From the NCBI GenBank assembly GCA_022486705.1, contig JAKVKC010000005.1, positions 1 through 64,000 of the forward strand: a DNA stretch of 64,000 nucleotides. Reading direction: 5' to 3'. Positions 1 through 64,000 of the stretch are shown here, one piece after another (positions within the stretch are counted from its first letter, which is position 1; every line of letters begins with the position of its first letter). The translations under genes were made by a program, and so were the position numbers. Under the pieces are notes generated by a model, which worked only from the letters and a program-made list of their open reading frames with translations, was not told the origin of the DNA and ran no database searches. This stretch comes from Solobacterium sp. (GTDB lineage Bacteria > Bacillota_I > Bacilli_A > Erysipelotrichales > Erysipelotrichaceae).

Positions 1-3
1 AGG

Positions 4-76
4 CTGGGATAGAGAGATTCGAACTCCCGAAATGACTGGTTCAGAGCCAGTTGCCTTACCGCTTGGCTATATCCCA
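4..76 (-). tRNA. tRNA-Gln (anticodon CTG)
   Basis: Read on the minus strand this folds as a 73-nt cloverleaf: a 7-bp acceptor stem (TGGGATA/TATCCCA), a D arm with AGCGGTAAGG, an anticodon stem ACTGG/CCAGT enclosing loop CTCTGAA (anticodon CTG), and a T arm GGGAG-TTCGAAT-CTCTC. The discriminator base is G. The next genomic bases are CCT, so CCA is not fully encoded. It sits beside the divergent glutamyl-tRNA synthetase gene; in most Bacillota GluRS mischarges tRNA-Gln before GatCAB amidation, but no gat genes are in this window. Confidence 0.95.
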
Positions 77-89
77 ACAAGCAATGTTT

Positions 90-117
90 ATTATACCTAA
101 AAAGATAGGCATTGCAA
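90..117 (-). promoter_or_regulatory. Promoter of tRNA-Gln
   Basis: Minus-strand -35 TTGCAA (112-117), 16-bp spacer, perfect -10 TATAAT (90-95), ending 13 bp before the tRNA. A second CATTGCAAGA copy lies 21 bp further upstream (131-140, first copy 110-119). Confidence 0.75.
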
Positions 118-162
118 GATGTTTTTATGACATTGCAAGAATTGATGAGAATAAAAGGATGC

Positions 163-191
163 TTGATTGACGTTGTTTTAAGGCTTAATTA
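163..191 (+). promoter_or_regulatory. Probable promoter of gltX
   Basis: TTGATT (163-168), 17-bp spacer, TAATTA (186-191), 36 bp upstream of the gltX start. The gene has the ribosome binding site AAAGGAG just ahead of its ATG. An overlapping TTGACG at 167-172 is an alternative -35. Confidence 0.4.
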
Positions 192-227
192 AGAGTAAAA
201 TTGTACAGGCAAAGGAGTTAAAAATAT

Positions 228-1685
228 ATGGCTATTAGAACAAGATTTGCACCAAGTCCAACCGGCTATATGCATATTGGGAACCTTCGTACAGCTCTCT
301 ATGCATATCTGGTTGCAAAAAAAGATCCAAACGGAGTATTTATCCTGAGAATCGAGGATACCGATCAAGGACGTTTGGTTGAAGGTGCAACAGCTATTAT
401 TTATGAAACATTGAAAGCATGCAATCTGAAGCATGATGAAGGACCGGATGTCGGCGGACAGTATGGTTCTTATGTACAGTCCGAAAGAGTCAAGAGCGGC
501 ATTTATATGAAGTATGCCAAAGAACTGATTGCTAAAGGCGGCGCTCATTACTGCTTCTGCGATGAAGATATGATCAACGCACAGAGAGAGCTGCAGGAAG
601 CACGCGGTGAATCTTTCAAGTATGATGATCCATGCAAGCTTCTAACACCGGCAGAATGCGAAGCGAGAATTGCCAAGGGCGATGCTTTTGTCATTCGGCA
701 GACAATTCCTTCTGAAGGAACAACTTCTTTTGATGATGAAGTCTTCGGACATATTACAGTTGAAAATGAAACACTGGATGAACAGATCCTGATCAAGAGC
801 GATGGCTTCCCTACCTATAACTTTGCGAATGTCATCGATGATCATATGATGGGCATTACAGATGTTGTCAGAGGCATGGAGTATCTTTCTTCTACTCCAA
901 AGTACAATCTGATCTATGATGCTTTTGATTGGGATATTCCTCGCTATATCCACTGCCCGCCTGTCATGAAAGATGAGCACAACAAGCTTTCTAAGCGGAA
1001 TGGCGATGCCTCTTTCCAGGATCTGGTCGCCAAAGGATACCTGCCGGAAGCAATCCTGAACTATATTGCTTTATTAGGCTGGTCGCCAAGCGAAGATCGT
1101 GAGATCTTTACCTTGGAAGAGCTTGTCCAGGCATTTGATGTAAAGCATATCGGCACTTCCGGGGCAATCTTTGACCCAGAAAAGCTGAAGTGGATCAATG
1201 GCATGTGGCTGCGAGCAATGGATCTGGATGCCTATTACAATTTGACCAAGCCTTATATTGATCAAGCTGTCAAAGGTGATTTTGATAAGAAGGCTATTGC
1301 CAAAGTCGTTCAGCAGAGAGCGGATACCTTGAATGATATTGCGCCGATGCTTGGCTTCTTTGATACTTTCCCTGCCTATGACAATTCTCTGTATATCAAT
1401 AAAAAGATGAAGACAAATCCAGAAGTTGCACTTTCTTCCTTAAAAGAATGCCGCAAAGCATTGGAAGAACAGACAGACTGGTCAGAAACAGCCCTGCATG
1501 AAACACTGCTCGGCCTGCCTGCCAAACTCGGCGTTAAGAATGGCATCATCCTATTCCCATTGCGCTTAGCTATTTCAGGTATGCAGTTCACCCCAGGCGG
1601 AGCAATTGAGATTGCCAATATTCTTGGCAAAGATGAAACATTGAGAAGACTTGATCTGTCGATCAAACAGCTGGAGAATGCCTAA
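228..1685 (+). CDS. gltX: Glutamyl-tRNA synthetase
   Basis: Class I aminoacyl-tRNA synthetase, cytoplasmic, that attaches glutamate to tRNA-Glu. In Bacillota it usually also charges tRNA-Gln for later amidation. The 485-aa length is normal for bacterial GluRS. The HIGH-type signature PSPTGYMHIGN lies at residues 9-19 and the KMSKS-type loop KLSKR near 252-256. The C-terminal third is the helical anticodon-binding region. The start has AAAGGAG at good spacing. Its stop overlaps the next start (TAATG), so the FemABX-type gene is translationally coupled; both supply or use charged tRNAs. A tRNA-Gln is divergently encoded next door. Confidence 0.98.
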   Translation: MAIRTRFAPSPTGYMHIGNLRTALYAYLVAKKDPNGVFILRIEDTDQGRLVEGATAIIYETLKACNLKHDEGPDVGGQYGSYVQSERVKSGIYMKYAKELIAKGGAHYCFCDEDMINAQRELQEARGESFKYDDPCKLLTPAECEARIAKGDAFVIRQTIPSEGTTSFDDEVFGHITVENETLDEQILIKSDGFPTYNFANVIDDHMMGITDVVRGMEYLSSTPKYNLIYDAFDWDIPRYIHCPPVMKDEHNKLSKRNGDASFQDLVAKGYLPEAILNYIALLGWSPSEDREIFTLEELVQAFDVKHIGTSGAIFDPEKLKWINGMWLRAMDLDAYYNLTKPYIDQAVKGDFDKKAIAKVVQQRADTLNDIAPMLGFFDTFPAYDNSLYINKKMKTNPEVALSSLKECRKALEEQTDWSETALHETLLGLPAKLGVKNGIILFPLRLAISGMQFTPGGAIEIANILGKDETLRRLDLSIKQLENA

Positions 1686-2956
1686 TGGAACTGAAGACAA
1701 TCACAGATCGAAATCTCTTTGACTCTTTTGTCATGAACCATCCCTACTGTCATTATATGAAGACTTCGATGTGGGGCGAGTTCAAAAAGCATACCGAAAA
1801 AATGACGTATGAAATGAAGGGATTCTATGTTGATACTGTTCTTGTCGCTACAGCAATGATCCTGCGCGGATCCTACTGCGGTCATTCTTATCTCTATATT
1901 CCAAAGGGTCTTTCAATCGATTATGAAGATCCTGCGCTTTATAAAGAAGCGTTCTCTCTGCTGAAGGATTATGCCGACAGTCAGAAAGTGCTGTTCCTTA
2001 GAACAGATCCAGATGTTGTACGGGTGCCGCGCGATATCAAAGGCAATCAGCTGGAAGGATTCAATCATGAGTCTGTGACCAAAGATCTGCAGAGCATCGG
2101 CTATACGCATAAAGGATACGGCTATGGATATGATGGTTCGTGGAATGATCGGTATACATTGATCGTTGATCTTCATGATGATATGGATACTGTCGTGTCG
2201 CGTTTTTCCAAACAGCGCCTGACTGCTCTGAACCGTCATGTGATCAATCATGTAACGACGCATGTCGGTACCAAGAAGGATATTCCTTATCTGATGGAAT
2301 ATGAGCAGCATCTATGCTGGCATGATGGATTTGCACCGCACAGCAGCGACTTCTTCACATCTCTGATGGACTGTTTTGGTGAGCATGCGGTTCTCTATGT
2401 CACCGAGATCGATCTTGACGGTATGATCGAAGGCATTACGCAGGAGATCTCCGGTAAGAAATACAAGAAAGATATCAAAGCAAAGAATGACAAAGAAAAA
2501 GAGATCGTATGGGCAAAACAGATGATCGTGAATTACGGTCATAAACTGCCGATTGCCGTTGGTCTCTTCCTGCGCATGCAGGATACAAGCTGGGATCTGT
2601 ATACATACAACCATAAGGACTTTACAGTGATCCGTGCAGTAGACAATCTCCATCGGTTTGCCATGGAGGATATGAAAGCACACGGTGTTGTCCATTATGA
2701 TATGGTAGGTTTCTCTGGTCTTACCACAAAAGATGATGCTGAGTATGGCCTCTATATTTATAAAAGTTCATTCTCACCGACTTTCACGGAATATCTTGGT
2801 GAATTCGACTATATCCGCAATGAAGCTGCCATGAAGCATTTCCGTTTTGAGAACTATGCGTTTAAACGGCTCAAACGTGAGATCAAAACAAGGATCCACA
2901 GAAAAAAAGCAAGCTCGGAAGATTATATCAAGCTTGCACATTCACTGCATCAATAG
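1685..2956 (+). CDS. FemABX/MurM-type peptidoglycan cross-bridge aminoacyltransferase
   Basis: This 423-aa protein matches the FemA/FemX/MurM family, which transfers amino acids from aminoacyl-tRNA to the stem-peptide side chain of lipid II at the inner face of the membrane. Visible features are the N-terminal SMWGEFK segment, a first GNAT-like lobe, a Lys/Glu-rich helical insertion near residues 253-280 that would form the family's coiled arm, and a second GNAT-like lobe with HYDMVGFSG and the closing Gly-Leu-Tyr-x-Tyr-Lys segment near residue 355. There is no signal peptide. It overlaps the gltX stop by one base and is followed by a terminator, so gltX and this gene form a two-gene operon. 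Which amino acid is transferred cannot be read from sequence. Confidence 0.88.
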   Translation: MELKTITDRNLFDSFVMNHPYCHYMKTSMWGEFKKHTEKMTYEMKGFYVDTVLVATAMILRGSYCGHSYLYIPKGLSIDYEDPALYKEAFSLLKDYADSQKVLFLRTDPDVVRVPRDIKGNQLEGFNHESVTKDLQSIGYTHKGYGYGYDGSWNDRYTLIVDLHDDMDTVVSRFSKQRLTALNRHVINHVTTHVGTKKDIPYLMEYEQHLCWHDGFAPHSSDFFTSLMDCFGEHAVLYVTEIDLDGMIEGITQEISGKKYKKDIKAKNDKEKEIVWAKQMIVNYGHKLPIAVGLFLRMQDTSWDLYTYNHKDFTVIRAVDNLHRFAMEDMKAHGVVHYDMVGFSGLTTKDDAEYGLYIYKSSFSPTFTEYLGEFDYIRNEAAMKHFRFENYAFKRLKREIKTRIHRKKASSEDYIKLAHSLHQ

Positions 2957-2966
2957 GTTCATTCTC

Positions 2967-2991
2967 AGACGGTCTCAAGACCGTCTTTTTT
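2967..2991 (+). terminator. Rho-independent terminator after the gltX operon
   Basis: 8-bp stem AGACGGTC/GACCGTCT with loop TCAA followed by a run of T. It lacks a T tract on the minus strand, so it serves the plus-strand operon rather than gpsA. Confidence 0.9.
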
Positions 2992-2992
2992 C

Positions 2993-3997
2993 TTAAAAGC
3001 TGATATTCGTCTCTGCTTTCAAAGATCTTCCCATCAGATCTTTGATGGCCTGATCGGGATCTTTGCCTTCATACAGAACAGCATAGACTTCATTGGTGAT
3101 CGGCATATCAATGCCCTGCTTCAAGGATTCTTCATGAATGACTTTGCAGGCATAAATACCTTCGACGGTTTTCTTATTTTCCTTCATGAATCTTTCGGCA
3201 CTGCCATCCTGACCGATCTGCCAGCCTGCCATGAAATTTCTTGAATGTTTAGAAGTGCATGTGACGATCAGATCGCCAACACCATCTAAGCCTAAAAATG
3301 TCTCTGCTTTGGCTCCCTGTTTGAGGCCATAGCGTGTCATTTCAGCCAGTCCCCTAGTCATTAAAGCAGCTCTGGCATTGTCTCCCTGACCAATTCCTGT
3401 CAGGATCCCTGAGGCAATAGCCATGACATTCTTCAATGCAACACCTGTTTCAGCACCGATGACATCTGTATTGCGATATACTCTGAAATATTCATTGGAG
3501 AATGCTCTCTGAATGACTTCAGCACTCTTCTCATCCTGTGAGACTGCATTGAGCACAGTCAGCTGACGCAGGATCACTTCTTCGGCATGACTAGGTCCGA
3601 TCAGCGAAACTACAGCTGTACGCTTTTCTTTCGGTACTAGACGTTCGATGACACAGGAAAGACGTTCATGCGTAACGGGATGAAATCCCTTGGCAACATT
3701 GATCAGGATCACAGGCTTTTCAATTAATGCGGCTGCTTTGTCTATGACATCTTCCAAAGCCATTGTCGGCACAGCAAACAGAACAATGTCAGCATCTTTG
3801 ATAACATGCAGGTCCGTGCTTGCATGAACTTTTTCTGAAACCGGTGCTTCAAAGAAAGCACGATTATGATGATTGACTTCAATGTCATGGACCTGATCCT
3901 CATTGATGCCCCACATCATGACTTCATTGCCGTTATCGGCTGCGACCTGGCCTAAAGCCGTGCCCCAGCTGCCGGTTCCTAAAATACAGATCTTCAT
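2993..3997 (-). CDS. gpsA: Glycerol-3-phosphate dehydrogenase [NAD(P)+]
   Basis: Cytoplasmic enzyme that reduces dihydroxyacetone phosphate to sn-glycerol 3-phosphate, the backbone precursor of phospholipids. The 334-aa length is typical. The N-terminal Rossmann motif is GTGSWGTAL (residues 7-15). The second conserved block includes the GVALKN lysine motif and the glycine-rich [10 protein letters not shown] segment. Its start overlaps the der stop by 4 bases (ATGA), so it is the last gene of the operon unknown protein-cmk-der-gpsA. The der-gpsA pairing is widely conserved in Bacillota. Confidence 0.97.
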
Positions 3998-5310
3998 TCG
4001 CTCACCTTCCTGCGGGCAATGATATGGATCGGTGTTCCCGAAAAATCAAATGCCGCACGCAGTGAATTCTCAATAAATCTCTGATATGAGAAATGCATCA
4101 GTTTAGGATCATTGCACGATAAGACAAAAGTCGGCGGCTGCTGAGATACCTGTGTTACATAATAGATCCGGAAACGATGTCCATTTCTTGCCGGTGCCGG
4201 ATTTGTGACCTGCGTATCAGAAATGACCTGATTCAGGATATTTGTTGGAATTCTTCTGGAACTGTTTTCAACGACCTGATCGATCATCGGCAGGATCGTA
4301 TCTACTCTCTGATGCGTCTTAGCTGATACAAACAGGATCGGAGCATAAGAAAGATATGCAAATTCACGGCGGATCTTCTCAGTGAAGGAAGCCATTGTAT
4401 GTGTATCCTTCTCTACCATATCCCACTTATTGACAACGATGATCGTTGGCTTGCCTGCTTCATATGCATACCCTGCGACATGTTTATCCTGTTCCCGTAT
4501 GCCCTGCTCGCCGTCGATCAGAAATAAGGCCGCATCGCATCTTTCAATCGCCGACATAGCCCTGAGCACAGAGTATTTTTCTACATTCTCATAGACCTTG
4601 CCGCGTTTTCTGATACCTGCAGTATCCACAATGACATAAGGTCTGCCGTCATATTTGAATGGCGTATCAATGGCATCGCGTGTCGTTCCCTGAATATCCG
4701 AAACAATCGATCTTTCTTCCTTCAGAATCGCATTCACCAAAGAGGATTTCCCGACGTTCGGTTCTCCGATCACAGCAATATGGATGCCTTCATCTGCATC
4801 TTTTGCATTCTCATCCGGCATTTTATCAAGACAGGCATCCAGAATATCTCCGATGCCATTGCCGTGTTCACCAGATACAGCTATCGGATCACCAAGACCT
4901 AAAGCATAGAACTCATAAATATTGACGATATGGGAATCATCGTCGATCATATTGACGGCTAAAACGACCGGCTTTTTAGATTTCTGCAGGATGCCTGCAA
5001 TATACTTATCGTCATCATTCAGGCCATGCTTGCCATCGCAGACCATCAGGATGACATCTGCTTCATCAATGGCAATCTGCACCTGCGCCCGGATCTCTTC
5101 CTGGAAAGGCTGATCCGCGAGCTCGATGCCGCCCGTATCGATCAGCTGAAAATGTCTGCCGATCCAATCACCCGTTGTGTAGATCCGATCTCTTGTTACG
5201 CCCGGAAGATCTTCTACAATAGATACCCTCTCACCGGCAATGCGATTAAAGATCGTAGACTTGCCGACATTCGGTCTGCCTACGATCGCTATGATTCCAT
5301 TATTCTTCAT
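3994..5310 (-). CDS. der: Ribosome-assembly GTPase Der (EngA)
   Basis: 438-aa tandem GTPase needed for maturation of the 50S subunit. Two G domains are visible, with P-loops GRPNVGKST (near residue 11) and GEPNVGKSS (near residue 182), each followed by DTGG or DTAG switch II motifs and NKWD-type specificity motifs. The C-terminal region matches the KH-like domain of the family. It overlaps cmk upstream and gpsA downstream by 4 bases each, indicating translational coupling. Confidence 0.98.
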
Positions 5311-5981
5311 GCGTTCTCCTTTTCTAGAAAAGGCTGAGCCAATGCTTCAATTGCACAGCAGACTTCATCAATCGTCATATTGGAAGTATCAATCTCTGAC
5401 GCATCTTCAGCTTTGCACAGAGGCGAAGCTTTCCGATGAGTATCTTCATAATCTCTTTTTCTGATATCTTCCGCAATCTCCGCAACATCTCCTGTTGGAA
5501 TATGATTGGCAATATTCTGATCATATCTCCGCTTTGCGCGAGCTTCTGGTGAAGCAGTCATAAATATTTTCACTTCAGCGTCTTTCAGGACGACCGTTCC
5601 GATATCTCTGCCATCCATAATATATCCTTTTGCCTCTGCCATCTTCTGCTGCCTTCTGACCAGATCTTCTCTGACTCTGACCAGTTTTGAAACTTTGGAC
5701 GCAGCCAATGAGATTTCATCCGCCCGGATCGCCATCGTAACATCGGCGCCATCCAGCAGGACTTTCCCTTCAGAGGTCAGCTCGATCTCTGTCTTTGCCA
5801 GCATGCTGCATACGTCCTTTTCATCTTCCAATGAAATGCCCTTCTGCAGTGCTTTATATGCTGTACACCGATACATTGCACCGGTATCCAGATGAACATA
5901 GCCTAATTTCTTTGCCAGCTTTTTAGCAATAGTGCTTTTCCCGGCAGCACTTGGTCCGTCAATCGCGATATTTATTGCCAT
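5307..5981 (-). CDS. cmk: Cytidylate kinase
   Basis: Phosphorylates CMP and dCMP using ATP. The 224-aa length is standard. The P-loop GPSAAGKST (residues 8-16) is followed by the [12 protein letters not shown] substrate segment, and [13 protein letters not shown] and RAKRRYDQ lid motifs are present. The start lies one base past the stop of the upstream unknown gene, whose last codons contain its ribosome binding site (GAGGAG). It overlaps der by 4 bases. The cmk-der-gpsA order is common in Bacillota. Confidence 0.97.
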
Positions 5982-5982
5982 T

Positions 5983-7020
5983 TCATGCTCCTCTTGATAA
6001 AACGATCCAATAGATCACAATACCTAAGATGACTGCCAATGCAATGATCAGCACGACCAAGACAATATTCAGTATTTGGTTTGTATGGCGCATCTTATCC
6101 GATACTTCATTCAGATTGTCTTCATAGTCATCCAGCTGTGCTCTCATCTGTGTTGTTTCATTCAGGAGCTGCTGGCGTGCTGTTCTTTCAGCATCAAAGT
6201 TGCGGTCATACGCATCATTTCCAGTCGGAGCAGCATCTTGGACTTCCGGCTGCTTTGTGCCATTGACCAGATTCTGCACCTCTGCCATGATATCTTCTTT
6301 CGTCAGATTCTGTGCCGTCTGTGTATCCGCTTCATCATCATTCTCAAATAGATCTTCGGTAAATGTCTTTCTTGTATTTGTTACCGGTGCATTCTGATGG
6401 ACCATCTGCACTCTCGCATTCGGGCTTGCCTGGACCGGTTCCGGTTTCGGAGCAGTCGGCAGTTCCTGCGTACTTTGGAAAGGAATTTCTGCTGTAGTGT
6501 CCTTCTTCTGATTCAATTCAGCCGGTGCTTTCGGCATCTTTACATTTGGCATATTCAAAGGGCTGCTGCCATATTCTGCATAGCGATCCTTCTCATTCTG
6601 CGGCTTCTGATTCTTTTCCAGCTGACGCAGTACATTGACCTGTGTATCGTCAGATAAAGCACTTCCCTGTTCCAGATTGTACTGCTTTACTTCACGTATA
6701 TACTGATCCAGATAATCATTATCAAAAGTTGCTGAAGAGTTTTCATTCTCATGCAGACCGCTCTGATATGACGGTGATACTCTTTCATGCTGGGTACGAT
6801 GCAAAGGAGCTCTGACTGGTTCCTCCGCTACTTCTCTTGCATGACTTGCAGCATGAGCATCTTCCAGTACTTCTCCAGGCTTGGCAAAGTTATTTGCATC
6901 GATCTGATTCAATCTGGATTCATACGGATTCAAAGCTTTTGTGCTGAGATCGCTCCCTGTGTCATCCTGCAGTCTTGTCCGAAGATCTTTATATTTTTCT
7001 GTACGTGATAATCCGGCCAT
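5983..7020 (-). CDS. Unknown tail-anchored protein, disordered with C-terminal membrane helix
   Basis: I do not recognise a family. The 345-aa protein starts with a short conserved-looking helix (SRTEKYKDLRTRLQ, residues 5-18) and an NPYESRLNQID segment. A long polar region rich in Gln, Asn, Pro and Glu follows. A predicted coiled coil lies near residues 270-315, then one membrane segment near 318-341 and only a few residues after it. There is no signal peptide, so it should be anchored by its tail with the bulk in the cytoplasm. It is the first gene of an operon with cmk, der and gpsA and is separated from cmk by one base. The layout recalls membrane-tethered division or envelope scaffolds, but that is only an analogy. 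Confidence 0.8.
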   Translation of the reverse strand: MAGLSRTEKYKDLRTRLQDDTGSDLSTKALNPYESRLNQIDANNFAKPGEVLEDAHAASHAREVAEEPVRAPLHRTQHERVSPSYQSGLHENENSSATFDNDYLDQYIREVKQYNLEQGSALSDDTQVNVLRQLEKNQKPQNEKDRYAEYGSSPLNMPNVKMPKAPAELNQKKDTTAEIPFQSTQELPTAPKPEPVQASPNARVQMVHQNAPVTNTRKTFTEDLFENDDEADTQTAQNLTKEDIMAEVQNLVNGTKQPEVQDAAPTGNDAYDRNFDAERTARQQLLNETTQMRAQLDDYEDNLNEVSDKMRHTNQILNIVLVVLIIALAVILGIVIYWIVLSRGA

Positions 7021-7046
7021 AGTATTTCCTCTTCTTAATCCCGTAT

Positions 7047-7055
7047 ATTATACCA
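7047..7055 (-). promoter_or_regulatory. Extended -10 promoter of the unknown-cmk-der-gpsA operon
   Basis: Minus-strand TGGTATAAT: perfect -10 TATAAT at 7047-7052 with the extended TG motif; no good -35 is visible 16-18 bp upstream. It lies 26 bp before the start of the tail-anchored protein. Confidence 0.6.
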
Positions 7056-7103
7056 TATACAAAAACCAGTTCACTGACCAACAGGAAGAAAATACAACTT
7101 TTA

Positions 7104-7706
7104 TCAGCGATGCAGCAGAGGTGAAACATGTTTATACAGGACCGTCGTGATCAAGCTTACCAATACGCCCTTCACCAGATTGAATGGGATCACGCAGATC
7201 AGCACTAATGTGACCGTATCATGAATGGCTGGGAAAATTGCTGTCCCCATACCGATGATTGCATCCAATGGAAACCCAGCAAAACTGACATACGCAGGAA
7301 TCAGTACATAGATATTCAGGATAACACTGGCAGCAGCCATGCATAGGATCCCAACGATCATTCCTTTGATCGCGGTGCCGCGGTCTTTATGTTTCTTGTA
7401 CATCCAGGATGCCGGAATGCACAGTGCACAGCCCATCAGAAAGTTGGCAAGTTCTCCGACGCCCATTGTGATCGTACCATTGAACAGAAGATTCAGTGTT
7501 ACTTTCAAAGCTTCAATCACAGCAGCCGCCAGCGGCCCCATAGCGAAGCCTCCCATCAGGACAGCAATTTCCGAAAAATCCAGTTTGTAAAAGCTTGGTG
7601 CGAACGGCAATGGAAATTCAATCAGCATCAATACAAAAGCAATCGCTGAAAGAATCGCAATCTTGGCAATGTTTCTGGTTGTTAAAAGCTTCTTTGATTC
7701 AGACAT
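7104..7706 (-). CDS. ribU: Riboflavin ECF transporter substrate-binding (S) component
   Basis: 200-aa integral membrane protein with about six hydrophobic segments, matching the RibU family. RibU captures riboflavin and works with the shared EcfT and two EcfA ATPases, which are not in this window. The family-typical N-terminus RNIAKIAILSAIAFVLM is present. The segment GPLAAAVIEALK also fits the ECF S-component fold. The ribosome binding site AGGAGG lies at 7716-7721. An FMN aptamer and a terminator precede the gene, which strongly supports riboflavin as the substrate. Confidence 0.93.
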   Translation of the reverse strand: MSESKKLLTTRNIAKIAILSAIAFVLMLIEFPLPFAPSFYKLDFSEIAVLMGGFAMGPLAAAVIEALKVTLNLLFNGTITMGVGELANFLMGCALCIPASWMYKKHKDRGTAIKGMIVGILCMAAASVILNIYVLIPAYVSFAGFPLDAIIGMGTAIFPAIHDTVTLVLICVIPFNLVKGVLVSLITTVLYKHVSPLLHR

Positions 7707-7730
7707 TTGGTTTTATCCTCCTGCCTCTGC

Positions 7731-7760
7731 AAAAAAAACAGAGGTCTAAAGATAAACCTC
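7731..7760 (-). terminator. Riboswitch expression-platform terminator
   Basis: Minus-strand hairpin GAGGTTTA-TCTT-TAGACCTC (7741-7760) followed by TGTTTTTTTT. It lies between the FMN aptamer and the ribU ribosome binding site, so it probably stops transcription when FMN is bound. Confidence 0.85.
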
Positions 7761-7781
7761 CGGGAATAGAAAATACAATGC

Positions 7782-7891
7782 TTGCTCTTTCATCCAGACT
7801 TTACTGTCGCCACTGGAATTGCACCAGTTCCTTCCCAAATATGGGGTCGCGGGGTCTACCGCCGGTAGGGAATTTCACCCAACCCTGAGTT
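7782..7891 (-). ncRNA. FMN riboswitch (RFN element)
   Basis: On the minus strand the conserved RFN segments appear in order: AGGGTTGGGTGAAATTCCC, ACCGGCGGTAGACCCCGCGA, a variable hairpin, GGTGCAATTCCAGTGGCGACAG, and AGTCTGGATGAAAGAG. These are the signature helices and junction bases of the FMN aptamer. The downstream hairpin with a T tract points to control by premature termination. It governs ribU. Confidence 0.97.
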
Positions 7892-7902
7892 TTATCATTA
7901 AA

Positions 7903-7930
7903 AGTATAGCGCACTGATCTGAATATACAA
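7903..7930 (-). promoter_or_regulatory. Promoter of the FMN riboswitch-ribU transcript
   Basis: TTGTAT (7925-7930), 16-bp spacer, TATACT (7903-7908) on the minus strand, 12 bp upstream of the aptamer. A 7-bp inverted repeat (ATAGCGC 7906-7912, GCGCTAT 7931-7937) flanks it and could also end the comG transcript. Confidence 0.65.
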
Positions 7931-7939
7931 GCGCTATGC

Positions 7940-8761
7940 TTACAGCAAGGTATATATCTGAGCAAGATCACTTAATGCAGTGAGATAGAATATATAGTAA
8001 AGCACTAAGAAAATGCATGCCATAGCAAAGCACAATAGTCCGATTTTTTTCATTGGCATCCTAGTACTGCGCGAAAGCCCGATCTGTTTGACGGCACTTG
8101 CAGCAACGGCACACACAAGAAACACGGCGATACCAAAGTCTCCTGCAGCAAGGATCAGGATAGCACTGATCAGCATCAATACGCCTGCAAATACAGATGT
8201 CAATGCATCAATCTCCATGACTTTGCTGAGACAGATCTCATCTTTGTCATATTTGGCAAACGTCTGCAGCAGAGCATATCCTAAATAGCCAACTGCAAAA
8301 CAGAATATCGCGATCCGTACAGCCAGCCAGCATGTATCCGTGAAGTTATAGCGAGCAATCGAGTATTCAGCTTTTTCAATATGATGAGCATAAAGACATG
8401 CGATGCTCAATGCCGCTGACATCCATGCGAACAGATTCAGCAATATCTCCTGAAATACACTCAAAGATAAGTATTCACTTTTGGCAGCTTCTTCAATCGT
8501 CTGCAGAGGATGGAACAAGCATTTCTTTAAAGACACATTCGGCTGTGACACCATGACCTCAGCCCACTCATTCTTTTTCTCTTTCCTCGTCTGAACTGCT
8601 GCTGGCTTAGCAGCGATTTCTTCTGTACCTGATGATATCAGTACCTGCACAGTACCAGTATCGGCTGCTCTCTTAGCCTTTGCATATTTTATATGACGAT
8701 ACGCCACCGCTCTTTTCAGACGAGCCTGCGGCGCACGCAATCTTTTCGTGTTCCTTCTCAT
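7940..8761 (-). CDS. Unknown membrane protein at the end of the comG operon
   Basis: About 273 aa from the chosen ATG at 8761, which has GGGGAAA upstream; an earlier in-frame ATG at 8782 lacks a site. I do not recognise a family. The first 35 residues are strongly basic (Arg/Lys-rich). A polar linker follows, then about five hydrophobic segments between residues 100 and 270. The gene lies 36 bp after the ComGG-like gene on the same strand with no visible terminator between, so it may be the last gene of the competence operon. A role in pseudopilus assembly or DNA uptake is possible but unsupported by any motif. Confidence 0.75.
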   Translation of the reverse strand: MRRNTKRLRAPQARLKRAVAYRHIKYAKAKRAADTGTVQVLISSGTEEIAAKPAAVQTRKEKKNEWAEVMVSQPNVSLKKCLFHPLQTIEEAAKSEYLSLSVFQEILLNLFAWMSAALSIACLYAHHIEKAEYSIARYNFTDTCWLAVRIAIFCFAVGYLGYALLQTFAKYDKDEICLSKVMEIDALTSVFAGVLMLISAILILAAGDFGIAVFLVCAVAASAVKQIGLSRSTRMPMKKIGLLCFAMACIFLVLYYIFYLTALSDLAQIYTLL

Positions 8762-8797
8762 ATGATTTCCCCAAATAATCATATCATAGTTTGTTCC

Positions 8798-9160
8798 TCA
8801 ATATCTGATACTTTCATAGTCAATCACCCGATGTGTTCCAACTTCATAATAGACGGTAAGCAATTCGCTCTTTTCACCGGCAATCTCGAGATATACAGTG
8901 CCATCTGTATATTCCTGCTCCGTTTCTTCTGCATTGTCATCTGTCTTTTCTAAGCTGCACTGCAGCTGGCATTTCAGCTTCTCGATCTCAATTCTTTCCT
9001 GCATAAAGTATTCTTCATCTTCCTGCAGGTTCATGATTGTTCTCATTCTGGCGCAGTCATTTTCGATAACAGCTGCCGCCGCGGCACTGATATAAAGCAG
9101 AAAACTTAGAAAATATACGGAGACAAATCCTTCAGTTTGTTTGGCATAGGATCTTTTCAT
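8798..9160 (-). CDS. comGG: ComGG-like minor pseudopilin
   Basis: A short basic leader (Lys, Arg), then EGF followed by a hydrophobic stretch of about 20 residues, then a charged C-terminal domain. This is the layout of the last gene of comG operons. Position +5 is Tyr rather than Glu, as is common in ComGG, so prepilin peptidase may not process it normally. The gene overlaps the 3' end of comGF. The start is uncertain: ATG at 9160 gives a typical short leader, while 9181 or a TTG at 9229 would extend it. Identification rests on position and N-terminal pattern more than on sequence identity. Confidence 0.7.
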   Translation of the reverse strand: MKRSYAKQTEGFVSVYFLSFLLYISAAAAAVIENDCARMRTIMNLQEDEEYFMQERIEIEKLKCQLQCSLEKTDDNAEETEQEYTDGTVYLEIAGEKSELLTVYYEVGTHRVIDYESIRY

Positions 9161-9530
9161 ACTGCTTCTGCTGCCTTTCATAGACAATATAAATGCAATT
9201 GCCCTCTTCAATGAAATATGCGGTATCAATATTAGAAATGAAGATCTGCGTACCAGGCGATAGGATCAGATGATCATTGATGCAGCTTAGATTTCTAAGC
9301 TTTTCCTGATAGACGAAAGTGATCTGTTCTGGATCGCATTTTATTTCATAGCTCAGCAGAAGAATGCGCCGCAGCTGGCTCAGAGCAATTTGGTCCTGGA
9401 TTTCTTCATTGAATCCTAATAAATTTTCGAATGGTTTAATGCATAAAACAGTGATTGGGATCATCGCAGCGACCACCATCAATGTGATCAGGATCTCGAT
9501 CATGGCAAATCCGCTTCGCATCCTTGGCAT
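9132..9530 (-). CDS. comGF: ComGF-like pseudopilin
   Basis: 132 aa with a type III (prepilin) signal: basic leader, cleavage site G|FAMIE with Glu at +5, and a hydrophobic helix of about 20 residues. The remainder fits the ComGF family (length, LLLSYEI and the YIVYERQ segment). It is one of the minor pseudopilins that initiate the competence pseudopilus. The ribosome binding site GGAG lies ahead of ATG at 9530, inside the end of the preceding gene, which it overlaps by 31 bases. Confidence 0.85.
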   Translation of the reverse strand: MPRMRSGFAMIEILITLMVVAAMIPITVLCIKPFENLLGFNEEIQDQIALSQLRRILLLSYEIKCDPEQITFVYQEKLRNLSCINDHLILSPGTQIFISNIDTAYFIEEGNCIYIVYERQQKQYEKILCQTN

Positions 9531-9712
9531 CTCAGATCTCCTTCCATTTCAATCTGCATCTTTTCTTCCATACGTTCCTCTTTTTCACACAGGCTTTCAT
9601 ATGTCCCTGTATGGACCGTCAGAACAGCAGAAACAATCAGAGCACAGATAGATACGATCAGGACACTGACACAGGCATCGCTGAGAAGGAAACCTCGTTC
9701 ATCTGCAAACAA
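9500..9712 (-). CDS. comGE: ComGE-like minor pseudopilin
   Basis: 70-aa protein with an N-terminal G|FLLSD prepilin-type motif and a hydrophobic helix, in the comGE position of the operon. Asp replaces the usual Glu at +5 of the mature protein. The start is TTG at 9712, supported by GGAGG five bases upstream; no in-frame ATG exists near it. It overlaps comGD by 14 bases and comGF by 31. Confidence 0.75.
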   Translation of the reverse strand: MFADERGFLLSDACVSVLIVSICALIVSAVLTVHTGTYESLCEKEERMEEKMQIEMEGDLRCQGCEADLP

Positions 9713-10007
9713 GACGGCCTCCTCCTAGTTCGATCACGATATCTTTATTGCCAAGGTGCAGTGTCATTGCCTGTGATACATTTCCCTTTTCATTGAAGGA
9801 AATATATGGTTCCCTATCTAATTCTTCCATCTGACGTTCGGCTATGGCCCTGCTCTGCGTCTCCAGATAGGCATCGCCGAAGGTATAGGATTCTGCTTTT
9901 CTGAATTCGCAGCATGGCAGGAAAATCAGCGTCATTATGCAAATGATCATGATCGTCATGCATAGTTCCAGCAGCAGAAATCCCCTATTCGATGTAAGCC
10001 TGTCCAT
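9699..10007 (-). CDS. comGD: ComGD-like minor pseudopilin
   Basis: 102 aa with short leader, G|FLLLELCMTI processing site (Glu at +5) and hydrophobic helix, followed by a globular domain with the RQMEELDRE helix. It is placed between ComGC and the ComGE-like gene, the order known from B. subtilis comG. Minor pseudopilins of this kind cap or prime the DNA-uptake pseudopilus. It overlaps comGC by 23 bases. Confidence 0.85.
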   Translation of the reverse strand: MDRLTSNRGFLLLELCMTIMIICIMTLIFLPCCEFRKAESYTFGDAYLETQSRAIAERQMEELDREPYISFNEKGNVSQAMTLHLGNKDIVIELGGGRLVCR

Positions 10008-10290
10008 CCGAGATCACTAAATTCTTCGACCCATCGCATTTCACCTGTTCTTCTGTCAATAGACCGGCATTGATCAGATCTGCAACAGATCCTGGATATT
10101 CATCATATTCCATCTTATATTGAAGAATAGCTGCATCTCCGACCTTTTCAATTGCTTTGCATCCCCTGTTATTGACAATCGTCAGTGTTTTCTGAATATT
10201 CGGCACGGTAAGCAGGAACAGCACTGAAATAATAATGATAACGATGGTCATTTCCAGAAGTGTAAACCCTTTTCGATTCTGTATTTTCAT
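9985..10290 (-). CDS. comGC: ComGC major competence pseudopilin
   Basis: 101-aa major subunit of the competence pseudopilus. It has the canonical class III signal KG|FTLLEM with Glu at +5, then a hydrophobic helix, and the ComGC-typical PNIQKTL and YPGSVADLINAGLLTE segments. The ribosome binding site GGAGGAG precedes ATG 10290. After cleavage by a prepilin peptidase (not in this window) it would polymerise outside the membrane and help bring in DNA. Confidence 0.95.
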   Translation of the reverse strand: MKIQNRKGFTLLEMTIVIIIISVLFLLTVPNIQKTLTIVNNRGCKAIEKVGDAAILQYKMEYDEYPGSVADLINAGLLTEEQVKCDGSKNLVISDGQAYIE

Positions 10291-10299
10291 TTTCTCCTC

Positions 10300-11316
10300 C
10301 TACAATGTCTGCATCATCTGAATCGGCATCAGAAGCACCTGATAGACAGATACAATGACAGCAGCTACTGCACTGTATGAAAACAGCTGTACCATTCTTG
10401 CATATACTTGAATCTCATGTTCTGTTCTTTGACTGACCATGTTCAGATATCCCTGCAGCAGCTCTTGGCAGTTAGAAGCATAGACAGCAATATGAAAGAT
10501 CCTGACCAAGGCACTTTCAGCTGTGCTTTTCTCCGCAGCCTCCGCAAGCTCCATACCTTCCTGCAGAGAAGCATCTAACTGTGAAGCAATTTCTGATACC
10601 AGCGGCTTCTGCTTCAGATCTTTCAGTATGGACAAAGCTTCTTTTGTGGCAATGCCTCTTTTCATGCATGCAAGATAAAACCGGATAAAGTCAGCGGAAG
10701 CAAATTTCACGAGCAGAGCATCTTCTTTTTTCTGCTGGATCCATCGATACGTACTCACAATGTGCTTTTTCTGCAGGAAGACCAGCATCAGAAGAATGCT
10801 GATGCCCAGCAGGATCAGCACCCCATCTGCAGCAAAAGATACCATCTTCTGAACAATCTGAATGGATGGATCCTGATAGGAAAAGCTGCTCATCATCTGC
10901 ATCATGACAGGAAACACAAATGCATTGAAGATCAGAACACCGGTATTGACACCGATGAACAGCAGGGATGGATACAGCATTCCTCTGATGATTTCTTCTT
11001 TCTGCTTCTTTTCTGACTGCTGAATTGCCAGCACTGCGGTCAGTGTATCTTTCATTGACATATACTGAATAAATCCGGCAAAATATCCTGCGTACTGTTC
11101 AGGCAGATACTGCAGCAGGATATTCTCTCCTTCCTTTCCCTGGGCAAGTTCAAGCTGAATCGCATGAACAATCTGCCGATTTTCTTTTGTTTCAGCAATT
11201 GCCAATGCATCCTGAAAACTGAAACCATTGTTCATCAGATCTGCTGCCGCGCTCAGATCGCTTTCAGTTAAGCATGTCCTCTTCGCCAAGTGCACGCGGA
11301 ATCGTTCCTTGATCAA
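10300..11316 (-). CDS. comGB: ComGB pseudopilus platform protein
   Basis: Type II secretion F/PilC-family inner-membrane protein that forms the assembly platform for the pseudopilus. Two similar T2SSF domains are visible, each with a soluble part (LMNNGFSFQDALAI; then FIRFYLACMKRGI) and membrane segments; three strongly hydrophobic stretches are present. The open frame runs upstream to 11445, but that part is the comGA gene in another frame. The best start is near TTG 11316 (AGGAAAG just upstream) or TTG 11289, so the overlap with comGA is about 30-50 bases. Confidence 0.88.
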   Translation of the reverse strand: MIKERFRVHLAKRTCLTESDLSAAADLMNNGFSFQDALAIAETKENRQIVHAIQLELAQGKEGENILLQYLPEQYAGYFAGFIQYMSMKDTLTAVLAIQQSEKKQKEEIIRGMLYPSLLFIGVNTGVLIFNAFVFPVMMQMMSSFSYQDPSIQIVQKMVSFAADGVLILLGISILLMLVFLQKKHIVSTYRWIQQKKEDALLVKFASADFIRFYLACMKRGIATKEALSILKDLKQKPLVSEIASQLDASLQEGMELAEAAEKSTAESALVRIFHIAVYASNCQELLQGYLNMVSQRTEHEIQVYARMVQLFSYSAVAAVIVSVYQVLLMPIQMMQTL

Positions 11317-12247
11317 TGCTTTCCTGGATCCTGCTCCTGAGATCTCGGAAGCCGCTGCTTGTTCTTCGATGTTCCAGATAATACCCCACCTCCTTATGAT
11401 CCATGATCTCATAGACACCGATCCGCTTTCCTTCCTCCGCTTCATACAGCCTTTGATTGGAAATGCCGTACAGTGTATCTTTCAGTTCATATTCTTTGAC
11501 TCCGAGATCGCGCATGCGCACAATGGCACTGACACAGTCCGCACTGTGTATGCTGCTGAGGACCAAATGGCCTGTCAATGCACAGCGTACGGCCATCTGA
11601 GCTGCTTCTTCATCACGGATCTCACCAATCATCAGAATATCCGGATCATGCCGCATCAGCTGTTTGATTCCTTCCCCATAGGAAAGATGCTGGCTTTCGT
11701 TGATCTGCAGCTGGATCATATGATCATTCTGTATTTCAATCGGATCCTCCAAGGTAAAGATCTTTTTATTTTCAGCCTGATTTAGGATCGTATATAAAGA
11801 TGTTGTCTTGCCGGAAGAAGTTGGGCCTGAAAGCAGAAATAGTCCACTCTTATGCATCGTTATATTCTTCAGCCACGCTACCGCATCTTTCTGCTCTGTC
11901 AGTTCTTCAATGGTCAAAAAAGGATGATTGTTCAGGATGCGAAGTACACCACTGGCAATATGATAGCTGTTAACTACAGCAAACCGCAGTGAGAGATGCA
12001 TCTTTGCAATCGTCATATCAAATCTGCCAGTCTGAGGCAGGAAAGCATTTGATACATCCATGTTTGCCCGATACATTAAATACCGGAATAAAGCAGCATC
12101 CTCCTGATTCCGCTTCAATCGCCTGATCGTATCATTGATCCGCATCTCAACCGTCACTTTCTGCTGGACGGTGTCCAATGAGAAATGAATATCTGTAACA
12201 TGATACTTCAAGGCAGCCAATAAAATTTCTTTCAGTCTTTCTTCCAT
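11264..12247 (-). CDS. comGA: ComGA pseudopilus assembly ATPase
   Basis: 327-aa PulE/VirB11-type ATPase that powers assembly of the competence pseudopilus at the cytoplasmic face. The Walker A motif SGPTSSGKTT lies near residues 139-148, followed by the Asp box, Walker B DILMIGEIRDEE and the His box LTGHLVLSSIHS. The N-terminal domain found in PilB is absent, as is usual for ComGA. It is the first gene of comGA-GG. The ribosome binding site is AGAGGGAAG. A SigH-like promoter lies just upstream, after the terminator of the neighbouring gene. Confidence 0.96.
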   Translation of the reverse strand: MEERLKEILLAALKYHVTDIHFSLDTVQQKVTVEMRINDTIRRLKRNQEDAALFRYLMYRANMDVSNAFLPQTGRFDMTIAKMHLSLRFAVVNSYHIASGVLRILNNHPFLTIEELTEQKDAVAWLKNITMHKSGLFLLSGPTSSGKTTSLYTILNQAENKKIFTLEDPIEIQNDHMIQLQINESQHLSYGEGIKQLMRHDPDILMIGEIRDEEAAQMAVRCALTGHLVLSSIHSADCVSAIVRMRDLGVKEYELKDTLYGISNQRLYEAEEGKRIGVYEIMDHKEVGYYLEHRRTSSGFRDLRSRIQESIDQGTIPRALGEEDMLN

Positions 12248-12263
12248 CTTCCCTCTATCCCTA

Positions 12264-12289
12264 TATTCACGGTTTCAAAAAAAATTCCC
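12264..12289 (-). promoter_or_regulatory. Candidate SigH/ComX-type promoter of the comG operon
   Basis: Minus-strand GGGAATTT (from 12289), about 12-13 bases, then TGAATA (12264-12269). This resembles the Bacillus SigH pattern (AGGAWWT then GAAT) rather than a SigA promoter; no SigA-like pair fits the 45-bp gap between the upstream terminator and comGA. Assigned by eye only. Confidence 0.4.
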
Positions 12290-12290
12290 A

Positions 12291-12321
12291 AAATAAAAAA
12301 AGCTCAGATCTTCTCTGAACT
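12291..12321 (-). terminator. Terminator of the MBL-fold hydrolase gene
   Basis: Minus-strand stem AGTTCAGA/TCTGAGCT with a 5-base loop followed by TTTTTT. It isolates comGA from the upstream gene. Confidence 0.88.
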
Positions 12322-12322
12322 T

Positions 12323-12913
12323 TTACTGCAGATATGGATTGCACATTTTTTCTTCATGCATAGAAGACGCCGGTCCATGCCCGGGATAGATCTGAAGATC
12401 GTTGGGCAGATCCTTCAGCTTTTTCAATGAATCAAGCATTTCCTGCTCATCTCCCGAATACAGATCCGTCCTTCCGATATCACCGGCAAAGAGCGTATCT
12501 CCTGTAAACAGCAGACTGCGATACTGGATACAGCAGGAACCTGCGGTATGGCCTGGTGTGTGATATACCTTGACGGCAAATGTCCCGATCTGATCGATCC
12601 TCTCCAGCGGGCTGACCTTAGTATAGATCGGACCGTCAAATCCTCTGCCGACCTGCTTAGGATCAGTAAGATCAAGATCTGCCGAATGCATATAGACTGG
12701 ACACTGATATGCTTCTGCCAGATCATCTACTGCTCCTGTATGATCCTCATGCCCATGTGTCAATACAATGCCGTCAATGATCTCATCCTTTTTGATATGC
12801 TTCATGATCTCTTTGGCATACCTTCCTGGATCAATGAAAAGAACATGTCCATTGTCATGCAGAATATAGCTGTTTTCCTGATATAAGCCGATCGGCAGAA
12901 TATCCAAGTTCAT
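12323..12913 (-). CDS. MBL-fold metallo-hydrolase, glyoxalase II-like
   Basis: Soluble metallo-beta-lactamase-fold hydrolase of about 196 aa. The THGHEDHTG metal motif lies near residue 55, a later HTPGHTAGS His occurs near 129, TGDTLFAGDIG carries the bridging Asp, and the terminal metal His is in YPGHGP. This matches the small YqgX/glyoxalase II-like group, whose natural substrate is usually unassigned. An ATG at 12913 matches the family start better than the in-frame TTG at 12922. No clear ribosome binding site is visible, because the rpmG terminator ends only about eight bases upstream. Confidence 0.9.
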   Translation of the reverse strand: MNLDILPIGLYQENSYILHDNGHVLFIDPGRYAKEIMKHIKKDEIIDGIVLTHGHEDHTGAVDDLAEAYQCPVYMHSADLDLTDPKQVGRGFDGPIYTKVSPLERIDQIGTFAVKVYHTPGHTAGSCCIQYRSLLFTGDTLFAGDIGRTDLYSGDEQEMLDSLKKLKDLPNDLQIYPGHGPASSMHEEKMCNPYLQ

Positions 12914-12920
12914 TGCTAAC

Positions 12921-12943
12921 AAAAAATAAGCCTATGGCTTATT
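12921..12943 (-). terminator. Terminator of rpmG
   Basis: Stem AATAAGCC/GGCTTATT with loop ATA followed by TTTTTT on the minus strand. It overlaps the rpmG stop codon. Confidence 0.85.
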
Positions 12944-13091
12944 TCTTCTCCTTATGCAGAGTCATCTTCTTGCATACTGGGCAGTATTTCTTGATTTCGA
13001 ACTTTTCTGTATGCTTACGCTTGTTCCTAGTTCCGATGTAATTCTCTTCACCGCATTCAGAACACTTAAGTGTAATATTCTCTCTAGCCAC
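12939..13091 (-). CDS. rpmG: 50S ribosomal protein L33 (zinc-ribbon form)
   Basis: A 50-aa gene, GTG start at 13091, with AGGAGG about nine bases upstream. The protein has the L33 body ([14 protein letters not shown], then KYCPVCKKM). The two CxxC pairs form the zinc-binding C+ version. Bacillota often carry C+ and C- paralogues switched by zinc status; only this one is in the window. It is divergent from ispG. Confidence 0.95.
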
Positions 13092-13123
13092 GTGTGATCC
13101 CTCCTGACTTTTTCAGCATTTCG

Positions 13124-13153
13124 AGTATACCATAGTCAGGTGCTTAAATTCAA
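13124..13153 (-). promoter_or_regulatory. Promoter of rpmG
   Basis: TTGAAT (13148-13153), 18-bp spacer, TATACT (13124-13129) preceded by an extended TGG motif, on the minus strand. Confidence 0.7.
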
Positions 13154-13158
13154 GTGAA

Positions 13159-13201
13159 TTATCGCTTCGATCAGCGAAATTCAGCGAAATTTATGCGATA
13201 A
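13159..13201. repeat. Nested direct and inverted repeats in the rpmG-ispG intergenic region
   Basis: A 7-bp inverted pair TTATCGC (13159-13165) and GCGATAA (13195-13201) encloses two exact tandem copies of TCAGCGAAAT (13171-13190) and a smaller CGCT/AGCG dyad. The right arm overlaps the likely ispG -10 element GATAAT. The arrangement looks like a protein-binding site, possibly for control of ispG. Confidence 0.6.
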
Positions 13202-13218
13202 TAGCTAAGGAGGAATAT

Positions 13219-14286
13219 ATGAAAAGAACAGAGACAAGGCCGATATTTGTTGGAAATGTTCAGATTGGCGGTCAGAATGCCTGCATTCTGCAATCCATGA
13301 CCAACGTACCGGCAAAAGATATTGAAAAAACAGCAGCTCAGATCAATGAGCTTGAGGACAATGGCTGTCAGATAGCCAGAATTGCCGTATTGGATGAAGA
13401 AGATGCCAAAGCGATCCCTGAGATCAAAAAAAGAGTTCATCTGCCTATCGTTGCAGATATTCATTTCAACTATCTGTTAGCGCTGAAAGCAGCGGAAGGC
13501 GGCGTGGATGCCATTCGCATCAATCCCGGAAATATTGGATCAAAAGAACATACAGAAGCAGTTGTTAACGCATGCCGTGAACGCCATATTCCTATTCGCA
13601 TCGGTATCAATGGCGGATCTCTGGAAAAAGATCTGATTGAAAAGTATGGCGGACCATGTGCAGAAGCCTTTATTGAAAGTGCTGATCGGCATGTCAAGAT
13701 CCTGGAAGATCTTGACTTTCATGATATCTGTCTTTCTTTTAAAAGTTCAAATGTCGAATTGACGATTGCTGCCTATGAAGCAGCTGCTAAGCATTATCCA
13801 TATCCCCTTCACTTAGGTGTTACGGAAGCCGGCGGCTTTGCTGAATCGGCAGTAAAATCATCGGCAGCCCTTGGCACTCTGCTCCATGAAGGTATCGGTG
13901 ATACGATCCGTGTCTCTGTTTCAGCCCCGCCGAAGGATGAACTGATCATTGCCAAACAGCTGTTAAAAGCATTTGATCTCTATGACAATGTACCGGATCT
14001 GATTGCCTGTCCGACATGCGGCCGTATTCAATATGATATGCTGCCGCTGGTCAAAGAAATGGAAGCGTATATTCAGACTTTGAAAGAAGACATCACAATT
14101 GCTATTATGGGATGTCCTGTCAACGGAATACAGGAAGCCAGCCGTGCCGATGTCGGTGTTGCCGGAGGATATGACAATGCCATTCTTTTCCGCAAAGGGA
14201 AAGTCGTTCGCACAGTGCCGCAGAAAGAGATCAAGGAAGCACTGATCCATGAGATCGAATCTGTCATAGCCGAAAAGCATCAGTAA
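13219..14286 (+). CDS. ispG: (E)-4-hydroxy-3-methylbut-2-enyl-diphosphate synthase
   Basis: Penultimate enzyme of the MEP isoprenoid pathway, converting MEcPP to HMBPP with a [4Fe-4S] cluster. The 355-aa length is the bacterial form. The N-terminal TIM-barrel begins with the MTNVPAKDIEKT segment and IRINPGNIG. The C-terminal cluster domain shows CPTCGR and CPVNG with a following Glu, giving three Cys and one Glu ligands. The ribosome binding site AAGGAGG lies before ATG. It is monocistronic and followed by a strong terminator. ispH, the next enzyme, lies 2.4 kb downstream. Confidence 0.97.
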   Translation: MKRTETRPIFVGNVQIGGQNACILQSMTNVPAKDIEKTAAQINELEDNGCQIARIAVLDEEDAKAIPEIKKRVHLPIVADIHFNYLLALKAAEGGVDAIRINPGNIGSKEHTEAVVNACRERHIPIRIGINGGSLEKDLIEKYGGPCAEAFIESADRHVKILEDLDFHDICLSFKSSNVELTIAAYEAAAKHYPYPLHLGVTEAGGFAESAVKSSAALGTLLHEGIGDTIRVSVSAPPKDELIIAKQLLKAFDLYDNVPDLIACPTCGRIQYDMLPLVKEMEAYIQTLKEDITIAIMGCPVNGIQEASRADVGVAGGYDNAILFRKGKVVRTVPQKEIKEALIHEIESVIAEKHQ

Positions 14287-14311
14287 GCAATGTCTTACAG
14301 AAATAGTATCT

Positions 14312-14335
14312 GGCCAAGCTGTGCTTGGCTTTTTC
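14312..14335 (+). terminator. Terminator of ispG
   Basis: Stem GCCAAGC/GCTTGGC with loop TGT followed by TTTTTC. Confidence 0.9.
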
Positions 14336-14347
14336 TATCTGCTGTTC

Positions 14348-14371
14348 AAAAAAAGGAGCTCTTACAGCTCC
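14348..14371 (-). terminator. Terminator of the helicase-nfo operon
   Basis: Minus-strand stem GGAGCT/AGCTCC with a 5-base loop followed by TTTTTTT. It overlaps the nfo stop. Confidence 0.85.
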
Positions 14372-15225
14372 AATTTCTTTGCATCAAATTTTCCGTTCTT
14401 CAGCATTTCAATCTCAATGCCATACGGAGGTTTTTTATTGATATATGGTGTTTCCAATATCTTAGCTATGTTTTCAGTTCGCTGATTGACTGCAATCTGA
14501 TGCAGAACATCAAAGCCAATCGTACCAAGACCGATATTTGCATGTCGGTCTTTCTTCATGCCTTTTGCATTCTTGGAGTCATTGAGATGAATGACATGCA
14601 GCCGCGAAAGTCCAATTGTATGGTCAAACGAATCCAGCACATCATCAAAATCTGTGAGATCATATCCCGCATCATTGATATGGCATGTATCCAAGCATAC
14701 ACCATAGCGTTCATTCTGCTGCAGTCCGGCAAGTATCTCGGCGAGCTGTTCAAAGCGGAAGCCTACTTCACTCCCCTTGCCTGACATTGTCTCCAGGGCA
14801 ATCGTCACATCGGATGGCACATCGACTAGATTCAGCTGATGGATGATCGTCTGTATCCCGGTCGGCAGATCAGTAACTGTATACGCGCCCGGATGAAGGA
14901 CAAGATATCTTGCACCGATCTCATGCACACGCTGGATCTCCTGCTGCAGAAAGCTCACAGACAGTTCCGCGACCTCCGGCTTAACAGAATTAGCTGGGTT
15001 GATAATGTATGGTGCATGTATGATCATGCGTTCCATAGACATTCCGTTTTCAGCCATCAGTCCAGCAGCATCAGCTGCTTTCAGCTGAGAGATCGGCTTG
15101 CGTATCGTATTCTGCGGCGCTCCGGTATATACCATGCATGCATCAGCGCCATAGGACAATGCCTCTTTGACAGAGCCAAGCAGATACTCGGGCGCCTTCA
15201 TCTGCACGTGGCAGCCTAGGATCAC
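14362..15225 (-). CDS. nfo: Endonuclease IV (AP endonuclease)
   Basis: 287-aa zinc enzyme of base-excision repair that cuts 5' of abasic sites. Family motifs are GCHVQMKAPEYLL at the start, the LVLHPGAYT metal site, ALETMSGKGSEVG, VCLDTCHINDAGYD and KDRHANIGLGTIG near the end. These supply the His, Glu and Asp zinc ligands. The start overlaps the stop of the DEAD-box helicase gene by 4 bases, so the two are co-translated. Confidence 0.97.
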   Translation of the reverse strand: MILGCHVQMKAPEYLLGSVKEALSYGADACMVYTGAPQNTIRKPISQLKAADAAGLMAENGMSMERMIIHAPYIINPANSVKPEVAELSVSFLQQEIQRVHEIGARYLVLHPGAYTVTDLPTGIQTIIHQLNLVDVPSDVTIALETMSGKGSEVGFRFEQLAEILAGLQQNERYGVCLDTCHINDAGYDLTDFDDVLDSFDHTIGLSRLHVIHLNDSKNAKGMKKDRHANIGLGTIGFDVLHQIAVNQRTENIAKILETPYINKKPPYGIEIEMLKNGKFDAKKLEL

Positions 15226-16592
15226 GAACCTGACCGTTCCTTCCTTGCATTTTCACGATACATAGCCTTTTTCTCATCCTTGATCTTAGCCCGGATCATA
15301 TCTCTTTTCTTATGACGATAGATACGGTCAATCTCATTCTTTCTCTTTTTCTTATAGCCTGGCTTAACTTTTGTATGCTTGCGATTGTTGTAGACCATCG
15401 CAATTTTTTTGTCGAGCTCATCGTCTTCCTTGCGCATATGCTTCTGTCCATATGGGCGCAGTGTCTGCCATCCTGTCGATCTGAAGCGCATATGATCAAA
15501 ACGGATGCCGCGTTTCATTAAAGAACGGATGGAAGCATCGTCTTCCTCTTTATACAATGCATAGCATGTTCCGGAAGAACCAGCTCTGCCTGTACGTCCG
15601 GCACGATGTACATAATATTCCAGATCATTTGGAAAGCCGCAGCTGATGACATGAGATACTTCACCGATATCAATTCCTCTGGCCGCAAGATCTGTTGCAA
15701 CAACATAGGTATCTTCTGCATTGGCAATCGACTTCATTGCCTGTTTTCTCTGCCGCGATGTCAGATCACCATGAAGCTCTGTAACAGAAATACCGTTCTG
15801 CCGCAGTTCATCAGCAATCTCACTTGCCGCTGTACGTGTATTGGCAAAGATCAGACAGACATACGGATTGAAGCCCGGCAGAATGCTCATGATTGTTTCC
15901 GCATAGCTGTGATGATAGCATGGCACCAGAACATGGTGGATATCCGGATTGAAGCGTACTGACTCTCCGATCTGATATGTAATAGGATGCTTCATATATT
16001 TCTTGATGAACGGCTTCAGCTGATCCGGCATCGTTGCCGAAAAGGCAAGCATCTGAAGCTTATCGCCCAATCTGCCGGCAAAGGCATCGATCTCATCCAA
16101 GAAGCCAAATTCCAAAGTCATATCTGCTTCATCAACAACCAGCATGGAAGCATTTTCAATTCTCAATGCGCCCTCATTCAGGAAAAGATCTTTGATCCTG
16201 CCTGGCGTACCGATAGCGATATGAGGCTGACGATTTCTCAGCTGGTCAATATCCTTCTGGCGATCCTGACCGCCGATATACAGCTGTACACGCAGTCTTG
16301 GATCTGCCTTTTCCATGACTCTGGCCATCTCATAGATCTGCGCCGCCAGTTCTCTGGTCGGTGCCGTGATCACAGCCTGGCATTCTTCCTGCTCCGGATC
16401 GACCTTTTCCATGATTGGGATCAGATAGGCATGGCTCTTGCCGGATCCCGTCGCTGAAAGGCCAATCACATCCTTTCCCTTCAATGCAGAAGGAATCACT
16501 TCTTCCTGGATCGGTGTCGGATCTTTAAAATGATTGAGCTCAATAAATTTTCTTGTTTCTGGTCTTAAATTAAAATCTTCAAATTTTTTCAT
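15222..16592 (-). CDS. DEAD-box RNA helicase, CshB-like
   Basis: 456-aa ATP-dependent RNA helicase. All core motifs are present in order: Q motif (FKDPTPIQ), motif I ATGSGKS, Ia PTRELAA, Ib TPGRI, II DEAD (VVDEADM), III SAT, IV, V, and VI HRAGRTGRAG. The final 80 residues are a Lys/Arg-rich tail typical of Bacillota helicases acting in ribosome assembly or cold adaptation. It overlaps nfo by 4 bases. It is divergent from ispH across 55 bp that contain a perfect dyad. Confidence 0.93.
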   Translation of the reverse strand: MKKFEDFNLRPETRKFIELNHFKDPTPIQEEVIPSALKGKDVIGLSATGSGKSHAYLIPIMEKVDPEQEECQAVITAPTRELAAQIYEMARVMEKADPRLRVQLYIGGQDRQKDIDQLRNRQPHIAIGTPGRIKDLFLNEGALRIENASMLVVDEADMTLEFGFLDEIDAFAGRLGDKLQMLAFSATMPDQLKPFIKKYMKHPITYQIGESVRFNPDIHHVLVPCYHHSYAETIMSILPGFNPYVCLIFANTRTAASEIADELRQNGISVTELHGDLTSRQRKQAMKSIANAEDTYVVATDLAARGIDIGEVSHVISCGFPNDLEYYVHRAGRTGRAGSSGTCYALYKEEDDASIRSLMKRGIRFDHMRFRSTGWQTLRPYGQKHMRKEDDELDKKIAMVYNNRKHTKVKPGYKKKRKNEIDRIYRHKKRDMIRAKIKDEKKAMYRENARKERSGS

Positions 16593-16613
16593 ATTGCCAC
16601 CTATAATGAGTAT

Positions 16614-16627
16614 ACTGTATTTACAGT
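16614..16627. promoter_or_regulatory. Operator-like perfect dyad between the helicase gene and ispH
   Basis: ACTGTA-TT-TACAGT, a 6-bp perfect inverted repeat. It lies just downstream of a plus-strand -10 TATAAT (16602-16607; -35 TTCAAA 16578-16583) for ispH. It also abuts the minus-strand -10 TATACT (16609-16614) of the helicase. The position suits a repressor of one or both genes; no regulator can be named. Confidence 0.5.
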
Positions 16628-16647
16628 TTTAAAAGAAAGGTACTGCC

Positions 16648-17553
16648 ATGGAAATCATCAGTGTCATCCCAAGAGGATATTGCCAAGGTGTCGTTCGGGC
16701 AATTCAGATTGCAAAGAATACCGTCAGAGACAATCCCGGTGTCCCCGTGACCATGCTTGGCATGATCGTACATAATCAATACGTAGTACATGCCTGTCAG
16801 CAGCTCGGCATACGCTTTGCCGAAGAAGCCGGGCGATCCCGCTACGATCTTTTAGATGAGATTGATCAGGGAATTGTCATCTTTACAGCACATGGCGTCA
16901 GTGATGAAGTCCGTCAGAAAGCTCTGAGCAAAGGATTGACGGTCATCGATGCCACCTGCCCTGATGTCATCAGGACACATGAACTTGTACGTGCACACTG
17001 TGAAGATCATGGAGATGTTCTCTATATCGGCAAGCAGGGACATCCGGAAGCCGAAGGAACCGTTTCTCTTTCAGACAGGGTACATCTTATCACAAGTTGC
17101 GCCGATATTGAAAAACTAAATCACCTTGACCATGTTCTCATTACAAATCAGACGACGCTTTCTCTCTTGGACTGCCGGCAGATCATTGATGCCTGTCTGA
17201 AAAAATATCCGCAGGCGGAAACAGCTTCTGAGATCTGTCAGGCAACAAGGATCCGTCAGGAAGCAGTCATGCATCTGAAAGATATTGATCTATTGATCGT
17301 CGTCGGCGATGCCCGTTCCAACAATTCGCATCAGCTGAAGGAGATCGGCTTGAAGAGCGGGATTCCCGAAGCAGTGCTGATCGATTCTGTTCAGGATCTT
17401 ACCGAAGATATGATCAAAGAAAAAGACCGCATTGCGGTCACCAGCGGTTCTTCAACGCCAAATGAGCTCACAAAGCAGGTCATTGATTATCTGCAGGAAT
17501 ATGCCCGGGATCCTCATTGGAAGCTGCCGCCGACGGCTGAAGTGACGATCTAA
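16648..17553 (+). CDS. ispH: 4-hydroxy-3-methylbut-2-enyl diphosphate reductase
   Basis: Last enzyme of the MEP pathway, reducing HMBPP to IPP and DMAPP with a [4Fe-4S] cluster. The 301-aa length is normal. The three cluster cysteines are in RGYCQGV (near residue 12), IDATCPDV (near 102) and SEICQATR (near 193). The substrate His in TAHGVS, GHPEAEGT, and the SSNS-like ARSNNSHQL motif are present. The ribosome binding site AGAAAGG precedes ATG 16648. Its 3' end overlaps the convergent pseudouridine synthase gene by 74 bases. Confidence 0.96.
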   Translation: MEIISVIPRGYCQGVVRAIQIAKNTVRDNPGVPVTMLGMIVHNQYVVHACQQLGIRFAEEAGRSRYDLLDEIDQGIVIFTAHGVSDEVRQKALSKGLTVIDATCPDVIRTHELVRAHCEDHGDVLYIGKQGHPEAEGTVSLSDRVHLITSCADIEKLNHLDHVLITNQTTLSLLDCRQIIDACLKKYPQAETASEICQATRIRQEAVMHLKDIDLLIVVGDARSNNSHQLKEIGLKSGIPEAVLIDSVQDLTEDMIKEKDRIAVTSGSSTPNELTKQVIDYLQEYARDPHWKLPPTAEVTI

Positions 17554-18232
17554 GATCTGCCAATTCTTCTTCGCTCAAAGAACGATACTCTCCTTCTTTC
17601 AGCGATGGATCAAGGATCAGATTCTTCATCCGGATCCTCTGCAGAGCTTCAACATGATTCCCTAGCGCTTTAAAGATCAGTTTGATCTCATGATATTTTC
17701 CTTCCTTCAGAATGATGGAACCTGAAGTATCTGAGATCTTTTTATATACGGCCGGTTTATATTCTTCTCCCTCAAAGCGGATGCCGGCAGCTATCTTCTG
17801 CATATCTTCTTCACTGACCTCATGTGCAAGACGGACAATGTATTCTTTTTCCACATGTTTCTTAGGAGACAGCAGTTCGTGTGCCAACGGACCGTCATTG
17901 GTGATCAGCAGGAGTCCCGTCGTATCTTTATCCAGTCTTCCGACCGGAAACATCGACCGCGCATCTTCGTGGATCAGATCCATCACAATCGGAACACTTC
18001 CCTCCGTTGCCGTAATAAATCCCGCCGGTTTATTCAGCATATAATATACATACTGTGCATAAACGACCGGCTTGCCATCCACTTCAATCTCTGCGGTATT
18101 TTCATCGATACGGATATCACTGGAAGGTGCAGCAGCACCATTGACTTTGACTCTGCCGGCTTTCACGATTTTCTTTACCTGGCTTCTTGTGCCAATGCGA
18201 GCGTTGGCAAGAATGCGATCCAAGCGCATCAT
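17480..18232 (-). CDS. rRNA pseudouridine synthase, RsuA/RluB family
   Basis: About 250 aa. An N-terminal S4 RNA-binding domain (RLDRILANARIGTRSQVKK) is followed by the pseudouridine synthase domain, with the catalytic Asp in GRLDKDTTGLLL. RsuA-type enzymes modify uridine 516 of 16S rRNA and RluB-type uridine 2605 of 23S; sequence by eye does not separate them. ATG 18232 is preferred: it has AAAGGAG nine bases upstream, whereas an in-frame ATG at 18253 lies upstream of that site. The upstream lipoprotein gene stops one base before. The C-terminal tail crosses the 3' end of the opposing ispH gene. Confidence 0.92.
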   Translation of the reverse strand: MMRLDRILANARIGTRSQVKKIVKAGRVKVNGAAAPSSDIRIDENTAEIEVDGKPVVYAQYVYYMLNKPAGFITATEGSVPIVMDLIHEDARSMFPVGRLDKDTTGLLLITNDGPLAHELLSPKKHVEKEYIVRLAHEVSEEDMQKIAAGIRFEGEEYKPAVYKKISDTSGSIILKEGKYHEIKLIFKALGNHVEALQRIRMKNLILDPSLKEGEYRSLSEEELADLRSSLQPSAAASNEDPGHIPADNQ

Positions 18233-18233
18233 G

Positions 18234-18761
18234 TCAGTTGTCTCCTTTGACAATGCCGTCAGTATTCAGTGTATACGCAATATATTCTCTTTTGCTTGTT
18301 TTCTTTGTCTTATCTGTCCACTGCACCAGAAGCTTCAGCTGGATCGTATCATTGGCACTCTCACCTGATAAGGCAATGCCTTTGACATATCCATTTTCAC
18401 TGTCCACCTGACCAGGGATCAGTGATTTTGCATCATCAAAAATACCTATGCTCGGCATCATCTTATCTGCCGAATCATATGGGATATCATTTTCTACAGC
18501 CATAGCGATTACATCGTACATGGCCGACTGCGGATCATCAATAACAATATAATATCGAAAGGAACCATCCTCTACCTGTGTCATTTCCAGCTCACAGCTG
18601 AAATTGGTGCTCTCGCTGGCAAAAGTCACATTCTCACTGATGGCCGTATAATATGTCTGATATTTCTCCAGATCAGCTTTATCTGCTGTATTCGTTTCTT
18701 TTCCGCATCCGCTCATCGCCAGTAAGGAGCAGCACAGAATCAGTTTTGCTATTTTATGCAT
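18234..18761 (-). CDS. Unknown lipoprotein
   Basis: 175 aa from ATG 18761, preceded by GAGG. A lipoprotein signal peptide ends in the lipobox LAMSGC (residues 15-20), so the mature protein should be lipid-anchored outside the membrane. The rest is a soluble domain with no motif I recognise. The open frame extends upstream to 18842, but that part runs through the gene's own -10 element and the tyrS terminator and is not coding. It is co-transcribed with the pseudouridine synthase gene. A -10 TATAAT lies at 18778-18783. Confidence 0.85.
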   Translation of the reverse strand: MHKIAKLILCCSLLAMSGCGKETNTADKADLEKYQTYYTAISENVTFASESTNFSCELEMTQVEDGSFRYYIVIDDPQSAMYDVIAMAVENDIPYDSADKMMPSIGIFDDAKSLIPGQVDSENGYVKGIALSGESANDTIQLKLLVQWTDKTKKTSKREYIAYTLNTDGIVKGDN

Positions 18762-18810
18762 GATTGACCTCGCAATGATTATATCATACTGACAGAAGTT
18801 TACCGGGCCT

Positions 18811-18837
18811 AAAAAAGCCAGAAGGATCTCTGGCTTT
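18811..18837 (-). terminator. Terminator of tyrS
   Basis: Minus-strand stem AAAGCCAGA/TCTGGCTTT followed by TTT and more T. Confidence 0.9.
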
Positions 18838-18849
18838 AACAAACATGAT

Positions 18850-20097
18850 TCAGAATGTGATAACGAAATAATTCTTCTTGCCCTTTTTCAGGATAGAGAA
18901 TTCCCCATTCACTGCGTCACTGCGCTGCAGTGCTTCATCAATTGCCGTGACCTTTCTGCCATTGACAGAAATGGATCCCTGCTGAACTAAGCGTCTTGCG
19001 TCTCCCTTTGAAGAACATGCACCCGCTTTGATCAAAGCATCCAGGATGCCTGTTCCATCAGTGATCTCGCATTTTGCCGCATCTGCCAGACCTTCTTTGA
19101 TCTCTTCGGGAGCTAAGGACATAATATCGCCATGGAAGAATGTTTCTGTAATTCTTTCCGCTTTTGCCAGTCCCTCGCTGCCATGAACAATTTCGGTCAG
19201 CTCCTGTGCCAAGGCCTTCTGTGCTTCTCTCTTTTCCGGTGCAGCCTCCATCGCTTTTTCATAACCGGTGATTTCTTCCGGTGTATGCATGGAAAGTCTC
19301 TTCAGATAGTCAATGATATCTGCATCCGGAATATTCAGCCAGAACTGATAAAATTCATATGCGCTCGTTCTGTTTGGATCAAGCCAGATGTTTTTTCCTT
19401 CTGACTTGCCGAATTTTGTGCCATCGCTCTTCGTGATCAGCGGCGATGTGATGCCCCATACTTTCGCATCTTCGCCCTTCACTTTGCGGATGAGCTCCAT
19501 GCCTGAAGTCAGATTTCCCCATTGATCAGAACCGCCGATCTGGATCCGGCAGTTATACTTTTCATACAGCTGCAGGAAATCCATAGCCTGAAGCATTGTG
19601 TATGAGAACTCGGTATAGGAAAGACCGGAATCCATTCTCTTCTTGATCGTATCTTTCTGCAGCATATATGCAACGTTGAACAGCTTGCCATAATCTCTTA
19701 GAAAAGACAGCAGGCTCATCTGGCCAAGCCAATGATTGTTATTCTCCATGACAGCTGCATTGCCGCCATCAAATGACAGGAACTTTGCCAGCTGATCCTT
19801 GATGCAGTCTGCGTTATGCATGACTTCTTCGTGGCTCAGCAGCTTGCGCTCTGTCGTCGGTCTTGGATCGCCGATCATCCCGGTAAATCCGCCGCACAGA
19901 GCAATCGGACGATGTCCTGCTTTCTGATAGCGCCGCAGCAGAATGATCTGCTGAAGATGTCCGACATGCAGTGAATCTGCCGTTGGATCAAATCCGCAGT
20001 ATACAGTCTGCGGTGTTTTCAAAGCTTCAGTCAAGCCTTCATAGTCAGTAACATCTTTTACCAGTCCCCGCCATTTCAATTCATCGATCAGTTCCAT
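18850..20097 (-). CDS. tyrS: Tyrosyl-tRNA synthetase
   Basis: Class I synthetase of 415 aa charging tRNA-Tyr. The HIGH-type motif is LHVGHLQ (near residue 43) and the KMSKS-type loop is KFGKSEG (near 227). A C-terminal S4 RNA-binding domain (residues about 345-410) is present. ATG 20097 is the likely start because GGAGGA lies five bases upstream; the in-frame ATG at 20109 overlaps that site. A tyrosine-specific T-box leader precedes the gene, so expression rises when tRNA-Tyr is uncharged. Confidence 0.98.
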   Translation of the reverse strand: MELIDELKWRGLVKDVTDYEGLTEALKTPQTVYCGFDPTADSLHVGHLQQIILLRRYQKAGHRPIALCGGFTGMIGDPRPTTERKLLSHEEVMHNADCIKDQLAKFLSFDGGNAAVMENNNHWLGQMSLLSFLRDYGKLFNVAYMLQKDTIKKRMDSGLSYTEFSYTMLQAMDFLQLYEKYNCRIQIGGSDQWGNLTSGMELIRKVKGEDAKVWGITSPLITKSDGTKFGKSEGKNIWLDPNRTSAYEFYQFWLNIPDADIIDYLKRLSMHTPEEITGYEKAMEAAPEKREAQKALAQELTEIVHGSEGLAKAERITETFFHGDIMSLAPEEIKEGLADAAKCEITDGTGILDALIKAGACSSKGDARRLVQQGSISVNGRKVTAIDEALQRSDAVNGEFSILKKGKKNYFVITF

Positions 20098-20117
20098 ACT
20101 CTCCTCCATGGACGCCC

Positions 20118-20336
20118 ATATAAAAAGCGCCCTCTTAATTCTAAGGACGCTTTCAGCGCGGTACCACCTTAGTTTATATCTTCAAAAGATATACCCTTCA
20201 TTGCATTAACGCAGTCTCACGTTCTGCCTTTTGAGACAGAAGGCTCCAAGGTGTATTCAAAGCAATTGCACTCAGTCTTTTCACCATCCAGACTGTCTCT
20301 GCGATCTGCAGTTCCTTTTACTTATCCTCTTCAAAG
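20118..20336 (-). ncRNA. Tyrosine T-box riboswitch
   Basis: The hallmark T-box sequence AAGGTGGTACCGCG lies at 20157-20170 on the minus strand. It is followed by the terminator hairpin around 20121-20153 ending in TTTTT. The Stem I specifier region reads GAA-TAC-A, giving a TAC (Tyr) specifier at 20253-20255. This matches the downstream tyrS gene. Uncharged tRNA-Tyr should pair with the specifier and the UGGN bulge and prevent termination. Confidence 0.96.
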
Positions 20337-20344
20337 CTTTTCAA

Positions 20345-20372
20345 ATTCTATCATTTCTATAATGCAAGTCAA
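20345..20372 (-). promoter_or_regulatory. Promoter of the T-box-tyrS transcript
   Basis: TTGACT (20367-20372), 16-bp spacer, TAGAAT (20345-20350). The -35 overlaps the ccpA stop codon. Confidence 0.75.
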
Positions 20373-21364
20373 TCTTTTGTTGTCTGACGCGGCGTAAACA
20401 GATAGCTCAGTTCAATGCATTCATTGCTTTCTGTCTCATTTTCCTGCAGCATCTTTGTCATGACTCTCATCGATACGGCTCCCAAGTCATAGCTTGGAAT
20501 AGAGAACGAAGAGATCTGCGGACGGATCATCGCATTGTATTTTGTATCAATGACACAGACAACTTCCATATCATCCGGTACTGAGATCTTATTTTCTCTG
20601 GCCGCATTCAGGATAGCCATAGCTTGTGAATCACGGTTCCCGATCATCAGATCATACTGATGATCCTTCAGCCACTTGCTCAGGAATGCATAAGATGTCC
20701 GGCTGTCAGCAGGAATCTTCAGGAATCCTGTGAACTTCTTTCCTTTTGCCTTAAAAGCTTTTTCAGCTCCGGTGATCATCTGTTTGCATGCATACTGATT
20801 CTTGCGGTCTTCAATGATGCCGATCTTTGTCTTTCCTTCTTCCAGATATTTCGTTGTCAGTTCAAAGATCGCCTTTTCAATATCTACATAGACACTGCAG
20901 ATACTGTCTCCTTTTACCTTTGATCCGATCAGTACGATTGGAATATTATACTTTGACAGTGCATCGACTTCAGGAAGCTCCAGTTTATCATTGTATACAA
21001 CAACACCGTCAACATGGCTCTTGATAATATCTTCAATCACGCTGGAAAGATCTGTAATGCCAGCGGTGATCGTATGCAGCATAATGTTGTAGTTGTAGAT
21101 CTTTGCCACATCGATCAGACCGTTGATGATCTGTCCCGTATACGTAAAGGAAGCTTCCGGCACGACCAATCCAATCGTTGTTGTCTTCTGCAGGGCAAGT
21201 CCCTGTGCAATTGCATTAGGCTTATAGCCCAGCTTATCTACAGCTGCCTGGACTTTATCACGCGTCGGTCCTTTGACAACATTGGATCCATTGATGACCC
21301 GTGAAACAGTTGCCAAAGAAACGCCGGCTTCTTTTGCCACATCATAGATTGTTACTCTCTTCAT
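20369..21364 (-). CDS. ccpA: LacI-family regulator, catabolite control protein A-like
   Basis: 331 aa from ATG 21364 (AGGGG upstream). The N-terminal LacI helix-turn-helix is clear: TIYDVAKEAGVSLATVSRVINGS, then the hinge helix KPNAIAQGLALQKTTTIG. The periplasmic-binding-like effector domain follows. The hinge and domain sequences and the tyrS-ccpA-ytxHG-murC gene order point to CcpA, the global carbon-catabolite regulator that works with HPr-Ser-P. Genes ytxG, ytxH-like and ccpA lie close together and are likely one operon. A cre-like box precedes that operon, suggesting autoregulation. Confidence 0.88.
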   Translation of the reverse strand: MKRVTIYDVAKEAGVSLATVSRVINGSNVVKGPTRDKVQAAVDKLGYKPNAIAQGLALQKTTTIGLVVPEASFTYTGQIINGLIDVAKIYNYNIMLHTITAGITDLSSVIEDIIKSHVDGVVVYNDKLELPEVDALSKYNIPIVLIGSKVKGDSICSVYVDIEKAIFELTTKYLEEGKTKIGIIEDRKNQYACKQMITGAEKAFKAKGKKFTGFLKIPADSRTSYAFLSKWLKDHQYDLMIGNRDSQAMAILNAARENKISVPDDMEVVCVIDTKYNAMIRPQISSFSIPSYDLGAVSMRVMTKMLQENETESNECIELSYLFTPRQTTKD

Positions 21365-21365
21365 T

Positions 21366-22046
21366 TTAATTCCCCTGCTTCCCATTCTTCGTACTGTCGA
21401 TCAGATCTTTGACTTTCTGTGCTGACTTCTGAGCAAGCTCCGCAGCACCTTCTTTTACTTCACTGATCTTCTGCTGTACATCCGGTCTGTTCACGAACTC
21501 ATCGACCGATTTCACACCTTCGCTCACCGCACCGGATATTTTATGATATGCATTGTTCAGATCTTCTTTTGTATGTTCATCTAAACTGTCATACATTTTC
21601 TGACCCTTTGCTTTGGCGGTGTCCGCAAACTGATTAAAAGAATCAGCCGCCTTATTTCCTGCCGCCTGCAGATTCGGATCATTCTTCAATTGATCAATTT
21701 TATCTTTGGCTGCCCCATATGCCTTGACAGCATTTGTTTTGACATAAGCAATCGACTTCTGCATTTCTTCACTGCTGCTGACTTCTCCAGCTTTTTGTTT
21801 CAGATCATTGATCCCCTTTGATATTGACTTTGAGGCATGATCCAATGTCGCTGAGATCTTTTCTTTAGCAGAAGGATCTTCTTCTTTCTGCTCTTCCTGC
21901 AGCTTCTGTTCATCTTCCTGCGAAAGTTCCTGAATCTTTTTTTTCAGATCCTCGACTGTTTTTTCAATAGAATCAATCGGTTCTTTTTCATCATCAAAAT
22001 CAATTGGATCTTTTTCTTCAGTATTCTTCTTTTCTGCATCACTCAT
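21366..22046 (-). CDS. YtxH-position hydrophilic helical protein
   Basis: 226 aa, almost entirely charged and helical, without a membrane segment or signal peptide. An acidic N-terminal third (residues 1-65) precedes repeated amphipathic segments with spaced Lys, Ala and Asp, like those of apolipoprotein or LEA-type proteins. It overlaps the start of ytxG's neighbour region by 8 bases at the ytxG stop. It lies one base before the ccpA start, in the slot held by ytxH in B. subtilis. Sequence similarity to YtxH is not evident, so the link is by position. Confidence 0.75.
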   Translation of the reverse strand: MSDAEKKNTEEKDPIDFDDEKEPIDSIEKTVEDLKKKIQELSQEDEQKLQEEQKEEDPSAKEKISATLDHASKSISKGINDLKQKAGEVSSSEEMQKSIAYVKTNAVKAYGAAKDKIDQLKNDPNLQAAGNKAADSFNQFADTAKAKGQKMYDSLDEHTKEDLNNAYHKISGAVSEGVKSVDEFVNRPDVQQKISEVKEGAAELAQKSAQKVKDLIDSTKNGKQGN

Positions 22047-22401
22047 GATCTTTCACCTCAGAACTTTCAGCTCCGGCCTTATCCGCAAACTGATTCTTCA
22101 GATTATCAATATTATCAGATGCAAAATCGGCGACTTTTCCAATTACTTCACTTGTCTTATCGTGAACTTTGTCCAATGTATGAGAATATTTCACTGCCGT
22201 ATCCAGCGGTGCCTGGACTTTTTCCAAGCTCTGGTCGGCCAGCTTTATCGTCGGATCCAATTCCTTGACTGTCGCCGTAAGCTGATCAAAGAAGTTCCAC
22301 AGCTTTTTTAAAAAAATACATACAAAGATCAATGCGACTGCTCCCAATATCGGCAGCAGCTGCTCAGATACATTCTGTAATGCTAATAGCAAAGCGTCCA
22401 T
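22039..22401 (-). CDS. ytxG: YtxG-like DUF948 membrane protein
   Basis: 120 aa with one N-terminal membrane helix (residues 15-33) followed by a cytoplasmic or external helical region (DQLTATVKELDPTIK and onward). This is the DUF948 layout and matches B. subtilis YtxG, also near murC and ccpA. Its function is uncertain; the B. subtilis genes are stress-associated. ATG 22401 has AAAGGAG upstream. It is the first gene of ytxG-ytxH-like-ccpA. Confidence 0.82.
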   Translation of the reverse strand: MDALLLALQNVSEQLLPILGAVALIFVCIFLKKLWNFFDQLTATVKELDPTIKLADQSLEKVQAPLDTAVKYSHTLDKVHDKTSEVIGKVADFASDNIDNLKNQFADKAGAESSEVKDHE

Positions 22402-22425
22402 AAGAGATCTCCTTTAATATATGAA

Positions 22426-22454
22426 ATTATACCGCAAAATGTAAATTTTTTCAA
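22426..22454 (-). promoter_or_regulatory. Promoter of the ytxG-ccpA operon
   Basis: TTGAAA (22449-22454), 17-bp spacer, TATAAT (22426-22431) on the minus strand. Confidence 0.8.
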
Positions 22455-22459
22455 TATTT

Positions 22460-22475
22460 ATGGTAGCGCTTTTTG
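22460..22475 (+). promoter_or_regulatory. Candidate cre (CcpA-binding) site
   Basis: ATGGTAGCGCTTTTTG matches the cre consensus WTGNAANCGNWNNCW with two mismatches and has a complete TGNNAGCGCT left half. It sits six bases upstream of the -35 of the operon that contains ccpA. Confidence 0.4.
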
Positions 22476-22492
22476 AAAAGTTTTTCATGGAT

Positions 22493-23800
22493 CTAATGAG
22501 ACTTTTTGACCAGATCTGCCAAGCCATAAATATCCTTGCTGGACATGAACAAAAAGCATGCTGGACATTCTTTTGCCAGAATATCCGCGCCTTTCTGATC
22601 CTCCGTAATGACAGCTGAACCTGGGATCATTTTCTGCAGGTAAGTAATATCAATATCCGTGCCATCCTGTTTATCATCAATGGATGTGAAATCGCATAGA
22701 TATACCTTGTCAGCCTTCATCAGCTGTTTTTTGAAATCCTCGGCAAAATATTTTACCCGCGAAGCACGATGCGGCTTGAAAACAGCGACCAGTTTATGAT
22801 CCGGAAATTCTTTTCTTGCTGTATCGATCGTGACGCCGACTTCCGTCGGATGATGTGCATAGTCATCAACAAAGATATTATCCTTATGATGTTCAACCGC
22901 AAATCTTCTCTTTGCCCCGTGGAATTCGCTCAGGCCTTTTTCGATCATATCTGCCGGAACACCCTCCAGCATGGCAATGCCGATGACAGCCAATGAATTC
23001 AGCAGCAGATGGTGCCCGACCAATGGCGTTGAAAAATGCGCATACTGCCTGCCATGCCAAAGTACATCGAAATCCATGCCATCCTGACGTTCATCTACAT
23101 TGACTGCCTGCAGATCGTCATTGTCCTTCTCGCCATACCAATAATGTACTGTACTGCCCAATTCCATCTTCCGTGCTTCTTCATCTTCGCCCCATATCAT
23201 CAATGCTTTCCTGACATGGGTGGCAAATTCTTCATAAGCACTGCGATAGTCTGCTTTATCCTTGAAATAATCTACATGGTCGATATCAACGTTGGTGATC
23301 ACCGCATAATCTGGATAGTATGCCAGAAAATGTCTTCTGAACTCATCCGATTCCAAGCAGAAATATTTTGTGTCCTTTGTCAGATGACCTGTACCGTCGC
23401 CAATCAGCCATCCCGTATGGCCGAAGTTCTTCATCACACTGGAGAGCATCGCAGTCGTCGTTGTCTTGCCATGCGAACCGGCGATAGAAATCACCTTATA
23501 CTTTTTCAGGAACTCACCTAAAAACTCATGATATCTTGCACAGATACATGTTTTATTCTTTCTGGCCGCAATCACTTCCGGAAAATCTTCCAGGAAGGCA
23601 TTGCCAATGATAATATGCATATTATCCTGAATATTCTTTGGATCAAAATCCAATATTTTTATATTTCTTTCACGCAGTGGATCTTCTGTGAAAAAATGCT
23701 TTGGCAAGTCGCTGCCGGTGACTTCATTGCCAAGATCGTAGAGCATGCAAGCTAAAGAGGACATTCCTGTCCCCTTTATTCCAATAAAATAGTATTTCAT
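22493..23800 (-). CDS. murC: UDP-N-acetylmuramate--L-alanine ligase
   Basis: First Mur ligase of peptidoglycan synthesis, adding L-Ala to UDP-MurNAc in the cytoplasm. About 435 aa. The N-terminal Rossmann motif IGIKGTGMSS is followed by the ATP-binding SIAGSHGKTTTTAM loop and the FVDDYAHHPTEV motif typical of MurC. ATG 23800 gives the family N-terminus MKYYFIGIKG; longer in-frame ATGs at 23827 and just after overlap the upstream gene. It starts seven bases after the acidic disordered protein gene and should be co-transcribed with it. Confidence 0.97.
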   Translation of the reverse strand: MKYYFIGIKGTGMSSLACMLYDLGNEVTGSDLPKHFFTEDPLRERNIKILDFDPKNIQDNMHIIIGNAFLEDFPEVIAARKNKTCICARYHEFLGEFLKKYKVISIAGSHGKTTTTAMLSSVMKNFGHTGWLIGDGTGHLTKDTKYFCLESDEFRRHFLAYYPDYAVITNVDIDHVDYFKDKADYRSAYEEFATHVRKALMIWGEDEEARKMELGSTVHYWYGEKDNDDLQAVNVDERQDGMDFDVLWHGRQYAHFSTPLVGHHLLLNSLAVIGIAMLEGVPADMIEKGLSEFHGAKRRFAVEHHKDNIFVDDYAHHPTEVGVTIDTARKEFPDHKLVAVFKPHRASRVKYFAEDFKKQLMKADKVYLCDFTSIDDKQDGTDIDITYLQKMIPGSAVITEDQKGADILAKECPACFLFMSSKDIYGLADLVKKSH

Positions 23801-23807
23801 CCTACCC

Positions 23808-24686
23808 TTACTTCTCATCATCATCAAACAGCTGCTGTTTGATGATCACTGTATTATCTATACTGCTGTTATCCTCAGGTGCTTCCTTCGGCAGATCTAC
23901 CGGCAGATCCGCAGGAACATCCTCATTTACTTCTTCTGCTTCTGGAGCGTCATCATCATCGAATGTCAGATCAGGGAAGATTGGAGCTTCCTCATCCTTG
24001 ACAGCACGATCCTCATCCGCAAATTCCTGATCTCTGACTTTTAAAATATCATCCAAAGAGAATTCAGGAATATCATCTTCCTTGCTTTCCTTATTGGTCG
24101 CATTGATCTGGCTCAGCAGATCAGAAGATGCTGCATCTTCTTTTTCTTCTTCTGTATCTTCAGCAGCCACACCGTACATCGGCGAAAGAACAGGAGTGAC
24201 ATTTGGTTCTTTCTTCGGCTTCTGTGCATTCTTGATCTTATTTGTTGTATTCTTCAGAGAATTGACATCTTTTTCATCAACACCAAAGATCGGACTGATG
24301 ACAGGACGGAACTGATAGTTCAATGCATCATCCTTCTTCTCCTTCTTCGCTGATTCCATAGGCTTGATGGGATTTGCTTTGACCGGCTTTTTCTTTTCTG
24401 CCGGTGCATCATCAACGGTAATTCCCAGCGTAGGCTTCTTAGCTTCTTCGCTCTTCTCTTCATTGATGAGCGTGATCGGCTCTGGTTTCACAGCTGGCTG
24501 AACGGTCGGCTGGACCGGTGCTGGTGCTGCCGGACGTACCTCCGGCTGTACAGGTGCAGCTGGCTTTACCGCTGCCGGCTGAGCCTGGACAGGCTGCTGC
24601 TGAGGCATTGCTGTCCCCTGACCTTCTTCATTGACAATATCATCATCTTCATCTTCGAATAATAGGTTTTGTAATTTTTTAAACAT
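23808..24686 (-). CDS. Unknown acidic disordered protein with twin SP[IM][FY]GV motifs
   Basis: 292 aa from ATG 24686 (AAGGGG upstream). No known family is recognised. It has a short N-terminal helix (MFKKLQNLLF), a Pro/Ala/Gln/Val-rich stretch (about residues 25-70), a Lys-rich middle and an Asp/Glu-rich C-terminal third. Two matching motifs, RPVISPIFGV (about 127-136) and TPVLSPMYGV (about 164-173), stand out from low-complexity surroundings and are probably docking sites. There is no signal peptide or membrane segment. It lies seven bases upstream of murC in the same transcript, which suggests a cell-wall or division role but does not prove it. Confidence 0.8.
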   Translation of the reverse strand: MFKKLQNLLFEDEDDDIVNEEGQGTAMPQQQPVQAQPAAVKPAAPVQPEVRPAAPAPVQPTVQPAVKPEPITLINEEKSEEAKKPTLGITVDDAPAEKKKPVKANPIKPMESAKKEKKDDALNYQFRPVISPIFGVDEKDVNSLKNTTNKIKNAQKPKKEPNVTPVLSPMYGVAAEDTEEEKEDAASSDLLSQINATNKESKEDDIPEFSLDDILKVRDQEFADEDRAVKDEEAPIFPDLTFDDDDAPEAEEVNEDVPADLPVDLPKEAPEDNSSIDNTVIIKQQLFDDDEK

Positions 24687-24720
24687 GACATTCCCCTTCT
24701 TTAGATTTTTATACAAATGT

Positions 24721-24749
24721 ATTTTATTATAAAATTTTACACTTGTTAA
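24721..24749 (-). promoter_or_regulatory. Promoter of the acidic protein-murC transcript
   Basis: TTAACA (24744-24749), 17-bp spacer, TAAAAT (24721-24726) on the minus strand. Confidence 0.6.
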
Positions 24750-24780
24750 GAATAACTATAACATAAACAAATAAAATCAA

Positions 24781-25485
24781 CTATTCCTGATTATCAGAAG
24801 TGATCTTATCCGCACCGGAATCCTGATCTCCAATTGTATTTGTTTCATTGATCAGATCGCTGATCGTGCCGGATTCAGGGACAACTTCATTGAACAGCTG
24901 GATCTTTTCAGTTTTATAGTCCAGCGTCTTATGATTCGTATATGCCAAGGCAATCTGCTCTGCATCTGTTTCAACACTGCGGGCGATCTTCAGCATTTCA
25001 CCGGCAAGGCTGGCTGCCTGTGCCAATTCACTGATACCGCAGAAAGACACGGTATCTGTATTCAGCAGGATCAGCATCCTGGTCCCATCCTGATACATGC
25101 ATACGTGATATGTCCGCTGGATCTGTTCTGTATCGATATATGTGCCCTTCAGATCGATCGCTGCATCTTTCGCTGCACTGCTGCTCTCCGAGGACTGGTC
25201 AGGATAATACTTTGCATTGATGATCTCCGCCACATTCAGATTCATCGCAAATTTTGTTCCCTGATAAGAAAAGATATTGCCCGTCTTTGTACTGCTGTAT
25301 CTGCCGACAGATGGCTCAATATAATAGGAGTAGTACTCTTTGCTGTGATTTGCCTTGGCTGCGGTTTGGTTCAGAACGCGGGATAGAGAATCCTGTACGC
25401 TCTGTGCAAGCGTATTCTCACTGTCTGCGCAGCCAGCCGCAAAGATCAATGCAAAGCATATCACAGCTGAAGCAGTTCTCTTCAT
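24781..25485 (-). CDS. Unknown lipoprotein
   Basis: 234 aa. An N-terminal signal peptide with lipobox FAAGC (residues 15-19) predicts a lipid-anchored surface protein. The remainder is a soluble domain with a Tyr-rich segment (YYSYYIEP), a Ser-rich linker and an acidic tail; no family is recognised. It lies 16 bases after trmB on the same strand and probably shares its transcript. The AGGAGG-like site is just upstream of ATG 25485. Confidence 0.82.
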   Translation of the reverse strand: MKRTASAVICFALIFAAGCADSENTLAQSVQDSLSRVLNQTAAKANHSKEYYSYYIEPSVGRYSSTKTGNIFSYQGTKFAMNLNVAEIINAKYYPDQSSESSSAAKDAAIDLKGTYIDTEQIQRTYHVCMYQDGTRMLILLNTDTVSFCGISELAQAASLAGEMLKIARSVETDAEQIALAYTNHKTLDYKTEKIQLFNEVVPESGTISDLINETNTIGDQDSGADKITSDNQE

Positions 25486-25501
25486 AGCCTTCCTCCTGCC
25501 T

Positions 25502-26164
25502 TTATTTTAGCATTCCCTTTCTGTTCGGTGAAGCACAGAGCTGATAGATCGGCTGAGATAAGGCCATGAACTTTGCTTCATATTCCGTGATAGCATCTTC
25601 CGGATGATCTGTACGATGATAATCCACAGAGAATTCACTGAACTTGAAATCATTCTGCAGAAAGTACAGAACAGAATCCTCAAAGAGGTCCTTGTTGTCT
25701 GTCTTCATGCGTATGCATCCATTTTCACTCAGTACAGAACGATACATATCTAAGAAACGGCTCGAGCTCAGACGTTTTTTATGTGCATGCTTCTTCGGCC
25801 ATGGATCAGAAAAATTCAGGTGGATCACATCGATCTCACCATCCGCGAACCATTTCTGAAGATCTTCCGCATAGCCGCAGATCATCCGATTGTTATCAAT
25901 ATGCAGGGGTTCCTTTTCCAATGCCTTCCGCGAAGCTACCGCGGCCGCACTGTGATCCTTCTCCATTCCGATCCAGCCATCCTGCGGATACATTTCCGCC
26001 ATATGGATCAGGTAGTCTCCCTTGCCCATACCGATCTCAAGATGAAGCTGCTGACAATGGAGCAGTTCCTTCCAATGTCCCTTTTCTTCTTCCGGATCGC
26101 TATAGATATAGCTGCTGTGCTCATTCAGCCATGGTTCTGCCCATTTCTTTTTTCTCATTCTCAT
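25502..26164 (-). CDS. trmB: tRNA (guanine46-N7)-methyltransferase
   Basis: 220-aa SAM-dependent enzyme that methylates G46 in the variable loop of tRNA. TrmB family motifs are visible: the N-terminal MRMRKKKWAEPWL, the SAM-binding LEIGMGKGDYL, the VIHLNFSDPWPKKHAHKKRL block and a TEYEAKF segment near the C-terminus. In B. subtilis the orthologue also lies in the region upstream of murC and ccpA. Confidence 0.96.
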   Translation of the reverse strand: MRMRKKKWAEPWLNEHSSYIYSDPEEEKGHWKELLHCQQLHLEIGMGKGDYLIHMAEMYPQDGWIGMEKDHSAAAVASRKALEKEPLHIDNNRMICGYAEDLQKWFADGEIDVIHLNFSDPWPKKHAHKKRLSSSRFLDMYRSVLSENGCIRMKTDNKDLFEDSVLYFLQNDFKFSEFSVDYHRTDHPEDAITEYEAKFMALSQPIYQLCASPNRKGMLK

Positions 26165-26209
26165 TGAAGTACCTCTTTTGCTTCGTGATTATACCATACA
26201 GCCGGCCGC

Positions 26210-26242
26210 AAAAAAAAGATGCCCCTGCTGCAGAGCATCTTT
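26210..26242 (-). terminator. Terminator of pnp
   Basis: Minus-strand stem AAAGATGC/GCATCTTT with a 12-base loop, followed by a T run. Confidence 0.85.
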
Positions 26243-26250
26243 CATTTCAA

Positions 26251-28485
26251 TTATTCCGCATCCCTTTTCTTAAAGGAACGTCTTTCCACACTGCCGCCTT
26301 CGCGGTCATGATGGAAACTGCTGTGATCGCCGCGGGATCCATGCTGCGGTCTCATCGGTCTCTTAGGCTCAACATATCCTTCCGGCTTCGGCAGGCATTC
26401 TCTTGCCGATACCTTGACCTTGCCAGCATCATCAATCGCAATGACCTTGACATGCACAACATCGCCGACATGAAGTTCATTCTTGATATCTTCAACTCTC
26501 TCCCACTTCAGCTGAGATACGTGCAGCAATGCATCTGTACCTTCAAATAAAGTTACGAAAGCGAAGGAATCACGGACTTCAGTGACCTTTGCATCATACT
26601 CTTCACCGACCTTAGCTACACGGATCAGATCTTCGATCATCTGCTTTGCCTTATCCAGCATTGCCTGATCTGTATGATACAGGACACACTTGCCATCATC
26701 ATCAATATCGATCTTGACATCATTGCATGCTTCGATGATCTTATCGATCGTCTCACCGCCCTTGCCGATGACAACTCTGATCTTATCTGTCGGGATCATC
26801 ATCTGATCGAACTTCGGAGCCCACTTGGATACATGGTCTCTTGGCGCAGAGATAGCCGTTTCCATGTTGTCCAGGATCTGCATTCTGCCCTTATGTGCCT
26901 GAGCCAATGCTTCTCTGAGAATCTCCATAGAGATACCGGTCACCTTGATATCCATCTGCAGAGCAGTAATGCCATCACGTGTTCCGGCAACCTTAAAGTC
27001 CATATCGCCATAGTGATCTTCCATGCCCTGGATATCTGTCAGGATCGAATATGTATCGCCGACGGTGATCAGGCCCATAGCTACACCTGCTACCATTGCC
27101 TTGATCGGAACACCGGCTGCCATCAGTGACATCGTTCCGGCACATATAGAAGCCTGTGAGGAAGAACCATTGGATTCAAATACTTCAGCACATGTACGCA
27201 CTGTATATGGGAATTCTTCAATAGATGGCATGACCTGAGACAGAGCTCTTTCACCTAAGTGACCATGGCCAACTTCACGTCTTCCGACCGATCCCATTCT
27301 GCCGACTTCACCGACAGAGAATGGCGGGAAGTTGTACTGATGCATAAATGTTCTGCTTGTTTCCGGTGTCAGATCTTCAATCGTCTGCGCATCAGATAAA
27401 GGTCCCAATGTCGTAACCGATACGACCTGTGTTTCACCGCGGGTGAACATAGCAGAGCCATGGACTCTTGGCAAAAGATCGATCTGTGAGTTCAATGGAC
27501 GAAGTTCATCGAGCCCTCTGCCATCCGGTCTGACTTTATCTTCCGAGATCAGTCTTCTGACTTCTCCCGCTTCTACCTCGACGCAATACTCTTTGGCCTG
27601 ACGCATTGCCTTATCTTTGGCAGCATCATTTTCATAAGAAAGCGCACCGATCTGATCCACCATTTCCTGTGTGATCTCATCAATCTTTCCGTATCTTTCA
27701 AGTTTTCCCTTGATCGATACCGCTTCTCTGATACGCTGTGCGCCCTTGGCATCAACATACTTGATGACTTCCGGATCAATGGCATACAGGACAACTTCCA
27801 TCTTAGGCTTTGCACATGCTGCAATCACTTCTTCTTCAATTGCACAAAGTTCCTTGATCGCATCATGGCCGATCTGCAGAGCTGTCAGCATATCTTCTTC
27901 AGATACTTCCTTCGCACCTGCTTCAACCATATTGATGGCCTGTTTTGTACCAGCGACAGTTAATGAAAGATCAGCTTTCGCTGCCTGTTCAACGCTTGGG
28001 TTGATGACAAATTCTCCATCGACTCTGGCAACAATGACACCGGCAACCGGTCCATTGAAAGGAATATCGGAAACACACAGTGCTAAGGATGAGCCAAACA
28101 GAGCAGCCATCTCACTGCTGCAGTCTGGATCGCAGCTCAGTACTGTATTTACGATCTGCACTTCATTTCTGAAACCTTCCGCAAACAGCGGACGGATCGG
28201 GCGGTCGATCAGACGAGCTGTCAACGTTGCGTGCTCTGTCGGTCTGCCTTCTCTTCTTAAAAATCCGCCAGGAATCTTGCCAACTGCATACATTTTTTCA
28301 TTGTACAGTACAGTCAGCGGGAAGAAATCTGTATCCTTCGCCTGGTTTGATGCGGTTGCTGCGGATAATACAACTGTGTCATTGTAGCGGATCAATACCG
28401 ATCCGCCTGCCTGCTTGGCAATTTCGCCGTTTTCTACGGTCAGTGTTCTGCCGTGGAAATCCCAGCTCTTCTTGAACTTTTCCAT
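26251..28485 (-). CDS. pnp: Polynucleotide phosphorylase
   Basis: 3'-5' phosphorolytic exoribonuclease of RNA decay. About 744 aa from ATG 28485, which has AGAGGAA upstream; the longer frame to 28506 lacks a site. Two RNase PH domains (residues about 10-215 and 310-545) are joined by a helical linker. A KH domain (PTDKIRVVIGKGGETI) and an S1 domain (LHVSQLKWERVEDI) follow. The last 40 residues are rich in His, Arg and Lys. Confidence 0.98.
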   Translation of the reverse strand: MEKFKKSWDFHGRTLTVENGEIAKQAGGSVLIRYNDTVVLSAATASNQAKDTDFFPLTVLYNEKMYAVGKIPGGFLRREGRPTEHATLTARLIDRPIRPLFAEGFRNEVQIVNTVLSCDPDCSSEMAALFGSSLALCVSDIPFNGPVAGVIVARVDGEFVINPSVEQAAKADLSLTVAGTKQAINMVEAGAKEVSEEDMLTALQIGHDAIKELCAIEEEVIAACAKPKMEVVLYAIDPEVIKYVDAKGAQRIREAVSIKGKLERYGKIDEITQEMVDQIGALSYENDAAKDKAMRQAKEYCVEVEAGEVRRLISEDKVRPDGRGLDELRPLNSQIDLLPRVHGSAMFTRGETQVVSVTTLGPLSDAQTIEDLTPETSRTFMHQYNFPPFSVGEVGRMGSVGRREVGHGHLGERALSQVMPSIEEFPYTVRTCAEVFESNGSSSQASICAGTMSLMAAGVPIKAMVAGVAMGLITVGDTYSILTDIQGMEDHYGDMDFKVAGTRDGITALQMDIKVTGISMEILREALAQAHKGRMQILDNMETAISAPRDHVSKWAPKFDQMMIPTDKIRVVIGKGGETIDKIIEACNDVKIDIDDDGKCVLYHTDQAMLDKAKQMIEDLIRVAKVGEEYDAKVTEVRDSFAFVTLFEGTDALLHVSQLKWERVEDIKNELHVGDVVHVKVIAIDDAGKVKVSARECLPKPEGYVEPKRPMRPQHGSRGDHSSFHHDREGGSVERRSFKKRDAE

Positions 28486-28564
28486 CTTTTCCTCTAGTTC
28501 TCTCACTTTTCTCTTTTCAATTTAACTTTCAAATTGTATCACACCCATTGTCAGAATTAAATAT

Positions 28565-28584
28565 GAAAAGCCTTTCACAAGGCC
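28565..28584 (-). terminator. Terminator downstream of the superoxide reductase gene
   Basis: Minus-strand stem GCCTT/AAGGC with loop GTGA followed by TTTT. The stem is short. Confidence 0.6.
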
Positions 28585-28585
28585 C

Positions 28586-28963
28586 TCAGATCTCTGTTTT
28601 CCATAAGCCATGCTTGGTGCAGAAGGCATAGACTGCAATCACAGCTTCGCCAGGCAGAAAAGCCGCTTTCGGTTCCTCTCCAGGCTGAAACATACAGATC
28701 CGCGCGTTTTTCTCTGTTTCCAATACCATCCAGGCAATATAGTGATCCGGATCCATCGGGTGTTCATAGGAACCTGCGTAAGCAAACAGATGACCGTCTT
28801 TGCGGGCAATCACCGGCAGATGCGTATCTTCTCCATTGCCCTGTGTCTGTGCTGGCAGGACCTTCATTTCTCTTCCGCAGCACTGGGGAATATCCTCATG
28901 AATATTGCAAAGCATAACTGCTTTATAGCATTTGGGACAGTATGCAATTCTAAGATTTTTCAT
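28586..28963 (-). CDS. dfx: Desulfoferrodoxin-type superoxide reductase
   Basis: 125 aa. Superoxide reductases convert superoxide to hydrogen peroxide in anaerobes. Centre I ligands are all present at the classical positions C9, C12, C28 and C29 (rubredoxin-like iron site). Centre II ligands H48, H68, H74, C115 and H118 are also present (THLPVI, EHPMDPDHYI, FCTKHGLWK). The residue before H48, normally the catalytic Lys of the EKH motif, is Thr here, and Asp precedes it. The gene overlaps the upstream GIY-YIG gene by 4 bases. The fold and metal sites are certain by pattern; full activity is less so. Confidence 0.93.
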   Translation of the reverse strand: MKNLRIAYCPKCYKAVMLCNIHEDIPQCCGREMKVLPAQTQGNGEDTHLPVIARKDGHLFAYAGSYEHPMDPDHYIAWMVLETEKNARICMFQPGEEPKAAFLPGEAVIAVYAFCTKHGLWKTEI

Positions 28964-29214
28964 TTCTTCTGATCCATCCCTTCTATCAGTTCTATCTTTT
29001 CTTCTCTGGACATTTTTTTAATATGCCATTCTCGGCTCATTGCTTCTTCCGGTGTATCAAAAGTCTCATAATACGCGATCTTCACAGGTTTATGTGCCTT
29101 AGTATATTTCGCTCCATGCCCGCTCACATGAGCCTGAAATCTCTTTTCCAGATCATTTGTCCAGCCCGTATAATATGTGCCATCGCAGCACAGAAGTATA
29201 TATGTATAGTTCAT
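28960..29214 (-). CDS. GIY-YIG domain protein, YazA/UPF0213 family
   Basis: 84-aa single-domain GIY-YIG protein. The core motif appears as YTYILLCCDGTYYTGWT (residues 3-19), with a catalytic Arg in DLEKRFQAH and the conserved Glu in the SREWHIK segment. Small proteins of this group are widespread, and their cellular role is mostly unassigned; nuclease activity is inferred from the domain. It is translationally coupled to the superoxide reductase gene through an ATGA overlap. Confidence 0.92.
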   Translation of the reverse strand: MNYTYILLCCDGTYYTGWTNDLEKRFQAHVSGHGAKYTKAHKPVKIAYYETFDTPEEAMSREWHIKKMSREEKIELIEGMDQKK

Positions 29215-29242
29215 TTCTTTATCTTAATCCAAACGTATAAGA

Positions 29243-29266
29243 AAAGTCATCCCGAAGGACGACTTT
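29243..29266 (-). terminator. Terminator of rpsO
   Basis: Minus-strand stem AAAGTCGTCC/GGATGACTTT closed by a TTCG tetraloop, followed by TCTT. The T tract is short. Confidence 0.75.
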
Positions 29267-29277
29267 CATAATGCAGT

Positions 29278-29544
29278 TTACTTTCTTAAGCCAAGCTTGC
29301 CAACAAGATCTCTGTATCTGTTGATATCATTTCTCTTCAGATATTCAAGCATGTTCTTTCTGCGTCCGACCATCTTTAACAGACCGCGGTTGCTGGAGAA
29401 GTCCTTCTTGTTTTCCTGAATATGAACGGTAAGAAGATTGATCTGTTCTGTCAGTAATGCGACCTGTACTTCAACGGATCCTGTATCGCCTTCCTTGCGT
29501 CCGAATTCCTTGACAATTTCTGCTGCTTTTTCTTTGCTTAACAT
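29278..29544 (-). CDS. rpsO: 30S ribosomal protein S15
   Basis: 88 aa from ATG 29544, which has AGAGGAAAG upstream. It matches S15 throughout ([17 protein letters not shown], then [17 protein letters not shown]). S15 binds the central domain of 16S rRNA early in 30S assembly. The in-frame ATG at 29589 would add 15 residues but has no ribosome binding site. The leader of about 75 nt could carry an S15 autoregulatory structure; I did not fold it. Confidence 0.98.
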
Positions 29545-29624
29545 TTTTCTTTCCTCTTTCTTTTCTGTCCTTCTGAACCGAGCAGGCATCTGAGGCAGTG
29601 CGTTCCCAGTACAAAAGCTTTATA

Positions 29625-29653
29625 AGAATATCAAATATTCATGAACTTTGCAA
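29625..29653 (-). promoter_or_regulatory. Promoter of rpsO
   Basis: TTGCAA (29648-29653), 17-bp spacer, TATTCT (29625-29630) on the minus strand. The -35 lies beside the 3' end of the upstream gene. Confidence 0.65.
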
Positions 29654-29655
29654 AT

Positions 29656-30033
29656 TTATCGCAGAAAATACTGAATGATATTGACCAGTTCCCAGATCAG
29701 CCGGATCGCGCTCAGTACCGCTGCTGCGACACAGAACCAATAATACTTATCCTTTTGATTCTTCAGTTTGCAAATGCCGACAATACTGAGGATCAAAGCA
29801 CCAAGGGCTACCAATCCCATCCAGTCGATCATCCAAGCAAGGACCGTAAACAGAAGAGAATAGATGCCAAGCATGGTACGCATTGTTTCCTTCATCACTG
29901 TCTTTCGGCGCTGTTTCTTTTTCATCAGAGCATTTTCTTTTGCCTGCTGTTCCTGCAGAAGTTCCTGTTCCTGCTGGATCGCACGTTCAGAACGAGCATG
30001 GATCTTCGCTTTTTTCATACCGCTTTTTGCCAT
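29656..30033 (-). CDS. Unknown small membrane protein
   Basis: 125 aa. The first 50 residues are a charged, Gln/Glu/Lys-rich helical segment. Two or three hydrophobic helices follow (about residues 53-85 and 97-120). No family is recognised. A ribosome binding site (GAGGGAG) precedes ATG 30033. It lies 35 bases after hemW on the same strand and may belong to the fmt-lepA-hemW transcript. Confidence 0.75.
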   Translation of the reverse strand: MAKSGMKKAKIHARSERAIQQEQELLQEQQAKENALMKKKQRRKTVMKETMRTMLGIYSLLFTVLAWMIDWMGLVALGALILSIVGICKLKNQKDKYYWFCVAAAVLSAIRLIWELVNIIQYFLR

Positions 30034-30068
30034 ACATTCTCCCTCATCAGTTATTTATTCTAGCAAAA

Positions 30069-31178
30069 CTACATTAAATCTACCAGTACTGTATTGAGGA
30101 TCTCGTATCCCCTGTCACTTGCTTTCAGATACAGAGGATCTGCTTCCAGCAGTCCCTGATCGATCAGTTTTTCTGCTTTTTCACCATAAACATCCATGAT
30201 CTCTTCCTGGAATGTTTCTGCAAACAGCTTTCGCGATACCCCACACTTCAGCCGCAGTCCCATCATGATCATTTCAAACATTGCTTCTTTCCTGCTCAAG
30301 GGAATATCCTGTGTCTTCAGCGGGTCTTTGAGATACTCTGCAAGTATCCGCGTATGATCATAGCGATGCCATCCCTCTTTGCCAGATGCACCTGCGGAAA
30401 TACCGTAGAAATCCTGATAGTTCCAATATGCCTTGTTATGGATCGATTCATGATCTCCCAAAGCAAAATTAGATATCTCATACTGATGAAAGCCATACTG
30501 CGGCAATGTCTTTTCAATGCTTTCATACATATCTGCTTCAGCATCATCAGAAAGATGATGCAGATCCTTCTTGGCAAACAGTGTATGCGGTTCGATCGTC
30601 AATGAATACAGGGACAGATGGACCGGCTGCAGGGACAGTGCATCCTGTATGGACTGCGCAAGATCTGCCATTGTCTGACCAGGCAGAGAATACATCAGAT
30701 CAAGGGAAATGTTATGAATGCCGCAGCGATGCAGACGTTCTACGGTCTGATGCATCATCGGCAGATCATGATGACGTCCCATTAGTTTCAGAAGTTCAGG
30801 GTTCGATGTCTGAAAGCCAACAGAAGCACGATTGATGCCATGGGATGCCATCAGTGATGCTTTGGCATCATCCAATGTTTCGGGATTGATCTCCACTGTA
30901 TATTCTTCTGTCTCACTGCGGTATGGATCCAGCATCTTCAGCAGACGTTCCAGCTGCCGGCAGGAAAGTGAAGTCGGTGTTCCGCCGCCAAGATAGATTG
31001 TTCTTAGATGCGGATTGATCTCTTTATACTCTATTTCTTTCTGCAGAGCATCCAGCCATTGATCCGCCAGGCTTTCCTGGTAGACACAGTGTGCAAAATC
31101 ACAGTAGCTGCAGATAGTCCGACAGAAAGGCACATGAAGATACAGATACAGCGGCTTATTGTTTTGGATCATCATCAC
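30069..31178 (-). CDS. hemW: Radical SAM heme chaperone HemW
   Basis: About 369 aa. The radical-SAM motif [10 protein letters not shown] (CxxxCxxC) and the HemW-type YLHVPFC opening are present, with GGGTPT and the SVGFQT segment following. HemW-type proteins carry heme for insertion into membrane enzymes and were once misannotated as coproporphyrinogen oxidase. The start is one of GTG 31178, ATG 31175 or ATG 31172, all inside the end of lepA, with no separate ribosome binding site. Translation is therefore coupled to lepA. Confidence 0.93.
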
Positions 31179-32970
31179 GTGAGAGAACAGCCATGAAAGC
31201 CTCCTGCGGAATCACCACAGAACCTACCGCCTTCATTCTCTTCTTGCCTTCTTTCTGCTTTTCAAGCAGCTTCTTTTTCCGTGAAATATCACCGCCATAG
31301 CACTTTGCCAAGACGTTCTTGCGGAGCGATTTGATATTGGTGCGGGCAATGATCTTGCCGCCGATTGCAGCCTGAATAGGAATTTCGAACTGCTGCTTTG
31401 GAATCAGTTCCTTCAGACGGATCGTGATCCCGCTTCCGCGATGATACGCATCCTGACGATGGACGATGACCGAAAGCGCATCGACCGCTTCTCCATTCAG
31501 CAGAATATCCATCCGCACAAGATCTTCCTGACGATAGCCGATGATCTCATAATCCAAGGAGGCGTATCCTTTCGTGCATGATTTCAGCTTATCAAAGAAA
31601 TCATAGATGATCTCAGACAGAGGGAGTTCGTAGATGATCTGATTCCTTCCGCCGTCAATGACTTCCATGGTCTTATAGATGCCGCGCTTATCCTGGCACA
31701 GTTCCATCACAGCTCCGATATACTCATTCGGCACCATGAGACTGGCCTTGACATATGGTTCTTCAATATGGTCGATTCTGGATGCATCCGGCATTTTGGC
31801 TGGGTTGTCGATCTCCATCATTTCACCGGAGCTCAAATACACGTGATAGATGACCGAAGGTGCCGTAGCAATCAGATCCAGATTGTATTCTCTTTCCAAG
31901 CGCTCCTGCACAACATCCATATGCAGCAGGCCCAAGAAACCGCAGCGAAAGCCAAAGCCCAATGCCTGCGATGTCTCAGGTTCATATTGCAGAGAAGCAT
32001 CATTGAGCTGCAGTTTATCCAAAGCATCATGCAGTTCCTGATATTTGGCCGCATCGCTTGGATAGAGACCGCAGTATACCATCGGGTTCATCCGCCGATA
32101 TCCTGCCAAAGGCTTGTCTGCCGGCCGTGCTGCCAAAGTGACAGTATCGCCAACTCTTACATTATGAATATCTTTGATGGATGCGGCGATCCATCCAACA
32201 TCGCCGCAGATCAGTTTATTGACTTTAACTTCTTTCGGATTCCGAATGCCTGCTTCCAGGACTTCATGTTCGGAGCCGGTCGCCATAAAACGAATGATAT
32301 CTCCTACTTTGAGCTCTCCCTGACGGATCCGTATCAAAGCAATGACACCGCGGTAAGGATCATAGAAAGAATCAAAGACAAGTGCCTGCAATGGTGCTTT
32401 CGGATCTCCCTGCGGCGATGGGATCTTCGTGACGATCTGTTCCAGAACTTCATCAACATGCAGACCGGTCCTGGCGCTGATCTCTGGTACATCGCTGCAG
32501 TCAAGCCCGATGATATCTTCAATTTCTTTCTTTGTCTCTTCCGGCTGGGCATTGTTCATGTCGATCTTATTGATGACCGGCAGGATCTCCAGATCATTAT
32601 CCAGGGCAAGATACGCATTGGCCAAAGTCTGTGCCTGTACTCCCTGCGTGCTGTCCACGACCAAGACGGCGCCTTCGCAGGCGGCCAAAGAACGCGATAC
32701 TTCATAGCTGAAATCAACATGCCCGGGAGTATCGATCAAGTTAAAGAGATATTCCTGGCCATCCTTTGCTTTATAGGACAGCTGCACCGCATTCAGCTTA
32801 ATGGTAATGCCGCGCTCTCTTTCCAGATCCATATCATCCAAAAGCTGTGCTTTCATATCACGGCTCTGCACCGTATCTGTCATTTCCAAAATACGGTCAG
32901 CTAAAGTGCTCTTGCCGTGATCAATATGTGCGATAATGCAGAAATTTCGAATATGCTTCTGATCCATCAC
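31156..32970 (-). CDS. lepA: Elongation factor 4 (LepA)
   Basis: 604-aa translational GTPase. The G1 motif AHIDHGKST lies near residues 13-21, with RGITI, DTPGH and NKID following. The LepA-specific C-terminal domain ends with [22 protein letters not shown]. LepA acts on stalled or initiating ribosomes. The gene overlaps fmt upstream by 4 bases and hemW downstream by about 20. lepA-hemW is a conserved pair. Confidence 0.98.
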
Positions 32971-33905
32971 GCAAACACCTTTCCTATCAATTCTCTGCCG
33001 CTGCCATTTTCAAAAGCATCTGCATCCATGCGCTTCTTGCCTGCCATCTGCAGTTCATAGACCTTTAAGATCCCACCGCGGCAGCTGATCTCCATAGCGT
33101 GATCCGCAAAACCTAAAACCTTTCCGAACGGCTGTGCCACATCGCACTTTTCTTTCCGCACCCGGAAAAATTTGATCCGTATACCATCAGCAGTGCCATA
33201 GGCAATCGGCCAGTCGATCAGCCCGCGGATATGGTCATACACATGATCCACATCTTCTTCCTGGAACTTCACCTGTTCTTCTTCAGAAGAAATATTCGGT
33301 GCCAGCACAATGCCGGCTTCATCCTGCGGTATCCCCTTCAGTTCGCCTGCCAGATACTTCGGCAGCATCTCATTCATCAATGAGATGGATACTTCGATCA
33401 AGCGGGCATTCAATTCACTGAATGTTTCATCTTCGCCGATCGATACATGCCGGCACGCATAGATATCGCCCGCATCCATCGCTTTCACCATCTGCTGAAT
33501 GCATACGCCTGTCTCGCTGTCTCCATTCATGACCGCGTGCTGGATCGGTGCTCCCCCGCGATATTTCGGCAGCAGCGAAGGATGAATATTCAGACATCCC
33601 AGAGATGGGATGCTTAAAATGGAACTTGGTATGAACTGACCGTAAGCGCAGGTCAGGATCAGATCCGGCTCATAATTCTGAATCTCTTCTTTGATCAGGG
33701 ACAGTTTTTCCGGCTGCAGGCATGGTATGCCATTTTCAATGCACAGCTGATGCACCGGCGTCGCTGTGATCACATGTTTTCTCCCGGTCGGACGATCCGG
33801 CTGAGACACCGCTGCCACAATATTGTATTTTTCTTCAATGAGCGCTTTTAAGATCCTCATGCCAAATTCAGGCGTTCCAAAGAAGATGATTTTTGCATTG
33901 TTCAT
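32967..33905 (-). CDS. fmt: Methionyl-tRNA formyltransferase
   Basis: 312-aa enzyme that formylates initiator Met-tRNA using 10-formyl-THF. The formyl-THF-binding [21 protein letters not shown] segment is intact; the catalytic Asn, His and later Asp of the family are present. In many Bacillota fmt lies next to def and priA. Here it heads the fmt-lepA-hemW operon instead, and the priA cluster at the right end lacks it. A minus-strand -10 TATAAT lies about 25 bases upstream. Confidence 0.97.
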
Positions 33906-33955
33906 AATGATGACCTCCTAACGGGGATATTATACAGTATTTACTGCACTTTTCA

Positions 33956-33984
33956 TTGCAATTTAAAACAGCGTTTGATATAAT
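33956..33984 (+). promoter_or_regulatory. Promoter of rpsT
   Basis: TTGCAA (33956-33961), 17-bp spacer, perfect TATAAT (33979-33984). TTGCAA is its own reverse complement, so this -35 also faces the divergent fmt promoter. Confidence 0.85.
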
Positions 33985-34018
33985 TTCTACTGCTGAAGAA
34001 GACAGGAGGTGTACCCAC

Positions 34019-34282
34019 ATGGCAAATATTAAGTCACAGAAGAAGCGTGCATTGACAAACCTTAAGAGACAGAATGCCAAGGCCGGTGAAAAGAGTGAGC
34101 TCAAGACAGCAATCAAGAAGGTTCTTACTGCTGTTGAAGCAAATGACAAAGACGCGGCTGTTAAAGCATATAACGAAGCGAACAAAGCTTTGGATAAAGC
34201 ACTCGTGAACAGCATTAAAAAGAAGAACTATGTTGCTCGTCAGAAGTCGAGACTTGCGCTAGCTGTTAATTCTATTAAGTAA
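34019..34282 (+). CDS. rpsT: 30S ribosomal protein S20
   Basis: 87-aa basic helical protein that binds the 5' domain of 16S rRNA. It starts MANIKSQKKR and is Lys/Ala-rich throughout, as S20 is. AGGAGG precedes ATG 34019. The longer open frame begins inside the promoter and is not used. It is transcribed alone and ends at a strong bidirectional terminator. Confidence 0.97.
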   Translation: MANIKSQKKRALTNLKRQNAKAGEKSELKTAIKKVLTAVEANDKDAAVKAYNEANKALDKALVNSIKKKNYVARQKSRLALAVNSIK

Positions 34283-34308
34283 AAAAAACGTGTTTCACGT
34301 TTTTTTTA
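34281..34308. terminator. Bidirectional terminator between rpsT and trmK
   Basis: 12-bp stem AAAAAAAACGTG/CACGTTTTTTTT with loop TTT. T tracts on both strands serve both convergent genes. Confidence 0.92.
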
Positions 34309-34980
34309 GTTATTCAGATATTCTTTATAGATCATCAGATCTCTCTGCAGTTCTTCGCTGCCTGATCCATCTGCTTTCAGCTGCTTGATACCGCCTATGA
34401 TCTTTTCTATCTTTTTTTCCTGCTTCGTGCAGTACAAAAGATAGGCAGGATCTTTTTTCTTTATCAGAACAGGTCCTAAGATCAGTTCTTCTCTGCTGTA
34501 AGGATCATGCCTCTTAGATGCAAATGAAATAACTGTATAGTCATGATGACGGTCATTGATATAGATCTCATCTTCGATCGTATACTGATGTTCACTGATC
34601 CATTCTCTGACTTTATAAGTATCGCGATTTGCTTCAATGATGATCTGTTTCATCTGAGCAATGCGTTCACCCGCATGGTTCATGATCTCTATGGCATTCA
34701 TGCCGCCCATGCCAGCGATAATGCAAGCATCCGCATCTGACGGAACATTCTGCAGACCATCAGAAAGTATCGTCTCAATGCAGGAAGACAGCCCGGCTTT
34801 GGCAATATTATCCTTGGCTGCCTGCAATGGCCCTGGAGCAATATCGCATGCATAGACTTTGCAGCAGGTCTTCTTCTGAATGAGGAGAATCGGCAAAAGG
34901 GCATGATCAGTACCGATATCTGCAGCCCTCACGCCCTTCTTTACCATCTTCGCTATTTCGTTAAGACGAATATTTGCCAT
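34306..34980 (-). CDS. trmK: tRNA (adenine22-N1)-methyltransferase
   Basis: 224-aa SAM-dependent enzyme that forms m1A22 in tRNA. The SAM motif AADIGTDHALLPI (near residue 20) and ACIIAGMGGMNAIEI catalytic segment match TrmK (YqfN). ATG 34980 follows the sigA stop by one base. The dnaG-sigA-trmK order is the same as in B. subtilis. Confidence 0.95.
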   Translation of the reverse strand: MANIRLNEIAKMVKKGVRAADIGTDHALLPILLIQKKTCCKVYACDIAPGPLQAAKDNIAKAGLSSCIETILSDGLQNVPSDADACIIAGMGGMNAIEIMNHAGERIAQMKQIIIEANRDTYKVREWISEHQYTIEDEIYINDRHHDYTVISFASKRHDPYSREELILGPVLIKKKDPAYLLYCTKQEKKIEKIIGGIKQLKADGSGSEELQRDLMIYKEYLNN

Positions 34981-34981
34981 T

Positions 34982-36868
34982 TTACTTATCAAAGAAATCC
35001 TTCAGCCGCTTTGAACGCGTCGGATGCTTCAGCTTGCGAAGTGCTTTCGCTTCGATCTGCCGAATGCGCTCTCTTGTAACATTGAATTCTTTGCCTACTT
35101 CTTCCAGCGTCCTTGTACGTCCATCATACAGACCGAATCTTAAACGGAGCACTTTTTCCTCACGGTCTGTCAGGCCAGCCAGCACGCTGTTGATCTCATC
35201 TTTTAATAATTGATTCGATGCATACTGATCTGGGCTCAGGGCATCCTTGTCTTCAATGAAATCTCCCAAGTGAGAATCATCTTCCTCACCGATAGGTGTT
35301 TCCAGCGAAACAGGCTCTAAAGCAATCTTCTGGATCTCTCTGACCTTCTCCGGTGTAATGCCATCCATTTTAGCACTGATCTCTTCCGGTGTTGGATCGC
35401 GGCCAAGTTCCTGTACAAGCTGCCTCTGAACACGCGTCAGTTTATTGATCGTTTCGACCATATGGACAGGAATACGGATCGTTCTAGCCTGATCGGCAAT
35501 CGCTCTAGTGATAGCCTGGCGGATCCACCATGTTGCATAGGTCGAGAATTTAAATCCCTTGCGGTAGTCAAATTTTTCAACCGCTTTGACAAGGCCCATA
35601 TTTCCTTCCTGGATCAGATCCAGGAACAGCATGCCGCGGCCGACATACTTCTTCGCAATGGATACGACCAAACGCAGGTTGGAAGAGATCAGGATATCAC
35701 GCGCTGCCATATCTCCCTGTTCAATGCGCTTAGCAATCTCAGGTTCATCTTCAGCTTTCAGCAGAGGTACTCTGCCAATCTCTTTCAGGTACATTTTGAC
35801 AGGATCATTCAGCTGAACAGATGTAGATCTGGATCCCTTTTTCTTATTTGCTTCGGCAACCTCTGCTTCAATCGCAGCTCTGGTCTCACCAGCCGGTTCA
35901 GCTTCTTCTTCTGAATTCTCACTGTCATCGCCGCTCTCATCATCATCGTCATCTGCGATATCCATGTCATCAGACATGTTCTCAAGATCTTCATCCTCAG
36001 AAACCGCAATGCCTTCTTCATGGAACCAATCCCAGAGTGCTTCTGTATCATCATCGCTCAGATCCAGCTTTTCCAGAGAAGTCATGATATCCTTCTGGTA
36101 GATCACGGAATCCTTTTCGTAAATAGCTTTATAATCAATTTTCAGATCATCCAGATCTTTTAATTCTTTATTCTTTCCTTTGCCCTTGTATAGTTCAATG
36201 ACGACCGGTTCTCTTTTCTCAATGATCGTTCTTTCTTCATCTTTTTTTTCAGTTTTCTTTTCAGCCGTCTTCTTTGTTCTGATGCTCTCTTTGACCGCCG
36301 AAGTTTTTATCGCTTCTTTTTTCTCTGCCTGCGGCTTTGTCAAAGGCTTCGCAGTTTTTTTCACTGTTTTTTTCTCTGGCTTTGCTTGCACCGGTTTCTT
36401 CACAGATTTTACAGATTCCTTTTTAGCGGCTGCTTTTTTTACCGGTTTGACTTCCGCCTTCTTTGCTTTTACCGTCTTTTTCAGATCCGTTCTCTTCTGC
36501 TCTTTTTTTATTTTGCCAGCAGCTTTTTTTACTGTCGTTTTCTTAATTGCCGTTTTTTTCAAAGGTGTCTTTTTGACCGTCTTCTTCGGCGCCGCAGTTT
36601 TTTTCACAGGCTTTTTGACAGCTGTTTTCTTCACAGCTGCTTTTTTTGCTTTTCCTGCTGGCTTAACAGCGGTCTTTTTGGTGACTTTTTTAACGTTCAG
36701 CTTTTTAGCAGATATCTTTTTGACATTTCTGCTGACTGCCGTTTTCTTAGCTGAGGCCTTCTTCTCTGCAGCCTTCGAATTCTTCTTCAGCATAGCTTTT
36801 GCCGGTTTTTTAGCCGCTGCATGCTTCTCTGTTTTCTTACTGCTGATCCTGTTTGCTGTCTTCTTCAT
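34982..36868 (-). CDS. sigA: Primary sigma factor with lysine-rich N-terminal extension
   Basis: 628 aa, against about 370 for B. subtilis SigA. The C-terminal 300 residues are a normal housekeeping sigma: region 1.2 ([16 protein letters not shown]), region 2 ([17 protein letters not shown]), region 3 and region 4 ([26 protein letters not shown]). A region 1.1-like segment lies near residues 250-300 and is followed by a strongly acidic stretch. The first 210 residues are a Lys/Ala/Thr/Pro repeat (by my count about 77 Lys), like histone H1. ATG 36868 has AGGAGG upstream and overlaps the end of dnaG. Confidence 0.97.
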
Positions 36869-38606
36869 CAATTAGCCTCCTAAGTTCTCTTAAGCATTTG
36901 CTGTACTTTGTCATCAATATTTCGAAACTGCTGTCATTCATCGCAGCGGTCAGCTGTGTGCGATACTCTTCTGCTTCATTGGACAGTATCTTCGTTTTGA
37001 TTTTGCGGATAGCACCATCCATCACTTCTTCATCATATGTCCTGCTGGCATACGGCCCGGATGCCAGATTTGAGATCAGATCTTTGATCTTCTGACTGTC
37101 TGTCTGATCGATCAGTTCAGAAGGATCTGTGCGGCCATGACCATGTACTGCATCAACGATCATCATCGCCAATGTCTGCTCATCTTTGCTGATCAGATAG
37201 CCAAGACGATCTTCGAATCGCTTGACTGCCGATGGTGAATTCATCATCATGCACAGGATCTGTTCCTGTGCCTGCTGTACACCATCCGGCACACTGGACA
37301 GCTTCTTTGTTTCCGCCGTATTTGTTTCGATCGGCTGCACAGGCTGACTGTACGTGAGCGAGAATCCCGTCAGTTTGGACAGTTCATCCACAAAATACTT
37401 CTGATCCATCGGATCTTTCAGCATCTTGATCTCATCCATGGCTTTCTGGACCATCTCTTTCTTTTCGAGATAGCTTTCCATGTTGGTGGAGCTCTGCAGA
37501 TAATTCAGAACAAATTCCATCCAAGAGATCTCATGTGAAACAAGATCCTTCAATGCTTCGCTTCCCTGGTCTCGGATGATCTCATCCGGATCTTTGCCTG
37601 TTCGATTCAGGACGACTGCGACATTGCAGCCTGCCTGCTGTGCCATTTTTGCCGCCCGCCATGTGGCAGCCTGCCCGGCATGATCGCCGTCATAGCAGAA
37701 GATGGTCTTAGGTGCGATATTCTTGAGCAGCTGGATCTGATGCGCTGTACACGATGTTCCTAAGGTGCATACTGCATTTTCCAATCCCGCTCTCTGGAAG
37801 GCAATCACATCTGTCACACCTTCGCAGACATAGACCTTTCCCTCTTTCCGCGCGGAATATCTTGCGCGGTGATAGTTATAGACGATATCTCCTTTAGTGA
37901 AGATATCCGTATCATTTGTGTTGATATACTTTGACGGATTCTGAGGATCCATTGACCTTGCACTGAAGCCAATCGGATTGCCATGCTCATCATGGATCGG
38001 AAATGTTATACGATCCTCAAATACATCATGGATGCCGGAATCATTGATCCGCGAAACGTTAGCGGATACAAGATCTTTTTCTGCATATCCTTTTGCTTTC
38101 AGAAATTCGCTCAGACTGCTTCCGATGGGATTGTAGCCGATCTGGAAAGTCTTCCTGACTTCACTGTTCAAACCGCGTTTATCCAAATACTCTTTGCAGC
38201 GTGAAGCGGATGGCGTGTCGATCTGATACATCGTATAATTGATCGATTCGTTCAGCAGTGAATAGAGTGCTTCTTTATGAGGATCTTTCGGTCTCTCATA
38301 TGCATCCGGCTGAACGCTCAGATGATACCCTGTCAGTTCGGCAACTTTTCCAACTGCTTCCGGGAACGAGATCTTTTCATAATTCTGAACGAAAGTGAAG
38401 ACATTTCCGCCATTTCCGCACACAAAGCATTTATAGATCTGCCGATCCGGTGAAATAGACATCGAAGGAGAATGGTCATCATGGAAGGGACAAAGGCATA
38501 CATAATCTTTGCCTTTCCGGTGGACCTGCAGATAATGAGAAATTACATTGACAATGTCTGCCTGATTTCTCACTGCATTGATTTCTTCTTCACTGATCCT
38601 TGCCAT
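36837..38606 (-). CDS. dnaG: DNA primase
   Basis: About 589 aa. The N-terminal zinc-binding domain ([10 protein letters not shown], then CFVCGNGG) is followed by the TOPRIM catalytic core ([21 protein letters not shown]) and a C-terminal helicase-interaction region. It makes RNA primers for replication. ATG 38606 gives the family N-terminus MARISEEEI. It overlaps sigA by 32 bases and follows glyS by about 17 bases. Confidence 0.98.
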
Positions 38607-38623
38607 TTCCACCCTTTCTAGCT

Positions 38624-40009
38624 TTAGAAACGAATTGCCTGATTGATCTTCTTTCTGACGTCTTCCACGCTCAGTCTTTCCTGGGCCATGGTATCGCGGT
38701 CACGGATCGTTACTGTTCCATCCGTCAAAGTCTGATCATCAACGGTGATGCAGTACGGTGTACCAATCTCATCCTGGCGTCTGTAGCGCTTGCCGATGGA
38801 TCCGGATTCATCATACTGAACAGCAAAGTCATAGCTGAGATCCTTATAGATCTCCTTTGCTTTCTCACTGTGGTCCTTTTTCTTCAAAGGAAGAATAGCA
38901 GCCTTTACCGGTGCCAGGATCGGTGAGAAATGCATAACAATGCGCGTTTCTTCTTTATCGCCGTTTTTCACTGTCTGTTCATCATATGCATCTGTGAAGA
39001 ACATGAAGAATAAGCGCTCTACACCGACAGCAGGTTCAACTGTATACGGCAGGAATTTTTCGTTTGTCGTTGGGTCAAGATATGTCAGATCCTTGCCGGA
39101 AGCATTCTGATGCTGCGTCAGATCATAATCCGTACGATCTGCGATGCCCCAGAGCTCGCCCCATCCCCAAGGGAAATGATATTCAATATCCGTCGTTCCC
39201 TTCGAGTAGAAGGAAAGTTCCTCTTTTTCATGATCGCGGAAGCGGAGGTTTTCTTTATTGCCGCCTAAGCTCAGTATCCAATCCATGCAGAACTGCCGCC
39301 AATATGGGAACCATTGATCATCGCTTCCCGGCTGGCAGAAGAACTCCATTTCCATCTGTTCAAATTCTCTTGTTCTGAAAATAAAGTTCCCCGGTGTGAT
39401 CTCATTGCGGAAGCTCTTGCCGATCTGGCCAATGCCGAAAGGAAGCTTTTTGCGATAAGCACGCTGTACGCTCTTGAAATCAACAAACATTCCCTGCGCT
39501 GTCTCCGGTCTCAGATAGATCGTAGATTTTGCATCTTCCAATGTTCCTTGAAATGTCTTGAACATCAGATTGAACTGACGGATCGGCGTAAAATCATGTC
39601 CGCCGCAGTCAGGACATGGAATATTGTTCTCTTTGATGAACTGTTCCATCTTTTCATTGGACCAGCCCTCACAGCTGATCTTTCCCTGTGACCAGTTCTC
39701 AATCAGCTGATCTGCTCTGTGACGCGTCTTGCACTGTTTGCAATCCATCAAAGGATCGGAAAAGCCCTTTAAATGCCCTGATGCTTCCCAGACATGCGGA
39801 TTCATTAAAATCGCTGCCTGTATCTCAACATTGTTCGGATCTTCCTGAATGAACTTCTTCTGCCATGCCCGTTTGATGTTGTCTTTCAGCATGACCCCAT
39901 ATGGTCCGAAATCCCATGTATTGCTCAGGCCTCCGTAGATCTCAGAACCTTGAAATACAAAGCCTGTATTTTTTGCATGCGATACAATCAAATCAAAAGT
40001 CTTATCCAT
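38624..40009 (-). CDS. glyS: Glycyl-tRNA synthetase (homodimeric type)
   Basis: 461-aa class II enzyme of the alpha2 (single-chain, GRS1) type, not the alpha2beta2 GlyQ/GlyS type common in Bacillus. Motif 1 and 2 regions ([25 protein letters not shown]) and motif 3 ([14 protein letters not shown]) are clear, and the C-terminal anticodon-binding domain is present. It lies between recO and dnaG, where B. subtilis has glyQS. No T-box is seen in the 60-bp gap upstream. Confidence 0.97.
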
Positions 40010-40069
40010 TTTATTGCATTCCTTCCCTATTTTGACATTATCTATATAAATATAGCACTGAAAAACCGG

Positions 40070-40822
40070 TTATTCAATGCTGAACAGCCGGTTGTATAGG
40101 GCAAAACTCTTCATATTCATAGCACCATGCAGACGTATGATATCTTCTAAGACTTTCAGATCAAACTTCTCTGCGCCGCCTGCTTTTGCTGCTGCATCAA
40201 TATGTTCCAGCCCTGCTTTGACGATCAGGCGGAATCTCTGCAAACGTTCTTTGCTCTGCAGCGGGATACCAACCTCTTTGGCATGCTCCGCACAGAGGAA
40301 ACCGCCTTCTTCCGCACTTACGGCAGCCACTTTCGTACTGCCGCACACCGCACATCCATCTACTTCCGGCTGAATGCCGAAAAGATCCATCATATCTGTC
40401 AGATAAAGACAGAGAACAAGATTGGTCTCTCTTCCCTCATCCAGCAGAGAGAAACATTTTTCAGTATAGACAAATACGCTCTCCCTTTCCGGAAATTCTT
40501 CACCAGGAAGCGTAAATGCATCTGCCGTGCTGCTTGCTGCTCCTGCTGCATAGGAAGCCGCAAGGTCTTCATGCATATGCCGATACAGTTTTATTGTACG
40601 AGCCGTCTTCATCCGGAACATCGTCTGTTCCGGTCGGTAATCGAATTGAAATTCAGCTAAAGTATACGGCAGGATCGATCCGGCATTTTTTGAAGTCATC
40701 CGCCGCGCGCCTGCTGCCCGCAGAGAGATCTTGCCATACTCTTTGGTAAGTACTGTCAGGATCACATCATATTCTTTGAAATCGATCTGTTTCAGGATCA
40801 ATCCCTGAACTGTATCATTCAT
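40070..40822 (-). CDS. recO: DNA repair protein RecO
   Basis: 250 aa from ATG 40822, which overlaps the era stop by 8 bases. The longer frame to 40909 is era sequence. An N-terminal OB-fold domain (GLILKQIDFKEYDVILTVLTKEYGK) is followed by a helical domain and a putative zinc site (CAVCGS ... FLCAEH). RecO loads RecA onto SSB-coated DNA with RecR. An inverted repeat of AACCGG and a T run overlaps its stop codon and could be a terminator before glyS. Confidence 0.95.
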   Translation of the reverse strand: MNDTVQGLILKQIDFKEYDVILTVLTKEYGKISLRAAGARRMTSKNAGSILPYTLAEFQFDYRPEQTMFRMKTARTIKLYRHMHEDLAASYAAGAASSTADAFTLPGEEFPERESVFVYTEKCFSLLDEGRETNLVLCLYLTDMMDLFGIQPEVDGCAVCGSTKVAAVSAEEGGFLCAEHAKEVGIPLQSKERLQRFRLIVKAGLEHIDAAAKAGGAEKFDLKVLEDIIRLHGAMNMKSFALYNRLFSIE

Positions 40823-41711
40823 CGTCCCTGCCTGCGCCGCCGTAGCCATATTCATTGATCCTGGCATCTTTGCTGCGCCATTCGCTCTCAACACGGACAA
40901 AAAGTTCAAGGAATACTTTCTTATCCAGCAGCATTTCTATATCTTTTCTGGCCAATGTTCCGATCTTCTTCAGCATCGATCCCTGCTTTCCGATCATAAT
41001 GCCCTTCTGGCTGTCCTTCTCAACAAGAATCACAGCCTGAATATAGCATGCATTTTTTTTGAACTGCTTATTTTCCACTAAAACTGCAGTTGCATGAGGA
41101 ATCTCCTGCTCTGTACAGCGCAGGATCTTCTCACGGATGATCTCTGCAATACGGAAATTCTCGGCTCCATCACTGATCATTTCAGCTGGATACATCTGTT
41201 CGCCTTCCGGCAGATATCTTGCTGTCGTATGGATCAGATCCTGAAAAGTCTTTCCGAACAAGGCACTGATCGGAAAGTATTCCGAAAATTCAAAACGTTC
41301 CTGCCAGCTCTGCAGAACATCTGCAATCCTTGCCCGATCCATCTTATCGATCTTATTCAGAATAAGAAAAACAGGCAGATGGGTATTTTTGACCATTTCC
41401 AGAACATACGCATCTCCTGGTCCGTACTTCTTCGATCCGTCAATCACAAGATAGATCAGATCAACATCATGCATGACGTCGGATGCTTCTTTATTCATGC
41501 GTGTTTCCAGACGCAGTTTGGCCTTATGGATCCCTGGCGTATCCGTGAAAACGATCTGACAGTCTTCATCTGTATAGATCCCGCGGATCTCACTGCGTGT
41601 CGTCTGCGGTTTAGAAGAAACAATTGCGACCTTTTCGCCGACCAGATTATTGATCAATGTGCTCTTGCCTGCATTCGGTCTTCCTGCCAAAGCAACAAAT
41701 CCACTCTTCAT
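40815..41711 (-). CDS. era: Ribosome-assembly GTPase Era
   Basis: 298 aa. The GTPase domain has G1 GRPNAGKST, G3 DTPGIH and G4 NKID. A C-terminal KH domain (GIMIGKQGSMLKKIG) binds the 3' end of 16S rRNA. Era supports 30S maturation. It overlaps cdd upstream by 4 bases and recO downstream by 8, inside the classic ybeY-dgkA-cdd-era-recO cluster. Confidence 0.98.
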   Translation of the reverse strand: MKSGFVALAGRPNAGKSTLINNLVGEKVAIVSSKPQTTRSEIRGIYTDEDCQIVFTDTPGIHKAKLRLETRMNKEASDVMHDVDLIYLVIDGSKKYGPGDAYVLEMVKNTHLPVFLILNKIDKMDRARIADVLQSWQERFEFSEYFPISALFGKTFQDLIHTTARYLPEGEQMYPAEMISDGAENFRIAEIIREKILRCTEQEIPHATAVLVENKQFKKNACYIQAVILVEKDSQKGIMIGKQGSMLKKIGTLARKDIEMLLDKKVFLELFVRVESEWRSKDARINEYGYGGAGRDDE

Positions 41712-42109
41712 CGAACAACATCCTCAACGCCGAACTGCATCGGCAGAAGCTTATTGATGCTCATATCTACCGACTGCTTTCCATTCGACAGATAGATCGG
41801 TGTATCGCCATAGATCAGTTCGGAAAGGACCTGACGGCAGATGCCGCACGGTGCACAGACACGGCCGCCATCGCTGACAATGGCTAATGCTTCGATCGTA
41901 TCCTTTGTATATCCATTGCTGTATGCCGAAAACACCGCACTTCTTTCTGCACAGTTGGTCGCACCTAAAGAAGCATTCTCAATATTCGTGCCCAAGAACA
42001 CTTTTCCGTCCTTCGTCAGGATCGCCGCTCCGACATGATATTTTGAATATGGTGCATAGCTGTTCTTCATCGCTTTAAAAGCTTCTTGGATCAATTCTTC
42101 CCTGTTCAT
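41708..42109 (-). CDS. cdd: Cytidine deaminase
   Basis: 133-aa zinc enzyme converting cytidine and deoxycytidine to uridine forms for pyrimidine salvage. Zinc and catalytic motifs are intact: CAERSAVF (Cys-Ala-Glu) and PCGICRQV (Pro-Cys-x-x-Cys). The length matches the small homotetrameric type. It overlaps era and the ASCH gene by 4 bases each. Confidence 0.97.
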   Translation of the reverse strand: MNREELIQEAFKAMKNSYAPYSKYHVGAAILTKDGKVFLGTNIENASLGATNCAERSAVFSAYSNGYTKDTIEALAIVSDGGRVCAPCGICRQVLSELIYGDTPIYLSNGKQSVDMSINKLLPMQFGVEDVVR

Positions 42110-42570
42110 ATCTTTTCTTCCTCCTGCTGGCTGCAGACCATTCTGAACTCTTCAAGAACGGTCAGGCCATGTTCATCAAATGCTTTTCCTGCTGCCTGGT
42201 AATCCTCTGCAAAGAACTTCCGATGTGCCTGCCGCCAATATGCTAAGCTTCGGTCGCCCTCACCCTCAAGATACGCATGGCGTTCACTAACCTCATCAAA
42301 TGGCACAAGTGATACTTTCTGTGTCTGAACAATGCAGGCAGCTTCACCGTCATCAAAAAGAACGATCGAATAGCATCCTTCTTTAGGCAGTTCTTCCTTT
42401 TCCTGCTGATATGAAATATAAGCGCTTGCTGTCGCTGTCTTCTTTCCTTCCAAGACTAAGTGTGCAAGTCTGTCGCCGTTCTCACCGCCGCCGCAGAATG
42501 CCCATGCCTCATAGGATGCATGAATGTTATTCTTTTTGCTGAAATGTTCCCACATCAATTCTGCTTTCAT
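42106..42570 (-). CDS. ASCH domain protein
   Basis: 154 aa matching the ASCH family (PUA-like fold). The signature GKKTATAS, which is the GxKxxT motif, lies near residues 39-46, and the CEVTExxxVPFDEVSE-type region follows as CIVQTQKVSLVPFDEV. ASCH proteins are thought to bind RNA or modified nucleosides; some hydrolyse N4-acetylcytidine. Its placement between dgkA and cytidine deaminase, with a 4-base overlap with cdd, makes a cytidine-salvage role plausible but unproved. Confidence 0.87.
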   Translation of the reverse strand: MKAELMWEHFSKKNNIHASYEAWAFCGGGENGDRLAHLVLEGKKTATASAYISYQQEKEELPKEGCYSIVLFDDGEAACIVQTQKVSLVPFDEVSERHAYLEGEGDRSLAYWRQAHRKFFAEDYQAAGKAFDEHGLTVLEEFRMVCSQQEEEKI

Positions 42571-42584
42571 TGGTTCAGCCTTTC

Positions 42585-42917
42585 TTAAATATGATGGATC
42601 AGAAGTGCAACAGCAACTGCCAATGCCATTAATGAGACGATAAGTACGGCACCTGCCGCAATATCCTTGATCATTTTTATATCCATGCGTGTGTCCAAGG
42701 AATACATATCACATATTTTTTCAATGCATGTATTGATCATCTCAGTCGCAATGACCGAACCAATGCAGATAATAACAAGGCCCCATTCCAAAAAAGACAG
42801 CTGCATGCATATGCCGGCGATAATTGCCAAAACGCCAAGGATCATTTGGAGCAGAACGCTCTTATGCTTCATGCCGCACAGGATCCCCGACCATGCATTC
42901 TTAAATTTATTCATCAT
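42585..42917 (-). CDS. dgkA: Undecaprenol/diacylglycerol kinase
   Basis: 110-aa integral membrane kinase with three membrane helices. The DgkA motif ATEMINTCIEKICDM, which includes catalytic and metal-binding Glu residues, is intact. In Gram-positives this family phosphorylates undecaprenol to supply the lipid carrier for cell-wall synthesis. It overlaps ybeY by 4 bases. Confidence 0.95.
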   Translation of the reverse strand: MMNKFKNAWSGILCGMKHKSVLLQMILGVLAIIAGICMQLSFLEWGLVIICIGSVIATEMINTCIEKICDMYSLDTRMDIKMIKDIAAGAVLIVSLMALAVAVALLIHHI

Positions 42918-43366
42918 TTTCTCTTAATGATCGGGTCTAAGATCTGATCCTGCAGAGCAAACATGACTTTTTCGTCCTTGGGCTTCATGTGATCATAGCC
43001 AAGACAGTGAAGCAGTCCATGTGTAAACAGGAACCCGATTTCCCTCTGATAGGAATGTCCATATTCCGCTGCCTGTTTCTTTGCATAGTCAATATTGATG
43101 AAAAGATCGCCAAGATCTTTTTCTTCTTCCGGAATATCCATATCGATATCATCACGGATGGCAAAACTGATGACATCTGTAGGACGGTCAATCCCGCGAT
43201 ACTCTCGATTGATCTTATGAATAGAAGCACTTCTTACAAAAGTCACACTGATCTCATTGTCTTTTTCCAATTTCAGGATTTTTTCAGCAGATGCGGCAAT
43301 TTTCTGAAAAAAAGAAGCATATTGTTCAATATTTGTGTTTGTGCGGTTTCTCAACGTGATTTCCAT
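42914..43366 (-). CDS. ybeY: Endoribonuclease YbeY
   Basis: 150-aa metal-dependent RNase for 16S rRNA 3'-end processing and ribosome quality control. The metal site HGLLHCLGYDH (H3xH5xH) is intact near residues 117-127, and DVISFAI is upstream. The ribosome binding site AAAGGAG precedes ATG 43366; a -10 TATAAT lies at 43384-43389 on the minus strand with a weak -35. It heads ybeY-dgkA-ASCH-cdd-era-recO. Confidence 0.96.
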   Translation of the reverse strand: MEITLRNRTNTNIEQYASFFQKIAASAEKILKLEKDNEISVTFVRSASIHKINREYRGIDRPTDVISFAIRDDIDMDIPEEEKDLGDLFINIDYAKKQAAEYGHSYQREIGFLFTHGLLHCLGYDHMKPKDEKVMFALQDQILDPIIKRK

Positions 43367-43433
43367 TTTTTTCTCCTTTATGTATTATAGCGCAAAAAAA
43401 ACATTATCCCATGTTCCGACAAGTGAAAATAGG

Positions 43434-43462
43434 TTGTTTCATGGCAGGTGCTTTGTTAAAAT
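43434..43462 (+). promoter_or_regulatory. Promoter of the Na/Pi cotransporter gene
   Basis: TTGTTT (43434-43439), 17-bp spacer, TAAAAT (43457-43462), 42 bp upstream of the start. Confidence 0.6.
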
Positions 43463-43504
43463 ATGAGATGGTTCTTGTAAAATCCATATTAAGGAGATTG
43501 AACT

Positions 43505-45175
43505 ATGACACTGTCATCTATCAGCTGGGATATGATCTTGGGCGGTTTTGGCTTATTTATGTTCGGCATTACCTTCATGGGAGACGGTCTGAAAGCCGTT
43601 GCCGGCGATAAGCTTCGCGATTATATTGACCGCTATACGACCAATCCGCTTTCCGCCATGGTCATTGGTGTGATCCTCACCATTATCATGCAGTCATCTT
43701 CTGCTACAGCAGCCATTACCATCGGCTTTGTGCGTGCCGGCTTAATGTCATTGACCCAGGCATGCGGCATTGTTCTTGGTGCCAATATCGGCACCACGAT
43801 CACATCATTTCTGATTTCTGTTCATATCGATAAATATGCTCTGTATATTGTCTTTCTAGGGGCTCTGCTGATCTGCTTTTCGAAAAAGCAGCGAACAAAG
43901 TATATCGGCCAGGTCATCATGGGCTTCGGTCTGATCTTCTATGGCATGTCTGCCATGGGCACCGCATTGTCTGCTTTGAAGGAGATGCCGGCCTTTACAG
44001 AATTTGCTATCAAGATGAGTGAAAATCCATGGCTTTCCATGGGAGCAGGCGTTCTGCTGACAGCCTGTCTGCAGTCTTCTGCGGCGACCATCGGCGTCAT
44101 GCAGAATCTTTACCAGGCAGGTGCCGTCACCTTTGGAGCAGCCATTCCATTTATGTTCGGTGCTGATATCGGCACAACAATGACCGGCATTCTGGCCTCG
44201 ATCGGCGGATCGACTTCCGGCAAACGGACAGCCGCCTTCCATACCACGATCAATATTCTCAGCGGCATCCTGGGCATGATCCTGCTTGTACCGTTCTGCA
44301 GTTTCATTCAATCTGTGTTCGGCAGCGTCAACCCGATGATGCAGATTGCCTTTGCCAATATCATCTTCAAGACTGTCTCTACTTTCCTGATCATACCGTT
44401 CCTGAAATACTTCGTTCTCTTTGTCCAGAAAGTCATTCCTGGCAAAGAGCCTGAAAGACTGGAAGTCAACATTGATGAATTGGATGCCAATGTTGCAAAT
44501 GTCCTTCCTTCCGCCGCCTTGACAGCAGCGCAGGGAGCCTTGCTGAAAATGGTGGATGTTGTAAAGATCGCCGTGCTTGCAACCAAAGATTTCCTCAATG
44601 ACCACAGCGGGGAAGAAGAGATGGAGATCATCAAGCGCAATGAAGCCATGGTCAATGATGTCGATAAGAAGATCACCAATTATCTGATCCAAGTCTCCGT
44701 TACACCGAATATGACCCAGCAGGATACCTTAGATGTACGGCTGGATCTTGATACATGTAAAAATCTGGAGCGCTTAGGCGATCTGGCCATCAATCTCGGA
44801 GAATTCTATATGATGGTATTCCAAGATAAAAATGGCACCTTCACCGATATTGCCATGCATGATATCAACAAGATGTATGATCAGTTCATCAACATGTTCG
44901 ATCTGAGCGCAGAGATCTTCGTTACAAAGTCGCGAGCGACAAACGATGTTCTGCAGCGCATGGAAGAAAAGATGGATGAATATGAGTATACCTTCCGTGA
45001 AGATCACTTCAAGAGAATGTCGACCAACCGGTGTGCTTCCGCTGTAGCAGCGTCTGTGTACTGCGATATTCTGGGCACTTTGGAGCGTATGGGTGACCAT
45101 TGCTGCAACATCGCCCGCTCTGCTCTGTCTGCTTCGCCAAGCAGCGATCTGTCTGAAAGCAAAGCGGCTGAATAA
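43505..45175 (+). CDS. Na/Pi cotransporter family protein with PhoU-like domain
   Basis: 556 aa. The N-terminal 320 residues form two inverted NptA-type membrane repeats, each with the family QSS motif (QSSSATAAITIGF near residue 63; QSSAATIGVM near 191). The C-terminal 220 residues are a helical PhoU-like domain (CKNLERLGDLAINLGEF, ERMGDHCCNIA). It probably imports phosphate with sodium. B. subtilis yqeW, a homologue, lies in the same general neighbourhood. Here the gene is on the opposite strand and splits phoH from ybeY. AAGGAG precedes ATG. Confidence 0.93.
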   Translation: MTLSSISWDMILGGFGLFMFGITFMGDGLKAVAGDKLRDYIDRYTTNPLSAMVIGVILTIIMQSSSATAAITIGFVRAGLMSLTQACGIVLGANIGTTITSFLISVHIDKYALYIVFLGALLICFSKKQRTKYIGQVIMGFGLIFYGMSAMGTALSALKEMPAFTEFAIKMSENPWLSMGAGVLLTACLQSSAATIGVMQNLYQAGAVTFGAAIPFMFGADIGTTMTGILASIGGSTSGKRTAAFHTTINILSGILGMILLVPFCSFIQSVFGSVNPMMQIAFANIIFKTVSTFLIIPFLKYFVLFVQKVIPGKEPERLEVNIDELDANVANVLPSAALTAAQGALLKMVDVVKIAVLATKDFLNDHSGEEEMEIIKRNEAMVNDVDKKITNYLIQVSVTPNMTQQDTLDVRLDLDTCKNLERLGDLAINLGEFYMMVFQDKNGTFTDIAMHDINKMYDQFINMFDLSAEIFVTKSRATNDVLQRMEEKMDEYEYTFREDHFKRMSTNRCASAVAASVYCDILGTLERMGDHCCNIARSALSASPSSDLSESKAAE

Positions 45176-45179
45176 GATC

Positions 45180-45211
45180 TAAAAAAGCAAAGACATCAGT
45201 CCTTGCTTTTT
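45180..45211. terminator. Bidirectional terminator between the Na/Pi transporter gene and phoH
   Basis: Stem AAAAAAGCAA...TTGCTTTTTT with inner GAC/GTC pairs. T tracts on both strands serve the two convergent genes. Confidence 0.88.
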
Positions 45212-46182
45212 TCATTGCTTCCTTTGCCGACGCTTTCATAGCGCTCAATGATCTTCTGCACCAATGGATGCCTTACAACATCATCACTGGTCAATTCCAT
45301 GATTGCAATATCATTGATATTCTTCAGGATCCTGACTGCCTGTACCAGACCGCTTTCCTGTCTGCCATTGAGATCGACCTGCGTTACATCTCCGGTAATG
45401 ATCATATGCGAATGAAAGCCCAATCTTGTTAAGAACATTTTCATCTGAGCTGCTGTCGTATTCTGTGCTTCATCCAATATGACATAGCTGTCATCCAAAG
45501 TTCTTCCGCGCATATAAGCTAACGGTGCAATCTCGATTGTTCCTCTTTCCACCAGCTTCTCCGTTGTTTCAGCGCCAAGCATATCATGCAGAGCATCATA
45601 CAGCGGTGTCAGATACGGATCGACCTTCTCTTTGAGATCGCCTGGCAGAAAACCAAGATTCTCTCCTGCTTCGACCGCAGGTCTGGTCAGAACGATCCTT
45701 TTGACATCTCCCTTTTTCAATTCCGTAACCGCCTGGATGACCGCGAGAAATGTCTTTCCCGTTCCGGCAGGCCCGGTAGCGAAAACAATATCTTTGCTCT
45801 CCATTGCTTTCACGAACTCATACTGCCCTTTTGTCTTCGGCGCAATTGCTTTGCCAGCCAATGTTCTTCCAACAATATGCGAATGGATCTCATTGAGATC
45901 TAAATCTTCATTTCTGCCGACCAGACGGCAGGCATAGGAGACATCCTGTTCACTGATGCTTTTCCCCTGCATGCACAGCTGACATAATTCATGGATCACT
46001 GTTTCTATTTCTGTCTTTTCTGCTTCGCTGCAGTCTTTGACAAAGAATGTCCTATCGCGATAGCTGATCTGTCTGCCAAACGATTCCGCTAAGGCATTGA
46101 GATTGCGATCGCCAGGTCCGACCAGATTTCTGACAGCATCTTCACTCAGATCTTCAATATGAATCGAATTTGTCTCGCTCAA
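45196..46182 (-). CDS. phoH: PhoH-family ATPase
   Basis: 328 aa. An N-terminal KH-like segment precedes the ATPase domain with Walker A ATGPAGTGKT (near residue 137) and Walker B DSYVILDEAQN. The protein is conserved beside ybeY in most bacteria and is linked to RNA metabolism. The start is TTG at 46182 with AGAGGA eight bases upstream; there is no nearby in-frame ATG. A terminator after rpsU separates the two transcripts. Confidence 0.96.
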   Translation of the reverse strand: MSETNSIHIEDLSEDAVRNLVGPGDRNLNALAESFGRQISYRDRTFFVKDCSEAEKTEIETVIHELCQLCMQGKSISEQDVSYACRLVGRNEDLDLNEIHSHIVGRTLAGKAIAPKTKGQYEFVKAMESKDIVFATGPAGTGKTFLAVIQAVTELKKGDVKRIVLTRPAVEAGENLGFLPGDLKEKVDPYLTPLYDALHDMLGAETTEKLVERGTIEIAPLAYMRGRTLDDSYVILDEAQNTTAAQMKMFLTRLGFHSHMIITGDVTQVDLNGRQESGLVQAVRILKNINDIAIMELTSDDVVRHPLVQKIIERYESVGKGSNEKSKD

Positions 46183-46225
46183 TTGTCAATCCTCTCTTTC
46201 ATACTTATTGTAAAACAGGCAGCAC

Positions 46226-46252
46226 AAAAAAAGAAGCGTTTCAGCGCTTCTT
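46226..46252 (-). terminator. Terminator of rpsU
   Basis: Minus-strand stem AAGAAGCG/CGCTTCTT with a 6-base loop followed by a run of T. It abuts the rpsU stop. Confidence 0.9.
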
Positions 46253-46433
46253 ACTTGCCTCTTCTGCGAGCCTTGCGAGCAGCTTCAGACTTCAGCTTTC
46301 TCTTCAGACCTGGCTTGACATAGAACTCTCTTTTACGAGCTTCAGCGAGGGTTCCGTTGCGGGACACTTGGCGCTTAAATCTGCGCAGTGCATCATCAAG
46401 GTTTTCATTTTCCTTTAATACAACTCTGGACAT
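46251..46433 (-). CDS. rpsU: 30S ribosomal protein S21
   Basis: 60-aa very basic protein ([19 protein letters not shown], then the KARRRGK tail), the S21 family. GGGAGGTG lies ahead of ATG 46433; an in-frame GTG at 46442 overlaps that site and is rejected. It is transcribed alone from a good promoter. Confidence 0.96.
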
Positions 46434-46469
46434 TCGGGACACCTCCCTTCTTATTTTCAGTGCTTTAAT

Positions 46470-46498
46470 ATCATACCAAACAGTTGTTTGAAATGCAA
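46470..46498 (-). promoter_or_regulatory. Promoter of rpsU
   Basis: TTGCAT (46493-46498), 17-bp spacer, TATGAT (46470-46475) with extended TGG motif, on the minus strand. Confidence 0.75.
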
Positions 46499-46510
46499 TG
46501 AATTTCGTTC

Positions 46511-47152
46511 TTATTTTACCAGTTCAACACCATGGCTGGTGCCGATTCTTTCTGCACCTGCTTCAATCATCTCTTTCAGTTCTTCCGGTGTACGGACACC
46601 GCCGGCTGCTTTCACCTTTACATTGGATCCTTCTACAGCCTTCTTCATCAAAGCAACATCTTTCGGCGTTGCACCAGCTGTTGAGAAACCTGTCGATGTC
46701 TTGACAAAATCAGCACCGCCGGCAACGACATCCTTGCACGCTCTGATCTTCTCTTCATCGCTCAGCAGACATGTCTCAATGATGACTTTTAAGCAATGAT
46801 CTCCGGCTGCTTCTTTCAATGCCTTGATCTCTTTGGTCACATACGCATCATCACCATCTTTTAATGCACCGATATTGATGACCATATCAACTTCTTCGGC
46901 ACCGTTGCTCAATGCATCCTTGACTTCAAATACTTTCACTGCTGTTGTGTTGGCACCGAGCGGGAAACCGATGACACAGGCAGGTTTCACATCTGTTCCC
47001 TTGAGCTGCGGTGCTACGAAAGGGATCCAGCATGGATTTACCATAACGGTCGCAAAATCATTTTCTTTTGCTTCATCAACGATCTTCTGGACTTCTGCTT
47101 TTGTTGCCTGAGGCTGCAATAATGTGTGATCAATATACTTATTGTATTTCAT
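46511..47152 (-). CDS. deoC: Deoxyribose-phosphate aldolase
   Basis: 213-aa class I aldolase that splits 2-deoxyribose 5-phosphate into acetaldehyde and glyceraldehyde 3-phosphate. The Schiff-base Lys lies in FVKTSTGF and the second active-site Lys in VKAAGGVRT. It lies 11 bases after murE on the same strand. No other deo genes are nearby, so here it appears as a lone salvage gene attached to a cell-wall and RNA-modification operon. Confidence 0.96.
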
Positions 47153-47163
47153 TGTAATTCCTC

Positions 47164-48609
47164 CTATTTTCCAAAATAATATTTATGCACTGCATCGGCC
47201 GCAACGATGTTATCGCCTTCATAAGGCTCTCTTCCAAATTCACGGTAAATAAATTTTTCATCGCCTTTGCCAAGGATGATGATCGTGTCATTCGGATCAG
47301 CCATCTCAACTGCTTCACGGATCGCATCATAGCGATCAACAATAATAACATAGTTTGTCGACTTGATGCCGGAAGCTATCTCCTGCGCAATTGTTTTTGG
47401 ATTCTCATTGCGCGGATCATCCTCAGTCAGAATGATCATATCACAATACCGATCCAGGATCTGTCCGAAGATCGGCCGCTTGATCGTATCTCTTTTGCCG
47501 GCACTGCCGGTAATGGCAATGATGCGCTTGCCCTTTGGCGTTATCGCAGCTGCATACTGGCATACCTTCTCGATGCCATCCGGTGTATGAGCAAAATCAA
47601 CAATGATATTGAATGGCTGGCCCTCATTGATCTTCTGCATCCGGCCTTCGACCTGCTTGATATCTTTCAGATATGGCAGCATCTGCGTCATCGAGATGCC
47701 TTGGCAGTTCATGGCCGCAATAGCAGCCAATAGATTATAGATATTGAAGCGTGCAACGAGATTTGTTTCAATCAGATACTCCATGCCGGCAACCTTCAGA
47801 TTGAATTTCGTCCGATCTTTCAGCAGCTGAATATTGGTAGCCTGATAATCGGCATCATGATCAATACCATAAGTAAGAATGTGGCATTGACAGTCTTCCA
47901 CGATTTTCAATCCGTATGGATCATCTACATTTGTAATGGCAATCGCTTCCGGCTTCAGATGATCGAACATCTTTTTCTTAGCCTCAAAGTAATTCTTCAT
48001 CGTGCCATGGTAATCCAAGTGATCATGCGTCAGATTGGTAAACATTGCGACATCAAAATCGATCGCATCTACTCTTCCCTGTTCAATGCCGATAGAAGAA
48101 GCTTCCAAAGCGCAGCACTTCATGCCGGCATCCACCATATCGCTCAGAATGCCATGCAGATCATCAATATCCGGTGTTGTTAAGAGCGGCGGCAGTTTGA
48201 CACTGCCATATTCAATCGATATCGTACCGACATAGCCTGTCGGCTTGAACTCATTCATGACATCGCGGATGATGCAGGCAATCGATGATTTGCCATTGGT
48301 GCCGGTAACTCCGAACATCAGCAGCTTCCTGCTTGGATGACCATAGAAAGCATCCGCAACTTTATTGTAAACTTCCAGGACATCCCTGACTTTAATATAT
48401 GTAATATTCGAATGCATTTCTTCGATCGGCTCACTGTGCACAATGACTTTTGCGCCATTGCTGATAGCCTGCTCGACAAATTTATGCCCATCGAACATCA
48501 TTCCTTTGACACAGAAGAAGATAGCATCCGGCCTCTTCTTGCGGCTGTCGGACATCAAGCTCTTTATTTCAATATCCGGTACATTTTCAAATAGATCAGA
48601 TAGCTTCAT
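47164..48609 (-). CDS. murE: UDP-N-acetylmuramyl-tripeptide synthetase
   Basis: About 481 aa. The Mur ligase ATP loop GVTGTNGKSS and the central domain motifs are intact, as is the carbamylated-Lys region. It adds the third amino acid to UDP-MurNAc-L-Ala-D-Glu. The amino-acid selectivity motif reads DDPRNENP near residue 397. Meso-diaminopimelate enzymes have DNPR; lysine enzymes such as that of S. aureus lack the Arg. Substrate is therefore not certain; Lys would fit the FemABX gene in this window. The start overlaps mtaB by 14 bases. Confidence 0.94.
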   Translation of the reverse strand: MKLSDLFENVPDIEIKSLMSDSRKKRPDAIFFCVKGMMFDGHKFVEQAISNGAKVIVHSEPIEEMHSNITYIKVRDVLEVYNKVADAFYGHPSRKLLMFGVTGTNGKSSIACIIRDVMNEFKPTGYVGTISIEYGSVKLPPLLTTPDIDDLHGILSDMVDAGMKCCALEASSIGIEQGRVDAIDFDVAMFTNLTHDHLDYHGTMKNYFEAKKKMFDHLKPEAIAITNVDDPYGLKIVEDCQCHILTYGIDHDADYQATNIQLLKDRTKFNLKVAGMEYLIETNLVARFNIYNLLAAIAAMNCQGISMTQMLPYLKDIKQVEGRMQKINEGQPFNIIVDFAHTPDGIEKVCQYAAAITPKGKRIIAITGSAGKRDTIKRPIFGQILDRYCDMIILTEDDPRNENPKTIAQEIASGIKSTNYVIIVDRYDAIREAVEMADPNDTIIILGKGDEKFIYREFGREPYEGDNIVAADAVHKYYFGK

Positions 48610-49894
48610 CATTCTTTACACTTTCTGTTTTGCCGATCATCTGCCGGCTTCGATATTCTTTCATGCGTACCCGAACAAGAGAACCTCGAGGATACTTCTG
48701 ATCCGGTATCACAACATGGATATAATCCGATGTATGTCCTGGCGTATCATTTCCGTGCGGCCTTTCGGTGATCACTTCACCGATACTGCCGACCTGTGCC
48801 TGCTGGTATGCATCTTCCAGCTTCATTGAAAGACGGCGGCACTTCTCTGCTCTTTCTTTTTTGATCTTCGGATCGATCTGATCTGCCATTGCAGCAGCTT
48901 TGGTGCCTTCGCGCAGCGAATAAGGGAAAACATGCAGGAATGCGAACTGACATTTTTCCAGAAAAGCATATGTCTTCTCGAACATTTCTTCGCTCTCGCC
49001 AGGAAAACCGACAATGACATCGCACGAGATCGCAATATGCGGTATCTCATGGCGGATCTGTTCTATTTTAGCATAATATGCAGCCGTATCATAAGGACGT
49101 CCCATCTTTCGCAGGATTTCATCACAGCCGGACTGCAGCGGTATATGCAGATGATGTGCAACTCTGGGTTCTTCTTTGATCAGCTGGATCAGTTCATCGC
49201 TCACTTCCGTCATTTCAATCGAAGAAATACGCAGCCGTTTCAATGACGGTACTTCCTGCAGGATCCGTTTCATCAATTGTGCCAAAGATACATTGTATTC
49301 TTTTCCATACCTGCCGGTATGGATCCCTGTCAGAACGATCTCCGAGTCATTCTGAGCCACTCTGGCGGCGTCTGCGACTGCTGTCTTAGGATCAAGCGAA
49401 CGTTCTCTGCCGCGCACATACGGAATGATACAGTACGTACAGAATTGATTGCAGCCATCCTGGATCTTCAGTACCCCACGGCTGTGATCTTCAAAATGAT
49501 CCAGCGGCATCGGCTCAAAAGGTATTTGTTTCAGATCTTCAATAAGCCGTATTTTCTTGCCCGTCTGCCGGAACTGTTCCAGCAGTTCAGGAAGTTCATT
49601 CTTATGACTGCTGCCGACAATAATATCAGCATCATCCAGCAGACCATCCTGCATCTGCGCATAGCATCCAACGACCGCCGTAACTGCCTTTGGATTTGCA
49701 TGTCTAGCTTTATGCAGCATCTGGCGGCTCTTTGCCGATGCTGTATTTGTTACCGCACACGTAAAGATCAGCACCGCATCGCTGTCCTCTTCCTTTGTGC
49801 TCCTTGTCCAGCCTTTGGCTGTCAATGCTTCCGAGATGCTTTCTGCTTCACATGCATTCACTTTGCATCCTAAGTTGCAGATGGCAAATTTCAT
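48596..49894 (-). CDS. mtaB: tRNA t6A37 methylthiotransferase MtaB
   Basis: 432-aa radical-SAM enzyme that adds a methylthio group to t6A37 of tRNAs reading ANN codons. Three Cys of the N-terminal UPF0004 domain, the radical-SAM CNQFCTYC motif and a C-terminal TRAM domain are present. Motif GCKVNACEAES at the start distinguishes MtaB from MiaB. It overlaps rsmE by 4 bases and murE by 14. rsmE-mtaB is a conserved Bacillota pair. Confidence 0.95.
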   Translation of the reverse strand: MKFAICNLGCKVNACEAESISEALTAKGWTRSTKEEDSDAVLIFTCAVTNTASAKSRQMLHKARHANPKAVTAVVGCYAQMQDGLLDDADIIVGSSHKNELPELLEQFRQTGKKIRLIEDLKQIPFEPMPLDHFEDHSRGVLKIQDGCNQFCTYCIIPYVRGRERSLDPKTAVADAARVAQNDSEIVLTGIHTGRYGKEYNVSLAQLMKRILQEVPSLKRLRISSIEMTEVSDELIQLIKEEPRVAHHLHIPLQSGCDEILRKMGRPYDTAAYYAKIEQIRHEIPHIAISCDVIVGFPGESEEMFEKTYAFLEKCQFAFLHVFPYSLREGTKAAAMADQIDPKIKKERAEKCRRLSMKLEDAYQQAQVGSIGEVITERPHGNDTPGHTSDYIHVVIPDQKYPRGSLVRVRMKEYRSRQMIGKTESVKNDEAI

Positions 49895-50613
49895 TTCTTT
49901 ATCCTTTCCGCGATCTCAGCGCATACCGAAGCAGCATATATTGATGCTGTCTCAGCCCTTAAGATCCGTGAACCAAGCGTCACTGCTTCATAGCCCATGG
50001 CCTGCATCATCTTCACTTCTTCTTCGCTGAAGCCGCCTTCCGGTCCGATCACGATCGTGACCGAATGCGTTCCGTCCACGATCTCACTGAGATACCGACT
50101 CGTGCCATAGGCATTTTCATAAGCCGCCGCATTGATCTCACTGCGGTATGACGTCAGATCATTTATAGATGCAATCCCCTCAATGCGCGGAATGCGATTG
50201 CGCTTGCATTGCTGTGAAGCTTCCTGAACAATATCCTGCCAGCGTTCCAACAGCTTCTGGGTCTTTTCTTTTTTTTCATGTACGACACATCTGGCAGATT
50301 CAAATGGCACGATGCGATCCACGCCAAGTTCCGCTGCCTTCTGCAGAACAAGTTCAAATTTTTCCCGGCGGATCAAGGCCGATGCCAAAGTGATCTCAAT
50401 GCCGAGCTCATTATCTCTTGGATCTTTTTCTTCGACATGAACAATATACTGACCGTCTCTCTGCATACATTCGCCAAAAAAGCCTTCGCTTTGGCATACG
50501 ATCCTCACTCTTTCATGGTCCAGGCGAACGACCTGAGCATGATGTCCGTGTGCTTCGTTCAATACGTAGTCTTCGCCAATCTGAATTGGTCCTTCACAGA
50601 AAAATTGCTGCAT
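49891..50613 (-). CDS. rsmE: 16S rRNA (uracil1498-N3)-methyltransferase
   Basis: 240 aa from ATG 50613 (family start MQQFFCEG). RsmE has an N-terminal PUA-like domain and a C-terminal SPOUT knot; VTIVIGPEGGFSEEE and the LGSRILRAETA motif at the end are diagnostic. The frame extends to 50649 inside the preceding gene, where a Shine-Dalgarno sequence directly abuts the ATG and is unlikely to work. No good ribosome binding site is visible for 50613 either, so the start is uncertain. Confidence 0.93.
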   Translation of the reverse strand: MQQFFCEGPIQIGEDYVLNEAHGHHAQVVRLDHERVRIVCQSEGFFGECMQRDGQYIVHVEEKDPRDNELGIEITLASALIRREKFELVLQKAAELGVDRIVPFESARCVVHEKKEKTQKLLERWQDIVQEASQQCKRNRIPRIEGIASINDLTSYRSEINAAAYENAYGTSRYLSEIVDGTHSVTIVIGPEGGFSEEEVKMMQAMGYEAVTLGSRILRAETASIYAASVCAEIAERIKK

Positions 50614-50632
50614 ACAAATGAAAGGAAAACGA

Positions 50633-51898
50633 TCATTCGTCTTCCTCATCCTCCTTCACGTTTTCAATCTCGATCTTCACTTCCAGCACCTTCCTTTGAT
50701 CCGCTTTGGTAATGGAAACATGAAGATTCTTATAAGTGAATTTTTCACCGACATGCGGAATATGGCCAAGTTCATGGATGGCCCATCCCGATACCGTAAT
50801 GAAATCAAATTCTTCATCTTCTTCTTCAACATGGAAGCGATCGATCAGATCATCGATCTCCGCATCTCCTTTGACAAGCCAAGTCGCATCATCGATCTTT
50901 GTATAGAATTCCTCGACCGTATCATGTTCATCCCAGATCTCTCCGACAAGTTCTTCAATGATATCTTCCAAGGTAATGATCCCTTCTGTACCGCCGTATT
51001 CATCGAGCACGACCGCCAGATGCAGTTTAGCGCCCTGCAGCTGTTTCAGCAGCGTACTGATCCTTGTATTCGGCGATGTATAGATCACCGGCTTGATGAT
51101 CCGCCGGATCGGTCCCTTGCTGTGATACATCAGTTCATAAAAATCTTTCTCATGAACAACACCGACAATATTATCAATACTGTTCTCATAGACCGGGAGT
51201 CGGGAAAAGCCATTCGTACGGAAGGCTTCTTCAATCTGATCTGCCGGTGCAGCAATGTCGATGGCTACAATATCTACCCGCGGTGTCAGTACATCCTTCA
51301 CATCCAATTCATTGAAACCGATCGCATTAGAGATCAGATCAGATTCATGCTGTTCCAGATCGCCATCACGTTCAGCTTCTTCCACCATCGTAGTCAGCTC
51401 ATCGGAAATATCAGAATCATCCTCTTTGACTTTAATGATCTTTGATACAAGCCATGTCCAGCCTTTCATGAACATGCTGAGCGGCCACAAGATCACTTCA
51501 AAGAAACGAACAAAATCGACCATTCCGCAGGCCATGCGTTCCGGCATCTGCTTAGCCAATGACTTTGGTGCTGTTTCACCGAACATGATCGTTGCAATCG
51601 TGATCACAATTGTCGAGACCGTTGGCCCGTTGCCAGAAAAATAAAGGGTGAACAGCAGAGTTCCTACTGTTGCAGCAGCGATATTCACAATATTGTTGCC
51701 GATCAGGACCGTCGTCAAAAAACGGTCAAAATCATCCAGTACCTTTAAAACTGCTCCCGCTTTTTCATTGCCGTCATTCTGCATATTTCTCAGACGAATC
51801 TTCGAAGCAGAACTGTATGCCGTCTCTACCGATGAAAAAAGTCCCGAAAAGAAAACAAGAATAATAATTGTAATAATATATTTGCTCGCTATGCTCAT
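50633..51898 (-). CDS. CNNM/CBS/CorC-type membrane protein (hemolysin family)
   Basis: 421 aa. An N-terminal CNNM domain with about four membrane helices (residues 1-190) is followed by two CBS domains (near 205-330, VDIVAIDIAAPADQIEE and VVLDEYGGTEGIITLEDI) and a C-terminal CorC_HlyC domain. Proteins of this type are linked to magnesium or cobalt efflux and are often labelled hemolysin by history. Its start codon overlaps the stop of a 27-codon upstream frame (ATGA). It heads the operon with rsmE, mtaB, murE and deoC. Confidence 0.9.
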   Translation of the reverse strand: MSIASKYIITIIILVFFSGLFSSVETAYSSASKIRLRNMQNDGNEKAGAVLKVLDDFDRFLTTVLIGNNIVNIAAATVGTLLFTLYFSGNGPTVSTIVITIATIMFGETAPKSLAKQMPERMACGMVDFVRFFEVILWPLSMFMKGWTWLVSKIIKVKEDDSDISDELTTMVEEAERDGDLEQHESDLISNAIGFNELDVKDVLTPRVDIVAIDIAAPADQIEEAFRTNGFSRLPVYENSIDNIVGVVHEKDFYELMYHSKGPIRRIIKPVIYTSPNTRISTLLKQLQGAKLHLAVVLDEYGGTEGIITLEDIIEELVGEIWDEHDTVEEFYTKIDDATWLVKGDAEIDDLIDRFHVEEEDEEFDFITVSGWAIHELGHIPHVGEKFTYKNLHVSITKADQRKVLEVKIEIENVKEDEEDE

Positions 51899-51978
51899 CG
51901 GCTGTTTACCTCATCATTTCTAAAGTATACATTGCCGATTGCCAGCGGTATCGCAGAATCCTCCAAACTGAAACACAT
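51895..51978 (-). CDS. Possible 27-residue leader peptide of the CNNM/CorC gene
   Basis: A small frame starting ATG at 51978 and ending TGA at 51895, so that its stop overlaps the CNNM start as ATGA. AGGAAAGG lies just upstream. It begins about 12 bases after the predicted transcription start. The ribosome binding site of the CNNM gene (GAGGT) lies within its last codons. The peptide is MCFSLEDSAIPLAIGNVYFR plus seven residues, with no recognised family. Its reality rests on position and overlap alone. Confidence 0.35.
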   Translation of the reverse strand: MCFSLEDSAIPLAIGNVYFRNDEVNSR

Positions 51979-51996
51979 CCTTTCCTGATGCGAAAT

Positions 51997-52026
51997 ATTA
52001 TATCATTATCTGATTTCTGTATGCAA
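51997..52026 (-). promoter_or_regulatory. Promoter of the CNNM-rsmE-mtaB-murE-deoC operon
   Basis: TTGCAT (52021-52026), 18-bp spacer, perfect TATAAT (51997-52002) on the minus strand, giving a leader of about 90 nt. Confidence 0.75.
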
Positions 52027-52054
52027 ATATTGCAGGACCTGCAGCACCCAGATC

Positions 52055-52468
52055 TTACTCCGCTTTCTGATTCCGATAGGAATCGATCAGGCGGCATGCG
52101 ATACGTACACATTCTTCACATTCGCAAAGTACTTTGCCCGTTTCAATTCCCTTGATATCACGGCAGCGCAGAGCTCCTGTTTCCGCAAAAAACTTCTGCG
52201 TCAGATCTCTCATAATCGGATATGTCTTTCCTTTTGAATTAGGCTGTTCTAAGCAGCCTGTACTTGTCGTTAATGACAGGACCATGGCAGCGGCATTCAA
52301 AGCACCGCATGTACCAAGCGTGCATCCCAATCCTGAGCCCATTCCTTCTGACAGACGAAAGGCCGTCTTCTCATCAATGCCAAACTGTTCGCAGTATGTA
52401 CAGACTACTGCCTGGGCACAGTTGTATCCATGATTTCTCTTCTCAGCTGCTGTATCTTCATTCTTCAT
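52055..52468 (-). CDS. C_GCAxxG_C_C family cysteine-rich protein
   Basis: 137 aa. The family signature is clear: NCAQAV (near residue 17), then GLGCTLGTCGALNAA (47-61) and a C-terminal CECEECVRIAC cluster. These Cys-rich proteins are thought to bind metal or act in redox reactions, and some neighbour transporters, but no reaction is established. There is no signal peptide. GGAGGAG precedes ATG 52468. The gene starts just after the ftsZ terminator on the same strand, and no separate promoter is obvious. Confidence 0.88.
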   Translation of the reverse strand: MKNEDTAAEKRNHGYNCAQAVVCTYCEQFGIDEKTAFRLSEGMGSGLGCTLGTCGALNAAAMVLSLTTSTGCLEQPNSKGKTYPIMRDLTQKFFAETGALRCRDIKGIETGKVLCECEECVRIACRLIDSYRNQKAE

Positions 52469-52485
52469 CGTATTCTCCTCCGTAT

Positions 52486-52509
52486 AAAAAAGGCTATCCG
52501 AGGACAGCC
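52486..52509 (-). terminator. Terminator of ftsZ
   Basis: Minus-strand stem GGCTGTCC/GGATAGCC with a very tight loop followed by TTTTTT. Confidence 0.88.
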
Positions 52510-52522
52510 AATTTGTTTATAA

Positions 52523-53617
52523 TCAATTCTTTCTGAAGAAGCCAGGAATAACGTTCGTATCCTCTTCTTCCGCTCCGAAGGCAATGTCATCATCCTTCTC
52601 AGCAACTACACCAGCAGCAGGTTGGACCGCAGCAGGCTTGACTTCTTCCTTCTTATCAGCATCCTTCGCAGCTTCTGTCTTTGGCAGATCGAAGCCTGTT
52701 GCAATGACAGATACGATAATAGAATCACCGATCTTATCATTGATGGCAACACCGAAGATGATATCAATATCATTGCCAGCAGCTTCACGGATGAAGTCAA
52801 CAGCTTCACTTGCATCATAAGCGCTCATAGAAGCACCGCCGGTAACATTGATGATTGCGCTCTTTGCACCGCTGATCGAAGCTTCAAGCAATGGGCACTG
52901 AATAGCACGATTCGCAGCTTCCTTTGCCTTATCCTCGCCATCCGCCATGCCGATGCCGAATAATGCAGAACCCTGACCTTCCATTACAGACTTGATATCT
53001 GCAAAGTCAAGATTGATCATCGCAGGAACAGCGATCAGATCTGTAATTGTCTGAACACCCTGACGCAGAATATTATCTGCTTCCTTAAATGCATCTTCAA
53101 ATGGGATATGTCCAATGACTTCCAAGACCTTATTATTGGAAATGATGATCAAAGAATCAACATATTCCTTCAGCTGATCCAAGCCCTGTTCAGACTGGAC
53201 CATTCTTTTCTTGCCTTCAAAAGAGAACGGCTGGGTAACGATACCTACCGTCAGGCATCCAAGCTCCTTCGCAATCTTAGCGAATAATGGAGAAGCACCT
53301 GTTCCTGTTCCGCCGCCAAGTCCCGCTGTAAGGAACACCATATCGGCTCCTTCAATTGCTTTGCGGATCGAATCCTCAGATTCAACAGCAGCCTTGCGTC
53401 CATTGTCTGGATTTCCGCCGGCACCTAAGCCTTCTTTGCCTAATTGGATCTTGTTGGCAACAGGAGATACATCCAATGCCTGCAGGTCTGTATTTGCTAC
53501 ATAAAATTCAACGCCCTGTACGCCTTCCTGTACCATGCGGTTCACTGCATTGCTGCCAGCTCCGCCAATTCCGAACACCTTAATTTTCGCAATCTGGTTA
53601 TACTCTAAGTCTGCCAT
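52523..53617 (-). CDS. ftsZ: Cell division protein FtsZ
   Basis: 364-aa tubulin-like GTPase that forms the Z ring. The N-terminal KVFGIGGAGSNAVNRM and the tubulin signature GGGTGTG (near residue 105) are intact. The T7 catalytic loop NLDFADIKSVM is present. The C-terminal conserved peptide reads VIPGFFRKN at the very end, the docking site for FtsA and other partners. It follows ftsA by 16 bases in a two-gene operon. Confidence 0.98.
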   Translation of the reverse strand: MADLEYNQIAKIKVFGIGGAGSNAVNRMVQEGVQGVEFYVANTDLQALDVSPVANKIQLGKEGLGAGGNPDNGRKAAVESEDSIRKAIEGADMVFLTAGLGGGTGTGASPLFAKIAKELGCLTVGIVTQPFSFEGKKRMVQSEQGLDQLKEYVDSLIIISNNKVLEVIGHIPFEDAFKEADNILRQGVQTITDLIAVPAMINLDFADIKSVMEGQGSALFGIGMADGEDKAKEAANRAIQCPLLEASISGAKSAIINVTGGASMSAYDASEAVDFIREAAGNDIDIIFGVAINDKIGDSIIVSVIATGFDLPKTEAAKDADKKEEVKPAAVQPAAGVVAEKDDDIAFGAEEEDTNVIPGFFRKN

Positions 53618-53633
53618 TTCTTTATCCTCTCAA

Positions 53634-54905
53634 TTACTTCTTTCCCTCAAGGAATAAACCCTTCAGTTTATTTGTCAAAGTATCTTCTTTGCCATTTTCC
53701 TGCTTCTTTGAAGACTTCTCACGATACGATACAGCCTTCGTAAATGCATCCATGTCCAAACTGTCATCAATGCTTCCTTCAATCGGCAGTTTATCCTGAT
53801 ATGCATAGAACAATCCAAGGCAGGCGGTCAGACCAGCATTTCTGCCTCCGAGTGTTTCCGGAATATAGCATGTTGTCTCAACCCCAAGGCGCTTCTGAAC
53901 AAGCTCACAAAGACCCTGTGTCTCGCCACCCTCGCCTGTAATCATAACAGTTGTTTCACCGGCTTGCAAGATTGGAACACACGTTTTCTCAATCGAATTC
54001 AGCCATAGATCAATATTCGGAGCCAGGCAGTCAACGAGCTGCTGCTCATTGATTGTCTTTGTCTCTTTGCCATCCGCCCAAATATAGACCGGATTCGTAG
54101 AACATACTTTCTGGTCAAGACGGGCACTGTATTTCATCAGTTCAACTGCTGTATCGCTTGATATGCCATACGTGTCGCATACGGACGAAGCAATGGCGCC
54201 GATACCTGCAGGCATGACTGCTGCCGTAGCGAGCCGGCCGTTTTTAGCAAGGCCCAGTGTTGTAATACTGCGCTCAATTTTTAAGATAATTACCTGAGAA
54301 TCTGTTTTCTGTTCGAACAGAGCAGCTTCTTTTCCTGCGGCATATACATCCGGGAAAATATCCAATACATTCAGTCCAGCATTTTCAACGCAGCTGACAA
54401 GATCAAACGACAGTTTGCGATCGGCGCAGAGCAGATCAATATCCACTGACATCTGCGTGCAGTGCTCGCCCAATGGGATCCTTCTTGAAGATACTCCATT
54501 GACCGTGTACTTTATGCAAAGTGCCTGGATCAATGCATAGGACTCATCCAATTTTGCGTTCTGTGCTTTCTTTACTGCTTCTCTGACATCCTGGATCGTA
54601 ACGCACTGATCGATCCCCTTAATATCCACTGTTGACCTGACTGTGAATTTTCTGAAGCGATACGAAGGCATAGATAAAATCACCTTCTTAATATCCGCAC
54701 CAATCATTTTCTTAGCATTGTCTGCTGCTGTTCTGATGGCCTGCGTCACTTCTGTTGGATTTTCAATTTCATTAAAAGATAAGCCGAAACATGGGACTTT
54801 CTCCACCTTAATAATATTAAATCTGGTATTAAAGAATTCCCCTACTACCAGGCGTACCTCATGGTCTGCCACTTCTACTGCAGCAAAGATCTGTTTATTG
54901 CTCAC
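53634..54905 (-). CDS. ftsA: Cell division protein FtsA
   Basis: About 423 aa, actin-fold protein that tethers FtsZ to the membrane. The SHS2/1C region and phosphate motifs are recognisable, though the sequence is divergent from Bacillus FtsA. The C-terminal NKLKGLFLEGKK could form the amphipathic membrane-targeting helix. The start is most likely GTG 54905, because AAAGGAG lies seven bases upstream; ATG codons at 54929 and just after lie before that site. It pairs with ftsZ. Confidence 0.93.
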   Translation of the reverse strand: MSNKQIFAAVEVADHEVRLVVGEFFNTRFNIIKVEKVPCFGLSFNEIENPTEVTQAIRTAADNAKKMIGADIKKVILSMPSYRFRKFTVRSTVDIKGIDQCVTIQDVREAVKKAQNAKLDESYALIQALCIKYTVNGVSSRRIPLGEHCTQMSVDIDLLCADRKLSFDLVSCVENAGLNVLDIFPDVYAAGKEAALFEQKTDSQVIILKIERSITTLGLAKNGRLATAAVMPAGIGAIASSVCDTYGISSDTAVELMKYSARLDQKVCSTNPVYIWADGKETKTINEQQLVDCLAPNIDLWLNSIEKTCVPILQAGETTVMITGEGGETQGLCELVQKRLGVETTCYIPETLGGRNAGLTACLGLFYAYQDKLPIEGSIDDSLDMDAFTKAVSYREKSSKKQENGKEDTLTNKLKGLFLEGKK

Positions 54906-54940
54906 CGTGAAGTCTCCTTTCATCATCAAATATATGAATT

Positions 54941-54946
54941 ATTATA
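54941..54946 (-). promoter_or_regulatory. -10 element of the ftsAZ operon
   Basis: Perfect minus-strand TATAAT, about 35 bases before the ftsA start. No good -35 is visible. The adjacent ACAACA-TTTG-TATTGT (54945-54960) is a near-perfect dyad that could bind a regulator. Confidence 0.55.
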
Positions 54947-55044
54947 CAACATTTGTATTGTGAAAAAAATACGATTTTTTTAATATGTTCATAATTTATC
55001 GAAACATTGCATAGAATGCACGTCTGCCTTTATTCACAAAATTC

Positions 55045-55073
55045 TTGCAATTGTATTCTAGGCATGTTATCCT
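55045..55073 (+). promoter_or_regulatory. Promoter of rpmB
   Basis: TTGCAA (55045-55050), 17-bp spacer, TATCCT (55068-55073). Confidence 0.7.
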
Positions 55074-55106
55074 ATGAAAGCTTATTTGAGTGAAGGAGGT
55101 TATGGT

Positions 55107-55310
55107 ATGTCAAGAGTCTGTGCCGTATCCGGTAAGAAGGCGTTATCAGGAAACAGACGTTCCCATTCACTGCGTGCAACACGCCGCAAGTGGGGAGTCA
55201 ACCTGCAGAAAGTACATATGGTCATTGATGGCAAGCCGCAGACAGTTCGTGTCAGCGCTCGTGCGTTAAAGACATTGAAGTCTAAGAACGCCAAGGCAGT
55301 CAATGCTTAA
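55107..55310 (+). CDS. rpmB: 50S ribosomal protein L28
   Basis: 67 aa from ATG 55107 with AAGGAGG upstream. It matches L28 ([17 protein letters not shown], then [12 protein letters not shown]). The single Cys without a CxxC partner indicates the zinc-free form, whereas L33 in this window is the zinc form. It is convergent with thiN, the usual Bacillota arrangement. Confidence 0.97.
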
Positions 55311-55341
55311 AAAAAGATTTCCTGAAAGGGAAATTTTTTTT
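55310..55341. terminator. Terminator between rpmB and thiN
   Basis: Stem ATTTCC/GGAAAT flanked by A and T runs, suitable for both convergent genes. Confidence 0.8.
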
Positions 55342-55954
55342 ATTGTTCTTTATCTTTTGACTGGATCATCAGTACAGTTCCGTGATGGATCGTAAAATGA
55401 CCGACTGCCTGATTCAATTCATTGGATACTGTAAACAGATCTTTTTCTGTCAGATGGCAATGTGACAATGGATACTTGAATCCCTCTAAGGAGATTTCTG
55501 CTTCATCTTCGGTAAAGAAGCTGATATATGCATGATCTTCTTTTTTTATTTCGTATGTACCTGGGACAAAAGCTTCTGCTGTATTCTGTTCATCCTTTAA
55601 AATAACAAGACCTGGATGCTGATACGCTAAGCGCAGGTTGATCAGTGTATGATCTGCTCTTCCGCCAAGCGATCCCAAGAAGATAATACGGTCATATCCT
55701 CTTTTTACAGCCTCATTGAAAGCAGCTTCGCTGTCCGTATCATCCTTGATCGGATTCAGCGATATGACTTCCGGAACATTTTCTATGATCTGCTGCATTT
55801 CCTGATCATTGACAGAATCAAAATCCCCGATAGCTAATTTTGTATGGATGCCATGTGCAAGCAGAGCAAGCGTGCCTCTGTCAACACCGATATAATCCCC
55901 GGCGATCTGCGGAACAGCATCCGTCAGCTTCAATGCGATGACTGCAGTTGGCAT
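55340..55954 (-). CDS. thiN: Thiamine pyrophosphokinase
   Basis: 204 aa. It converts thiamine to thiamine diphosphate using ATP. The family motifs YIGVDRGTLALL, AIGDFDSV, KDDTDSEAAFNEA and LGSLGGRADHTLINL are all intact. It overlaps the end of rpe by 25 bases. It is the last gene of the conserved priA-to-thiN block. Confidence 0.95.
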   Translation of the reverse strand: MPTAVIALKLTDAVPQIAGDYIGVDRGTLALLAHGIHTKLAIGDFDSVNDQEMQQIIENVPEVISLNPIKDDTDSEAAFNEAVKRGYDRIIFLGSLGGRADHTLINLRLAYQHPGLVILKDEQNTAEAFVPGTYEIKKEDHAYISFFTEDEAEISLEGFKYPLSHCHLTEKDLFTVSNELNQAVGHFTIHHGTVLMIQSKDKEQ

Positions 55955-56592
55955 AATGTTTGCACCGCTTTCCTGATATCATTCTTAAAAACATAGGATC
56001 CGGCGACCAAGACATCCGCACCGGCTTGGGCACAGAGCTTTCCTGTTTCAGCATTGATGCCGCCGTCAACTTCGATCAAAGCACTGCTGTGATCTTCCTG
56101 CAGCATTTTCTTCAGCTGCTGAATGCGCGTACCTGCTTCCGTCATGAACTTCTGTCCGCCGAAGCCTGGCTCTACGCTCATGATAAGAAAAAGATCAAAA
56201 TCATTTAGATACCGTCCAAGTTCTGTCACCGGTGTGCCCGGTTTGACAGACAATCCGGCCTTGATGCCATGCGAGCGGATCTTTGCTGACAAGTCCTTTA
56301 TTTTTTTCTCATCAGGAAGTGCCTCTTCATGAAAGGTAATGATGTCCGCGCCGGCATCTATAAAAATACCAGCAATCATCTGCGGATCATCGACCATGAT
56401 ATGGACATCTTTGGTCAGCGGTGAAATCCTCTCAAAGGCCTTCAGAATATCTGGCCCGAACGTGAGATTTTTTACAAAATGGCCATCCATGACATCAAAA
56501 TGCATCCATTGTGCTCCGGAAGCATTCAGTTCTTCAATCTGTGATTTTGTATCTGCATAGTTCAATGAAAGTACTGATGGAGAAACGATCAT
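55930..56592 (-). CDS. rpe: Ribulose-phosphate 3-epimerase
   Basis: 220-aa TIM-barrel enzyme of the pentose phosphate pathway interconverting ribulose 5-phosphate and xylulose 5-phosphate. Metal-binding motifs HFDVMDGHFV and HIMVDDP, plus SVEPGFGGQKF and the phosphate-binding VDGGIN, are present. It overlaps rsgA by 4 bases. Confidence 0.98.
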   Translation of the reverse strand: MIVSPSVLSLNYADTKSQIEELNASGAQWMHFDVMDGHFVKNLTFGPDILKAFERISPLTKDVHIMVDDPQMIAGIFIDAGADIITFHEEALPDEKKIKDLSAKIRSHGIKAGLSVKPGTPVTELGRYLNDFDLFLIMSVEPGFGGQKFMTEAGTRIQQLKKMLQEDHSSALIEVDGGINAETGKLCAQAGADVLVAGSYVFKNDIRKAVQTLCQLQSSH

Positions 56593-57452
56593 AAGTAGCG
56601 CTCCTTTCTTTCCTGGATCATCTGCATGATCTGGAGATAATCTTCATATCTGACACGCGGGATATCTCCCCTCTCGACAGCATCTTTGACTGCGCATCCC
56701 GGTTCATTCTGATGGATGCAGTCATTAAAGCGGCACTGACCGAGATACGGCAGAAAATCCGGTACATAGGAAGCAAGTTCCTGTGCTGCAATATGCGAAA
56801 AGTCCAAAGAAGAGAACCCTGGCGTATCCGCGACCAGTCCGCCGGCGACCGGATGCAGCTCATTATGCCGTGTTGTATGCTTTCCTCTGCCTAAAGCTTT
56901 GGAAGTCTCCTGTGTTGCCAAATGGAAAGAAGGTTCCAGTTCATTGAGCAGTGTGCTCTTGCCGGCTCCGGTCTGTCCTGTCAGGACAGAGATCTTTCCT
57001 TCCAGGATGCCTGCTAAAGAAGGATCCAAAGATCCTTTTCCAGTCCGAATGACCTGCATCGGTCCTCTTTCATATTCCTCAATTCTTTTTTCAAAATCAG
57101 GTTCAATGCCAAGATCGCATTTTGTCACAACTAGCATCGGCTGGATCCCGCTTGACATGATCAGGACACTGAGGCGATCGATCAATGCGGGAGAAAAATC
57201 AGGCGACTTTACGCTCATAACGATCAATGCCTGATCGATGTTGGCGACCGATGGACGGATCAGCTTATTTCTCCGCGGCAGGATCTTTTCTACCACCCAG
57301 CGATTATCCAGTCTGACTGCTTCAACCAGATCGCCGGCAGCCGGTTTCATCTGCATGCGGATCTTCCCGGTCAGGATCGCATCATAGCGATTTTCCTTAT
57401 CGTCCATCAAAGTATATTCTTTTGAAATAATGCGTATTATTCTTGCAATCAT
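56589..57452 (-). CDS. rsgA: Ribosome small-subunit GTPase RsgA
   Basis: 287 aa from ATG 57452. An N-terminal OB domain precedes a circularly permuted GTPase (TKCD before GQTGAGKSTLLNEL, then DTPGFSS) and a C-terminal zinc site (CRFNDCIHQNEPGC). It acts late in 30S assembly. The upstream in-frame extension to 57533 overlaps prkC and is not homologous. The conserved stp-prkC-rsgA-rpe-thiN order is kept. Confidence 0.96.
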   Translation of the reverse strand: MIARIIRIISKEYTLMDDKENRYDAILTGKIRMQMKPAAGDLVEAVRLDNRWVVEKILPRRNKLIRPSVANIDQALIVMSVKSPDFSPALIDRLSVLIMSSGIQPMLVVTKCDLGIEPDFEKRIEEYERGPMQVIRTGKGSLDPSLAGILEGKISVLTGQTGAGKSTLLNELEPSFHLATQETSKALGRGKHTTRHNELHPVAGGLVADTPGFSSLDFSHIAAQELASYVPDFLPYLGQCRFNDCIHQNEPGCAVKDAVERGDIPRVRYEDYLQIMQMIQERKERYL

Positions 57453-57463
57453 TTTTTCACCGA

Positions 57464-59179
57464 TCAATAGTAATACAGCGTGACATAATTGCTGCCTTTC
57501 TGCGTATAGGATGTACCCGCAGCCGGACTGCATTCAATGACAACGCCGATCTTAAGCTTGTCCCGTTCTTCCTGCGACATATTCGAAATATCTCGATTGG
57601 AAGACCGTGCTGTTACACCCATCGCTTCCAATTCAGCAGTTGCTTCGGCAACTGTTTTGCCAATAATATCTGTTGGGATCGTAACACTTGGATACGCGCT
57701 GCAGACCAAGGTGATCTGGGTCACCACATCTGGATCAAACAGCGTTCCCGCTGTCAGTCCTTCCTGCCGGATGATCGTGCCAGCTTTTTTATCACTGGCT
57801 TCTTCCTGCACCGTGATCTTCAGATACGGATATTTCGCACTCAGACTGTCTTTGACATCATCAATATTCTTGCCGGTATAATCCTGAACTTCGGCGCCGA
57901 TGCCGCTGGATACGGTTACGGATACTTCCGACTTTTTATCGATCTCTGTATCTGCTGCCGGATCAGACGCTATGATCTGGCCCTTCTTTGTATCTTTTGT
58001 CAAAGTATAGGTAATATTCTCTGTATTGAGCACAAGAGTGTCTTTGTCCAATGTATCCTGAGCCTCGGCAATCGTCATGCCCGAAAGATCCGGCACTTTA
58101 ACAGTGCGCGGTCCCAATGTGACAACTCCGGACAGTACCATTGTAAAGAAGATGGCGACAGCAGCAACAGCGCATAAGATCGTCACTAAGATCTTCATTG
58201 TCCTTTTATTCTTTTTCTGTTTTTCCAGATCATCTGTCTGATTCTTCGCTGTCATTTCGTGATCTGTATCTGCCGGTTGCAGTTCCATGCCTTCCAGGGT
58301 CTGTCTCTTCTGCTGCTCCGGCATTTTCAGGATCAGCTTCTTTTCGTTGCGCCGATCCGGACGCAGACATGTACTGATATCACGCAGCATTTCATCGCAG
58401 CTGCGGTATCTCTGTGCCGGCAGTTTGGCGGTCGCTCTGGTAATGATATTTTCAATTGACTGCGGTACGGTGTTATTCACTGCCCGGATATCCGGCATTG
58501 GATCGCGCATATGCTTCAGGGCGACCTGGACAGCCTGTTCTGCTTTGAACGGCACATCTCCGGCCAGCATCTCATACAGACAGATGCCCAATGCATAGAT
58601 ATCAGACTGAGGTGATGACGGCTCGCCTCTGGCAAGTTCTGGGGCCAGATAATGGACAGAGCCCATGACATTGTTTGCCTGGGTCAGCTGCATCGCACCT
58701 TTCGCTGTAGCAATGCCAAAATCAAGGATCTTGATCGACCCATCCGCTTTCACGATCACGTTCTGCGGCTTGATATCACGATGGATGATCCCTCTGCTGT
58801 GTGCTTCCGCAATAGCAGAGCACATCTGCTTCATAATATCGACAGCTTCTTCGTTCAGCAAAGGGCCGCGGGACTTGATCACCTGCTTCAGGGTCTGGCC
58901 AACGACATATTCCATAACGATATAGTGATGTCCCTTATAATCGCCGACATCATAGATCTCAACGATATTCGGATGTGCCAAAGCAGCCGCAGCCTGTGCT
59001 TCTCTTTCAAAGCGCAGAATGCTGACGGCATCTGTATTCATTTCTGTACGCAGGACTTTGATCGCGACCTGACGGTTCAGGATCGTATCGATGCCTAAAA
59101 ATACATCTGCCATGCCGCCCTTGCCCAGATGTGAAAGGACCTCATACCTGTTGGCAATAATATTTTTCTTCGACGTCAT
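57464..59179 (-). CDS. prkC: Serine/threonine kinase with PASTA domains
   Basis: 571-aa membrane kinase that senses cell-wall fragments and phosphorylates growth and division proteins. The kinase domain (residues about 11-270) has GKGGMADV, the catalytic HRDIKPQN loop and DFGIA. A juxtamembrane segment and one membrane helix (about 330-352) follow, then three extracellular PASTA domains. It ends without a further domain. Its start overlaps the phosphatase gene by 4 bases, so kinase and phosphatase are made together. Confidence 0.97.
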   Translation of the reverse strand: MTSKKNIIANRYEVLSHLGKGGMADVFLGIDTILNRQVAIKVLRTEMNTDAVSILRFEREAQAAAALAHPNIVEIYDVGDYKGHHYIVMEYVVGQTLKQVIKSRGPLLNEEAVDIMKQMCSAIAEAHSRGIIHRDIKPQNVIVKADGSIKILDFGIATAKGAMQLTQANNVMGSVHYLAPELARGEPSSPQSDIYALGICLYEMLAGDVPFKAEQAVQVALKHMRDPMPDIRAVNNTVPQSIENIITRATAKLPAQRYRSCDEMLRDISTCLRPDRRNEKKLILKMPEQQKRQTLEGMELQPADTDHEMTAKNQTDDLEKQKKNKRTMKILVTILCAVAAVAIFFTMVLSGVVTLGPRTVKVPDLSGMTIAEAQDTLDKDTLVLNTENITYTLTKDTKKGQIIASDPAADTEIDKKSEVSVTVSSGIGAEVQDYTGKNIDDVKDSLSAKYPYLKITVQEEASDKKAGTIIRQEGLTAGTLFDPDVVTQITLVCSAYPSVTIPTDIIGKTVAEATAELEAMGVTARSSNRDISNMSQEERDKLKIGVVIECSPAAGTSYTQKGSNYVTLYYY

Positions 59180-59922
59180 GGACGATCCTCCCCAAGATCA
59201 ATCAGTACAACGGTAATATTGTCATATCCCCCTGCATCCAAGGCTGCTTTTACCAGTCTTCTTGCTTTCAATGACGGCTCTATATCATCATGCAGAATGA
59301 TCTTCTTGATCAGTTCCAACGAAACGTATCCATGAAGTCCATCCGAGCAGATCATAAATCCGCTTACTTTTTCATTATGTATATCAATATCTGAACGCAC
59401 TGTCTCCCAAACGCCCAATGCATTTGTCAGTACATTTTTCTTTGGAAAATTGGCTGCTTCCTCTTTGCTCAGTTCCCCATGCATCAGCATATCATTGAGC
59501 AGCGAATGATCCATGGTCAGCTGTGTAAATTTATGGTCATCCGTCCAGGCATATGTTCTGCTGTCCCCGATATTGACGACAAGTCGGCCGACCGAAGTGA
59601 TCATCACCCCGCAGAAAGTAGTCCCCATCCCCTTCAGCTGCGGATTCTCAACACCGTAGTTGAAGATCGCACTGTTGGCAATCGTCACATTGACCTGGAT
59701 CCATCTCTTCGCTTCCTTAAGATCGCGGAATCCTTTTGTCTCCGAGAATTCCTTGGAGAAATGCGCCACTGCCATCCGGCTGGCAATATCCCCGCCCTTG
59801 TTGCCTCCGATACCATCCGCAACAATCGCAAAAATGTCACCGTTAACATTGGTCGCGATGACATAACTGTCCTGATTGGACTTTCGATGAAGTCCTTTAT
59901 CTGTTATTCCATAGTATTTCAT
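59176..59922 (-). CDS. stp: PP2C-type serine/threonine phosphatase
   Basis: 248 aa from ATG 59922 (MKYYGITDKGLHR), which overlaps rlmN by 4 bases. PP2C metal motifs SNQD, VADGIGGNKGG and the later GYDNITVVLID are intact. It is the partner phosphatase (also called PrpC) that reverses PrkC phosphorylation. The longer frame to 59967 lies inside rlmN. Confidence 0.96.
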   Translation of the reverse strand: MKYYGITDKGLHRKSNQDSYVIATNVNGDIFAIVADGIGGNKGGDIASRMAVAHFSKEFSETKGFRDLKEAKRWIQVNVTIANSAIFNYGVENPQLKGMGTTFCGVMITSVGRLVVNIGDSRTYAWTDDHKFTQLTMDHSLLNDMLMHGELSKEEAANFPKKNVLTNALGVWETVRSDIDIHNEKVSGFMICSDGLHGYVSLELIKKIILHDDIEPSLKARRLVKAALDAGGYDNITVVLIDLGEDRP

Positions 59923-60965
59923 TCTGTCCGACTGCCCATTTCGTGCTTTGCCCGCAGCTGTCCGCATGCCGCATCAATATCTTCTCCATGTTTCGAACGA
60001 AGCGTTGCTTTCACGCCATGCTTCATCAGAATATCATAGAAATGCAGGGCCTTCTTTTCATTGGTCGTATGATATCCATTCTCATCAACTTCGTTGTAGG
60101 GGATCAGATTGACATATGCATTCATGCCGCGGATCAGATCCGCCAGCTGAACCGCATGCTCGTCGGTATCATTCACATCATGAAGCAGAATATACTCAAA
60201 CGTCAGACGGCGGTGATTGTCTTCACTGTACTTCTTCAGTGCATCCATCAGACGATCCAATGGGTAGGCACGATCTACCGGCATCAGTTTCGCCCGCAGT
60301 TCATCATTCGGTGCATGCAGAGATACCGCCAGATTGTACTGATAATGGCCCTTGGCAAAATCATTGATGGCAGGAACAATGCCGCAGGTGGATATCGTAA
60401 TATGTCTTGCGCCGATGGCAAGCCCATGATCGCTGTTGATGATCTCGCAGAAGCGCATGACATTGTCATAGTTGTCGAAAGGCTCGCCGGTCCCCATGAT
60501 GACAATATTGTCAACTCTTCCCTGCACCGCATCCAGTTCTTTCTGGACATACATCACTTCGGCCGCCATTTCCCCAGCCGTCAGATCTCTCTGCTTTTTA
60601 AGCAGACCGCTGGCACAGAAGGAACATCCCATGTTGCAGCCAATCTGTGAAGAGACACATAAACTGTCGCCAAAATGGAAATGCATCAGGACTGCTTCTA
60701 CCGAAGATCCATCCTGCATTTCAAATAGATATTTTGTCGTACCGTCCTTGGCAACCTGCCGGGTAAGCTCTTTCAATGGATCAAGGCAATAGTTCTCTTT
60801 CAATCTGTCGATCAAAGCAGCCGGCAGATCGCTCATCTCATCTAAAGAAGAGCAGCGCTTCTGATAAAGCCAGTGATAAATCTGCTTTGCCCGATACGGT
60901 TTCTGTCCATATTCTGCCAGAACTTCTTCCAGCATTTTTAAATTCAGATCATAAATTGTTTGCAT
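59919..60965 (-). CDS. rlmN: 23S rRNA/tRNA adenine-C2 methyltransferase RlmN
   Basis: 348-aa radical-SAM enzyme that methylates A2503 of 23S rRNA and A37 of some tRNAs. The CNMGCSFCASG motif (CxxxCxxC) and the catalytic Cys pair, the second being in DAACGQLR near the end, are present. GTGEPFDNYDNV is the family SAM-binding segment. It lies 37 bases after rsmB. Confidence 0.97.
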   Translation of the reverse strand: MQTIYDLNLKMLEEVLAEYGQKPYRAKQIYHWLYQKRCSSLDEMSDLPAALIDRLKENYCLDPLKELTRQVAKDGTTKYLFEMQDGSSVEAVLMHFHFGDSLCVSSQIGCNMGCSFCASGLLKKQRDLTAGEMAAEVMYVQKELDAVQGRVDNIVIMGTGEPFDNYDNVMRFCEIINSDHGLAIGARHITISTCGIVPAINDFAKGHYQYNLAVSLHAPNDELRAKLMPVDRAYPLDRLMDALKKYSEDNHRRLTFEYILLHDVNDTDEHAVQLADLIRGMNAYVNLIPYNEVDENGYHTTNEKKALHFYDILMKHGVKATLRSKHGEDIDAACGQLRAKHEMGSRTE

Positions 60966-61002
60966 ATGCAGTTATTTTAACATAAATATGATGGCAGAAC
61001 GT

Positions 61003-62220
61003 TCACATCTTCCGAAGTTTTGCCATAAAGAAACCATCGCCGCCATTTTCAAACGGAAAGATCGTTTTTTCTTCTTCCAGCGAAAACTCTTTATGCATTT
61101 CTAAAAAGTGACTGACCTGTTCTTCATTTTCCTTTTTATTCAGTGTGCATGTACTGTAGAGCAGAACGCCATTGCTTCTTGCATAAGCAGCTGCAGTATC
61201 CAGAATATCTCTCTGCACTTTGATGATCTCATCCAGATCTTCCGGTTTCAGATGCAGGCGGATCTCTGGTTTATGGCGCAGGTCGCCCAAGCCGGAGCAT
61301 GGCGCATCGACCAGAACACGATCAAAGGAATCCTTCCATGCCGGTTTCTCTATGGCTGCATCATTGACCATGGCAGTGCAGATAGAAACACCTGTCTTCG
61401 CCATCAGCTCTTCGATCAGATGCGTTCTCTTCTCATACAGATCGCAGGCGATCAGTTTTCCCTTGTTCTCCATGAACATGGCAATTTCCTGGCTCTTGGT
61501 GCCAGGAGCTGCACATACATCCAGTACATCCATGCCTGGATGCACATCCAGATATCTGACTGTTTCTGCACTGTTGATATCCTGAATAACGACTTTTCCC
61601 TCCGCAAACATGCTGGTACGGCTGAGGATCCCTTCATAGATAAAACTGATATCATTGAGGAACTTGATGCGGTCTCCCTTTTCAAGATCTTCTTTTTTGA
61701 TCTTCAGCGTATTGATCCGTCCGAAAGCATACGGACGTTCCTGATCTTCCTGACAAAGTTTCTTCGTGATCTCATTGCCATAATGCGACTCCCACATCTG
61801 AAGAAGCCACAGCGGATGACTGGTCTCAATGGACAGGCTCTTCAGATCATTGCCATGCGGAAAGACCTGTCCCCTTTTTTCAACATTGCGCAGGATCGCA
61901 TTGACAAATTTCTTTTCATATTTTCCTGTCATCTCGACAGCTTCCGAAATGACCGCGTAAGATGGCGTACCATCCAGATACTGCAGCTGATAGATGCTCA
62001 TATCCAGCAGCAGTGCGATCTTTTTCTTCACGTGTCCTGAGGCATAGCTGCGCCATTGATATTCAAGCATGTCATAATTGCGGATCGTCCCATAGACAAC
62101 TTCACTGATGAACGGCATATCTTTGCGGTCCATCTTGTTTTCTCTCATCAGCAGAGATGCATAGGCATCTTCCTGAAATACTCTCATCAGCACTTCCAAT
62201 ATATACTGTCTTGGCTTCAT
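61003..62220 (-). CDS. rsmB: 16S rRNA (cytosine967-C5)-methyltransferase
   Basis: 405 aa. An N-terminal NusB-like RNA-binding domain precedes a SAM methyltransferase core with VLDVCAAPGTKS, DAPCSGLG and the catalytic STCTLNKKENE motif. It modifies C967 of 16S rRNA. It starts eight bases after the priA stop. Confidence 0.96.
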   Translation of the reverse strand: MKPRQYILEVLMRVFQEDAYASLLMRENKMDRKDMPFISEVVYGTIRNYDMLEYQWRSYASGHVKKKIALLLDMSIYQLQYLDGTPSYAVISEAVEMTGKYEKKFVNAILRNVEKRGQVFPHGNDLKSLSIETSHPLWLLQMWESHYGNEITKKLCQEDQERPYAFGRINTLKIKKEDLEKGDRIKFLNDISFIYEGILSRTSMFAEGKVVIQDINSAETVRYLDVHPGMDVLDVCAAPGTKSQEIAMFMENKGKLIACDLYEKRTHLIEELMAKTGVSICTAMVNDAAIEKPAWKDSFDRVLVDAPCSGLGDLRHKPEIRLHLKPEDLDEIIKVQRDILDTAAAYARSNGVLLYSTCTLNKKENEEQVSHFLEMHKEFSLEEEKTIFPFENGGDGFFMAKLRKM

Positions 62221-62228
62221 CTTTTCTC

Positions 62229-64000
62229 CTAATCCAGCGTCAGCGGATTGACATCAATGCGCAGTCCTTTCAGATCGGCATCCGTATGATCAATAAAATA
62301 CTGCACAGCATTTCTCATTTCTTCCAGATTCTTTCCCTTCAGCAGAACACGGCTGCGCACTCTATCCTGGATCTTCAGCAGACTGATCACACCGATGACC
62401 TTAAAGTTTCCGGATATTTCATTCTTGATCTTCAGGGCCAGATGATCCGCATATTTCTGATCAGACGCGATTACTGTCAATGCGATCAGATAGGTATAGG
62501 GCGGATATTGACCCGCTCTGCGAAAAAGCATCTCATTCTGAAAGAAAGATACATAATCCTGATGTGCTGCGCATTGCACCGCATAGTGATCCGGATCAAA
62601 GACCTGATAGACGACTTCCCCGTTCTGTTCCCCGCGGCCGCTTCTTCCGCCAGCCTGCATCAGAAGATCAAAAGATGTTTCACAGCTTCTGAAATCCGTA
62701 CGCTTCAAACCATCATCGCCGTTGATGACACCGACCAAAGTGACATTGGGATAGTCAAGTCCTTTCGCAATCATCTGGGTGCCTAAAAGAATATCTGCTT
62801 CATGTCTGCCAAAAGCAGCCAGGATCTTTTCATGGCTGTCCTTGCGTGAAGTCGTATCTGCATCCATGCGCAGTGTCCGCACCCCTTCGAAGCATGCATG
62901 CACTTCCTGTTCCAATCTTTCCGTACCGAAGCCCAGGGTCAGAAATCCTTCGCTGCTTCCGCATTTCGGGCAGACTCTCGGCCGGATCATTTCATAGCCG
63001 CACGCATGGCACTTCATACGGCCTTCTTCGCGATGATAGCTCATCGCAAGATCGCAATGCGGGCAGGTAATGACTTCTCCGCATTTCCGGCATCTGAGCT
63101 GCGTATTGTAGCCCCGGCGGTTCAGCAGGAGAATGACCTGTTCTTTTCTGACAAGACGTTCATGGATCTTCTGCTTCAGCTGCTCGGAAAGAATATAGGA
63201 ATCGCCATGGCGGATGCAGTCCTTCATGGATACAATTGTTACTTTGGGCAGAGACTGATTGATGCGGTCTTTCATCACAACAAGATGATAGACATGTTTC
63301 AAGGCACGCGCGTAGGTATCCAGCGAAGGTGTAGCGGATCCTAAGATCACTTTGCAATGATGGAACTTCCCCCGCCAGATGGCCACATCGCGGCAATGAT
63401 AGGATGGCTGATTCTCCTGCTTATAGGAGGCATCGTGCTCTTCATCCATAACGATCAGGCCAAGATCATGGAACGGCAGAAAGACAGCACTGCGCGTGCC
63501 GACAACAACTTCTGCTTTCCCATTCATGACACGGCGGTACTGTTCATATTTCTGCTGTGCATTCAACCCGCTGTGATAGATAGCAAGTGCTGTTCCAAAG
63601 CGGGCAGCGACACGTTCGATCATCTGCGGCGTCAGGGCAATCTCCGGCACCAGGATCAATACCTGTTTTCCCTTCTGCAATGCCTTTTCAGCCAGCTGCA
63701 GATAGATCTCTGTCTTGCCAGATCCAGTCGCACCATGCAGCAGATAAACAGGATCCTCTGATCCTTCAATTTCTTCCATGGCACGCTTCTGCTGGTCAGA
63801 CAGAACAAAAGGAAGAGATCGGCTGCCGACAGGATGATCCTGTGCGGCTTTTTCTTTTTCAAAAATATCGACAGCATTCTTCTCGACCAAGGCATGCGCC
63901 TGACCAGGATATTTCTGCCGCAGATCATGATAGCTGATCTCCCCGGTCTGCTTGACATAAAGATATGCTTCCAATTCCTTCGGTGTCAGATCCGCCGTCT
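62229..64000 (-). CDS. priA: Primosomal helicase PriA (5' part beyond the window)
   Basis: Only the C-terminal 590 residues are in the window; the open frame continues past 64000. Helicase motif I GATGSGKTE, DEEH box VMDEEHDASYKQ, the zinc cysteines (CRKCGEVITCPHC and CHACGYEM ... CPKCGS) and motif VI are intact. PriA restarts stalled replication forks. It is the upstream anchor of the rsmB-rlmN-stp-prkC-rsgA-rpe-thiN block; def and fmt, which often intervene, are absent. Confidence 0.97.
   Translation of the reverse strand, partial: TADLTPKELEAYLYVKQTGEISYHDLRQKYPGQAHALVEKNAVDIFEKEKAAQDHPVGSRSLPFVLSDQQKRAMEEIEGSEDPVYLLHGATGSGKTEIYLQLAEKALQKGKQVLILVPEIALTPQMIERVAARFGTALAIYHSGLNAQQKYEQYRRVMNGKAEVVVGTRSAVFLPFHDLGLIVMDEEHDASYKQENQPSYHCRDVAIWRGKFHHCKVILGSATPSLDTYARALKHVYHLVVMKDRINQSLPKVTIVSMKDCIRHGDSYILSEQLKQKIHERLVRKEQVILLLNRRGYNTQLRCRKCGEVITCPHCDLAMSYHREEGRMKCHACGYEMIRPRVCPKCGSSEGFLTLGFGTERLEQEVHACFEGVRTLRMDADTTSRKDSHEKILAAFGRHEADILLGTQMIAKGLDYPNVTLVGVINGDDGLKRTDFRSCETSFDLLMQAGGRSGRGEQNGEVVYQVFDPDHYAVQCAAHQDYVSFFQNEMLFRRAGQYPPYTYLIALTVIASDQKYADHLALKIKNEISGNFKVIGVISLLKIQDRVRSRVLLKGKNLEEMRNAVQYFIDHTDADLKGLRIDVNPLTLD

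Follow-up and report, generated by a model that had tools for sequence, protein, structure and literature searches.

A disordered acidic protein encoded upstream of murC in Solobacterium carries two conserved motifs of a kind also found near the N-terminus of soluble SftA-type DNA translocases

The locus and its product

The stretch of DNA analyzed here (the window, 64,000 nucleotides from Solobacterium sp.) carries on its minus strand, at 23808-24686, a gene of 292 codons that begins with ATG at 24686 and whose stop codon ends at 23808; the plus-strand reading of the same interval is interrupted by stops. Upstream on the same strand lie two conserved neighbors, a gene for a lipoprotein-like protein with no Pfam family (24781-25485, assigned by synteny) and a gene at 25502-26164 that is likewise syntenic and that we take from sequence recognition to be trmB-like. 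Between the lipoprotein gene and the gene under study is a promoter-like site, TTAACA-17-TAAAAT (24721-24749, minus strand), which is a consensus match only (10/12 positions), and no terminator-like site was found in the scanned stretch 24550-24850. Downstream is murC (22493-23800, minus strand), encoding UDP-N-acetylmuramate--L-alanine ligase and identified by synteny and by TIGR01082 over cut-off. Its ATG at 23800 stands 7 bases past the preceding stop codon, the distance given in an earlier note on this DNA, and because the murC ribosome-binding region TAAGGGTAGG overlaps that stop codon, translation of the two genes is probably coupled. Two further minus-strand genes follow: one for a ytxG/FacZ-like small membrane protein (22039-22401), recognized by synteny and a weak DUF948 match of 19 bits that lies below cut-off, and one for a ytxH-like protein (21366-22046), a conserved neighbor placed by synteny, the window copy giving a weak YtxH match only. 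FacZ is YtxG, a DUF948 protein and a Z-ring placement factor (PMC10914604).

The 292-residue protein is, as the earlier note described it, acidic, of low complexity and disordered. Glu (11.6%), Asp (11.6%), Pro (11.0%) and Lys (10.6%) together make up about 45% of its residues, its net charge is -33, and the AlphaFold model, of mean pLDDT 54, shows no helices but those at residues 2-10, 138-147 and 211-225. Membership of a known family was ruled out as its identity, since no curated Pfam or NCBIfam model covers it above cut-off, none of 22 homologues has a Pfam match, and the PDB holds no relative.

Conserved islands in a divergent sequence

Of 58 genomes from the same family, 22 gave homologues in a single-sequence search, and a profile search added more. 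A scan of named genomes left 80 loci, almost all of which bear the label Erysipelotrichaceae or Solobacterium; among them are Bulleidia extructa, Lactimicrobium massiliense, Holdemania filiformis and Anaerorhabdus furcosa. In the 22-member alignment the mean column identity is 22%, yet the Ser, Pro and Gly of two short motifs are invariant. Motif A (YQFRPVISPIFGVDEKD, residues 124-140, 24267-24317, minus strand) contains RPVISPIFGV with Ser131, and motif B (TPVLSPMYGV, residues 164-173, 24168-24197, minus strand) contains Ser168; the motif serine codon is AGT, and the distance, noted earlier as about 37 residues, is 37 residues from start to start. Both SP[IM][FY]G motifs are present in 82 of 85 distinct homologues, here too without change in Ser, Pro or Gly, spaced by 32-49 residues with a mode of 37, and the consensus over these 85 is F-x-P-[VI]-I-S-P-[IM]-F-G for motif A and [VI]-[IL]-S-P-[MI]-Y-G for motif B. 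Because the Phe versus Tyr distinction is kept in 80/82 and 78/82 cases, respectively, we regard the two as related but not interchangeable.

Shuffled homologues contained one motif in 0.1% of trials and never contained two, and a degenerate nucleotide pattern encoding P[VIM]ISP[VIM][FY]G gave 45 matches in 39 of 296 genomes of the class, the reversed control giving 0. Within the window's own genome motifs A and B are the sole true matches to the DNA pattern, a third match to a loose version reading VCPIYG. Judged by this conservation, the motifs are no chance occurrence, selection on them is strong, and they are almost certainly docking motifs. The earlier suggestion that twin motifs dock on a structured partner is well supported by their invariance in an otherwise unalignable protein. 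Neither outcome that the note named as refuting it was borne out, since orthologues keep the motifs and the protein belongs to no known family. A literature search found no paper on such a motif.

The two motifs had also been thought to be the only conserved islands, which does not hold. A predicted N-terminal amphipathic helix (MFKKLQNLLF, residues 1-10, 24657-24686, minus strand), modelled by AlphaFold at residues 2-10, is conserved in the 22-member alignment as M[FW]KKL..LLFEE; its mean hydrophobic moment is 0.52 versus 0.32 in shuffled sequences, and it is a likely membrane anchor. The SLDDIL island (residues 211-225, 24012-24056, minus strand) is a predicted helix with pLDDT of about 80, and a similar string occurs in 71 of the 85 homologues. 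At the C-terminus lies an acidic island, QQLFDDDEK (23811-23837, minus strand), and homologues carry [STN][LI]F within their last 70 residues in 54 of 85 cases versus 5.7 expected.

The C-terminal island of some homologues resembles the replication-clamp-binding motif QL[SD]LF, the window copy reading KQQLFDDD. The form Q-x-[SDT]-[LI]F occurs there in 18 of 85 homologues, which are related sequences, against 0.1 expected from shuffles.

The motif in SftA-type translocases and other proteins

The profile search also matched reading frames of 715-743 amino acids in the families f14 and f15 (such numbers are our handles for families, not taxonomic names). These frames encode translocases of the FtsK type, which have the alpha, beta and gamma domains and no transmembrane segments, and they carry [NHKS]-x-F-[VI]-S-P-I-F-G close to the N-terminus. 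Among 30 translocases examined in a phylum set, the motif is present in 17/17 soluble SftA-type proteins, several of which were re-read upstream of the chosen Met to find it, and in 0/13 of the membrane type (SpoIIIE-type); 16 of the 17 are canonical and one (L177) is degenerate, reading FISSLWG. A second set, partly overlapping the first, gave 7/7 soluble and 0/14 membrane-type translocases with the motif. The phylum-level search returned only members of this class, with SftA of B. subtilis and S. aureus outside the set; a similar motif in the S. aureus protein is background and is not counted here as evidence. SftA of B. subtilis, which has no membrane domain, reaches the septum through recruitment by the Z-ring (PMC5357621), with support from SepF and FtsA (PMC11790237).

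The gene neighborhoods meet at the same point. The usual order is trmB, lipoprotein, disordered protein, murC, ytxG, ytxH and a lacI-type regulator. One f13 locus (L227) reads trmB, further genes, thioredoxin, SftA (KPVEFVSPITG), murC, ytxG, ytxH, with another (L226) similar, the thioredoxin and ytxG genes being seen in L227, and two f2 loci (L230, L232) read trmB, thioredoxin, disordered protein. In this gene order the f13 SftA occupies the slot of the disordered protein. In nine genomes of f1, f2 and f12 that were read, only a membrane-type FtsK is found, and every genome checked that carries the disordered protein has pumps of this type alone. The protein is a member of a conserved family without a name, which has two invariant predicted docking motifs, shares its motif with the SftA tail and lies in the SftA slot.

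In f14 and f15, SftA itself lies in a conserved block, a setting unlike that of murC (L163-L165, L228), where the order is membrane protein, thioredoxin in some cases, SftA, and two genes whose products we take from their sequences to be signal peptidase I and an RbgA-like GTPase.

When the profile of the disordered family was compared with SftA tails, 21 columns surrounding motif A aligned (P = 3e-4, probability 40%), which we consider enough for a motif match and too little to prove descent. Because the likeness spans 21 columns only, convergence of the two on one motif is possible. Such a protein would be unrelated to SftA by descent, would lie in the slot by chance and would bind the same partner, so that this alternative, which we hold to be a serious but not the favored one, is compatible with the functional explanation preferred below. 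Consistent with convergence, proteins of plainly different kinds carry the motif as well, a membrane coiled-coil protein of f12 (L167, L131, L132) and a protein of genus g149 of f5 (L166). Against it stand the shared slot and the fact that, in the genomes examined, the two proteins mostly exclude each other.

The f12 protein, a second motif protein there (L125, L129, L131, L132, L167), consists of an N-terminal membrane segment, a long charged stretch, the motif and a conserved LENTANYEKLDEEI-type end. In g149, several genes of which make sense only if TGA encodes Trp, all seven genomes have a protein of 338-425 amino acids with a single EVISPL[YF]G close to its N-terminus. The motif therefore recurs in at least four architectures, as expected for docking on a common partner. 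The f12 carrier (L167:472-1524, with L131, L132, L125 and L129) is an unrelated protein with a conserved C-terminal LENTANYEKLDEEIRKTNEFL stretch and belongs to no Pfam family.

Candidate partners and comparison with known systems

The earlier note placed the protein in wall synthesis or division. The division half gains indirect support, because the motif is shared with Z-ring-acting SftA translocases and is found in TGA-decoding, Mollicute-like genomes, whereas a link to MurC itself finds no support. We consider a division-site function of the disordered protein probable. For the fuller account that follows we put the chances at about even: a membrane-tethered disordered Z-ring adaptor whose twin motifs bind, most likely, SepF. 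The N-terminal amphipathic helix would hold the adaptor to the membrane, and the two [VI][IL]SP[IM][FY]G motifs, about 37 residues apart, would bind a structured Z-ring component, most likely a SepF dimer with two identical pockets. The remainder would be a flexible linker bearing further docking islands, SLDDIL and the acidic LF C-terminus. Lying in the SftA gene slot and carrying the SftA-tail motif without the motor, the adaptor would be the motor-less counterpart of the SftA N-terminal region in genomes where the membrane-spanning SpoIIIE type is the only FtsK-type pump.

SepF is the likeliest partner on the distribution of genes, because all 32 motif-bearing genomes checked in the handle set have SepF (PF04472), whereas five motif-bearing families lack FtsA. 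The window genome has a separate SepF (G000:C9, 134 amino acids). In f8, f16 and f19 SepF was not found and no motif protein was found either; f8 and f19 have membrane-type FtsK only and f16 has no FtsK that we could find. Counting against SepF, six families (f3, f4, f6, f7, f9, f10) include SepF-positive, motif-free genomes, with SftA status read for a minority of them, and co-occurrence has two exceptions, a draft genome in 170 contigs (G046) that has the disordered protein and no SepF match, and G350, whose sepF is decayed. FtsA was rejected as a general partner because it is missing, or matched via MreB/DnaK-like regions only, in the motif-bearing f11, f14, f15, f20 and f21. The SepF dimer has two FtsZ-tail pockets that bind D-x-P-x-F, with P438 and F440 as contacts (PMC7118173); FtsZ tails in the genomes studied here mostly read [ILV]P-x-[FW], and the motif presents P-x-[FY], an analogy that is suggestive only. 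For SepF as the direct partner of the motif we hold a tentative preference, somewhat short of an even chance.

Two SepF loci depart from the common arrangement. In a TGA-decoding genome (G350; L289, around 1862-2215), the sepF gene beside ftsZ is interrupted by stops and changes of frame and is intact in close relatives, and another genome (G017, L221) has two tandem SepF genes, the second with a different N-terminus.

The same Z-ring adaptor may instead use its motifs on the globular domain of FtsZ or on a DivIVA/GpsB-type coiled coil, which we find possible but rather unlikely. FtsZ is present in 30/30 genomes tested and matches the motif distribution nearly as well as SepF, the 30 including G350, which retains an intact motif protein despite its decayed sepF. 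A DivIVA-like gene lies near sepF in the window genome (G000), and GpsB is a known binder of short motifs. The neighboring FacZ works with GpsB (PMC10914604). Against these partners, the SepF-less families f8, f16 and f19 have FtsZ with no motif protein found, and published SftA recruitment names SepF and FtsA (PMC11790237).

An accessory role in wall synthesis, in which the motifs would bind MurC or a different Mur enzyme so that precursors are made at the membrane, is improbable. It would agree with the 7-base distance to murC and the probable translational coupling, as well as with one natural fusion. However, 15 of the 80 named loci have no murC in the cluster (L027, L030, L031, L033-L035, L037, L039, L041, L043, L045, L046, L048, L050 and L053), where the disordered protein stays between trmB-lipoprotein and ytxG-ytxH; for this reason we regard the link to murC, a non-obligatory neighbor, as not essential. 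A congener (G031, L002) has likewise lost murC from an otherwise intact cluster, and the f12 loci read (trmB, lipoprotein, motif protein, ytxG-like) again have no murC. The motif moreover occurs in SftA proteins not encoded beside murC (L163-L165, L228) and in TGA-decoding Mollicute-like genomes.

The fusion of the disordered protein to MurC is seen in one draft genome (L168:2946-4844, equal to L021, 633 amino acids) and is either real or an assembly effect. In its AlphaFold model, made from a shallow alignment without depth for the disordered half, MurC is well folded, the first 190 residues have pLDDT below 50 and the motifs are undocked, which, given that alignment, speaks weakly against a MurC contact. 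MurC partnership was rejected as the main reading on the break of synteny at murC and on this undocked, shallow-alignment model. Least probable is that the motifs are sites for a modifying enzyme such as an SP-acting kinase, a role that would fit the invariant Ser-Pro but not the equal constraint on I, [IM], [FY] and G, which is as for a buried docking peptide.

To return to the SepF-bound Z-ring adaptor, a wider and more speculative version, which we think unlikely as a whole though worth stating, is that SepF reads [VI][IL]SP[IVM][FY]G as a general docking code of the Z-ring in several unrelated proteins, namely SftA, the motor-less adaptor, the f12 membrane coiled-coil protein and the Mollicute-like TGA-decoding protein. 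The adaptor would then have replaced SftA in Erysipelotrichales and relatives, and C-terminal Q-x-S-LF variants may touch the replication clamp. In the literature we found no motif-level account of the recruitment of SftA or further soluble factors to the Z-ring of Gram-positive bacteria. A short motif conserved both in SftA and in disordered proteins that stand alone, some of them from SepF-positive, FtsA-less lineages, offers a directly testable docking code, and the protein described here is a candidate division adaptor in the poorly studied Erysipelotrichaceae.

Four known systems bear comparison with the disordered protein. SftA (YtpS/YtpT), a soluble FtsK-like DNA translocase, likewise has an N-terminal disordered region with [VFI][IV]SPI[FY]G and no transmembrane segments, and in f13 shares the slot before murC-ytxG-ytxH. 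In contrast to SftA, the disordered protein has two motifs instead of one, a predicted SepF-like amphipathic N-terminus and no motor: the FtsK alpha, beta (PF01580) and gamma (PF09397) domains gave no match in the 22 homologues, whereas real SftAs match all three. SepF, found in the same genomes, has an N-terminal amphipathic helix, as is predicted for the disordered protein, and behind it an acidic linker as here, but the disordered protein lacks the SepF core domain (PF04472) and any predicted fold at all. The FtsZ C-terminal tail, to which SepF binds, resembles the motifs described here in placing a short P-x-aromatic peptide within a disordered linker, although these motifs are not on a GTPase, are internal and duplicated, and lack the acidic residue and the basic end. 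FacZ/YtxG (DUF948) is a division-site factor encoded by a neighboring gene, and differs in being a small membrane protein of unrelated sequence.
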